Below are positions 1 to 37,476 of a stretch of 37,476 bases of DNA, piece by piece. This DNA comes from Desulfobacteraceae bacterium. Lineage in GTDB: Bacteria; Desulfobacterota; Desulfobacteria; Desulfobacterales; Desulfosarcinaceae. The notes below the pieces were generated by a model. That model saw nothing but the letters and a program-made list of their open reading frames with translations, was not told the origin of the DNA and made no database searches. A program made the position numbers and the translations under genes. The stretch is taken from contig QZKV01000182.1 of the NCBI GenBank assembly GCA_003599575.1, positions 1-37,476 of the forward strand, written 5' to 3'. Position 1 is the first letter of the stretch, and each line of letters begins with the position of its first letter.

Positions 1-89
1 ACTCCGCCGCCTTGGGGCTTTTAAGGTGGCGTTACTGCGAAAGAAAAGGTAGTATCACGCGCTACCCTTCCATCGCTGAGGATAAATCC

Positions 90-1364
90 ATGCAAGTCTT
101 GCTCATATCGGCCAATACCGAAAAGATCAACATGCCCACCCTGCCCATGGGGCTTGGCTGCGTCGCGGCGGCGCTGCAAGCTGCCGGCCACGCGGTGGGG
201 TTTCTCGACCTGATGGCCGTGGGCGACTGGCAGCCGCGGGTCAGGCAGGCGCTCTCGCGGACTCCGCCCGATGTGATCGGCATTTCCATTCGCAATATCG
301 ACGACCAGGTCAGCGGGGCGCCCCGTTTCCTGCTGGAAAAGGCACGCGATGTGGTGACCTTCTGCCGCGCGAACGCGCGTGCGCCGATTGTACTCGGCGG
401 CGCCGGGTACAGCATTTTCCCGGAAAGCGTGCTCGACTACACCGGGGCGGACATGGGCATCCAGGGCGAAGGCGAAAAGGCCTTCGTCTTGCTGGTGGAG
501 CGGCTCGCATCGTCGGCCCCCCTTGCGGATGTGCCCGGCCTTTACATCAAGGGCCGAGGGTGCCAGGCGCCGCGGACCTATGTTCGCGATCTGGACCGGT
601 TTGCGCTTCCCGAACCGGACCTGTTCGATTCCCGGTTCGCCGCTGACCCGAACTATTTTCTGCCCATCCAGACCCGCCGCGGCTGCCCGTTGAAGTGCAG
701 CTACTGCTCTACCGCCGCCATCGAGGGCACCGCGATCCGCAAGCGTTCACCAAAGGCCGTGATCGACCTTTTGTCGCGCTGGCGCGCCGCGGGTTATTCG
801 CGGATCTACTTCGTGGACAATGTCTTTAACCTGCCCGAGAGTTATGCCATCGAGCTGTGCGAGCGCATGGCAAAGGCCGGCCTGGACGTCCAGTGGAGGG
901 CCATCCTGTATCCCGGCAAAGTATCCGAAGCGCTGGTGCTGTCCATGGCGCGGGCCGGCTGCCGGGACGTGGCCCTGGGATTTGAAAGCGGGGTCCAGCC
1001 CATCCTGGATGCCCTGCACAAACGCTTCTCCCTTGAAGAAGTGAAGCAAACCAGCCGCTTGCTGGCTGATCACAAAATCGGGCGCATGGGGTTTTTGTTG
1101 CTGGGCGGGCCGGGGGAAACCCGCGCTACCGTTCTGAAAAGCCTGGCTTTTGCCGACGGGCTCCAGCTGGATGCCGTCAAAATGACCATTGGGTTGCGGA
1201 TTTATCCAGACACCGAGCTTGCCCGCACCGCCGTGCGGGACGGCCTGATCGAGGCGGATACCGACCTGCTGCGGCCGCGCTTCTATATTGCCCCGGGCCT
1301 TGAAGAATGGCTGCGCGAGACGGTCCAAGCCTGGCTCGCCGACCGGCCCAAATGGGTGTTGTAA
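90..1364 (+). CDS. B12-binding-domain radical SAM protein
   Basis: The protein has 424 residues. The N-terminal part (about 1-130) looks like a Rossmann-type cobalamin-binding domain, as in the BchE/P-methylase radical SAM class, but no clear DxHxxG motif is visible. The radical SAM core follows, with the CxxxCxxC cluster motif RRGCPLKCSYCS (Cys199, Cys203, Cys206). The family cleaves S-adenosylmethionine at a [4Fe-4S] cluster for radical methylation, cyclisation or rearrangement; the substrate cannot be read from sequence. I chose the ATG at 90 because TGAGGA lies 7 bases upstream. A longer in-frame reading from 12 adds 26 unlikely residues with no ribosome site. The next gene is 134 bases away, so no operon partner identifies its job. 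Confidence 0.85.
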   Translation: MQVLLISANTEKINMPTLPMGLGCVAAALQAAGHAVGFLDLMAVGDWQPRVRQALSRTPPDVIGISIRNIDDQVSGAPRFLLEKARDVVTFCRANARAPIVLGGAGYSIFPESVLDYTGADMGIQGEGEKAFVLLVERLASSAPLADVPGLYIKGRGCQAPRTYVRDLDRFALPEPDLFDSRFAADPNYFLPIQTRRGCPLKCSYCSTAAIEGTAIRKRSPKAVIDLLSRWRAAGYSRIYFVDNVFNLPESYAIELCERMAKAGLDVQWRAILYPGKVSEALVLSMARAGCRDVALGFESGVQPILDALHKRFSLEEVKQTSRLLADHKIGRMGFLLLGGPGETRATVLKSLAFADGLQLDAVKMTIGLRIYPDTELARTAVRDGLIEADTDLLRPRFYIAPGLEEWLRETVQAWLADRPKWVL

Positions 1365-1498
1365 GCAGCCCGCTGCGGGAGCATTCCGGAAAAGGCCACG
1401 TCGTCTCTGCTGCTTTTGAAAATAAACACAAGACCCCATTCCAAAGATCCTGAATTTTCATACGCTTTGAGAAAGTTCGAGAAGGTGGAGGTAATGCC

Positions 1499-1999
1499 AT
1501 GCCTGTCAAAAAACTCAAAGAGTATTTGGACCAAAAGGGCGTAAAGTACGTATCCATTCTTCATTCAAGGGCGTATACAGCGCAGGAGATTGCGGCGGCA
1601 ACGCACATCCCGGGAAAAGAACTTGCGAAATGCGTCATTGTAAAAATAGATGACAAAATTGCCATGGCGGTTTTGCCCGCCAGCCATGCAATCGACCTGC
1701 AGCGCTTCAAACGCGAACTCCAGGCGGGGAGCGTCGAAATTGCCCACGAGGAGGAATTTAAAGACTTATTCCCAGGTGTGGAGACCGGCGCCATGCCGCC
1801 GTTCGGTCATCTGTGGGGGATGGAAACTTATGTGTCGGATGCTTTGAGCCGTGATGAGATCGGCTTCGAGGCCGGATCGCACAATGAGGTCATCAAAATG
1901 GCGTACGCCGATTTTGAGCGGTTGGCCGAACCGCGCGTGCTGGGCTTTTCATCCAAATCGCATCCCGCGAAAAGGCAAGAAACCATATACACGGCGTAG
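1499..1999 (+). CDS. YbaK/EbsC-family aminoacyl-tRNA deacylase-like protein
   Basis: A single-domain protein of 166 residues with the YbaK/prolyl-tRNA-synthetase-associated fold. Visible family marks are the early lysine in ELAKCVIVK (Lys44, at the place of the catalytic lysine of YbaK by remembered alignment), the LPASHAIDL strand, GAMPPFGHLWG and a GSHNEVIKMAYADF segment near the end. The family hydrolyses mischarged aminoacyl-tRNAs in trans, such as Cys- or Ala-tRNAPro, in the cytoplasm. Substrate preference cannot be told from here. The start has a strong ribosome site, GGTGGAGG, 7 bases upstream. The gene is monocistronic by spacing and is followed by a perfect CCCGG-TGCA-CCGGG hairpin. 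Confidence 0.85.
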   Translation: MPVKKLKEYLDQKGVKYVSILHSRAYTAQEIAAATHIPGKELAKCVIVKIDDKIAMAVLPASHAIDLQRFKRELQAGSVEIAHEEEFKDLFPGVETGAMPPFGHLWGMETYVSDALSRDEIGFEAGSHNEVIKMAYADFERLAEPRVLGFSSKSHPAKRQETIYTA

Positions 2000-2005
2000 T
2001 TTCTG

Positions 2006-2019
2006 CCCGGTGCACCGGG
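2006..2019 (+). other. Perfect 14-bp palindrome after the YbaK-like gene
   Basis: CCCGGTGCACCGGG begins 7 bases after the stop of the YbaK-like gene. It could fold as a 5-bp stem with a 4-base loop, but no T-tract follows. It may be a weak terminator or an mRNA 3'-end stabiliser. Confidence 0.35.
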
Positions 2020-2101
2020 GAGCGCAGGGACCTGGCCACGCCCTAAACGCCCTGCATCTCCCGAGGGTCTTGATTCTTCATGTGCCGGCCGGGTAGATCG
2101 C

Positions 2102-3229
2102 CTACATGGGCGCCTCGAAAGGTGCGGCGTAGCCGGTCAGCTCGACATAACCAGCTCCTGCCAGTGGTTTACCCTGCCTGCTGCCCTGCGCGTGCACGCT
2201 GCCTTCCCAATAGACCACACGGGTGCTGCGCGGCGTGCGCATCTCCTGATCGGCCAGGTTGGCCGCCACGGTCAGTTCGCATTCGAGGGAATCGATCGCC
2301 ACTTTCCATTGGACCGGGTATCGCGCGCCGCTGTGCGGGCTGGTCCAGAAAGCAAGCGGTTCGATGCGCAGGTCGTCGCGGGACAGGTGCCGCGTTTGCC
2401 CCGCAGGCCATACGAGGGTGCCGGCCGAGGCCGGATTTAGGCTGCCGTCGGGCCGGCGCAGCAGGAAAATCATGATCTCGGTTTGGTCGGAAAGCTGCAG
2501 GCTGAACCAGTCCCAGCCGCTGATATCCGGCTGCAGCGCGGCCGTGCTGAACTCGTGGTCCATCCAGGCCGAACCCTTAACGTTATGGCGGGCGCCGTCG
2601 AGCGTCAGGGCGCCCTCGGCCGCAAGGCGCGTAAACGAATAGTAGCAGCTGGCCCGTTCGGGGGATTGACCCTTGCGGCTGTAGCCGGCCTCGCCATGCA
2701 AAACGGGTGGCTTGGCCGGCTTGAGATCGAGCGTCAGGGCAAACGCTTCGGTATCGGCCTGCAGGTGGTGCGCGTTCGGAGCGATGAGCGCATGCCAGGT
2801 GTTCAGGTGAATCTTCCACGTGTCCTGGTCCTGTTCGGCGCCGGCCATCGACAGTACCGGACGGGCCATGTTTTCCGCCTGCAGGTGGCGGCGCCCCTCG
2901 ATATCGGTCACGGCGGCGTGGGCCAGATAGATCTGGTCGGTGCGCCACTGCGAACTTGCTTCGGGCCAGTCTTGCCGGGCCGAGGGCGGCTTCAGGCGGG
3001 TGCGGAAAAAAGTGAGCTGAAAGCCGAAGCGCCGTTCGCTGCCGCCGGTCAGGTTGCCGGTGTAGTACCACCACTCGGTGCGATAGCCCGGATGGGGCCC
3101 GTGGTCGGCCGGAAAGGAGAGACTGCAGGGGCCGGTGACCTGCAAATAGTCGCCCCCCTGAGCGCCGGGGGGGAGGGCGGCAAGGTGTTGGAAAATTGCG
3201 GAGATGAAAAGAAAAATGAGATATTTCAT
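2102..3229 (-). CDS. Secreted AttH/CrtC-like lipocalin-fold protein
   Basis: A 375-residue exported protein of the AttH (hydroxyneurosporene-synthase/CrtC-like, 'predicted secreted hydrolase') family. It opens with a signal peptide (MKYLIFLFISAIFQHLAAL), then shows the family landmarks TEWWYYTGNL (about 51-60), a GSAWMDHEFS segment and GWDWFSLQL, all typical of the double-lipocalin AttH fold. Its biochemical role is unproven; in Agrobacterium attEFGH the same protein type is encoded with an ABC exporter. I prefer the ATG at 3229 over the one at 3241 because GGAGG, which overlaps the upstream ATG, is spaced 5 bases from 3229. The gene is last in the minus-strand set of ATPase, permease and AttH, after a gap of about 140 bases, which supports a shared export or envelope role. 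Confidence 0.8.
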   Translation of the reverse strand: MKYLIFLFISAIFQHLAALPPGAQGGDYLQVTGPCSLSFPADHGPHPGYRTEWWYYTGNLTGGSERRFGFQLTFFRTRLKPPSARQDWPEASSQWRTDQIYLAHAAVTDIEGRRHLQAENMARPVLSMAGAEQDQDTWKIHLNTWHALIAPNAHHLQADTEAFALTLDLKPAKPPVLHGEAGYSRKGQSPERASCYYSFTRLAAEGALTLDGARHNVKGSAWMDHEFSTAALQPDISGWDWFSLQLSDQTEIMIFLLRRPDGSLNPASAGTLVWPAGQTRHLSRDDLRIEPLAFWTSPHSGARYPVQWKVAIDSLECELTVAANLADQEMRTPRSTRVVYWEGSVHAQGSRQGKPLAGAGYVELTGYAAPFEAPM

Positions 3230-3367
3230 CTTGGCCTCCATTTTTTGCCCGCCGGTTTATACGCGCTTTGCCCCGGGACATCGGGCCCGGGCAATTCAGG
3301 TGGATTTTAAAACTTAGTCGTTACTATGTCGCAGAAAATCCCCTCGGCCCCTTTTTTAACCAGCGGA

Positions 3368-5953
3368 TCACCTCCCCTCCCCCCGCAGCAGGACAGCCGG
3401 CGAACCGCGCAGGGCCAATTTCACCGCCGGCAGGGCCGCCAGCAGGGCGGCGGCGAAAATCAGCGGCACTGCCATAACCAGCGACTGCCAGTCGATGCGG
3501 TAGTCAAAGGTCCAGCCGAACGACTGCAGGTTGACCACGAAGATCAGCAGGTAAGAAAGCAGAAAACCGCACAGCAATCCGGCGGCCTGTCCGGTGACGA
3601 CGATCAGGCCGGCTTCCCAGAAGATCATGCGGCGCAATTGTGCGACGCCGGCGCCCACGGCGCGCAGGGTGTTGAGCTGGCGGCCGCGCTGCAGCACCAG
3701 CACCGTCAAGGCAGTGGCGATCCCCAGGGCCGCCACGGCCAGGGCGATCAGCAGGAGCACGGTGGTGATGGCAAACGTCTCGTCGAAGATGCGCAGCACG
3801 GCCCGGCGCAGATCTTCGCCCTCGATCAATTCGATCGCATCGCCGCAGCAGGCGAGCAGTTCGGCGCGCACGCGGCCCATCGCGGCGGTCTTGCCGGGGC
3901 CGCGCGTGCGGAAATTGATTTGCACCGCGCTCAAGCTCTCATCGCCGAAGCGTTGCCGGTAATGTGCCAGGGAATAGTAGACCGCGCCGCCCTGGGTGCG
4001 GAAATCGCGAAACACCCCCAGGATCGGTTCGTCCAGCTCGTGGCCGCGGATGTGCACCTGGTAGCGGTCGCCAGGGGCAAGGCCGGTGCTGTTGGCGAAC
4101 ACCTCCGAAACCGCCACGCCGCGGCCGGCGATCAGATCGGCTTCGATGCGCCGCGGATCGCCACCCAGCCAGATGAAGCGGTTGCGGCTGCGATAGGCCG
4201 CGTAATCCATGGCCTCGAAAACATGCGCATGGCCGCCCAGGCTTAGTTCCATCCGGCGCATGGGCACCAGGTCCACCGGCGCCTTCAGATCCTGCAGGGC
4301 CCCCTGGACGCTGGCCGGCAACGGATCGCGGAAATGGTTCAGCTCGGCCAGCTTGGGCCGGATGTACAGGTCGCCGGCAATACTTTGCTGCACCCACACC
4401 GCCACCGTTCCGCGGAAGCTGTGAATCATGATCACCAGGGCCGTGAACAGGGCCACGGCCGTGATCAGGGCACTCACCGAAATGGCGGTCTGCACGCCGC
4501 TTTCCCTGAGATAGCGGGCGGCCAGAAAGGCCGGCGGTCCGCCCAGGCGCGCAAGGGCCGGCCCAAGCAGCCGTCCGGACTGCCGCAGCCCCCAGGGCGC
4601 CAGCAGGGCAAATCCCACGAACAGCAAGAGGGCCGCAAGATACCCCGGCAGGGACACGGCCGGCAGGCTGGGCAGGCGCGACACCGGGTAGACCAGCGCC
4701 AACAATCCGAGGCCCGCAAAAGCCAATTTGCGGATGCGCTGCGGTTGGACCGCCGCGGTGGGTTCGATATCCAGTGCTTCGCGCGGCGGCACCCGCATGG
4801 CTTCACGGGCCGGCTGCAGGGCCGCCAGCACGGCCACCCCCAATGTGACTACCAACGACAGCAGAATTTCCCAGGGACTCAGCAGCAGTTCATCCACCTG
4901 GACGCGCACGAAGAGGGTCGAAACGGTCCGGCTCACTCCGGCCAGCAGGTATTTGACCAGAAATGAGCCGATCGGCAGGGCCAGCAGCCACCCGCACAGC
5001 CCCAGCAGGGCCCCCTCGCCGATGAAAAGATAGAAAAGCATGCTCCCCGAGGCGCCGGTCGAGCGCAGCACGGCCAACTCGCGCCGGCGCGCCGCCGCGT
5101 TGAGCGCGGTCAGGCTGTACACCAGGAACATGCCCACGAATAGCGAAACGAAGCTCAGGAAAGTCAGGCTGAATTGATACGCCCGGATCATGCTAAGCCC
5201 GCTTTGCTTGCGCTCCGCGGGTGTGTTCAGGACGACCCCGGCGGGCAGCATGGACCTCAGCGAGGCCATGTCGTCCGGTGAAAGGTCCGGTTTAAGCAAC
5301 AGGTCGATGCGGTCCGCTTGTCCGAAAGCGCCGGTGAACTCCTGGAAAGTGGCGATATCGCACAGGGCGATCCTTCCGCCTTCGAACAGGGCCAGCCCGG
5401 ACGGGTCCAGGACAGCGAGCACTTTAAACGCGGCGGTGTTGTGCGCATGGACCAGGGGGGCCGACCGCTCCGCCTGCCAATCGAATTGTTCCGCCAGCCT
5501 GCGTCCGATCAGCAGCGTGTAGGGCTCGCTCATCAAGGCGCTCCACGCGACGCCGGCCCCTTTGTCCCGGGCGGTCCAGCCGCGCAGATCGCGGTCCAGG
5601 AGCGGATCGAATCCGATCAAAAGAAACGGGTCCTGCCGGCCGGCCGGCCGCACATAGGCCGAGAGAAGGGGCGAAGCGCTCCGCACCGCCGGATGGCGCA
5701 GCAGGGCGGCGACCAGCGCATCGGGCACCCGGCCGCCCGGCTGCACCAGGGTTGCATCGGCGGAACCGGCGATCAGATCCATGCTGCGCGCGAACGATCC
5801 GACCGTGGCGTGCACGGCCAGGCGCACGCTGGTGAAGACCGCCGCGCCCAAGGCGATGCCCAGCAGCACGGCCAGAGCACGGCCTGTGTGGCCGCGCAGG
5901 TTGCGCAGGCTGAACCAGGCGAACAGGCGCAGGTATAAGAAAAACGCGTGCAT
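3368..5953 (-). CDS. Large FtsX/MacB-type ABC transporter permease
   Basis: 861 residues. A transmembrane helix lies at about 20-42, followed by a MacB-like periplasmic core. A first FtsX domain with three to four helices spans about 260-395, a middle membrane block about 400-470, another helix about 490-515, then a second extracytoplasmic region. A second FtsX domain lies at about 730-855. The two FtsX modules in one chain match the fused AttF-AttG arrangement and the LolC/MacB mechanotransmission class, which moves lipoproteins or amphipathic molecules using energy from a separate ATPase. It starts 7 bases after the stop of the ATPase gene, indicating translational coupling. The cargo is unknown; the neighbouring AttH-like secreted protein is the obvious partner. 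Confidence 0.88.
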   Translation of the reverse strand: MHAFFLYLRLFAWFSLRNLRGHTGRALAVLLGIALGAAVFTSVRLAVHATVGSFARSMDLIAGSADATLVQPGGRVPDALVAALLRHPAVRSASPLLSAYVRPAGRQDPFLLIGFDPLLDRDLRGWTARDKGAGVAWSALMSEPYTLLIGRRLAEQFDWQAERSAPLVHAHNTAAFKVLAVLDPSGLALFEGGRIALCDIATFQEFTGAFGQADRIDLLLKPDLSPDDMASLRSMLPAGVVLNTPAERKQSGLSMIRAYQFSLTFLSFVSLFVGMFLVYSLTALNAAARRRELAVLRSTGASGSMLFYLFIGEGALLGLCGWLLALPIGSFLVKYLLAGVSRTVSTLFVRVQVDELLLSPWEILLSLVVTLGVAVLAALQPAREAMRVPPREALDIEPTAAVQPQRIRKLAFAGLGLLALVYPVSRLPSLPAVSLPGYLAALLLFVGFALLAPWGLRQSGRLLGPALARLGGPPAFLAARYLRESGVQTAISVSALITAVALFTALVIMIHSFRGTVAVWVQQSIAGDLYIRPKLAELNHFRDPLPASVQGALQDLKAPVDLVPMRRMELSLGGHAHVFEAMDYAAYRSRNRFIWLGGDPRRIEADLIAGRGVAVSEVFANSTGLAPGDRYQVHIRGHELDEPILGVFRDFRTQGGAVYYSLAHYRQRFGDESLSAVQINFRTRGPGKTAAMGRVRAELLACCGDAIELIEGEDLRRAVLRIFDETFAITTVLLLIALAVAALGIATALTVLVLQRGRQLNTLRAVGAGVAQLRRMIFWEAGLIVVTGQAAGLLCGFLLSYLLIFVVNLQSFGWTFDYRIDWQSLVMAVPLIFAAALLAALPAVKLALRGSPAVLLRGEGR

Positions 5954-5960
5954 AGGCGCA

Positions 5961-6683
5961 TCACGCGGCCAGGCGGCCGTCGCGCAGCGTCAACAGCATG
6001 GCCGCATACGGATCGGCCAGGGTGCTGTGCGTGGCGATGATGACGGTGCGCTGAAACGTGCGGTTCAGATCGGCCAGCAGGCCCATCACCTTGACGGCGT
6101 TTCCGCTGTCCAGGTTGCCTGTGGGCTCGTCAGCCAGAACAAGGGCCGGATCATTGATCAGGGCCCGGGCGATGGCGGTGCGCTGCATTTCGCCGCCGGA
6201 GAGCTGGCGCGGCAGATGACTCAGACGATCGCCCAGGCCGAGCCAGTCAAGCAGTTCTGCGGCCCGTCGTCGCGCCGCCGGGTAGGCGCGGCCGGCCAGC
6301 AAAGCCGGCAGGCAGACGTTTTCAAGCACATCCAACGTAGGCAGCAGGTTAAAGGATTGGAAGACCATGCCCACCACGCTGCGCCGGAAGTGGGTCAGCC
6401 CCGCTTCGCTGAGGCGTCGCAGATCGCGGCCGTCCACGCTCAGTTCTCCGGCAGTGGGGCGGTCAAGCCCGCCCAGCAGGGACAAAAGGGTGCTTTTGCC
6501 CGATCCGCTGTCGCCTTTGAGCACCACCAGACGGCCGGCAGGGATCAAAAGGTCGATCCCGTCGACGCCGGTCACCTGGACTGCCCCGACCTCGTAAACG
6601 CGCGTCAGTCCGCGCGCTTGCACCGCCGTGCGGGTCGGATCGGCGGCAAGTGAACGTTGTGCAAGCTCGACTGGATTTCTCAT
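5961..6683 (-). CDS. ABC transporter ATP-binding protein (LolD/MacB class)
   Basis: 240-residue ATPase with every nucleotide-binding element: Walker A GDSGSGKS (57-64), Q-loop VFQSFNLLP (Gln109), signature LSGGE (161-165), Walker B LVLADE with the adjoining PTGNLD, and the switch His219 in ATHS. FxxFNLLP and EPTGNLD are typical of the LolD/MacB/FtsE (type VII) group that powers FtsX-domain permeases. The start at 6683 was chosen because GGGAGATGG lies just upstream; reading back to 6770 adds 29 residues across the promoter. It is first in the minus-strand ATPase-permease-AttH set. Confidence 0.93.
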
Positions 6684-6716
6684 TTTCCATCTCCCTGCAT
6701 TCTTAAGTTGCCGTGC

Positions 6717-6744
6717 AATATAAGCAGGCGTTCGGCATAGCCAA
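6717..6744 (-). promoter_or_regulatory. Candidate sigma-70 promoter of the ABC/AttH operon
   Basis: Read on the minus strand: TTGGCT (6744-6739), 16-base spacer, TATATT (6722-6717). Start of transcription would be near 6710, leaving a leader of roughly 27 bases to the ATPase start at 6683. Inferred from motif match and position only. Confidence 0.5.
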
Positions 6745-6881
6745 CAAAGGACCTGCACAGGAAGCCGCATGCGTGATTAAATGGCGCTGACGGGAATGGA
6801 TGTGGTTCGTACCCTATCGAGTCGAAGTGGTTCTCTCCGGCTTGAGAAGGAAAGCGAGGATACGGCCGGTCGGGCGCGGGA

Positions 6882-7688
6882 TTATTCCTCTTCGGGGCGC
6901 GGGCGGATGGGACTGTAGTAGCGCTTGAGCCAGCTGCTCAGGCCGTCCAGCCCGGGGAAGAGCACGCGTTCGGTAATGTTGGCCTGATCCAGTTTGTCGC
7001 GGATTTCCCACTTCAATCCGGCAGGGATGATGACACGCCACGCCAGGCCGGCATGCGCGCCCAGCCAATCGTCCAGGCGCGTGGTGGGGCTGGAGATGAG
7101 GGAGAAAAGCGCATGCTGGTTGATGATCCGGTCGTCCAGCGCGGGCGGTTCGAAAAAGGCCACGAAGGGCTGTTCGGCCAGGCGGTCGAATGCTTCCAGC
7201 GTGCCGGCGCTGCGGCTCAACATCTCCGCTGTGAAAACAAAAGCGTCTTCTTCCTTCAGGATCCGGCGCAGCGTATCCGGCAGCCTCGTGGTGCTGCGGA
7301 CATAATCGATGATCCATATCACGCCGTCATCGCCGTAGCACCTGAGGTTGTGCGTGGCGAAGTGCAGGGCGACATAAGGTGAAAAGGTCCAATCCAGCAG
7401 GCGCGTGGGAAGCCCATGGTGCTGTGCCACGGCCAACCAGTTCCACACCGAGTCGCCCGGCACGGCATCGCGGCGGGCGTAGCGCCGGAAGGTGCGCAGC
7501 AGCGGCCGCTCCACGCGTTCGTAGGATCCCTGCAGGCTCATGAGACTGGTGCGCAGGTCGCTGTCGGCTTTGGACATGCCGCGAAAGACAAAGTTCGAGC
7601 GGAAGCGGCCGAGCGGCTCCTGCCAGGAGTCCGCATACAGGCAGTCGTTGGCTTCGTTCCAGCTGTTGACACGAATTTCGTCCATCAT
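6882..7688 (-). CDS. FRG-domain protein
   Basis: 268 residues. The FRG domain fills most of the chain: NFVFRGMSKADSDLRTSL (about 32-49), which contains the eponymous FRG, and AQHHGLPTRLLDW followed by SPYVALHFA (about 88-111). The domain is widespread in bacteria and phages and has no settled biochemical function. It occurs alone or in accessory, defence-associated genes. No signal peptide or membrane segment is seen, so the protein is probably cytoplasmic. The gene stands alone: the upstream 438 bases are non-coding and the downstream ABC operon begins 199 bases away with its own promoter. MM at the start leaves the exact initiation codon (7688 or 7685) open. Confidence 0.85.
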   Translation of the reverse strand: MMDEIRVNSWNEANDCLYADSWQEPLGRFRSNFVFRGMSKADSDLRTSLMSLQGSYERVERPLLRTFRRYARRDAVPGDSVWNWLAVAQHHGLPTRLLDWTFSPYVALHFATHNLRCYGDDGVIWIIDYVRSTTRLPDTLRRILKEEDAFVFTAEMLSRSAGTLEAFDRLAEQPFVAFFEPPALDDRIINQHALFSLISSPTTRLDDWLGAHAGLAWRVIIPAGLKWEIRDKLDQANITERVLFPGLDGLSSWLKRYYSPIRPRPEEE

Positions 7689-8126
7689 GGCTTCCCGCCT
7701 TCAAGGGGCAAATGTAAACGACCGGGGCACAGCGTGGCCGCGGCCCCGGACAAACCCCGGCCGGCCGGCGGAACACGTCTCGGCCGGCATGGGCCCTGCG
7801 CTGCTCTGAAAACCGGGGCTGCGGCCGTTCGCCGGTACACCGTTTAAAAATACGGACGCACCGGGAAGCTGTCGAGGCGCGCTGCACCGCCCTTAAAGGG
7901 GGCGTTCAAAAAGCCTTCTCAAATCGCGAGAAACTCAGTTTTCGACCGGGTTCCCTCTCTGCGGTTGCCAAAAAGGAAGGCGTCGGCGATAGTGGCATTT
8001 TAGCAACCGATTCAAATGGGGATGCGCAAGCGGTCAATCGGGTGTTATGCCGGGAAGTGCCACCGCGCGCTTGACCGGGCAAAAATGCAAGGGATTTGCC
8101 CTGAACTCAGATATCCGGAGGAATAC
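7689..8126. other. Intergenic region between divergent FRG and MBL genes
   Basis: 438 bases with no convincing gene. It must hold both divergent promoters, but I could not assign -35/-10 pairs confidently. The only clear structure is a GGGCAAA...TTTGCCC inverted repeat just before the MBL ribosome site. Confidence 0.5.
8077..8101 (+). promoter_or_regulatory. Inverted repeat upstream of the MBL hydrolase gene
   Basis: GGGCAAA (8077-8083) and TTTGCCC (8095-8101) form perfect 7-bp arms with an 11-base spacer, ending 13 bases before the CCGGAGGA ribosome site. It could be an operator or a leader hairpin; no regulator can be assigned. Confidence 0.4.
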
Positions 8127-9050
8127 GTGAAAGCAATTGAGATCCTCAAAGATTTCTTTTTTTTAGAAAGAGGCTACCTCAACGCCAACCACTTTGCCTA
8201 TCGCTCCAGAGAGCCGATCCTCATTGATACGGCTTATATCGGTGATTTCAGCCATACGGCCGACCGCCTGTCCGCCGTCGGTATCGAAATGGATAGGATC
8301 GGCCTGATTATCACTACCCATTGCCACTGCGACCATGTGGGCGGAAACCGCATCCTGCAGGAACAATCGGGCTGCGATATCGCACTTCATCCCCTCGGCA
8401 AACACTACATGGACACCCGCGATGACTGGTCCACCTGGTGGCGCTTCTATCATCAGGAAGCGGATTTCTTCAAGGCCACCCGCACGCTTGAGGACGGGGA
8501 GATCGTTCCCATCGGACCGCATGAGTTCGAAATCATCCACACGCCCGGACACAGCGCCGACGGCATCGCACTCTTCAATAAAAAAGAGAAGATGCTTCTT
8601 TCTTCCGATGCGCTCTGGGAAAAGGATATGGCCGTGATGACCCTGCGGGTGGAGGGCCGCGGCGCCTTGCCCGCGGTGCTGTCATCCCTTGAGCGGATTG
8701 CGTCTCTGGGCGCGCAGAGAGTCTACCCGGGGCACGGGCCTCCCTTTACGAGAGTCAATGAGGCGATTTCCCGCAGCACAGAGCGGGTCCGGCGGTTTCT
8801 TAAGAACGAAGCGGATATCGGCAACGATCTTCTGAAGAAGATTACGGTCTATACGCTGCTCATGCAGCGGGGCGCACCCGAAGATACCTTTTACCCGCGC
8901 CTGATGCAGACCGCATGGTTCAAAGACACTGTCGATTTCTACTTCAGCGGACAATACCGCATCAAATACGACGAGATCATCAAGGGATTGCTCGAAAAGA
9001 AAGTATTGCTGCGCAAAGCAGGAAATCTTTATGCCACCGTAAAGCCGTAA
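8127..9050 (+). CDS. MBL-fold metallo-hydrolase
   Basis: 307 residues. All metal ligands of the metallo-beta-lactamase fold are present: HCHCDH (His65, His67, Asp69, His70), His142 in HTPGH, Asp161 in LLSSDALW and His203 in YPGHG. The C-terminal segment (about 225-305) looks like the small helical/winged-helix tail found in LACTB2-like and related thioesterase or nuclease MBL proteins. It should be a cytoplasmic, di-zinc or di-iron hydrolase; thioester, phosphodiester or lactone substrates are all possible. I chose the GTG at 8127 because a near-perfect CCGGAGGA lies 5 bases upstream. An in-frame ATG at 8016 adds 37 residues of non-homologous-looking sequence. The gene converges on the sigma-54 regulator ending at 9116. 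Confidence 0.87.
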   Translation: MKAIEILKDFFFLERGYLNANHFAYRSREPILIDTAYIGDFSHTADRLSAVGIEMDRIGLIITTHCHCDHVGGNRILQEQSGCDIALHPLGKHYMDTRDDWSTWWRFYHQEADFFKATRTLEDGEIVPIGPHEFEIIHTPGHSADGIALFNKKEKMLLSSDALWEKDMAVMTLRVEGRGALPAVLSSLERIASLGAQRVYPGHGPPFTRVNEAISRSTERVRRFLKNEADIGNDLLKKITVYTLLMQRGAPEDTFYPRLMQTAWFKDTVDFYFSGQYRIKYDEIIKGLLEKKVLLRKAGNLYATVKP

Positions 9051-9063
9051 CTGAAAATTGAAT

Positions 9064-9088
9064 TGAGATATCGGGAAACAGATATCAA
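9064..9088. other. Imperfect hairpin between convergent genes
   Basis: GATATC occurs at 9067-9072 and 9081-9086, separated by 8 bases and flanked by TTGA and CAAG. It lies between the MBL gene and the regulator gene that face each other. No T-run follows on either strand, so terminator function is uncertain. Confidence 0.25.
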
Positions 9089-9115
9089 GAAGGAGGCCTG
9101 CCTAAGGCGGGACGG

Positions 9116-12100
9116 CTACGGGAAAATGGATTGCCCCCGCTCCCTGCGCAGGCCGAGTTTCCGGATTTTGGAGGTCAAGGTGCTGGGGTTGATGTCGAGG
9201 AGTTCCGCCGCGCCGCCCGTTCCGCTGACTTTCCAATGGCACATTCGAAGCGCTTTCAGGATGTGCTGCTTCAAATTCTCGTCCAGAGTGGGAAACCGGC
9301 CGGGGGAAGAGGCTTCCTTTAGATCGATCTGCTTTCCGAATTCCGGGAGTTCGAAAACGGAGGCGCTGCTCATGATGACTCCCTGCTCGATGACATGTTC
9401 CAGTTCCCGTACATTGCCGGGCCACGGGTGATCGATGAGCCGGCGGACATCCGCCTTGCGAATATTCAATTGCTTTTTGCCGAACTTCTTACAAAATTTA
9501 TCCAGAAAAAAGTGGGTCAGCAGCGCGATATCCTCTTTTCTTTCCCTCAAAGGCGGCACGTGGACGGGGAAGACATTCAAGCGGTAATAAAGATCTTCGC
9601 GAAACCTTTCCTGGCTGACCATCTGATCGATATTCTGATGCGTCGCAGCGATCAATCGAAAATCCGAGTGCAGTGTCCGGCGCCCGCCGACCCTTTCAAA
9701 TTCTCCGCTTTGCAGCACTCTGAGCAACCGGACCTGAATCTCCGTGCCGATATCTCCTATTTCGTCGAGAAAGAGCGTGCCGCCGTCAGCCAGCTCGAAG
9801 CGTCCGGGCCGGGTTTCATGCGCGCCGGTGAAGGCGCCTTTTTCATAACCGAACAACTCGCTGGCGATCAGCGTTTCGGGGAAGGCACTGCAGTTCACCC
9901 GTATGAACGGCTTGTCGGCCCTGCGGCTTTGCCGCACCAGGGCGGACGCAACCAACTCCTTGCCCACACCCGTTTCGCCTGTAATCAGGACCGTGGCGTC
10001 GGTGGCGGCCACCCGGGTGACTTTTTCCAGCATGTGCCGTACGGCGGCCGATTGGCCGATAAAGCTGTCCAGGCGCGTGGGTTGCGGGCCGGGTTGCGCA
10101 TGCAAGTTTTCTTCGATGCGTCTTTTTTTCAGGCGGCCGATCTCCTCGTGCGCATCGGCACTCTCGATGGCGATCGCCGCCTGGGCGGCGAAATAGGTGA
10201 AGATCGGGTGGTTCTCTTTTTCAAAAACCGAAGAAAACCAGCGGTTGTCGAAGTAAAGCACGCCCACGATCTCCTTGCGCAGAAACATGGGCACGCAGAT
10301 GCACGACAGCATTCCGGATGCCGTGCTGAAAGAGGCGCGTTTATCTTTGATCTCTTTGATCACCACCTGACCGCCGCCCGCGGCTTCGCGTATGGCTCGC
10401 ATGGAATCCTGGAAAATGGGCTGGCCGATCTCTTCGACGGTTAGATTTTTGGCGGCCTTCAGAACAAATTCCCAGGGCTGCGCCTCTTTGTCGACCTGGA
10501 AGATGGCGCCCCTTTCGGCGCCGGTGATGCGGATGACGGTGAGGATGATCTGGCGAATGGTGTCCCGGCTGTGGGCGGTCATCACCATCTCCTGGCTGAG
10601 TTGAATCATCGAATCCATGACGCTGCGCTTGCCGTCCAGGGGGCCGATCAGGAAGCTGAGGTCGTCCGGAAAAGGCAGGCCTTCCTGGGCCAGAACGGCC
10701 CCGGCCGCTTGATGGGCGGCCTCTTTGGCCCTTCTTTTGTCGCCGGACTTAAGGTATATCCGGGCCATTTCGATGTGCGTTCTGGCTAAAGCAAGCTTGT
10801 GCCCGGATTGCCGTAATGTCCGCGCGGACCGGTTCAACAGGCCCTGGACCTCCGGCAAAGGAGCGTTGCGACGGTTCTTCAGCATGGCCAGATAGCGGTA
10901 TCCGGTGCCCTGGAACACAAGGCTCGGGCTGTGGATCGCGCGTTCAATCTCTTTGTCCAGATCCAGTGCCGCCACACGGGGATATCGTTGGAGTTCCATA
11001 TCCCAGCTCAGCCGCAGCATATACCCGAATGACGAGAAGGGATTGCCGGCGGCCTGACTCTCATCGGCCAGTTTCAAGGCCTGCTGCAAACAGGCCACCG
11101 ATGGCTTTAATTCCCTCCGCCGGTAATGCACATAGGCTTGCAAAAGGAAGATATCTTTCTGGAAACTGATGCTGAATTGTTGAAAACTGCTCTTCTTCTT
11201 GCTGCTCAAGAGCCGATGGGCGTCATCAATGCGCCGGACGCTGATCAAAATGTCGCACAACATCAGCTCTCCGGATTCGGCGATCTTGGGGAGCCCGATT
11301 TTCCGGCAGTGATCGCACAGTGCCTGAAACATGCCGACGCCCTGATTGACTTTGCCGATGTTGGCGTAGCTGTAGGCAATGGCGATGGAGGCCGACAGCG
11401 GCGCGGAAAGCCTTGAAAACTGATCGATGTCCTGCGCGTACTTCTCATACACCGCAATGGCCTCGCGGAATCGCCCCCGCCAATAGTAATAAAATACGCT
11501 GAACATGGACAAGGTTCTGAGCAATTCCAGCCGGCCCACCTGTTCGGCGATTTCCCAGGCCCGCTTGAAATGGCGCGCAGAAGCGCCGTAATCGGCTTTG
11601 AGCCAGAACTTATTGGCCAACTGGATGCTGATCAACGCCTGCATGGGACGGTTTTTGGAGGTCACGGCTTTACGCAAGGCCTCTTGAAAGGTGGCCACGA
11701 TCCAGTTTAAATCCGCCCCGATATAGGTGAAATTGCCCAGGCGGTTGACCGCTTCCACGAAAAGCCGGTCCGCCGCCTCGGATGATATGGTTCTCAACAC
11801 ATCGGTGGCCTTGATATAACAGGCCATGGCTTCGTTTTCCAAGGCGCTTCCAGCGTAATCGTCGCCGGCCTTGATCAGCCACTGGCAATCCTCGAAACAA
11901 AGGGTGCTCAGCGCCAGCAGGTGACTGGACAGAATCCTGGCGTTGCGTCCATCCTCGGAAATTTCATTGATCAGCACACCGATCATCCTGCGGTGCAGCT
12001 GCTCTTTTTCTTTTTCGGAGATGCCATGGTATCGGCTTACGGCCTGCTTGGCGTTGACCACGCGATAAAACCCAGGCCGCACCAAGGCCAGTTCTTTTTT

Positions 12101-12265
12101 TTGTATCCCGCAATCGAGCAGAAGAAGGATGTGTGAAGCTTTTAAATTGGAGAGCTCCTGGAGCCAATCAATGGAAAACTCACTTTCAAACAGCACCGCA
12201 ATGGACATCAGGCGCCTGTAATCATCGGTCCGATCACAATCGGCACCATCTGGATTCGCATGCAT
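9116..12265 (-). CDS. Sigma-54-dependent activator with TPR, GAF, AAA+ and Fis-type HTH
   Basis: 1049 residues. The N-terminus (about 1-150) resembles the winged-helix/linker segment that follows the P-loop in STAND ATPases, yet no STAND P-loop precedes it. A helical TPR-like array spans about 150-530, a GAF domain about 555-705, and the sigma-54 AAA+ domain about 733-960. The AAA+ domain has Walker A GETGVGKE (763-770), an intact GAFTGA loop (810-815) and Walker [13 protein letters not shown] Fis-like HTH lies at about 1000-1040. Such proteins remodel sigma-54 RNA polymerase from an upstream enhancer; here TPR and GAF should sense protein and small-molecule signals. The start has CGGAGTG upstream. 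The gene diverges from the AbfD-like enzyme gene, whose upstream region has a -24/-12 element, so that gene is the likely target. No phosphoacceptor receiver domain is present. Confidence 0.92.
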   Translation of the reverse strand: MHANPDGADCDRTDDYRRLMSIAVLFESEFSIDWLQELSNLKASHILLLLDCGIQKKELALVRPGFYRVVNAKQAVSRYHGISEKEKEQLHRRMIGVLINEISEDGRNARILSSHLLALSTLCFEDCQWLIKAGDDYAGSALENEAMACYIKATDVLRTISSEAADRLFVEAVNRLGNFTYIGADLNWIVATFQEALRKAVTSKNRPMQALISIQLANKFWLKADYGASARHFKRAWEIAEQVGRLELLRTLSMFSVFYYYWRGRFREAIAVYEKYAQDIDQFSRLSAPLSASIAIAYSYANIGKVNQGVGMFQALCDHCRKIGLPKIAESGELMLCDILISVRRIDDAHRLLSSKKKSSFQQFSISFQKDIFLLQAYVHYRRRELKPSVACLQQALKLADESQAAGNPFSSFGYMLRLSWDMELQRYPRVAALDLDKEIERAIHSPSLVFQGTGYRYLAMLKNRRNAPLPEVQGLLNRSARTLRQSGHKLALARTHIEMARIYLKSGDKRRAKEAAHQAAGAVLAQEGLPFPDDLSFLIGPLDGKRSVMDSMIQLSQEMVMTAHSRDTIRQIILTVIRITGAERGAIFQVDKEAQPWEFVLKAAKNLTVEEIGQPIFQDSMRAIREAAGGGQVVIKEIKDKRASFSTASGMLSCICVPMFLRKEIVGVLYFDNRWFSSVFEKENHPIFTYFAAQAAIAIESADAHEEIGRLKKRRIEENLHAQPGPQPTRLDSFIGQSAAVRHMLEKVTRVAATDATVLITGETGVGKELVASALVRQSRRADKPFIRVNCSAFPETLIASELFGYEKGAFTGAHETRPGRFELADGGTLFLDEIGDIGTEIQVRLLRVLQSGEFERVGGRRTLHSDFRLIAATHQNIDQMVSQERFREDLYYRLNVFPVHVPPLRERKEDIALLTHFFLDKFCKKFGKKQLNIRKADVRRLIDHPWPGNVRELEHVIEQGVIMSSASVFELPEFGKQIDLKEASSPGRFPTLDENLKQHILKALRMCHWKVSGTGGAAELLDINPSTLTSKIRKLGLRRERGQSIFP

Positions 12266-12368
12266 CGTTGTTCACTCCGCAGGGGAATTGCTTTTAGACA
12301 GCATCTAATTTGTCACATTTAATCAATTTTTTTATATTTAGCAAATTCTATCCCGGCATATTTATCGG

Positions 12369-12398
12369 ACGGCATCCCCGTGCCGGCCATGCTGCCGT
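12369..12398. promoter_or_regulatory. Nested inverted repeats, candidate activator-binding site
   Basis: CGGCA (12370-12374) pairs with TGCCG (12381-12385), and ACGGCA (12369-12374) also pairs with TGCCGT (12393-12398). The cluster lies 34-63 bases upstream of the -24 GG. That is closer than most enhancers but in the right place for the divergently encoded activator. Assignment is inference. Confidence 0.4.
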
Positions 12399-12429
12399 AA
12401 TTACAATCAATCCCCGCACGGGCCGCATA

Positions 12430-12446
12430 TCGGTACAGGCTTTGCT
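12430..12446 (+). promoter_or_regulatory. Candidate sigma-54 promoter of the AbfD-like gene
   Basis: CGGTACAGGCTTTGCT has GG at 12432-12433, exactly 10 bases, then GC at 12444-12445, with the TTGC -12 box intact. It departs from the TGGCAC consensus at two -24 positions. Transcription would begin near 12457, leaving a leader of about 200 bases. The divergent sigma-54 activator supports the call. Confidence 0.6.
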
Positions 12447-12655
12447 TTAACGTTTCCCCATTCAGGCGTTGCCGTGTCCCGGGAGAGATGCCCTCATCCG
12501 CGGGCAACATACGCTCAAACGGGTTCGATACCGATGCCCATAGCGCCCTATTCAGAATTCTTTAAGGGGGCGTATCGGGATCGAAGGATTCGCCGAACCG
12601 AATTGATTCCGTTCTGCGGGCGCACCCAAAAACCCTATCCACCAGAGGAGGAACC

Positions 12656-14098
12656 ATGATTAAGACACCCGAGCAGTATATCGAGAGCCTCAGAGACGGC
12701 AGAGTGGTCTATCAGGACGGTCAGAAGGTTGAGGATGTGCCCTCTTTCCCCCCGTACCGGCAGATGGTCAACCGTTCGGCCTCCGAATTTCACGTGGCCA
12801 TGCAACCCGAGTACCGCGATTTGTTCAATGTCCGCGAAAACGGTGATGAGTACTCCTTTGCCTACCATGTGCCCAAGACCGGTGCGGACATCCAGCGCCG
12901 CCGGACGATCACCCAGACCTTGAGCCGCCTCGGTGCGGGCGGGTCCAAGCTCACGGGTGTGGATGCGCTCAACGGGGTGGCCTATGCGGCCCACACCATG
13001 GATAAAATGGCCGGAACCCAATACGGCCAGCGGGTGGATGCCTTCAGGCAGTGGTGCCGGGACAATGACCCGGGCATTTGCGCGGCGGTCAGCGACCCCA
13101 AGGGCAACCGGGAACTGCACGCCGAAGATCCGCGCCAGAAACATAAGGATTTTTACGTCCGCATCGTGGATCGGCAAAAAGACGGCATTGTCATCAACGG
13201 CTGCAAACTGCACATCAGCCATTCCATTTTTTCCAACGAACTGGTCGTCCTGCCCTCCCGCAACCACAACGAAACCGGCAAAGATTATGCCGTTTCCTGC
13301 GCGGTTTCCTGCGGCACCAAGGGGGTCAAGTTTCTCGCCACCGACAGCAGCATTGCCGGCGGCGGCGGGCATCCCATGATCATCTTCGACAATGTTTTCG
13401 TTCCCAACGAACGCGTGTTCCTGGCCGGCGAATGGAAATTTTCCAGGTTGTACGCGACCTCCTTCGCCCGCTACCATCGCTTGACCGCCGCCACTTACAA
13501 GCATGTGCAGCTCCAAAACATGGCCGGTCTGGCCAGGCTGATCGCCGAACACAACGGGTTGACCAAAGCCACGCGGATCATGGACATGCTGGCCTGGCTG
13601 GCCATGTATGCGGAGGTCACCGAGGCGCTGGGCAAAGCCGCGGCGCTGGACGCCAAGGTGGACCCCAAGACGGGCTTTGCACAGCCCAACTATGTCTATA
13701 CCAATTGCGCCAAATTCTGGTTCGCCGACAACTGGCACCAGGCCATCAAGTATCTGCAGGACATTACCGGCGGCATCGCCGGGACCATGCCGTCGCCCAA
13801 GGACTACGAGAATCCCGAAACAAAGCCGTATATCGACAAATACCTGGGCGGCGCAGCCGATATGTCCACGGAAGAAAGATTGAAGGTGCTGCAGGCGATC
13901 AATCGGATGTCTTCGGCTTTCGGAGGCATTCTGACGATCCATGCGGAAGGGTCGCTGGCATCGCAGCGCATGACCCTCTACCAGCAGGCCGATTGGGAAT
14001 TGTTCAAGGCCGCCGCCCGGCACTCATTGAAGATTCCCACCGATCATCCGACCTTCAAGGAGATGTCCGTGGACGCGCCCTGGGAATTGAAGGAATAG
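12656..14098 (+). CDS. 4-hydroxyphenylacetate 3-hydroxylase / 4-hydroxybutyryl-CoA dehydratase family flavoprotein
   Basis: 480 residues matching the HpaB/AbfD family (acyl-CoA-dehydrogenase-like fold with FAD) over its full length. Family segments include LTGVDALNG (99-107), SDPKGNRELH, the FDNVFVPNERVF segment and SFARYHRLTA. In true AbfD, three cysteines and one histidine (Cys99, Cys103, His292, Cys299 in Clostridium, from memory) hold a [4Fe-4S] cluster. Here the equivalent places read Gly95, Leu99, His274 and Tyr281, so only the histidine remains. A cluster-dependent dehydratase is therefore doubtful. No HpaC-like flavin reductase lies nearby, so a two-component monooxygenase is not supported either. 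The ribosome site AGAGGAGG is excellent. The gene stands alone under a sigma-54-type promoter beside its probable activator. Exact reaction unknown. Confidence 0.85.
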   Translation: MIKTPEQYIESLRDGRVVYQDGQKVEDVPSFPPYRQMVNRSASEFHVAMQPEYRDLFNVRENGDEYSFAYHVPKTGADIQRRRTITQTLSRLGAGGSKLTGVDALNGVAYAAHTMDKMAGTQYGQRVDAFRQWCRDNDPGICAAVSDPKGNRELHAEDPRQKHKDFYVRIVDRQKDGIVINGCKLHISHSIFSNELVVLPSRNHNETGKDYAVSCAVSCGTKGVKFLATDSSIAGGGGHPMIIFDNVFVPNERVFLAGEWKFSRLYATSFARYHRLTAATYKHVQLQNMAGLARLIAEHNGLTKATRIMDMLAWLAMYAEVTEALGKAAALDAKVDPKTGFAQPNYVYTNCAKFWFADNWHQAIKYLQDITGGIAGTMPSPKDYENPETKPYIDKYLGGAADMSTEERLKVLQAINRMSSAFGGILTIHAEGSLASQRMTLYQQADWELFKAAARHSLKIPTDHPTFKEMSVDAPWELKE

Positions 14099-14267
14099 TC
14101 CGGCAGAACCGCCGGTGGTTCCGGCGGTCACACCTTCGCGGCGATGCCGGCGCGCACCGGCTTCGCCGTGACGCCCTGCAGGCTGTTGCAAATGCGCACC
14201 TGGAAGCGGCGCCCTGGTTTCCGGCACTGGCGATGAATTGATCAAGCCTGGGTGGATCGCGGCGTTG

Positions 14268-14289
14268 AAATGGGGTTTTTGCCCCATTT
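14268..14289. other. Perfect 8-bp hairpin, 3' region of AbfD-like gene
   Basis: AAATGGGG (14268-14275) and CCCCATTT (14282-14289) pair perfectly around a TTTTTG loop. No T-run follows on the plus strand. It may assist termination or protect the transcript's 3' end. Confidence 0.4.
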
Positions 14290-14332
14290 AGTTTCGATAC
14301 CGCACCTGGTACTAAAACACTGGGTGCGCTGA

Positions 14333-14375
14333 ATCGGCACTGTTTGATGCGGCAATCAACAGTGCCGATCTTTTT
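14333..14375 (+). terminator. Strong rho-independent terminator, plus strand
   Basis: A perfect 12-bp stem, ATCGGCACTGTT (14333-14344) with AACAGTGCCGAT (14358-14369), is followed by CTTTTT at 14370-14375. It ends plus-strand transcription from the AbfD-like gene, 235 bases after that gene's stop. The T-run overlaps the last codon of the convergent rpsD gene. On the minus strand no T-run follows the stem, so it is less suited to end rpsD. Confidence 0.8.
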
Positions 14376-14985
14376 ATCTGCGGGAGTAATATTCGATCAC
14401 CAGCAGCATTTCGCAGGAGACCGGCACTTCCGCGCGGTTCGGCGTATAGAGCATCTGCACGGACATATCTTCCGCATTGCGCTGCAAATAGCCGGGCGGC
14501 TGCGCAACCATCTCTTCTTTGGCCGAAATAAAAACCGGCAATGCCCGGCTTTTCTCTTTGACCGAGACGGTCTGACCCAAACGGATCTGTTGCGAGGGCA
14601 GGTTGACCCAGCGGCCGTCGACCATGATGTGCCGGTGGGATACATATTGGCGGGCGGCTTCCACCGTGCGGGCGAAGCCGGCCCGGTAGACAATAGCGTC
14701 CAGGCGGCTTTCCAGCAGCCGGACCAGATTGTCGGCCGGGTTGCCGTGCTGCTGGATGGCTTTGCGCACATAATTGCCCATCTGACGTTCCTCGAGGCCA
14801 TATTGCGCGCGAAGCCGCTGCTTTTCCATCAGCTGAAGCTTGTAATCCGACACTTTGGCCCTGCGCTTTTGGGCAGGGCCGTGTTCCCCGGGGGGATACG
14901 GTTTTTCGGCCATTATTTTGCGGGCTTTGGGAGTCAAATCGATTCCCAACCGCCGCGATAGCTTCGTACGTGATTTCTTTTTCAT
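14374..14985 (-). CDS. rpsD: Ribosomal protein S4, cysteine-motif-free, orphan gene
   Basis: 203 residues of S4, which nucleates 30S assembly on 16S rRNA. Landmarks are KLSRRLGIDL near the start, PPGEHGPAQKRRAKVSDYKLQLMEKQ in pieces around 31-56, and the S4 RNA-binding domain with LESRLDAIVYRAGFARTVEAARQ and the VSHRHIMVDG loop. The zinc-finger cysteines of C+ S4 are absent; the N-terminus is a short basic MKKKSRTK in place of the usual MARY-GPK opening. The gene is not in an alpha operon (no rpsM, rpsK, rpoA or rplQ nearby). It is either a relocated sole copy or a C-minus paralog used under stress. AAGGAT precedes the start, and a 17-base inverted repeat lies just upstream. Confidence 0.95.
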   Translation of the reverse strand: MKKKSRTKLSRRLGIDLTPKARKIMAEKPYPPGEHGPAQKRRAKVSDYKLQLMEKQRLRAQYGLEERQMGNYVRKAIQQHGNPADNLVRLLESRLDAIVYRAGFARTVEAARQYVSHRHIMVDGRWVNLPSQQIRLGQTVSVKEKSRALPVFISAKEEMVAQPPGYLQRNAEDMSVQMLYTPNRAEVPVSCEMLLVIEYYSRR

Positions 14986-14998
14986 TGTGCATCCTTCT

Positions 14999-15015
14999 TA
15001 CCGCCCTGGGCGGTA
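14999..15015 (-). promoter_or_regulatory. Inverted repeat in the rpsD leader
   Basis: TACCGCCC-T-GGGCGGTA is a perfect 8-bp inverted repeat with a 1-base centre, 13 bases before the rpsD start and directly adjoining its ribosome site. As RNA it would form a 6-bp stem with a 5-base loop; as DNA it is a compact operator. Either could control S4 synthesis. Confidence 0.5.
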
Positions 15016-15029
15016 CTTGTTCAAAAACT

Positions 15030-15060
15030 AGTAAAATTCGCATCAACAGGGGACTGTCAA
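15030..15060 (-). promoter_or_regulatory. Candidate rpsD promoter
   Basis: Minus strand: a perfect TTGACA (15060-15055) and a weaker TTTACT (15035-15030), separated by 19 bases. Transcription would start near 15023, placing the inverted repeat at 14999-15015 inside the leader. The long spacer makes this tentative. Confidence 0.4.
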
Positions 15061-15128
15061 GCCTGAAAGGGCCGCCCGGTTGGATTGCAGAACTTCGGCG
15101 GCATCCTTTGGGCGCGGGCCGGCAGCGC

Positions 15129-17723
15129 CTACTTGCGGTTCCCGGCCTCATCCAGGGCCTTGCGCACCATGGCGGCCAGTTCGGATCTGACCAGCGGCTT
15201 CATCAGGAATCCTTTGATACCTATGGCGGCTGCTTTTTCAGGGTTGAGCGCTTCGCTGAAACCGGTGTTGATGATGATGGGAATACCGGGGCGGATTTTG
15301 AGGATCTCCCGAGCCAGTTTATCGCCGGTCATGGTGGGCATGGTCATGTCGGTGACGATTAAATCGAAACGCTCGGGATGGGCTTTGAACGTTTCGAGCG
15401 CATCCAGGCTGGACGTTCGCGAGGTCACTTGATAACCCAAGCGCTCCAGCATCAGTCCGGTAATGTGAGCAATGGGTTCTTCGTCATCGACCAGGAGTAT
15501 ATTTTCCGTGCCGCCGCGAATCGGCTGTGCGGGATCAACGGCGGCCTTTTCCAGCCTGGGGGCCATAATGGGCAAATAGACGTGAAACTCGGTTCCCTTG
15601 CCCGGCTCGCTGTAGACAGTGATATCGCCGCCGCTGCTTCTGACGATGCCCTGCACGACGGAGAGGCCCAATCCCGTGCCTTTGCTTTTATCTTTGGTTG
15701 TGAAATATGGATCGAAGATCTTGTTCAGCACATCTTTCGCAATACCCGAGCCCGTATCCGCCACCGAAAGACGGGCGTAGTCCCCCGGCCTCAAGCCAGG
15801 GTACCGCGGTGGTTTATCTTCGATCCGAACCTGCTTCAGTAAAACCGTCATTTTCCCGCCGGCGGGCTCCATGGCATGGTACGCATTGGTGGCAAGATTC
15901 ATCACGATTTGATGAACCTGAATGGGATCTGCGATGACAGCACCGCAATCGGCATCAATCTTCTGCTCCATGGCGATTGTCTTTGGAATCGAGGCGCGCA
16001 GCAGCTTCAGCGCTTCCTTGAGGATGGGCTGGAGCCTGATCGGTTTGAGTTCCTGTTCGGCCTGACGGCTGAAGGCAAGGATCTGGTTCACCAGATCCTT
16101 GGCCCGGGAGGCGGCGCGCTGAATTCCATCGATGTAGGTGTGGAGATGGCTGCCCGGCGGGACATCGTCTTTGAGGATTTCGGCAAAACCGAGCAGAGGG
16201 GTCAAAATGTTGTTAAAATCGTGGGCAATACCGCCCGCCAGCGTCCCGATGGCCTCCATTTTCTGAGACTGGCGCAGTTTTTCTTCTATCCGGATCTCCT
16301 CCGTTATATCGCGCTTGACGGCCACAAAGCTCACTATTTCACCCTTTTCATTAAACACCGGAGATATGGTTGCTTTTTCCGAGAAGAGCGTGCCGTCTTT
16401 GCGCTTGTTGATCATCATGCCCGACCAGTTCTGCCCGTTGGAAATGGTTTGCCATAAACCCTTGTAAAATGCATCGTCATGCCGGCCGCTTTTCAAAATG
16501 CGCGGATTTCGGCCGATCACTTCATCGCGCGCATATTTGGTCACCTTTTGAAAAGCCGGATTGGCGTAGAGTATATTGCCGGCGCGATCGGTTACCATGA
16601 CCATGTCGCCGACCTGTTCGATCGCGGCTGTGAGACGTTTTTGTTCTTCCTGCATTTCTACAATACTTGAAATGTCGCGTATCGATTCGATCACCTTGCT
16701 GACTTTACCCTGGCTGTCCTTGATGGGGGAAAGAACGATGTCCACCCACACATACGAGCCGTCCGGCAGTTTGTGCTTGTGAATACAGGTGCACGGGTTG
16801 CCGGTAGACAGGACTTCCTGGAACCGGCAGTTTTCACCACGCCGGTCGCAGGGCTCATACAATCCATGCGAAACCTCGAAACAGGGCCGTCCGATAATGT
16901 CTTCCCTTTTTTCTCCGGACAGCCATAAAACCGGGCCATTGATATCTTCTATGATGTAGTCGGTGGAGATTACCAATATATCCTCATGGATGTTCTGCAA
17001 CAGCGAGCGGTAATAGTGTTCGCTGCGCCGTAAATCGGCCCCGACCTCCTGTTCTTTTAATAGTGCCCTCTTCAGGCCGTTGAGCATCAAGGCCGTCGTC
17101 AGGCTGACAAAGGCGTTGAGGAGGAGAAAATTGGTCGTCACCACCAGCCACTTCTCCAGCGCATTTTCCAGATGCAGCGCCCACGCCGGTGATCCGTAGG
17201 CCACATAAACCGCCACAGCCAAGAGGGTCAAGGCATTGAGCGTCAGTGTTATAAAAGCCGCTTTGAGGCCGACGACGGTGCTTAGCATCACCGAAGCACC
17301 GAACAACCAGATGTACCCTGCGCCCACAGGCCCGAGCATAAAAAGCAGTCCCACTCCCAGGACGTACAAGACGAGACAGGCGGCATAGGCCCGCACTTTC
17401 AAAGGCACGCTGCTGCCGCGGAGCAAGATCCATACAAATGTGGCGTAGACAACGCAGTCCAGCCAAACGATCTTCCATAAGCCTTCATGGTATGCCAAAA
17501 GGAGCGAGGGGATGAGGGCGAAAGGCCCCAACACAATGGCGATAAGGCACATCACCAGTATGATGCGCTCTTGCCAACGCGTCAGCGGATCGCTTTCCCA
17601 TACATGGGCAGGCAAGCGCTTTCTTTCCAGCGTGTGCCAGCTTTGTCCAGTCTTTTCAACAAATCGGGTTATCAATGTGCTCGGCCTCGTACACTGCATC
17701 AGCAACGGTAATGGGATTTTCAC
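15129..17723 (-). CDS. Membrane hybrid histidine kinase with two PAS domains and receiver
   Basis: 864 residues. Five to six transmembrane helices span about 52-215. PAS1 (about 235-352) carries Cys281, His286, Cys292, Cys299, Cys311 and Cys313. PAS2 spans about 365-475. HisKA contains His501 in GGIAHDFNN, and the HATPase domain has NLATNAYHAM, DTGSGI and GTGLGLSVVQG. A C-terminal receiver (about 743-860) has Asp792 and Lys842. The kinase should autophosphorylate at His501 and pass phosphate to Asp792, then to an unlinked phosphotransfer or response protein, as no output domain or neighbouring regulator is seen. Initiation is uncertain: GTG at 17723 or ATG at 17699, neither with a strong ribosome site. 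It sits upstream of rpsD on the same strand but 143 bases away. Confidence 0.9.
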   Translation of the reverse strand: MKIPLPLLMQCTRPSTLITRFVEKTGQSWHTLERKRLPAHVWESDPLTRWQERIILVMCLIAIVLGPFALIPSLLLAYHEGLWKIVWLDCVVYATFVWILLRGSSVPLKVRAYAACLVLYVLGVGLLFMLGPVGAGYIWLFGASVMLSTVVGLKAAFITLTLNALTLLAVAVYVAYGSPAWALHLENALEKWLVVTTNFLLLNAFVSLTTALMLNGLKRALLKEQEVGADLRRSEHYYRSLLQNIHEDILVISTDYIIEDINGPVLWLSGEKREDIIGRPCFEVSHGLYEPCDRRGENCRFQEVLSTGNPCTCIHKHKLPDGSYVWVDIVLSPIKDSQGKVSKVIESIRDISSIVEMQEEQKRLTAAIEQVGDMVMVTDRAGNILYANPAFQKVTKYARDEVIGRNPRILKSGRHDDAFYKGLWQTISNGQNWSGMMINKRKDGTLFSEKATISPVFNEKGEIVSFVAVKRDITEEIRIEEKLRQSQKMEAIGTLAGGIAHDFNNILTPLLGFAEILKDDVPPGSHLHTYIDGIQRAASRAKDLVNQILAFSRQAEQELKPIRLQPILKEALKLLRASIPKTIAMEQKIDADCGAVIADPIQVHQIVMNLATNAYHAMEPAGGKMTVLLKQVRIEDKPPRYPGLRPGDYARLSVADTGSGIAKDVLNKIFDPYFTTKDKSKGTGLGLSVVQGIVRSSGGDITVYSEPGKGTEFHVYLPIMAPRLEKAAVDPAQPIRGGTENILLVDDEEPIAHITGLMLERLGYQVTSRTSSLDALETFKAHPERFDLIVTDMTMPTMTGDKLAREILKIRPGIPIIINTGFSEALNPEKAAAIGIKGFLMKPLVRSELAAMVRKALDEAGNRK

Positions 17724-18171
17724 GAGAATGTCGTGGAAACCTTTTTTCAGCCCCCTGAAGAACTATGCACTGGCCGTGTCTGAAATCGAGATCCGCCGAG
17801 AGGAATGAAATGCGCGCAGGATCGGTCCATTTGATTTCGGGAGGTCTGCACCTTATCACAAACCGGGCCCATTTGAATATCGGTTTTCAGCTTTGTACCG
17901 GCCGAGGGCACCTGCAAGTCCGGCGCGTTGCCTTTGACAATGCGTTCCACGCAACCTCTGTTGTTCGATGAAACCTTGGATTTCCCTGAATCCGGGTCGC
18001 TGGATTTCACCCCCGCGGCTGATTCCTTGAATTGGCCAAAGCCGGCTCTATATTTGGACATTCAAGCAATGCGGATGCGCTTGCACACTCATCCCATCCG
18101 CTCCCCTTGAGGGAAGATGGCCGGGACATTTTTTTCAAGTGGGAGCGGATTCAAAGCAGACGGATCTAGAA
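17724..18171. other. Intergenic region between kinase and HtrA genes
   Basis: 448 bases between divergent genes. No recognised gene. A short reading frame at 17810-17971 has an AGAGGA site but no recognisable product. Near 18094-18120 a CCATC...GATGG stem with an inner TCCC/GGGA is followed, 8 bases on, by seven T's. This is a weak terminator-like element just before the protease gene. Confidence 0.4.
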
Positions 18172-19200
18172 ATGAAATCTTTAATCAGACGCATTAATGG
18201 GGAAGTTGACCGACCCGATGCAGCCGGCGACCCCGAAAAAAGAACCATCATCGATACCGATATGGAATTGCTGGATGCTTATTCGCGGGCGGTGGTATCG
18301 GTGGTGGACGCCGTGGGGCCGGCGGTGGTCAGCATTTCAGTTGGCAATCACCCGTACCATCAGGCCGCCGATCAGGTGGGCGCCGGCTCAGGGGTGGTCA
18401 TCGCTCCGGACGGATATATTTTGACCAACGATCACGTGGTGCATAACGCCGGCAGCCTCAAGGTCAGGCTTACCGACGGCACCAGCCTTTCGGCCACTCT
18501 GATCGGCAAGGATCCGGCAACGGATCTCGCGGTGATCCGCGCCAATGCCTCCTATCTGCCCTCTTCAACCCTGGGCAGTTCCGACCGGCTCAGGGCGGGC
18601 CAGCTGGTTATCGCCATGGGCAACCCCTTTGGGTTTCAATCAACCGTTTCAACCGGGGTGGTCAGTGCGCTCGGCCGTGCTTTGCGAAGCACTGAAGGAC
18701 GTTTGATCGAAAATATCATTCAACACACCGCCCCCTTGAATCCCGGAAATTCCGGAGGACCGCTGGTCGATTCGACCGGAAAAGTGGTGGGCATCAACAC
18801 GGCCATTATCGCGATGGCCCAGGGCATCGGTTTTGCGATTCCGGCCAACACCGCCAGGTGGGTGGTTTCTCAGATCCTGACCCACGGCAGGGTACGCCGC
18901 GGGTTTTTAGGCATTGCCGCACGGCAGCGGCCGTTGGATCGGCGGATTGTTCGTTTTCACAGTTTAAACAAAAATCTGGCCGTTGAAGTCTTGTCCGTGG
19001 AAATGCCGGGACCGGCCGGTCTGGCCGGCGTGCAGGCGGGTGATTTGATCGTGGCCATCCATGGTTCGGACGTTCAAAGCGTGGATGATCTGCATCGCTT
19101 CCTTGCGGACTGGCCCATCGGCCGGCCGGTCGAAATTGATGTCGTGCGCGGCTCCGTGCGCCGGGTTTTGATGATCGAACCCAAGGAAGCCGCAGCCTAG
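18172..19200 (+). CDS. HtrA/DegP-family serine protease without signal peptide
   Basis: 342 residues: a trypsin-like domain (about 45-235) with catalytic His88 (TNDHVV), Asp118 (PATDLAV) and Ser194 (NPGNSGGP), followed by one PDZ domain (about 245-338). HtrA proteases usually degrade misfolded envelope proteins. Here the N-terminus is charged and hydrophilic (MKSLIRRINGEVDRPD...), with no signal peptide or anchor, so a cytoplasmic location is likely, or the annotated start misses an exporting segment. The ATG at 18172 is favoured over a GTG at 18139, but its ribosome site (CGGAT region) is weak. The THEP1-like NTPase gene begins 27 bases downstream and is probably co-transcribed. Confidence 0.88.
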   Translation: MKSLIRRINGEVDRPDAAGDPEKRTIIDTDMELLDAYSRAVVSVVDAVGPAVVSISVGNHPYHQAADQVGAGSGVVIAPDGYILTNDHVVHNAGSLKVRLTDGTSLSATLIGKDPATDLAVIRANASYLPSSTLGSSDRLRAGQLVIAMGNPFGFQSTVSTGVVSALGRALRSTEGRLIENIIQHTAPLNPGNSGGPLVDSTGKVVGINTAIIAMAQGIGFAIPANTARWVVSQILTHGRVRRGFLGIAARQRPLDRRIVRFHSLNKNLAVEVLSVEMPGPAGLAGVQAGDLIVAIHGSDVQSVDDLHRFLADWPIGRPVEIDVVRGSVRRVLMIEPKEAAA

Positions 19201-19227
19201 TCTTTATGGAACCGTTCAGGTGCGGCA

Positions 19228-19755
19228 TTGAAAAACATCCTTCTTACCGGCCGCCCCGGGTGCGGGAAAACCACCCTTCTTGAAAAAATCGTTCAGCGCC
19301 TGAACAGGCCGCTGACGGGGTTCCTGACCAGGGAATTGCGCGATCAGGGTCGCCGGATCGGATTTTCCGTCGCCACGCTGGACGGCCGTCAAGGCGTCAT
19401 GGCCCATCTGGACATCCGCAGCCGCTGCCGGGTGGGAAGATACGGCATTGACGTGCAGAAGATCGACGAGATCGCCGTGCCCTCCATGTCCCCGGAAAAC
19501 GAGCATGTGGTCGTGGTGGTGGACGAAATCGGCAGGATGGAATGCTGTTCAACCCTGTTCCGCAAGACGCTGCTCCAGGTCCTCGATTCGCCCGTCGCCA
19601 TTGTAGGTTCAATAGCACTCAAGGGCGATGACTTCATCAATGCCATCAAACACCGGCGGGATACCCTTCTGATTGCGGTCACCGAAAAGAACAGGGATGT
19701 TCTGCCGGATGAAATTTTAGGCAAGCTTGTCTCTCGTCCCGCCCCCAGCCGTTGA
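19228..19755 (+). CDS. THEP1-type nucleoside-triphosphatase
   Basis: 175 residues of the NTPase_1/THEP1 family (bacterial and archaeal relatives of human NTPCR). Walker A is GRPGCGKT (8-15) and Walker B is VVVVVDEIGRME (94-105), in the family's usual DEIGxME form. These small cytoplasmic P-loop enzymes hydrolyse several NTPs in vitro; the cellular role is unsettled. Translation appears to start at TTG 19228, with CAGG 7 bases before it, giving the canonical MKNILLTGRPG opening. It lies 27 bases after the HtrA-like protease. Transcription probably stops at the hairpin at 19839-19862. Confidence 0.85.
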   Translation: MKNILLTGRPGCGKTTLLEKIVQRLNRPLTGFLTRELRDQGRRIGFSVATLDGRQGVMAHLDIRSRCRVGRYGIDVQKIDEIAVPSMSPENEHVVVVVDEIGRMECCSTLFRKTLLQVLDSPVAIVGSIALKGDDFINAIKHRRDTLLIAVTEKNRDVLPDEILGKLVSRPAPSR

Positions 19756-19838
19756 CCGGCCTTGAGATCCTCGGATTCCGGGGCGCTTATAAAATCTTTG
19801 CGCTTGCAAAACCTGCTTGAAGACCGCCACAATAAACT

Positions 19839-19862
19839 CCGGCCGTTGCGGTCGGCTTTTTT
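19839..19862 (+). terminator. Rho-independent terminator after the THEP1-like gene
   Basis: CCGGCCG-TTG-CGGTCGG (19839-19855, one G-U pair) is followed by CTTTTTT. It lies 84 bases after the NTPase stop and only 24 bases before the next start, separating the HtrA-NTPase pair from the following gene. Confidence 0.65.
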
Positions 19863-19885
19863 AAGAATGCTGGAGATTTGTAAGC

Positions 19886-20623
19886 ATGATCTGCCTTAAA
19901 TGCGGCTTTGAACAGGACGACGGTGGTGCCGTGTGCGCGGCTTGCGGAGTCATTTTTGCCAAGATCCGGGAGCGGCAAGGGGAGGATCAGACGATTTCCC
20001 CCCCAAACGACCCAAGGCAAACGGACAGGCGCTCAACCTTTCAAACCCTGCTTTTCCCCCTGCCCGCGGAGCCCCAGCCAGTGGCGATCGCCGCCAGGGC
20101 TCTGCTGCTCGTTGTGCTTGCTTTGTGGAGTACTGGTTTTTTGCTGGCCTCCGTCGATTCCAATGCGGCCGGGCGCAGTTTCATGCATCTGGTCAATCTG
20201 CCCTTTCATGAGGCGGGGCATATCATCTTCAGCCCGCTGGGACGCTTCATGCAGGTCTTGGGCGGAACGCTCGGCCAGCTGATAATGCCTGCGGTCTGCC
20301 TGGCCGTGTTGCTGCTGCGCACCCGGGACGCCTTCGGCGCCGCGGTGGCCCAGTGGTGGTTGGCGGAAAGCTTCATGGACATAGCGCCCTACGTCAACGA
20401 TGCACGCGCCCTGAATCTTGTCCTGCTGGGCGGGGTGACGGGCAGGGAAGTCAGCGACTACCACGATTGGGAGTACCTTTTGCGAACCCTCGGCCTGCTT
20501 CGCATGGATCATGCCCTGGCCTATCTGGCTCAGGCCACCGGCATCGCCTTGATGACAGCGGCCCTGCTGTGGGCGGCGGCCAATGTTTGGCTTCAGTTCA
20601 AGATCTACCGAGCCATCAGGTGA
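19886..20623 (+). CDS. Zinc-ribbon membrane protein with HEAGH metallopeptidase-like motif
   Basis: 245 residues. The N-terminal zinc ribbon has CxxC...CxxC (Cys3, Cys6, Cys17, Cys20), followed by a soluble linker to about 65. About four hydrophobic segments follow (68-90, 125-145, 173-185, 215-240). Between the first two is NLPFHEAGHIIF, giving HExxH (His108, Glu109, His112). ESFMDIAPYVNDA (161-173) supplies candidate third ligands, Glu161, Asp165 or Asp172. The layout recalls site-2-protease-like integral-membrane metallopeptidases, but no NxxPxPxLDGG motif of M50 is present. I recall similar uncharacterised proteins in delta-proteobacteria. Predicted role: membrane-embedded zinc peptidase of unknown substrate, or a non-catalytic relative. 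GGAG lies 10 bases before the start. A terminator separates it from the NTPase gene. Confidence 0.7.
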   Translation: MICLKCGFEQDDGGAVCAACGVIFAKIRERQGEDQTISPPNDPRQTDRRSTFQTLLFPLPAEPQPVAIAARALLLVVLALWSTGFLLASVDSNAAGRSFMHLVNLPFHEAGHIIFSPLGRFMQVLGGTLGQLIMPAVCLAVLLLRTRDAFGAAVAQWWLAESFMDIAPYVNDARALNLVLLGGVTGREVSDYHDWEYLLRTLGLLRMDHALAYLAQATGIALMTAALLWAAANVWLQFKIYRAIR

Positions 20624-20668
20624 TCTCCACGGCCGCGGCAGCTCGGCCGAATGCTTTGAAACTCCGGC

Positions 20669-21406
20669 TCAGGCTTCCTGTTCCACCTGCCCGCGCATCT
20701 GCAGCCAGCGCGCCACCAGCCAGCACAGCAGGGCCCAGGCAGCGCCGAGAGTCCAGCCGCCCAGGACGTCGGAAGGCCAGTGGACCCCCATGTAGATGCG
20801 GCTGATGCCCACGGCAAAGGTGGTGAGAACGGCAACCGTCAAGATGTAGGCTTTGGTCCGCCGCTTCGGATGGACGCGCGCCAGCAACGCCCCCAGGGTC
20901 AGGTAAGTTGCGGCCGACATCATGGAATGGCCGCTCGGAAAACTAGCCGTATAGACATACGAAGCATGCGGCACGAGATCCGGGCGCGGGCGGTCGAAGC
21001 TGCTTTTCAACATGAAGCTGAGCAGGGTGCCGCCGCCGACCGCGATTACCACCAGGGCCATGATGCGGAAATTGCGATGCAGCAGCAGATAGCCCATCAC
21101 GCCCAGCGTGATGAAGGTCAGCACGCCGATGCCGCCCAGAGCGGTAAAGTCCCTGCCCAGTTCTTCCACCCACCTGGCCCCGACCGGGTCGTTCAGGTCT
21201 TGCGGGTTGCGCATGGCCAAAATCAGCCGGCGGTCGAGGGGGTGGGCTTCTCCTTCGAGCACTTCATCGGCGATTTCCATGAACATCCACACCAGCCCGA
21301 TGACCAGCACAAGCAAGATCAGGGCGGGCAGTTCGTGCCCCCAGCGGCGCAAGCTTTTGATCGGACGCGCCAAGCACAGGATTATGCGGCGGCGGTTTTC
21401 TCCCAT
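20669..21406 (-). CDS. PAP2-superfamily membrane phosphatase
   Basis: 245 residues with the three-part phosphatase signature: KSSFDRPRP (134-142), PSGH (157-160) and SRIYMGVHWPSD (202-213, with Arg203 and His209). About six membrane helices surround it, the first at about 26-43. PAP2 enzymes remove phosphate from lipid phosphates such as phosphatidic acid, phosphatidylglycerol phosphate or undecaprenyl pyrophosphate on the outer face of the inner membrane; the exact lipid cannot be chosen here. No strong ribosome site was found at ATG 21406, so the start is provisional. It lies 164 bases downstream of the acyl-CoA synthetase gene on the same strand. Confidence 0.88.
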   Translation of the reverse strand: MGENRRRIILCLARPIKSLRRWGHELPALILLVLVIGLVWMFMEIADEVLEGEAHPLDRRLILAMRNPQDLNDPVGARWVEELGRDFTALGGIGVLTFITLGVMGYLLLHRNFRIMALVVIAVGGGTLLSFMLKSSFDRPRPDLVPHASYVYTASFPSGHSMMSAATYLTLGALLARVHPKRRTKAYILTVAVLTTFAVGISRIYMGVHWPSDVLGGWTLGAAWALLCWLVARWLQMRGQVEQEA

Positions 21407-21503
21407 ACGCGTTTAAAATCACTGCCACTCTGCAGGCGTGGTGTTTCCCTTCGTGCGCCGGGCCGATGGCGCGGCCGGGAATTTATTTACATAACCTGCC
21501 CTG

Positions 21504-21520
21504 CCGGATGCACCATCCGG
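21504..21520. other. Perfect 7-bp hairpin between synthetase and PAP2 genes
   Basis: CCGGATG-CAC-CATCCGG lies 51-67 bases past the stop of the minus-strand acyl-CoA synthetase gene. No T-run follows, so it is only a possible termination or mRNA-stability element. Confidence 0.35.
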
Positions 21521-21570
21521 TGAACTGATCATTTTGGATCTGGCGGGACGGTATAAGCGCCGGTTCTCGT

Positions 21571-23778
21571 TCAAGCGGTCCTGCCCGCCTGGAACATGTG
21601 GTATCCGGCCGTTCTTGCGAGAGCCCCGACCGCCCGGTCCAGGCCTTCGTAAACCGGTACGCCGCCTTCGATCAGAATGCGTTCCAGGCTCTTGCGGGCA
21701 TTTTTAATCCCCTCGTTGGGCTGATACTGGCGCCAAACCACCACGATCGGCTTGCCGCTGGTATATCGGCGTGCCTCCTGGGCGATGTAAGCGCCGATTT
21801 TTTCTATGTGCCGGCCTTGTTCCAGACCGTAAAGCCAATCCAAATGCAGGGAAACGATAAACATGTGCAGGTCGGACTGTCCGGCGAGCAGTTGCAGGGT
21901 CGGTCCCAGCAGATCCAGATTGGTCAGCATGATATGGGCATCGATGGGGTTGCGGATCATATTGCCGGCCGGCGGGATGTAGGCGCGCAAGCGCCGCATG
22001 AGTTCGGGCGGGAGAGCCGGCAAATGCAGCCCGGCCTTGGCGCAACTGTCGGCCGCGGCCACGCCGATGCCGCCGCCGGTGCCCAGAATGGCCACGCCCC
22101 TTCCGGTGCAGGCAGGCAGATGGTGCAGAGCCATGATGACATCGGCCATCTCCTCCAGGGAATCCACCGCCACCGCACCGGTCTGCCGGAAAAAGGCGCG
22201 CCATATCTTTTCTCCGCCGGCCAGCGAACCGGTGTGCGATGCCACCGTGCGGGCGCCCGATTCGGTCAGACCGCCTTTGAGAATGACGATCGGTTTGGCG
22301 CGGTTGATTTCCGTGACCTGCCTCAGCAGCAGTCGGCCGTTTTTGACGCCTTCCAGGTACATGGCGATGATGCGGGTTTCCTCGTCCTCCGCCAGGTAGG
22401 CCAGAAAGTCGGTGCTGTCCAGGGTCAAAGCGTTACCGTAACTGATCACTTTGCTGAAATGCAGACCGAACCGGTTTACGGCGTAATTGGAAAAATCCTG
22501 GGCGTTTCCGCCGCTCTGGCTGATCATGGCCACCGGGCCGCTGATGTTCGAAGCGGCCGTCCAGGTCAGCAGGCGCGATGCCGGCACATGCAATCCCATG
22601 CAATTGGGGCCGATGATATTGAGGCCGCCCTCATCGGCAATGCGTTTGATCTGTTCCTGCAGCCGGACGCCTTCTTCCTCCGCGGTTTCGCTGAAGCCCG
22701 AAGTGAATATATGGACGTTCTTATTTCCCGACGCCACGCAATCTTCCAAAGCCTCCGGCACGGCCTGGGCCGGAACGGAGAGAATGACCAGGTCCACCGG
22801 CTCCGGCAAAGCGCACAGGCTGGGGTAGGCTTTTATGCCGTCGATGTCGTCGGCCTTGGGATTGATCGGATAGAGTCTTCCGGGAAAACCGAAATTGCGG
22901 ACGCACCGGAAGATGCCCGGAAAGGCGCTGATCCTGGTCCGCCCCACGCCCACCACGGCGATGGCCCGCGGGTGGGTCATCGCCTCCAGGGCCGCATTGA
23001 TTCCGGCGACCCGTTCGGGATCATCCGTTTCTTCCGGCAGGACGCTGCGCCCGGCCGCTGGGGTGTCGTCCAGAACCACCAGGGCATCCACGGCGGTGGC
23101 GCGGCCGTTCGGGGAGATGATCAATGGATTGACATCCACTTCTTTGATGGATGGATTTTCCAGGGCCAATTGCGACAAACCCACCAAGACGCGCGCCAGC
23201 TGTTCCATGTCGGCCGCGGCTTCGCCCCGAAAATCAGCCAGGAGCTTGCGGGTGGAAAGCTCCTCCATCATCTGCAAGGCCTGGGTCCTGTCCAGGGGGG
23301 CAATGCGGAACACCACATCGCCCAATGCTTCGGCGAAGATGCCGCCCAGCCCGAACATGACGACCGGACCGAACTGGGGATCACGGGTTACTCCGGCCAC
23401 AAACTCCCGGCGTCCGGCGATCAGCGGTTGAATCAGGCAGCCCTCCCAATCCTGACCGGCGGCCGACTGCAATTGCCGGTACGCTTGGCGCAGTTCTTCC
23501 ACGGATTGCAGATTGATTCTGACCAGACCGCGTTCGGTTTTATGGGTCAGATTCGCCCCCAACGCCTTCAGCACCAGCGGAAATCCAATCCGCCCGGCCT
23601 TTTCAACGGCCTCCGGCTCGCCGGCGGCGATCGCTTCGGCCACGACGGGAACATCGTAGTGCCGCAAAATCTCTTTCGATTCCGCCTCGTTTAAACATGC
23701 CCTTCCATTCGCATGCCATAGTGTGATTCGTTCGATGGCATCCAAAGGGTGTGCCTTCTCTATGGTGGTGCAAAACAT
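21571..23778 (-). CDS. ADP-forming acyl-CoA synthetase (acetate--CoA ligase family), fused
   Basis: 735 residues with the beta (ATP-grasp) part first: about 20-235, including THKTERG (78-84) and the EVDVNPLI metal segment. The alpha part follows: CoA-binding domain (about 262-355) and ligase domains (about 360-700), with the phosphorylated His515 in ASHTGSLAG. The family makes ATP plus acid from acyl-CoA, ADP and phosphate (or the reverse), conserving energy from CoA thioesters in anaerobes. The acid specificity is unknown. The ribosome site CAGGAGC lies 9 bases before ATG 23778. A TTGACA-containing promoter candidate is upstream. No acyl-CoA-producing enzyme is adjacent, although the CoA-transferase at 28612 and the AbfD-like protein at 12656 share the CoA-ester theme. 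Confidence 0.9.
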   Translation of the reverse strand: MFCTTIEKAHPLDAIERITLWHANGRACLNEAESKEILRHYDVPVVAEAIAAGEPEAVEKAGRIGFPLVLKALGANLTHKTERGLVRINLQSVEELRQAYRQLQSAAGQDWEGCLIQPLIAGRREFVAGVTRDPQFGPVVMFGLGGIFAEALGDVVFRIAPLDRTQALQMMEELSTRKLLADFRGEAAADMEQLARVLVGLSQLALENPSIKEVDVNPLIISPNGRATAVDALVVLDDTPAAGRSVLPEETDDPERVAGINAALEAMTHPRAIAVVGVGRTRISAFPGIFRCVRNFGFPGRLYPINPKADDIDGIKAYPSLCALPEPVDLVILSVPAQAVPEALEDCVASGNKNVHIFTSGFSETAEEEGVRLQEQIKRIADEGGLNIIGPNCMGLHVPASRLLTWTAASNISGPVAMISQSGGNAQDFSNYAVNRFGLHFSKVISYGNALTLDSTDFLAYLAEDEETRIIAMYLEGVKNGRLLLRQVTEINRAKPIVILKGGLTESGARTVASHTGSLAGGEKIWRAFFRQTGAVAVDSLEEMADVIMALHHLPACTGRGVAILGTGGGIGVAAADSCAKAGLHLPALPPELMRRLRAYIPPAGNMIRNPIDAHIMLTNLDLLGPTLQLLAGQSDLHMFIVSLHLDWLYGLEQGRHIEKIGAYIAQEARRYTSGKPIVVVWRQYQPNEGIKNARKSLERILIEGGVPVYEGLDRAVGALARTAGYHMFQAGRTA

Positions 23779-23912
23779 GTCAATTGCTCCTGTTCACAAG
23801 GCCGTGAATGAACGGCCATTTGCCGCCTTCGCCCGGCCGGGCGGTCAAGGGCCGCGGCGACGCAGGCGGGGTGTGTTCGGTAATACCAGTTCCGGTCGAC
23901 TCTGTGACAGTC

Positions 23913-23939
23913 ATTACAGCGGTCGGCCCGGCGTGTCAA
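23913..23939 (-). promoter_or_regulatory. Candidate promoter of the acyl-CoA synthetase gene
   Basis: Minus strand: TTGACA (23939-23934) and TGTAAT (23918-23913) with a 15-base spacer, about 130 bases before the synthetase start. Both hexamers are close to consensus, but the spacer is short. Confidence 0.4.
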
Positions 23940-24020
23940 CGGATTGAAGCGAGCGTTCGTTCTAATTTGGAGGGGCGGGTCTAAATGATACGCTCGCCAC
24001 TTCGTTCAAGTGAGAACGGA

Positions 24021-24275
24021 CTAGATGCGCCGGCCTTTCAGGATCCACTTCTGCAGAAACCTGGAAATGGCGCGTGCCGGCAGGGCTGCGGCGGCATATC
24101 CCATACAGGCGAGCATGAAAAAGATCATCCCTTTTCCAAACTCTCCCAGATCAGGCGTCAGGATCAGAGGAGACAGCAACCCGGCGGCCGTAAGACCGAT
24201 GGCGATGCGCCACGTATCGGGCCAGAAAAGGATGAAAAAGAAGATATAAGCAGGGGTGATGGACCGTTTTGGCAT
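24021..24275 (-). CDS. Small two-to-three-helix membrane protein
   Basis: 84 residues, not recognised. Hydrophobic stretches at about 8-38 (one or two helices around a WPDTWR turn) and 47-68, with a basic C-terminus (RFLQKWILKGRR), suggest an inner-membrane protein with its tail in the cytoplasm. The ribosome site AGGAGCG lies 8 bases before ATG 24275, which supports a real gene. It is isolated: 242 bases from the acyl-CoA synthetase start on one side and 435 non-coding bases on the other. Frames on the opposite strand over this region are low-complexity shadows. Confidence 0.65.
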   Translation of the reverse strand: MPKRSITPAYIFFFILFWPDTWRIAIGLTAAGLLSPLILTPDLGEFGKGMIFFMLACMGYAAAALPARAISRFLQKWILKGRRI

Positions 24276-24710
24276 GTCAGCTACGCTCCTGATCGTCTCA
24301 AAGCAACCAGCTCCGTCGCGGACGACCTGTCCCGTGCACTCCGGCTGAATTCTGGTCAGCGAGAATTGCTGGTTTCAAAGCCTATGAACTTAGCAGACTC
24401 ATGCGATTGGTTCCAGAAAAACCGATTTTGCCGTGTTTCCGCCGTTGCAACGACTGCAGCGATGGTATACGTCGCACTTCGGACTGGCGAAAATTGCGCT
24501 GCCCCGAAAATTGCAGATGGGAGGTGCGTCGGTCCGATTTTTGTCATCGCCGGTATCGGCCGTCGGCAGGTAGAAAGGTATGCATTGCCCCGCAAGGATT
24601 ATGAAAAATTTTCCTTCCGGCGCTTGGCAGGTTTTTTGCTTTGGATGGGCTCGTGAAAATGCGATCCGGCGGAACATGCCGGGTCCGAAATAATTGTGGA
24701 GGTGTTTGCG
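24276..24710. other. Intergenic region, no gene seen
   Basis: 435 bases between the divergent small membrane gene and SPOR gene. I see no recognisable coding sequence, hairpin or clear promoter pair; it must carry both genes' promoters. Confidence 0.4.
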
Positions 24711-25574
24711 TTGAAGGATACCCTATCGACAGGCAATCAGAACGGGTCGATTCCATTGAAATGGCTGGGCGGTTTTTTGGTTTTTATCGGGCTGATTGCC
24801 GCCGCGGTTCAATTTCTGCCCGGTCGCGCCGCTCCAGTGCCGGCACGGACCGTCGTAAGGGGCAAGATACCGGCCCCTCCGGTTGCCCTGCCGGCTGGGG
24901 CTCCCGCGCGTGCGGAGGATACGGCCGCATCCGATTCCGGGATACAGGTGCGGGAACAGGCGGCCGCGCCGGAGGAAAAAACAGACCTGGACGACCTGCG
25001 CCTATCCGGTGGGCGCGCCGATCCGACTACCTCCGCAGAAGGCGCCGTTTGGCCTGAAGTAAAAACCCCCGCCTCTGCGCAGACGGCTGCTTCCGTGCAG
25101 GGGACCCCGACGGGGCAGATCGACCCCCAGGCGCAGGACCGGCAGCCCGGTATGGCATCGATGCAAACCGCGGCCGGCCCGCCGGTGGTTGAAACGGCGC
25201 TTCCGACAGAGGTCCGGGCGCCAAAGGATGTTTCGGCAGGCGCAGAAAAGTCGACCGCCGCGGCTCTAACCGAGCCGGCCGCGGCGGCGGCGCCAAAAAT
25301 AGATCTATCCGGAGTTGTCCCTGCCGTGCAGGCGCTGTTTACGATTCAAGTGGGCGCCTACCGCACCAAGGCCTATGCCGATGAGTGGTTTGAGCGCCTG
25401 CAAAAAGCGGGCTATGCGCCATTTATTTTCGAAGTGCAGGATGCCCGCAAAGTTGCCTTTTTTACCGTGCGGATCGGTCAATTCGCCAGCCGGGAGTCGG
25501 CCATGCAAGCAGTGCACGACTTCAGGAAAAAAGAGAAGGTACCTGCGGTCATACGGCGCAGCGGAGCGCTGTAA
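24711..25574 (+). CDS. Membrane-anchored SPOR-domain protein
   Basis: 287 residues: a short cytoplasmic tail, one transmembrane helix (about 18-37), a long Ala/Pro/Glu-rich linker (about 40-205) and a C-terminal SPOR domain (about 212-285) with FTIQVGAYRTKAYADEWFER and FFTVRIGQFASRESA. SPOR domains bind denuded peptidoglycan glycans at division septa, so the protein is probably an envelope or division accessory anchored in the inner membrane (FtsN/DamX-like layout). TTG at 24711 is the likely start because GGAGGTG (24698-24704) is spaced 6 bases from it; the in-frame GTG at 24696 overlaps that ribosome site. No division gene lies beside it. Confidence 0.85.
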   Translation: MKDTLSTGNQNGSIPLKWLGGFLVFIGLIAAAVQFLPGRAAPVPARTVVRGKIPAPPVALPAGAPARAEDTAASDSGIQVREQAAAPEEKTDLDDLRLSGGRADPTTSAEGAVWPEVKTPASAQTAASVQGTPTGQIDPQAQDRQPGMASMQTAAGPPVVETALPTEVRAPKDVSAGAEKSTAAALTEPAAAAAPKIDLSGVVPAVQALFTIQVGAYRTKAYADEWFERLQKAGYAPFIFEVQDARKVAFFTVRIGQFASRESAMQAVHDFRKKEKVPAVIRRSGAL

Positions 25575-25666
25575 TCCGTTGGCCCATTTACCCGTGGCCC
25601 GTTTCCCAATGGACCTTGCCTGGCGCTCGGGCCATGTTTCCGCAGAGGGCCGGTCTTCTTTTGTTT

Positions 25667-26626
25667 TCAAACCCGGATGCGCCAGCAGCGATGGATGGGA
25701 GATCGTTTGCGCTGGTAATCTTCCGGGATGGTATCCGCGGTGATCTCAATGACTTCGGTAAAGTTCAGTTCGTCCAGCCGAGGGGTGAAATCCTGGTGAT
25801 TGGTGGAAAAGAAGATCAGGGCGTCCGGTCGCATCAACTCGGCTACGCCATTGAGCAGGATGGGGTGATCGGTGGCGATATCGAAATGATCCTGCTCGCT
25901 GCGCCGGGTATAAAATGAAGGCGGGTCCACCACCGCCAGATCAAAGCGCTGGGGCTTGTTTTTCGATGTGCTCAGAAAATCGAAAGCATGCGCCTGAATC
26001 ATCCGGTGCTCTGGCCCGCCGATTCCATTGAGAGCCATGTTCCGCCGTGTCCAGGCAATGGCTGTTTTGGAACGATCCACCGAGACGGTGGAACGGGCCC
26101 CGCCTTTGGCGGCATAGCAGGAAAATGAGCCCGTGTAGCAGAACAAGTTCAAAACCTCTTTTCCCGCGCACGCCTCGCGGACCATCCGTCGGGTCAGCCG
26201 GTGATCGCCGAACAGCCCCGTATCGACCCAATCCCACGGGTTGACATAAAACTGCAGATCCGACTCCGATACCACGATCATCCGATTGGTCGTAGCGATG
26301 CGGCTGTAGCGTTGTCCCTCCGAGCGGCCGTATAACCGCTCTTTCAGATGGAGATGATCCGGCGGCACGCCCAGGGCTTCGGCCGCGGCCGACCCCATCA
26401 TGGACAGCCATTCGGGAGTGGATTGTTTGCGAACATATTCTCCGACCACCAGATGCCCGGCGTACCAATCGACAACCGCGCGGATTTCGGGAATGTCCCA
26501 ATCGTACAGTCGAAATACATCGATGTTCTGCCGGCTGAATCGTTTGCGCAGGTGAAGGTGGCGCTTCTTTACCCGGTTGGCCAGCATCCGGGCTTGGCGC
26601 GCATACTTTTCGCGTTCGGCATCCAT
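25667..26626 (-). CDS. RlmK-like 23S rRNA methyltransferase domain protein
   Basis: 319 residues resembling the C-terminal (RlmK) half of E. coli RlmKL, which makes m7G2069 in 23S rRNA. Shared segments are VFRLYDWDIPE (37-47), VVGEYVRKQST, FYVNPWDWVDTGLF with DHRLTRRM (about 127-148), SAM motif I VLNLFCYTGSFSCYAA (158-172) and motif IV DPPSF (234-238). The THUMP-containing RlmL half is missing, so this is a stand-alone RlmK-type enzyme rather than a fusion; RlmI-type m5C activity is a less likely alternative. I chose ATG 26626, with AAGGA about 12 bases upstream; an in-frame ATG at 26740 has no ribosome site. It is convergent with the SPOR gene. Confidence 0.82.
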   Translation of the reverse strand: MDAEREKYARQARMLANRVKKRHLHLRKRFSRQNIDVFRLYDWDIPEIRAVVDWYAGHLVVGEYVRKQSTPEWLSMMGSAAAEALGVPPDHLHLKERLYGRSEGQRYSRIATTNRMIVVSESDLQFYVNPWDWVDTGLFGDHRLTRRMVREACAGKEVLNLFCYTGSFSCYAAKGGARSTVSVDRSKTAIAWTRRNMALNGIGGPEHRMIQAHAFDFLSTSKNKPQRFDLAVVDPPSFYTRRSEQDHFDIATDHPILLNGVAELMRPDALIFFSTNHQDFTPRLDELNFTEVIEITADTIPEDYQRKRSPIHRCWRIRV

Positions 26627-26845
26627 GTCGTTGGAATATCCTTGATTTTCTTTTTGTCGCTTTTTCAATGCACCTGCTTCGGCGCAGTTGTGGGTGTGAA
26701 AATTCGAAGCACGCATAGCGAAATCCGCAGCAAATGCCAATACCCAAAATTCGTATGACGGACATGCCGGCGAACTCGGCTGGGAAGGCGGGGGTTGAGG
26801 AGGGCAGGCGAACCCTCCTCTCTTGGATGTGCAGGTTTTAAGAAG

Positions 26846-27040
26846 TTACACGCGGCCGCCCAACCATCCCGGGGGGGCGTTGCGCTTCCTGCTCCAGGAA
26901 GGGCTGTTTTCAGCGGGCGTGCTGTAGTCCATATCGGTGGAATGGATGTCGCGCTGACGTTCTTGCCGTGCTTCGAACGCCCGGTCGCGGCATTCGCCCT
27001 TGCAGTGGCCGCTGGTATCTCGCGATGGCATCTTTTTCAT
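26846..27040 (-). CDS. Small hydrophilic hypothetical protein
   Basis: 64 residues, not recognised. It is very charged and rich in Arg, Ser and Pro, with two cysteines (HCKGEC) near the start and no membrane segment. The main support is an excellent ribosome site, GAGGAGG, 6-7 bases before an ATGAAAAAG start. The residue content is odd for a folded protein, so it may be a small disordered or regulatory peptide. Neighbours: upstream of the rRNA methyltransferase on the same strand and divergent from the 85-residue gene at 27363. Confidence 0.5.
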   Translation of the reverse strand: MKKMPSRDTSGHCKGECRDRAFEARQERQRDIHSTDMDYSTPAENSPSWSRKRNAPPGWLGGRV

Positions 27041-27362
27041 TATTGATTCCTCCTCGATTCAATCCCACTTCCAAATCCGAGTAGGTTCTGGCGCTTCGTG
27101 ACCGGTTCAAAGAGAAGTCGTTCCGATTCCGGTCCGGTGTCCGAGAGGCCATTATACTCATTGAAACGTGCGACGAAGTAATGGGATCTTCATTCTCTTG
27201 CCTTGCGGGTTGAACAGTCATCCCGTTTTGAAACACTGCTTAAGGCTAAGGGTCCACCCCGGATTGTCAATAACGTATAAAGAACTAAAGAAAGGACCCA
27301 CAGCCTCCGAAAGTACTATTGTCGGTCCCTCATCGCATCACCATCTGACAAGGATGACTGCC
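27041..27362. other. Divergent intergenic region, no gene seen
   Basis: 322 bases between two divergent small genes. A TTGTCA followed by TATAAA/TAAAGA lies near 27264-27290, but the spacing does not give a convincing promoter. No recognisable RNA gene was seen. Confidence 0.35.
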
Positions 27363-27620
27363 ATGGAAGCCAACAAGAAAGGTGCCTGGAAAGGGGAAAT
27401 CTGGCGCAAGATCCTCAACAGTGTGGCCCACAAGTACGACTGCGGGGTGCGTTTTTCCGTTCAGAAAGACCGGCTGGTATATGAAGGAGACGGGGCTTGT
27501 GCGCTTGAGATCGTCAAGGAGGCGCTGGCCCTGGTCAGTTCGGATGGTTCCAGCGATTCCCGCAACATCCGGAGCCTGCTGGAGCTGTTCGGGAAGGATG
27601 AAACTTTGCTGGATGCCTGA
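27363..27620 (+). CDS. Small hypothetical protein
   Basis: 85 residues, not recognised. Predicted mixed alpha/beta, soluble, with a basic N-terminus (MEANKKGAWKGEIWRKIL) and regular amphipathic periodicity (VRFSVQKDRLVYEG, ALEIVKEALALVSSD), which looks like a genuine small folded domain. ATG 27363 is preferred, with CAAGGAT ending 7 bases before it; an ATG at 27354 overlaps that ribosome site. Longer in-frame reading back to 27168 has unlikely composition. It is convergent with the retropepsin-like gene. Confidence 0.6.
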   Translation: MEANKKGAWKGEIWRKILNSVAHKYDCGVRFSVQKDRLVYEGDGACALEIVKEALALVSSDGSSDSRNIRSLLELFGKDETLLDA

Positions 27621-27704
27621 AAAGTCGGAAAACGGATGGCTCAGTGCGACCGAAGGCGGAATCTTTCTCGCGGCCTTACGAGCCCGCTAACTTTGAGGGA
27701 ATCA

Positions 27705-28553
27705 TCACCGTTGCCCGGCAGGCTGCTCTCCCCAGCGGATCACTTGCGCGTCGAAATCGATTTGGTATGTGAGGCCGCGTAAGAAGTTCATGCCCAGCAA
27801 CCCATTGTACTGGCTGTCGGGCGGCCCCGAATAATCCACGATGGCCGCGCGCAGGTCCTGCTTTTCATAGGGGCCGACGTGGACCGATTGCAGGCGGACT
27901 GCCCTGGCGTTGATTTCGATGCCCCCCACGCCGTATCCCTTCGCCTCCACATGCTCCGTTATGCCAAGGGCTTCGGCCACATTTTGATGGATCACGATGC
28001 TGTTGGCGCCGGTATCGAAAACCAGGCTGGTTTCTATTTTCCGGCCGTCATACGACAGCACCACCGGCACGTAAACCCGATCGGCCTTGATCACCACCCG
28101 GGTCTCGAGTTGCGCGGGCGCGCTTTGATCCTCTATCGGCGCCTGCAGCGCGGCCGAGTCCGGTTCTCTTTCCAGATGGATCATGCGATCCTTTTCACCC
28201 GGTTTGAAAATCTGAACCTCCGCCAGGCGATAGCCCGCGCCGTCCCGGGACCCGTCCGGTTTCCAGATAAAAACTGAGTTCAACGGCCTGAGCAGGGACT
28301 TGAGCCCATCTTCCAGGTCCTTGTCAGCAAACGCCGCAGTGATGAACGGATTGAGCGCCGGATCGATACGCACCGTGATACCGAAGGCCGACATCCGTTG
28401 CAACAGGGCCTGCAAGGGCACCCGTTCGGCTTGAACGGAGATCTTGTTGTCTTTGATCTGCAAATCAAATGCGGCCGCCGCGCCGGTCATGGCCGGCAAA
28501 ACCATCCACAGCGCCGACAGCAGCCACACGGCTTTTAAAATCATGTGCATCAT
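27705..28553 (-). CDS. Secreted retropepsin-like protein with STN-like N-domain
   Basis: 282 residues. A signal peptide occupies about 1-28 (VWLLSALWMVLPAMTGAAAA). Next comes a domain of about 70 residues whose pattern (ISVQAERVPLQALLQRMSAFGITVRIDP then DLEDGLKSLL, in parts) resembles the secretin/TonB short N-terminal (STN) fold. A retropepsin-like aspartic protease domain (about 150-280) follows, with the single catalytic motif VFDTGANS (Asp180) and the later YNGLLGMNFL. One DTG motif means the active enzyme would be a dimer, as in other bacterial single-lobe retropepsins. Location: periplasm. ATG 28553 follows AGAGGTG; a start at 28646 would overlap the preceding gene. It lies 58 bases after the CoA-transferase, possibly one operon. 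Confidence 0.82.
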   Translation of the reverse strand: MMHMILKAVWLLSALWMVLPAMTGAAAAFDLQIKDNKISVQAERVPLQALLQRMSAFGITVRIDPALNPFITAAFADKDLEDGLKSLLRPLNSVFIWKPDGSRDGAGYRLAEVQIFKPGEKDRMIHLEREPDSAALQAPIEDQSAPAQLETRVVIKADRVYVPVVLSYDGRKIETSLVFDTGANSIVIHQNVAEALGITEHVEAKGYGVGGIEINARAVRLQSVHVGPYEKQDLRAAIVDYSGPPDSQYNGLLGMNFLRGLTYQIDFDAQVIRWGEQPAGQR

Positions 28554-28611
28554 ATTTTCACCTCTGCGTGAGGCGTGGATTTCGCCCGGGCCGATGGACG
28601 CTCGCCACCGG

Positions 28612-30045
28612 CTATCCGTCCGCATTCGACTCGCTGGCGAGGGCAATGTCGCCGCGATAAAGAATCACCCCGTCCGGCGGTTTACCCGGTTGGTAGGTGT
28701 GCGGTTTGGTGATCACGGGATCATCATGCAGCCGGCGCAAAAAGTCGTCCCGGAAACGGGGGTGGGCCACCCAGGCAATGGCCAGGGCTTTGCCACCCAA
28801 GGTAAGGCCGCGCAGGTCGGCGATGCCGTATTCGGTGACCAGCACGAGGCCGTCGTAGGTCGATGCGGTGAGGCTGACACCCGCCGGGTGGGTGGGCACG
28901 ATTTTGGATTCGCCTTTATCCGTTAGGCTTTTGATGGCAATGATGGGAACGCCGATGGACGGTTCGTTGATGGCGCGGATGAAGTCCGGCTGTCCCCCCA
29001 CGCCGCTGTAATAGCGCCGCGGATCGATGAAGTCGGCCCAGACGTTGCCGAAAAGATCGACGCCGATGGCCGTATTGATCGAAATAAACGGCCGATTGAG
29101 GCGGACCGTGTCGATGGCGTTCGTGTAGGTGCACGGTCGCATTTGGACGCCCGAGCGCATGTGGACGTAATCGTACAAAGCGCGCGACCCCATGATCAGG
29201 CTGGTGGTGCTGTAACCCATGTTGACCGTCTTTTTGCGGTTGGTGACAATACCCGCCTGCTGCAGCATCATCAAACCGTCCCCGTACAGCTCGGTCTGAA
29301 CCCCCAGATGCCTTGGGGCGGCTTCCCTGATCATGCTGACCACGGCGTCGGGAATTTTGCCGATGCCGACTTGCAAGGTAACGCCGTCGCGGATGAAGTG
29401 CTCGGTGATCAAAGTGCCGATGCGCCGCTCGGCAGCCTTCAGGCGTGAAAAATCGGGTGCCGGGAAATCGTATACCGGCTGGACGCCTTCCTCAATCAGG
29501 AAATCGATGGACTGCGCATCCACAAGGCTCTGCCCAAGGGTGTAGGGCATGCTGGAATCCACTTCGGCGATGACGATTTTGGCCTGGTCGATCGCCGTAT
29601 GCAGCGCTTCCACCGAGAGCCCCAGGCTGTATTCCCCGGTTTGGGGATGCCGCCGGACTTTGAACACAACGACATCCGGAGCGAATTTTTGCCCCTCCCC
29701 GATCAACACATTCAAGTTGCCCAGCGTGCAGGGCAGATAAAAAGCAAGTCCGCGATTGGCCGCCTGGCGTACCGCCCCGCCCGAGAAGATGGAATAGGTC
29801 ATCACCCGATCCTGCAAACCCTCCTCCAGGTAGGGGACCGGTCCCTGCAACAGCAAGTGCACCATTCTTAAAAAGGGCAGCCGCGGCGTGCCGCTTTTCA
29901 GGGCTTCGGTCAAAGCTTCAATGGCGGCCGTAGGGGTGGCCGCGTTCGATCCCACGTAGCAGGTCACCATTTCACGGCCTTTAAATCGTTCCGCGATGAT
30001 GCCGGCGATTTGCTGCAGTTTGATTTTTTGGGGCAAGGTTTTCAC
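28612..30045 (-). CDS. Acetyl-CoA hydrolase/4-hydroxybutyrate CoA-transferase family protein
   Basis: 477 residues of the family I-like CoA-transferase group (Cat1, AbfT/4-hydroxybutyrate CoA-transferase, acetyl-CoA hydrolase). Marks are LQVGIGKIPDAV (224-235), VQTELYGDG with the likely catalytic Glu252 that forms the glutamyl-CoA intermediate, GVGGQPDF near 350, and the terminal LTEYGIADLRG-type segment (here VTEYGIADLRG). The enzyme should move CoA between acetyl-CoA and a carboxylic acid in the cytoplasm; the acid is unknown. It is followed 58 bases later by the retropepsin-like gene. A TTGACA-containing promoter lies about 118 bases upstream. Confidence 0.9.
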   Translation of the reverse strand: MKTLPQKIKLQQIAGIIAERFKGREMVTCYVGSNAATPTAAIEALTEALKSGTPRLPFLRMVHLLLQGPVPYLEEGLQDRVMTYSIFSGGAVRQAANRGLAFYLPCTLGNLNVLIGEGQKFAPDVVVFKVRRHPQTGEYSLGLSVEALHTAIDQAKIVIAEVDSSMPYTLGQSLVDAQSIDFLIEEGVQPVYDFPAPDFSRLKAAERRIGTLITEHFIRDGVTLQVGIGKIPDAVVSMIREAAPRHLGVQTELYGDGLMMLQQAGIVTNRKKTVNMGYSTTSLIMGSRALYDYVHMRSGVQMRPCTYTNAIDTVRLNRPFISINTAIGVDLFGNVWADFIDPRRYYSGVGGQPDFIRAINEPSIGVPIIAIKSLTDKGESKIVPTHPAGVSLTASTYDGLVLVTEYGIADLRGLTLGGKALAIAWVAHPRFRDDFLRRLHDDPVITKPHTYQPGKPPDGVILYRGDIALASESNADG

Positions 30046-30138
30046 GCGACCTCGTTTATGCAGATCATTGGTCTTTTATGCTTCCGTAGAACCTGAAGGA
30101 ACGATGCAGCAGGCGATTGCGTGCACACTCGGCTTCTT

Positions 30139-30168
30139 TTAATCTGGCGGTTGAAACCGGTCTGTCAA
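30139..30168 (-). promoter_or_regulatory. Candidate promoter of the CoA-transferase gene
   Basis: Minus strand: perfect TTGACA (30168-30163), 18-base spacer, weak GATTAA (30144-30139). The -10 box matches consensus at only about half its positions. Confidence 0.35.
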
Positions 30169-30226
30169 GTTTTGAAGGTTGGTGCTTTTTTTGATTGCAC
30201 CGTTTTTCCTCCAAGTTCATTGGCGC

Positions 30227-30259
30227 GATGCAACGCACAATGAATTTACCGGTTGCATC
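30227..30259. promoter_or_regulatory. Inverted repeat GATGCAAC-N17-GTTGCATC
   Basis: Perfect 8-bp arms at 30227-30234 and 30252-30259 with a 17-base spacer, in the divergent region. Arm length and spacing would suit a dimeric regulator binding two turns apart. The regulator is unknown. Confidence 0.4.
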
Positions 30260-30442
30260 TATGGGAATTGCAGTTATGATTGCCCATAATGAGGGTTGAT
30301 ACCAAGAATCCACAAGGCGCCAGGCTTGATCCCGATGCCCGAACGAGGGCCGGGGTATATTCTGCGGGTGCCTTTTTCATTTGGATGGTATCGACCGGCG
30401 GCATTGTCCCGCCGCCGCTTCGTCCATCTGGAGATTTTCCTC

Positions 30443-30988
30443 ATGAATTATTGTTCTAAATGCGGCGCCTTGGTAACATTGGAGATTCCGCCGGGGGATG
30501 ATCGACCGCGCTATATTTGCCGGGGCTGCGGAGAAATCCATTATCAAAATCCCAAAATTGTGGTGGGCTGCCTTCCGCAATGGGAAGACCGTATTCTGCT
30601 GTGCCGCCGCAACATCGAACCGCAAAAAGGCATGTGGACCCTTCCGGCCGGGTATCTTGAAAATGGAGAGACCGTATCGGACGGCGCCCGCCGTGAAACC
30701 TGGGAAGAGTCCGGCGCCATGGTCGAAGACCTGCTGCCCTATCTACTGTTTGATGTCGTGCATGTCAATCAGATCTACCTGATGTTCCGCGCGCGCCTGC
30801 AGACGCCGGAATTCAAAACGACTCAGGAAAGCGCCGAAGTCGCCCTGCTGCGCGAAGAGGAGATTCCCTGGGACCGGATCGCCTTTCGCGCTATTGAAAA
30901 CACCCTGCGACGCTACTTTTATGATCGCCCCTGCGGTCAGTTTCCCTTTCGCATCCGCCGGATTCAAAAAAAACCGGCGCCCGAATGA
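30443..30988 (+). CDS. Nudix hydrolase with N-terminal zinc ribbon
   Basis: 181 residues. The zinc ribbon has Cys4, Cys7, Cys26 and Cys29 (CSKC and CRGC). The Nudix domain holds a perfect box, Gly70-x5-Glu76-x7-Arg84-Glu85-x2-Glu88-Glu89-x-Gly91. This pairing is usual in the NADH/ADP-ribose pyrophosphatase-like group (Nudix_N_2 plus NUDIX), which cleaves nucleoside diphosphates linked to another moiety using Mg2+. Substrate unresolved; the SQPWPFPxS motif of NudC is not seen. ATG 30443 is preferred, with GGAGA 8 bases upstream; reading back to 30296 adds sequence without homology features. It is convergent with the alpha/beta hydrolase. Confidence 0.9.
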   Translation: MNYCSKCGALVTLEIPPGDDRPRYICRGCGEIHYQNPKIVVGCLPQWEDRILLCRRNIEPQKGMWTLPAGYLENGETVSDGARRETWEESGAMVEDLLPYLLFDVVHVNQIYLMFRARLQTPEFKTTQESAEVALLREEEIPWDRIAFRAIENTLRRYFYDRPCGQFPFRIRRIQKKPAPE

Positions 30989-31051
30989 AAAGACGAGGGC
31001 TGAAGGAACCCGAAGCATTCGTCACCGGGACGGGCGAAGCTGCCCGGCGTT

Positions 31052-31900
31052 TCACTCTGGCCCCGGCGAAGTGGAGGGGGAAGTCGGCCCTATCGCCCGC
31101 ACGAAGGCGATGATTCGTTCCGCGACCGCTTCGCGCGCCTGATAGTGGGGCACATGACGGCAACCCGGCACGAGGAACGTGTCGGATCGCCCCCCCGCAT
31201 GGGCGGCGATGGATTTCATCTGCGCGGCCGTCCCGTACTCGTCCGCATCCCCCTGGATCGCCAGCACAGGGCATTGCACCGCTTTCAACTGCCACTCAAT
31301 GTTCCAGGCGGCAAATTCATCCGACAGCCAGGTATCGGCCCAGCGCTGGAACAGGGCCTCGGTGTTGGGGCCGTGATACTTGGACAGTCGGGTTTTTAAA
31401 TCATTTTCACGATAGGCGGCGACGGTTTGGCGGATGCCGTCGCGGGTGCGATCGTCCACAAACACGTGGGCTGCCTCGGTCACGATGCCCAGCACCTGCT
31501 TGGGGCGCCGGGCGGCATACAGCAGGGCGATGGTGCCGCCGTCGCTGTGGCCGATCAAAACGGGCGACCGGACGGCGCAGGCGGACAACACCTCGGGCAA
31601 AAAAGTGTGGGCTTCGCGCGCCAGGTAGGCGACATCCACCGCCGGCGAGGGCAGCGGCTCGGACAGGCCGTGTCCAAGCCGGTCGTAGAGCAGCGCCGGC
31701 AACCCGCAGGCGCTGGCGATCGCCTGGGGGAAATCCCCCCACAACTGCATGCTGCCCAGGCCTTCATGCAGGAAGACCAGCACCGGACGGTGCTGTGTCT
31801 GAACGCCGTACGGATCGATGCGCCGGGCGGCCAGGCGGAAGCCGCGCACCGTTACTTCCAGTTCTTCGGTTCGGATGGTGGTTTCATCGTTGGTTGGCAT
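31052..31900 (-). CDS. Alpha/beta-fold hydrolase
   Basis: 282 residues with the complete alpha/beta hydrolase machinery: oxyanion region LHEGLGSM (44-51), nucleophile elbow GHSDGG (Ser119), the acid in QGDADEYG (Asp218 or Asp220) and His249 in GCRHVPHYQ. HEGLG instead of HGxxG is a feature of a subgroup of uncharacterised hydrolases. No signal peptide, hence cytoplasmic. Substrate unknown. The start at ATG 31900 is used; a GTG at 31906 is also in frame. It lies 90 bases downstream of a small membrane protein gene on the same strand. Confidence 0.87.
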   Translation of the reverse strand: MPTNDETTIRTEELEVTVRGFRLAARRIDPYGVQTQHRPVLVFLHEGLGSMQLWGDFPQAIASACGLPALLYDRLGHGLSEPLPSPAVDVAYLAREAHTFLPEVLSACAVRSPVLIGHSDGGTIALLYAARRPKQVLGIVTEAAHVFVDDRTRDGIRQTVAAYRENDLKTRLSKYHGPNTEALFQRWADTWLSDEFAAWNIEWQLKAVQCPVLAIQGDADEYGTAAQMKSIAAHAGGRSDTFLVPGCRHVPHYQAREAVAERIIAFVRAIGPTSPSTSPGPE

Positions 31901-31989
31901 ATGCACCCAAAAGCACAGATGGATGAAAAGCCGGACGCCCCTGCCCGATCAATGCGTTCATTCTAATATTTTGAATCAGGCGCGCCGAT

Positions 31990-32436
31990 TCAGGTTTGCC
32001 GCGCACGGCCTGCGGCCGCGCTTCTCAGGTAACGCAGACTGGAAAGCACAAGCGCCAGGCCGATGCCGATATAGACAACGGCTAGATAGGATCTTGGAAT
32101 CGGCAGATGGCGCAGGGCCACACCCATACCGGCCATGACCGCTACCAGGATGTAGCTCTTCCAGCTCATGAAGGCGAAAAGGCAACGCCTGCCCTTCATG
32201 GGCAGGATGCGCGCCAGATTGCGGTCCGCGATTTTGAGGAATCCGAAATGGTGGATCGCCAGGGCCAGGAGAACGCCGCTGACTGCGAAAAGGAGCGTGC
32301 GCAAGGTCCAACCATGCAGCCAGGCATACGCGTGGATCAACAGCAGGGCGCCCGCGGCGATCCACACCAGCGCCGCCGCCAACAGCAGGGCGGACTTTCC
32401 AACTGCGGGTGTGATGCGACTGATTTTCACGGCCAT
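31990..32436 (-). CDS. Small conserved four-helix membrane protein
   Basis: 148 residues with about four transmembrane helices (about 17-37, 43-63, 87-105, 112-135). Between helices two and three is a conserved-looking cytoplasmic loop, LPMKGRRCLFAFMSWKSY, and between three and four ALRHLPIPRSYLAVVY. I recall similar short proteins of unknown function with an RxCLFAFQxWKSY-type loop in delta-proteobacteria and other groups; no function is established. ATG 32436 follows GGGAGC by 7 bases; a start at 32520 would add 28 polar residues without a ribosome site. It probably shares a transcript with the alpha/beta hydrolase gene 90 bases on. Confidence 0.75.
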   Translation of the reverse strand: MAVKISRITPAVGKSALLLAAALVWIAAGALLLIHAYAWLHGWTLRTLLFAVSGVLLALAIHHFGFLKIADRNLARILPMKGRRCLFAFMSWKSYILVAVMAGMGVALRHLPIPRSYLAVVYIGIGLALVLSSLRYLRSAAAGRARQT

Positions 32437-32594
32437 GATAGAAGCTCCCGTAACCGCATTGCTTACATCACCCGATCCAAAAGGACAAATTGAATGTTGG
32501 CCATTGGAATTTGGTTCCAAATTCGATATTCGATCTGCGGATTGCTTTCCCGAGGTGCAAGATAGACATTTTCAAGCGGGTTGCAGGGTGCCTC

Positions 32595-32957
32595 ATGACG
32601 ATTTTCAACGTGCGCGCCACCAACACCATTTTGTATTGCCGCAATTGGCAGGCCACGGTGCGCTTCTATCGCGAGGTGCTCGGGCTGGCCGTCCACCATG
32701 CCCTGGATTGGTTCGTGGAGTTTCAGGTGACGCCGGACAGTTTTATCAGCGTCGCCGATGCCGCGCGTGCGACGATTGCAGGCGCCCAGGGCCAGGGACT
32801 TACCCTGGCCTGGCAGGTCGACGAGCTGGATGCGCTGCATCGGCACCTCATGGAGGCAGGCGTCGCCGTGGGCCCCATCCATTCCAGGTGGGGCGCCCGC
32901 GTTTTTTACTTCCACGACCCGGAAGGCCACCGGCTGGAGGCATGGTCCGGAAAATGA
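32595..32957 (+). CDS. VOC (glyoxalase/bleomycin-resistance) superfamily protein
   Basis: 120 residues forming one vicinal-oxygen-chelate module pair: ILYCRNWQATVRFYREVLGL (12-31) opens the first beta-alpha-beta-beta-beta unit, and VFYFHDPEGHRLEAW (102-116) closes the second. Candidate metal or ligand residues include the Glu in LEAW. Function cannot be narrowed: glyoxalase-like, dioxygenase-like and fosfomycin/bleomycin-resistance-like members share this look. ATG 32595 with AGGGTG just upstream is preferred over a reading back to 32490. It is convergent with norR. Confidence 0.8.
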   Translation: MTIFNVRATNTILYCRNWQATVRFYREVLGLAVHHALDWFVEFQVTPDSFISVADAARATIAGAQGQGLTLAWQVDELDALHRHLMEAGVAVGPIHSRWGARVFYFHDPEGHRLEAWSGK

Positions 32958-33031
32958 TGTGCACCCCGTTTTGTATCAGATCGTAAACCCCCTGCCCGGT
33001 TCGGCTTCCGCTGGGGTGCGGGGCGCCGCCC

Positions 33032-34600
33032 TCACACGCGCCCCTTCCGTTGAATTCCCAGGCGCACGGCCAGTTTGAACAGATTGCTGCGGTTCATGCC
33101 GAGCTGCCGGGCCGCGGCCGCCCAATTGCCGTGGTGACGTGTCACGGCCTGCACGATCAGGTCTCTTTCGAGGCTGTCCACCGCCTCGCGGAGCGTTGCC
33201 TGCCGGCCGGGAAGAGGCGCGACGGATGCAGCCGCCGTGAGCGGACCGTCCGGAACGCACGCGATGCTGTCCAGCCCCATATGCGCCGGACCTACTTCAA
33301 CCTGCCCGTTGCCTGCGGTCTGGGCGGATGCCTTCAGCACCGCCCTTGATATGACGTTCTCCAGCTCACGGACATTGCCGGGCCAATGCAATAGGTTCAG
33401 GCACTGCAAAGTGTCCGAAGACAGGCGCACCGGCCCCAAACCCAACTGGCGCTGAATTTTGTCGCAGAAATAGCCGGCCAGCAGGGGGATGTCCTCGCGC
33501 CGCTCGCGCAGAGGGGGGACGCGCAGTGGGTAAACATTCAAGCGATGAAACAGGTCTGCGCGGAAACGGCCGGCGGAGATCTCCTTTTCCAGATCGCGGT
33601 TGGTGGCCGCCAGCAGGCGGACATCCACCGATTTGGCGCGACCATCGCCCACGCGCTGGATTTCGCCGTGTTGCAGAACCCTCAACAACTTGGGTTGAAC
33701 GGTCAGCGGCAATTCACCGATCTCGTCCAGAAACAGGGTCCCGCCGTCGGCCAGTTCGAATTTGCCCGTGCGGTCCGCTACGGCGCTGGTGAAAGCGCCG
33801 CGCACATGGCCGAACAATTCGCTTTCGGCCAAGGCCTCCGGCAGAGCCGCGCAATTCAGATAGAGCATGGGCTGTTCGCGCCGCCGCGAGCCGGCATGGA
33901 TGGCGCGAACCACCAGCTCCTTGCCCACCCCCGTCTCTCCGGTTACCAGGACGCTGAAATCCGAAGGCGCCACCAGTTCGATTTCCCTGCGCAACCGCTG
34001 CATGGCCGTGCTGCGGCCGATCGGTTCCAAGCCGCTGGTTTTACGCGCATCCTGCATCAAATCTTTGGCGATCAAACCCATTTTTTCCGCGCTGTGGGCC
34101 AGGGCCTGGATCAGATCGATGGTCTGCATCTGCGCGGCCGCCAGCGCTGCAACCGCCTGAATAAAACGCAGGTCCAGGCCGTCGAAAGCATGCGGATCGA
34201 TGGCATCGGCGGTCAGCGCGCCGATCAGCGTTTCGCCCGCGCGCAACGGGCACCCCAGGCAGGAGTGAATGCGCCCGCCGGAGGGCGGCATATCCTCCAG
34301 CAGGCCGTCGAACGGATCCGGGTAAGGTGCGTCGGCCGGAAAACGGACCGGCGCAGCGGCGTTGCAGATGATGTCGAGGCGGGGATGGGACTCGCGGCGG
34401 AAGCGCCGGCCCATCGCATCGGGGGCCAGACCGATGGCCGCGGCCACCCGCATTTCCTCTCCCTCCAAGCGCAGCAATGCGGCGGCATCGTAAGGAATGA
34501 CGCGCTTGAGCGCGTCCAACAGCCGCTGGTAGCGTGCCTCGGCCGTCAAGCCGGCGGTCATGTCCAGGGCAATGTCGATGAGAAGGTCGATGGTTTTCAT
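33032..34600 (-). CDS. norR: NorR, nitric-oxide-responsive sigma-54 activator
   Basis: 522 residues, co-linear with E. coli NorR. The N-terminal GAF domain (about 20-165) keeps the residues proposed to hold the mononuclear non-haem iron that binds NO: Arg74, Asp95, Asp98, His112 and Asp132, by remembered alignment. The AAA+ domain (about 190-420) has Walker A GETGVGKE (221-228) and Walker [12 protein letters not shown]. Its sigma-54 loop reads GAFTSA (268-273) in place of GAFTGA. The Fis-type HTH lies near the C-terminus (about 480-520). Upon NO binding it should activate the divergent norZ gene through three sites at 34602-34663. Its ATG has no ribosome site, so initiation may be leaderless or weak; the start agrees with E. 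coli NorR. Confidence 0.93.
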
Positions 34601-34601
34601 A

Positions 34602-34618
34602 GTGGTGAAAAATACAAC
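34602..34618 (-). promoter_or_regulatory. NorR-binding site 1 (adjoining norR start)
   Basis: On the minus strand GTTGTATTTTTCACCAC, matching GTTGT-N7-ACCAC and the GT-N7-AC core of NorR sites. It ends 1 base from the norR ATG, so occupancy should block norR expression. Confidence 0.75.
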
Positions 34619-34621
34619 AAT

Positions 34622-34638
34622 GTGGTCGTATGGACAAC
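34622..34638 (-). promoter_or_regulatory. NorR-binding site 2
   Basis: On the minus strand GTTGTCCATACGACCAC, the same GTTGT-N7-ACCAC pattern. Its centre is 20 bases from site 1 and 25 from site 3, keeping the three on roughly similar helix faces. Confidence 0.78.
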
Positions 34639-34646
34639 ACTCTAAT

Positions 34647-34663
34647 GTGGTTATTTATACAAC
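34647..34663 (-). promoter_or_regulatory. NorR-binding site 3
   Basis: On the minus strand GTTGTATAAATAACCAC. The centre is about 48 bases upstream of the -24 GG of the norZ promoter. TATAAA within this site could also be a -10 box for norR, which would give NorR autorepression. Confidence 0.78.
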
Positions 34664-34700
34664 TACATTTCTAATCTTTTGTTATTAAAGCAAAAAAAAT

Positions 34701-34717
34701 TTGGTACACAGGTTGCT
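34701..34717 (+). promoter_or_regulatory. Sigma-54 promoter of norZ
   Basis: TTGGTACACAGGTTGCT: GG at 34703-34704, exactly 10 bases, GC at 34715-34716; TTGC -12 box intact and one mismatch (T for C) in TGGCAC. Transcription should begin near 34727, leaving a leader of about 64 bases. An A/T-rich tract lies just upstream. Confidence 0.85.
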
Positions 34718-34790
34718 CTCCAAGAGTTCGTCTGAATCGTATCCGCATCGACGGTTTAACAATTCAATGATTAACGAAAGGATCACAACC

Positions 34791-37091
34791 ATGACCAACA
34801 CCCGACGCTTATGGATCATTTTCGGCCTGTCCGTGTTCGGCGCCTTTTTTATCCTGGGCTGGTTCGGCCGCGAGGTCTATCGCCAGGCACCGCCCATTCC
34901 GGATCGGGTGCTCACCACGGACGGCCGGCAGCTCTTCACCAGGGAAGACATTTTACGCGGCCAGCAGGTCTGGCAAAGCATCGGCGGCCAGCAAATCGGG
35001 TCGATCTGGGGCCATGGCGCCTACCAGGCCCCCGACTGGTCGGCCGACTGGCTGCACCGGGAAGCGCTGGCCCTGCAGGGGCTGCTCAGCCAAAAGCGCT
35101 TCGAACGCAACTTTTCCGAGCTGGGCACCGTCGAGCGGGCCGCCGTTAATGCCGAATTGGGCGAGACGATGCGCGGCAATACCTATGCTCCCGCGACCGG
35201 CACATTGACCTTGAGCCCCCTGCGGGCTGCGGCGATCGATGAAACGGCCCAACATTATATGGCCCTTTTTGGGGACGATCCGCAATTGGACGGACTGCGC
35301 GAAAGTTATGCGCTGCATACGTCGGCGATTCCCGACATGGGCCGCCGCCGGGCCATGACCGCCTTTTTCTTCTGGACCTCTTGGGCGGCGGCCGCGCAAC
35401 GGCCCGGGACCGCGGTCACCTACACCAACAACTGGCCCCATGAACCCCTGGTCGGCAACCAGGCCACGCCCGCCAGCCTGCTCTGGTCGCTGGTCAGCAT
35501 CGCGCTGCTGCTGGCCGGCATCGGCGCCCTGGTGTGGTTCAAGAAATTCCGCGACGACAGAGAAGATTTGCCCGTCCCGCCGGCCAGCGATCCCTTGGAT
35601 CAGCTCACCACCACCCCTTCGATGCGCGCAACGGCCAAGTATGCCTATATCGTAGTCGCCCTGTTCGCCGTGCAGGTGCTGTTAGGCGCGCTGGTGGCCC
35701 ACTACACGATCGAGGGTCACAGCTTCTTCGGCATTCCCCTTTCCGATATTCTGCCCTATGCCACCGCGCGCACATGGCACATCCAGCTGGCCGTCTTCTG
35801 GATCGCCACCGCGTTTCTGGCCGCCGGTCTCTATCTGGCGCCGGCCGTGGGCGGGCGTGAACCCAAATTCCAGCGCCTGGGGGTCCACGTCCTCTTTGGC
35901 GCGCTGGTGCTGGTCGTGGGCGGTTCGCTGCTGGGCGAGTTTTTGTCAATCCGTCAGGTGCTGGGACTGGATGCGGGATTCTGGTTCGGCCATCAAGGCT
36001 ACGAGTATGTGGACCTGGGCCGTTTCTGGCAGATCCTGCTGTTCATCGGCCTGGTGCTGTGGCTGGTGCTGGTGCTGCGCGGCCTGTGGCCGGCTTTGCG
36101 TGAAAAGGGCCACCGGCGGCAGCTGGTGCTCCTTTTCGCGGGCGCTTCCGGTGCGATCGGGCTGTTTTACGCGGCCGGCTTTTTCTACGGCGCCCGCACC
36201 CACCTGTCGGTCATGGAATATTGGCGCTGGTGGGTGGTGCACCTGTGGGTGGAAGGTTTCATGGAGGTTTTTGCCACTGCCGCGCTGGCCTTTGTTTTCT
36301 CACGCATGGGGCTGATCCGGGCTTCTACGGCCACCGCCGCCGTGCTGCTGACCTCGGCCATTTTCCTGTTCGCCGGGATTCCGGGCACCTTCCACCATCT
36401 CTATTTTTCCGGCACGCCGGTCTCCATCATGGCCATCGGGGCTTCCTTCAGTGCCCTGGAAGTGGTGCCTTTGGCCCTGGTGGGGTTCGAGGCCTGGGAA
36501 ACCTATCGCATGGGCGGCCGGGCGCCCTGGATGTCCGCTTACCGCTGGCCGATCCGCTTCTTCATCGGCGTGGCCTTCTGGAACCTCGTGGGAGCCGGCG
36601 TTTTTGGGTTCATGATCAATCCGCCCATCGCCCTGTACTACATGCAGGGGCTCAACACCACGCCGCTGCACGGCCATGCGGCTCTGTTTGGCGTGTACGG
36701 GCTGCTGGCCCTCGGACTGATCCTGACCGTGCTGCGGCGCCTGCAACCCCGCGGGGTCTGGCGCGAAGGACCGTTGCGCACCGCCTTTTGGGGAATGAAC
36801 ATCGGTTTGGCCCTCATGATCGTGCTCAGCCTGCTGCCGGTCGGTTTGGCCCAGGCCTGGGCCAGCATGACCCATGGGCTGTGGTATGCCCGCAGCGCCG
36901 ATTTCCTGCAGCTGCCTGTTTTAGAGACGCTGCGCTGGCTGCGCGTTGTCGGCGATACCGTATTCATCATCGGTGTGGGGGCCCTGGCATGGTTTGTCAT
37001 CGGCCTGAAGACCGGCTGGTCTTACACCGCTGGCCAGGACCGCGCCGCCATCCCGCTGTCGGGCCGCCCCGCCAAAGTGCCTGGCCTCTAA
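34791..37091 (+). CDS. norZ: Quinol-dependent nitric oxide reductase (qNOR)
   Basis: 766 residues, the usual qNOR length. One N-terminal helix (8-25) is followed by a large periplasmic domain fused from the NorC role, without a haem c CxxCH motif, then about twelve helices of the NorB-type catalytic core. Haem and metal ligands are visible: His330 and His629 or His627 for the haems, FeB ligands His484, His535 and His536, and Glu488/Glu492 near the active site (WVVHLWVEGFMEVF). It reduces 2 NO to N2O with electrons from the quinol pool in the inner membrane. With no denitrification genes seen beside it, NO detoxification is likely. ATG 34791 is preferred, with AAAGGAT 7 bases upstream; ATG 34767 lacks such a site. 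It is driven by the sigma-54 promoter at 34701 and NorR. Confidence 0.95.
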   Translation: MTNTRRLWIIFGLSVFGAFFILGWFGREVYRQAPPIPDRVLTTDGRQLFTREDILRGQQVWQSIGGQQIGSIWGHGAYQAPDWSADWLHREALALQGLLSQKRFERNFSELGTVERAAVNAELGETMRGNTYAPATGTLTLSPLRAAAIDETAQHYMALFGDDPQLDGLRESYALHTSAIPDMGRRRAMTAFFFWTSWAAAAQRPGTAVTYTNNWPHEPLVGNQATPASLLWSLVSIALLLAGIGALVWFKKFRDDREDLPVPPASDPLDQLTTTPSMRATAKYAYIVVALFAVQVLLGALVAHYTIEGHSFFGIPLSDILPYATARTWHIQLAVFWIATAFLAAGLYLAPAVGGREPKFQRLGVHVLFGALVLVVGGSLLGEFLSIRQVLGLDAGFWFGHQGYEYVDLGRFWQILLFIGLVLWLVLVLRGLWPALREKGHRRQLVLLFAGASGAIGLFYAAGFFYGARTHLSVMEYWRWWVVHLWVEGFMEVFATAALAFVFSRMGLIRASTATAAVLLTSAIFLFAGIPGTFHHLYFSGTPVSIMAIGASFSALEVVPLALVGFEAWETYRMGGRAPWMSAYRWPIRFFIGVAFWNLVGAGVFGFMINPPIALYYMQGLNTTPLHGHAALFGVYGLLALGLILTVLRRLQPRGVWREGPLRTAFWGMNIGLALMIVLSLLPVGLAQAWASMTHGLWYARSADFLQLPVLETLRWLRVVGDTVFIIGVGALAWFVIGLKTGWSYTAGQDRAAIPLSGRPAKVPGL

Positions 37092-37107
37092 TCAGTCCAT
37101 CCATGGC

Positions 37108-37137
37108 CCCTTTCCCTTGAGTTTTCACGGGAGAGGG
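37108..37137 (+). terminator. Hairpin 1 after norZ
   Basis: CCCTTTCCC (37108-37116) and GGGAGAGGG (37129-37137) form a 9-bp stem with one G-U pair and a 12-base loop, starting 17 bases after the norZ stop. No T-run follows, so it may stabilise rather than terminate the norZ transcript. Confidence 0.45.
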
Positions 37138-37191
37138 ACCGCGGGAAAAAAGGCTCGCATTGAGATACAGAGGCGCACAGAACACAATCCG

Positions 37192-37228
37192 GCAGAGCCA
37201 TCCGGTCGCCCGCACCGGATGGCTCTGC
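37192..37228 (+). terminator. Hairpin 2 after norZ, perfect 15-bp stem
   Basis: GCAGAGCCATCCGGT (37192-37206) pairs perfectly with ACCGGATGGCTCTGC (37214-37228) around a 7-base loop. It is the strongest hairpin in the window and is followed only by TTGCCTT, so termination would be imperfect. Likely end of the norZ transcript. Confidence 0.55.
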
Positions 37229-37236
37229 TTGCCTTC

Positions 37237-37273
37237 GGCGCGGTGATGATTAACGATTCATCATTACCGCGCC
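37237..37273. repeat. Hairpin 3 after norZ, 14-bp inverted repeat
   Basis: GGCGCGGTGATGAT (37237-37250) and ATCATTACCGCGCC (37260-37273) match with one mismatch around a 9-base centre. No T-run on either strand. It may be a regulatory site for the next gene or a second transcript-end structure. Confidence 0.5.
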
Positions 37274-37379
37274 TCAGCGACCCTGCGGGAGAAAATCGAT
37301 CTGGGTTTACAACCATCCCGCCGTATCCGACCCTGCTGGCGGGGCAGGCTTTCATGCACGTCCTTGATTGCGCCCGGCC

Positions 37380-37407
37380 TTGAACGCGTTAACTTATCCA
37401 TTATAAA
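37380..37407 (+). promoter_or_regulatory. Candidate sigma-70 promoter of the last, truncated gene
   Basis: TTGAAC (37380-37385), 16-base spacer, TATAAA (37402-37407). The transcript would begin near 37414, about 50 bases before the ATG at 37465. Confidence 0.5.
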
Positions 37408-37464
37408 AATTCGCCGCCCGAAAAATCGATTTCCCCGCGGCGGCATTGGAAAAGGAGAGCCGAA

Positions 37465-37476
37465 ATGAATCCGATC
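37465..37476 (+). CDS. Start of a gene cut by the window end
   Basis: Only four codons are visible (M-N-P-I). The call rests on a near-ideal ribosome site, AAAGGAGAG, ending 5-6 bases before the ATG, plus the promoter candidate at 37380-37407. The product cannot be identified. Confidence 0.55.

What the first reader, a model, noticed from the sequence alone, without database searches (positions are those of the whole stretch)
9116..14098. Sigma-54 activator with truncated-STAND/TPR/GAF sensor paired with a divergent AbfD-like enzyme
The regulator fuses a TPR array and a GAF domain, typical sensors of STAND kinases, to a sigma-54 AAA+ motor and Fis HTH, but lacks any STAND P-loop. It diverges from a single enzyme gene with a -24/-12 element (GG-N10-GC at 12432-12445) and nested CGGCA/TGCCG repeats. 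This is the enhancer architecture of NorR/norZ in the same window, with an unknown signal and unknown reaction. Seen: domains, motifs, promoter. Inferred: that this regulator controls this enzyme.
Basis: partly seen in the sequence, partly recalled or inferred. Interest (0 to 1): 0.7.

Follow-up and report, generated by a model that had tools for sequence, protein, structure and literature searches.

The report
Sensor-switch pair for anaerobic catabolism
A large sensor-activator gene, related to kinase-STAND signalling proteins but without their own motor, sits back to back with a flavin-type enzyme of unknown reaction that lacks its relatives' iron-sulphur ligands, and the same kind of activator recurs beside key enzymes of anaerobic degradation.

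Summary
Window 9116-12265 (-) encodes a 1049-aa sigma-54 activator (winged-helix-like N-terminus, TPR, GAF, AAA+ with GAFTGA, Fis HTH), divergent from a single 480-aa enzyme gene (12656-14098, +), with a -24/-12-like site at 12430-12446. It belongs to a family of ~1040-1080-aa regulators. In 35 members tested, 18 have a significant -24/-12 site facing away from the regulator, 2 of 35 on its own strand. Neighbours include a glycyl-radical enzyme, benzoyl-CoA-reductase-type proteins, AFOR, acyl-CoA dehydrogenase, carboxyltransferases and, in 7 of 36 (5 lineages), relatives of this enzyme. A same-phylum protein has the fuller form kinase-STAND-wHTH-TPR-GAF-sigma54-HTH; 0 of 32 family members keep an N-terminal P-loop, so 'truncated STAND' is supported. 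'AbfD-like' holds for fold, not active site: the three recalled cluster cysteines and two catalytic glutamates are replaced, as are HpaB's substrate residues. The enzyme belongs to a clade without these cysteines that keeps the AbfD histidine. The exact pair is not fixed: of 7 enzymes found at about 65% identity or more, 2 have the regulator, 4 do not, 1 is cut off. The enhancer repeats are marginal. A new variant of a known kind.

The parts
9116..12265 (-). Regulator gene, 1049 aa: wHTH-like + TPR + GAF + sigma-54 AAA+ + Fis HTH
12029..12226 (-). N-terminal winged-helix-like domain (residues 14-79), counterpart of the region that follows the STAND NTPase in a longer homologue
   Evidence: AF2 model (block pLDDT 70-86 over residues 11-80); profile A4 aligns at residues 630-786 of the 1825-aa homologue L166:3532-9009
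10682..12016 (-). Helical TPR-type sensor region (residues about 84-528)
10166..10561 (-). GAF domain (residues 569-700)
9563..10060 (-). Sigma-54 AAA+ domain (residues 736-901), GAFTGA at residues 810-815
9314..9547 (-). AAA+ lid (residues 907-984)
9155..9271 (-). Fis-type HTH_8 (residues 999-1037); 20.9 bits against a cut-off of 22 here, found in 31 of 32 family members at E<=0.01
12370..12385 (.). CGGCA-N6-TGCCG dyad within a cluster of CGGCA/TGCCG words (12354-12397); candidate activator site, weak
12430..12446 (+). -24/-12-like element TCGGTACAGGCTTTGCT (GG 12432-12433, GC 12444-12445), starting 226 nt upstream of the enzyme ATG
12310..12338 (+). Competing sigma-70-like match TTGTCA-17-TATATT (10 of 12); 1.3 promoter-like sites expected by chance in the 12200-14320 region scanned
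12645..12651 (+). GAGGAGG, likely ribosome-binding site of the enzyme gene
   Evidence: read from sequence
12656..14098 (+). Enzyme gene, 480 aa: HpaB_N + HpaB domains, AbfD fold, without the AbfD cluster cysteines

Best explanation
The regulator is a one-component sigma-54 activator. Its sensor arm (winged helix + TPR superhelix) is shared with kinase-STAND signalling proteins, but kinase and STAND NTPase are missing (most simply, lost), so the sigma-54 AAA+ ring is the only NTPase. With no ligand, sensor arm and GAF hold the AAA+ ring inactive (inferred). When the substrate, its CoA ester or a partner protein binds the TPR/GAF unit, the protein forms a ring, contacts sigma-54 through GAFTGA and opens the -24/-12 promoter at 12430-12446 (inferred). 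This switches on the divergent enzyme. The enzyme is probably a flavin-only member of a clade of the AbfD/HpaB superfamily without the Fe-S ligands, acting on an acyl-CoA-type intermediate (dehydrogenation or isomerisation) with the conserved His274 as base (inferred). Shown: domains, promoter-like site, family-wide outward promoter-like sites, shared STAND-type sensor arm, absence of the cluster ligands. Not shown: ligand, reaction, flavin, promoter use in the cell.
For: Domains and GAFTGA. Outward -24/-12 sites at p<0.05 in 18 of 35 family members against 2 of 35 on the regulator strand; linked to divergent neighbours, 16 of 22 against 2 of 13, Fisher p=0.0016. Divergent neighbours identified by Pfam are largely catabolic enzymes. 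STAND link: L166, 1825 aa, Pkinase-AAA_16-wHTH-TPR-GAF-sigma54-HTH; 0 of 32 N-terminal P-loops; STAND-TPR protein 6mfv is the top Foldseek hit, though only just ahead of other TPR proteins. Enzyme: nearest structure AbfD 1u8v, TM 0.89; cluster ligands replaced; histidines equivalent to AbfD H292, H188 and H458 kept in 30 of 30 sequences without cysteine at AbfD positions 99 and 299; clade neighbours include CoA ligases, SDRs, acyl-CoA dehydrogenases and thiolase-like proteins.
Against: The window's own site is not consensus (CGGTAC, not TGGCAC) and its p is 0.02, not overwhelming. The only other pair with a close enzyme (G115) has a sub-threshold site (7.7 bits, p=0.27, 0.22). A sigma-70-like match lies upstream. 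Four of seven close enzymes lack the regulator. The window regulator has no close relative (best 41%), an end branch of 1.51, and is not nearest to the G115 regulator. No enhancer dyad common to the family. The N-terminal model rests on two sequences, pTM 0.54. Substrate and flavin binding were not tested.
Confidence: 0.66

Rival explanations
1. The enzyme gene is transcribed from a sigma-70 promoter (12310-12338) or by another factor, and the neighbouring activator controls other genes; the -24/-12 match is chance.
For: TTGTCA-17-TATATT, 10 of 12 matches, on the + strand. Four of seven close enzymes lack the regulator and have no significant sigma-54 site. The window site is an imperfect match.
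Against: About 1.3 such sigma-70-like sites are expected by chance in the region scanned. The family as a whole shows outward sigma-54 sites with strong strand asymmetry.
Confidence: 0.2
2. The enzyme is a 4-hydroxybutyryl-CoA dehydratase or vinylacetyl-CoA isomerase of the AbfD type.
For: Best sequence and structure match is AbfD 1u8v, then 6vjr.
Against: All three Fe-S cysteines and E257/E455 are replaced (gap/L/Y and H/L; residue roles recalled). The same genome carries four paralogues with the three cysteines, one of them (L005) matching AbfD at all 13 positions inspected.
Confidence: 0.05
3. The enzyme is an oxygen-using, HpaB-type two-component flavin monooxygenase.
For: Pfam name HpaB. 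FMN_red genes lie near two relatives: L120 2063-2620 and L071 988-1794.
Against: HpaB residues R100/Y104/H142 (recalled) are K/A/A. HpaB and L110 lie on the other side of a fully supported branch of a quick tree (the root was set there). Nearest structure is AbfD, not HpaB. The six named close relatives are MAGs called Desulfobacteraceae (2), Deltaproteobacteria (3) and Chloroflexota (1); lifestyle was not tested.
Confidence: 0.1
4. A transferred catabolic gene was placed next to an activator of this family: the pairing is recent, and the signal sensed need have nothing to do with this enzyme's substrate.
For: Patchy enzyme distribution: in the window's genus, E<=1e-60 matches other than the window's own gene are at most 45% identical. 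The regulators of the two close-enzyme pairs are not sister groups.
Against: Enzymes of this clade occur in the divergent cluster of 7 of 36 regulators, in about 5 lineages, which suggests a functional link.
Confidence: 0.15

Closest known systems
One-component sigma-54 activators divergent from their target (NorR/nitric oxide reductase; D. vulgaris DVU3142/ohc)
   Same: Sensor + AAA+ (GAFTGA) + Fis HTH; divergent target with a -24/-12 promoter. PMC4641369 (passages read) reports six of thirteen one-component EBP genes divergent from sigma-54 promoters.
   Different: Sensor is winged helix + TPR + GAF; NorR model score 350.3 against cut-off 476.
Kinase-STAND-TPR-GAF-sigma54 protein found here (L166, 1825 aa)
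   Same: Winged helix, TPR, GAF, sigma-54 AAA+ and HTH align in order.
   Different: The window protein and its family (32 of 32 aligned) have no N-terminal P-loop pattern and no kinase domain among the 25 most frequent Pfam families.
4-hydroxybutyryl-CoA dehydratase AbfD (1u8v)
   Same: Fold (TM 0.89), equivalents of His292, His188, His458 and Lys300.
   Different: No cluster cysteines, no E257/E455; outside the 26-row Fe-S group of the tree.
4-hydroxyphenylacetate 3-monooxygenase HpaB (2yyg)
   Same: Pfam domains and fold (TM about 0.83).
   Different: R100/Y104/H142 replaced; separate group in the tree.
Sigma-54 control of COG2368 (the COG of AbfD and aromatic ring hydroxylases) in Clostridia, PMC12316311 (passages read)
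   Same: Flavin enzymes of this superfamily under sigma-54.
   Different: Reported there for Clostridia; the passages I saw do not describe this regulator type or an Fe-S-free clade.

Membership tests
Sigma-54 enhancer-binding protein (bEBP) | Sigma54_activat AAA+ with GAFTGA and bEBP Walker A | tested here: met
   PF00158 236.4 bits; GAFTGA at residue 810, Walker A at 763
Sigma-54 enhancer-binding protein (bEBP) | C-terminal Fis-type HTH | tested here: met
   HTH_8 E 2.9e-4, 20.9 bits, just under the cut-off of 22; 31 of 32 family members match at E<=0.01
Sigma-54 enhancer-binding protein (bEBP) | Activates a -24/-12 promoter | tested here: inconclusive
   Site present, control p 0.02; use in vivo not testable here
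NorR / NifA equivalogs | Score above NCBIfam cut-off | tested here: not met
   NorR 350.3 vs 476; NifA 366.2 vs 528.85
STAND NTPase | NTPase domain with P-loop before the winged helix and TPR | tested here: not met
   0 of 32 have GxxxxGK[ST] before residue 700; the homologue L166 has AAA_16 at 317-506
STAND NTPase | Winged helix + TPR sensor arm | tested here: met
   by homology to the region after AAA_16 in L166, L165, L168 and L169; model, 75 of moderate quality
AbfD (4-hydroxybutyryl-CoA dehydratase) | Cluster ligands C99, C103, C299, H292 (recalled) | tested here: not met
   gap, L, Y, H in the window enzyme
AbfD (4-hydroxybutyryl-CoA dehydratase) | Catalytic E257 and E455 (recalled) | tested here: not met
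   H239 and L426
HpaB monooxygenase | R100, Y104, H142 substrate residues (recalled) | tested here: not met
   K98, A104, A143
HpaB monooxygenase | NCBIfam HpaB-1/HpaB-2 cut-off | tested here: not met
   142.5 vs 480.2; 88.2 vs 885.2
AbfD/HpaB superfamily (HpaB_N + HpaB) | Both Pfam domains over cut-off | tested here: met
   199.8 and 157.8 bits
AbfD/HpaB superfamily (HpaB_N + HpaB) | Binds FAD | not testable with these tools
   fold only

The most novel reading that the evidence does not exclude
This phylum carries a whole class of kinase-STAND-derived activators that threw away kinase and STAND motor and handed control to the sigma-54 AAA+ ring. The class is a general substrate-sensing module for anaerobic catabolic islands: glycyl-radical, benzoyl-CoA-reductase, AFOR and carboxylase clusters. 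One of its favourite targets is a third branch of the AbfD/HpaB superfamily that has no Fe-S cluster and does not use oxygen, catalysing a reaction not yet described on CoA intermediates.
Probability: 0.4. Interest if true: 0.7.

Novelty: new variant of a known kind. Interest (0 to 1): 0.5.

Why it matters
Desulfobacteria hold the most sigma-54 activators of the genomes surveyed in PMC12316311 (passages read), and catabolic modules of Desulfobacteraceae are reported to be run mostly by single-component activators such as sigma-54-dependent ones (PMC11887813, one passage read). If this class is real, its members are handles: each regulator points to a divergent promoter and to a degradation cluster whose substrate can be screened. 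It would also give a clean case of a STAND-type sensor arm working without its own NTPase, and a relative of AbfD without the Fe-S ligands with which to ask what the cluster of AbfD is for.

Tried and rejected
Tested for enhancer dyads shared by the family (35 upstream regions): no word-and-spacing pair occurs in more than 3 of 35. Numbers of regions with a 5-bp inverted repeat at a given spacing were mostly near those of Markov sequences; spacings 4 (22 against 14.1) and 5 (19 against 13.1) were the highest and were not followed up. Looked for conserved DNA upstream of the 84% enzyme (G135/L068): the contig ends 118 nt upstream, and that stretch holds no -24/-12 site. Looked for a close regulator orthologue: none over 41% identity among the members aligned; 27 of 389 genomes of the order match at E<=1e-70 with the N-terminal 725 aa, and the 'class' search returned the same matches. 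Pfam scan of the N-terminal 180-aa pieces gave only weak hits (nSTAND_NTPase4 in 2 of 32, DprA_WH in 1 of 32) and a PDB profile search with them found only TPR-type or weak matches; the STAND link was settled by longer homologues instead. HpaB monooxygenase and genuine AbfD were considered for the enzyme and rejected on residues. The reaction could not be identified.

Papers: no paper on this regulator architecture or on the Fe-S-free enzymes turned up (0 papers each; 3; 13; 69 hold at least 3 of 4 terms, 20 listed; 6). Only open PMC papers are held, so absence from print is not shown. Seen as passages only: PMC11887813, PMC5109826, PMC4641369, PMC12316311, PMC6615313; the others only as listings.

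Limits. The sigma-54 matrix was written from recall of the published consensus; controls are other stretches of the same loci. The regulator set is a selection: of the 44 non-window matches the 18 strongest were fetched in 17 stretches (with two enzyme loci); the other 26 (weaker, about 21-25% identity) were not examined for neighbours. Of 19 further matches, 18 were fetched (G305, cut at the contig start, was not). One fragment (L124) failed the length filter, giving 36 regulators with the window. Some are near copies (L111/L153, L112/L152, L114/L116, L150/L154, L157/L158), so 18 of 35 and 7 of 36 overstate independent lineages. In L152 the -24/-12 site coincides with the called TTG start of the enzyme ORF, and upstream of that start no significant site is left (p=0.14), so it counts only if the true start is later. 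In one search the site calls were carried over by hand, and L113 was scored 'not divergent' because of a probably spurious ORF. Not every neighbour was scanned with Pfam (for example those of L114, L147, L153, L164 were not); some labels in the tree rest on resemblance. The enzyme tree is a quick one with long-branch warnings and used 58 of 79 rows; the 21 dropped rows all have the three cysteines. The enzyme list at about 65% or more comes from 146 relatives and a peptide-pattern scan that may miss members. Residue roles of AbfD and HpaB are recalled.
Full report
Observation. The regulator ORF is 9116-12265 (-), 1049 aa, and the enzyme ORF is 12656-14098 (+), 480 aa. The regulator carries Sigma54_activat, an AAA+ lid and GAF above Pfam cut-off; TPR_MalT/TPR_12 and HTH_8 are below it, but 27 of 32 and 31 of 32 family members match TPR_12 and HTH_8 at E<=0.01. 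GAFTGA is at residue 810; 27 of 32 members have the exact string GAFTGA and 5 do not; 29 of 32 have the bEBP Walker A pattern searched for. The enzyme is HpaB_N + HpaB.

Promoter. With a sigma-54 matrix written from recall, the reported site 12430-12446 scores 11.6 bits and ranks fourth in the whole window on both strands; control p is 0.02. On its own this is modest, so I tested the family. In 35 members (36 listed; L156 had only 4 nt upstream), the best site in 500 nt on the strand facing away from the regulator was significant (p<0.05) in 18 of 35, against 2 of 35 on the regulator's strand. Splitting by whether the nearest upstream ORF of at least 150 aa is divergent within 700 nt gives 16 of 22 with a site when divergent and 2 of 13 when not, Fisher p=0.0016. 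Near copies among the members make the effective number smaller. Against: the only other pair with a close enzyme (G115) has a sub-threshold site (7.7 bits), the L152 site coincides with the called start of its enzyme ORF, and a sigma-70-like match (10 of 12) lies at 12310-12338.

Repeats. CGGCA/TGCCG occur 5 times in the 390-nt intergenic region, 1.28 expected; the exact CGGCA-N6-TGCCG dyad occurs once in the window, at 12370. But 6.6% of real 390-nt stretches have as many copies, and no dyad is shared by more than 3 of 35 upstream regions. I do not count them as shown enhancers.

Regulator family and its neighbours. Searching 146 relatives with the N-terminal 725 aa gave 24 genomes at E<=1e-15; 389 genomes of the order gave 27 at E<=1e-70. 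The aligned members are 28-40% identical to the window protein. A profile of the N-terminal 180 residues also matches ORFs of about 1040-1070 aa elsewhere in the phylum (27 of 297 genomes at E<=1e-8, shorter and longer ORFs included). Divergent neighbours identified by Pfam: acyl-CoA dehydrogenase (L111), AFOR (L113, 2.8 kb away), glycyl-radical enzyme (L116), cysteine-rich-domain (CCG) proteins (L117, L122), carboxyltransferases (L118, L119), HGD-D (L125), BcrAD/BadFG ATPase (L126); the small ORF beside L121 matched nothing. In L154 the first divergent gene is an acyl-CoA dehydrogenase, in L123 an amine-oxidase-like flavoprotein, in L127 an SDR. HpaB-superfamily enzymes of the Fe-S-free group are the first divergent gene in four (window, L120, L112, L152) and further along in three (L123, L154, L150): 7 of 36, about 5 lineages. 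L119 has an Fe-S-type relative behind its carboxyltransferase gene. Several members sit beside genes of the same direction and have no outward site.

STAND link. One of the longer proteins found, L166:3532-9009 (1825 aa), has Pkinase 12-278, AAA_16 317-506, GAF 1325-1476, Sigma54_activat 1512-1678 and HTH_8 1786-1821. The family's N-terminal profile aligns at 630-786, after the NTPase, and the full family profile aligns at 630-789 and from 996 to 1824. L165, L168 and L169 carry kinase or cyclase plus AAA_16 before the same region; an own-genome protein (L167, 588 aa) has the region without a P-loop. The window's N-terminal model (560 aa, two sequences, pLDDT 73.9, pTM 0.54) shows a winged-helix order of elements followed by paired helices. 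Its top PDB match is the STAND-TPR protein 6mfv (E 3.2e-7, TM 0.37), but other TPR proteins follow closely (5a7d, 4.7e-7). None of 32 members has GxxxxGK[ST] before residue 700. 'Truncated STAND' is therefore well supported by homology. That the NTPase was lost rather than gained is the simplest reading and was not tested.

Enzyme. Best PDB sequence hits are AbfD 1u8v and 6vjr, then HpaB; the model (pLDDT 89.6) matches 1u8v best, TM 0.89. Positions recalled as AbfD cluster ligands C99, C103 and C299 are a gap, L99 and Y281; E257 and E455 are H239 and L426; H292, H188, H458 and K300 are kept as H274, H186, H429 and K282. HpaB's recalled R100/Y104/H142 are K98, A104 and A143. Of 79 sequences aligned, 47 have all three cysteines; 30 of the other 32 (HpaB and L110 set apart) lack the 99 and 299 cysteines, and all 30 keep the three histidines; 9 of these 30 keep one cysteine at position 103. 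On a quick tree of 58 of these rows, rooted on HpaB and L110, the 30 form one group (SH-aLRT 92, below the 95 mark) and the 26 Fe-S rows another (99); long branches are flagged. The own genome has 8 members: 4 with the three cysteines, 3 with none of them (the window one included) and 1 with one. Neighbours of Fe-S-free enzymes include CoA ligases, SDRs, acyl-CoA dehydrogenases, thiolase-like proteins and, twice, FMN_red proteins. An acyl-CoA-type substrate is my inference from this.

Is the pair conserved? Of the 7 enzymes found at about 65% identity or more (window, G135/L068 84%, L069-L072 69-70%, G115/L073 65%), the regulator is divergent in 2 (window, G115); no match to any part of the regulator lies in the fetched flanks of 4 (L069-L072: 6 kb upstream, 1.4-6 kb downstream); G135 is undecidable (contig end 118 nt upstream). 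By Pfam, L071 has a CoA ligase, an SDR and MarR upstream, L072 a ligase and an SDR, L070 MarR; none of L069-L072 has a significant sigma-54 site. The window and G115 regulators are not sisters on the tree, and the window one is a long branch (1.51) of uncertain place. So the enzyme often travels alone, and the regulator family is what recurs.

Verdict. A sigma-54 activator with a STAND-type sensor arm and no STAND motor, most likely controlling its divergent neighbour, an enzyme of a clade without the AbfD cluster ligands. Divergent one-component activators with sigma-54 promoters are known (PMC4641369, passages), and sigma-54 control of this COG is reported for Clostridia (PMC12316311, passages). 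What I did not find described in the searches made is the sensor architecture as a family, its recurrence beside anaerobic catabolic enzymes, and the Fe-S-free clade.

Noticed in passing
window 33032-34600 (-) and 34701-37091 (+): GAF-sigma54-HTH activator divergent from a NorB-type nitric oxide reductase; a strong -24/-12 match (15.0 bits) at 34701-34717 begins at the called TTG start, so the true start codon is probably further downstream.
   Followed up: partly
window 24624-24640 (+): Best -24/-12 match of the whole window (16.05 bits, TTGGCAGGTTTTTTGCT), just upstream of the SPOR-domain protein ORF 24696-25574.
   Followed up: no
L166:3532-9009 (+): 1825-aa protein fusing Ser/Thr kinase, AAA_16 (STAND), winged helix, TPR, GAF, sigma-54 AAA+ and Fis HTH in one chain.
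   Followed up: partly
L125 and L126: Regulators of a separate branch of the family divergent from HGD-D and BcrAD/BadFG proteins (benzoyl-CoA-reductase type), with -24/-12 sites of 16.0 and 12.1 bits facing these genes.
   Followed up: partly
L114 and L116: Family regulator divergent from a glycyl-radical enzyme gene in two genomes of the window's own genus, with -24/-12 sites of 13.0 and 15.0 bits (Pfam on the L116 gene only).
   Followed up: partly
L002 1390-3405 and eight relatives (L014, L016-L020, L022, L034): A sister clade of the enzyme that keeps a single cysteine (AbfD position 103) and has lost the others.
   Followed up: no
L119 1872-3338 (-): A Fe-S-type AbfD-like gene (all three cysteines) lies near a family regulator, behind a carboxyltransferase gene.
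   Followed up: no
35 upstream regions of the regulator family: 5-bp inverted repeats with spacing 4 or 5 occur in more regions (22 and 19 of 35) than Markov sequences give (14.1 and 13.1).
   Followed up: no
window 15129-17723 (-): Hybrid histidine kinase with MASE11, PAS domains and a receiver domain, close to the pair.
   Followed up: no
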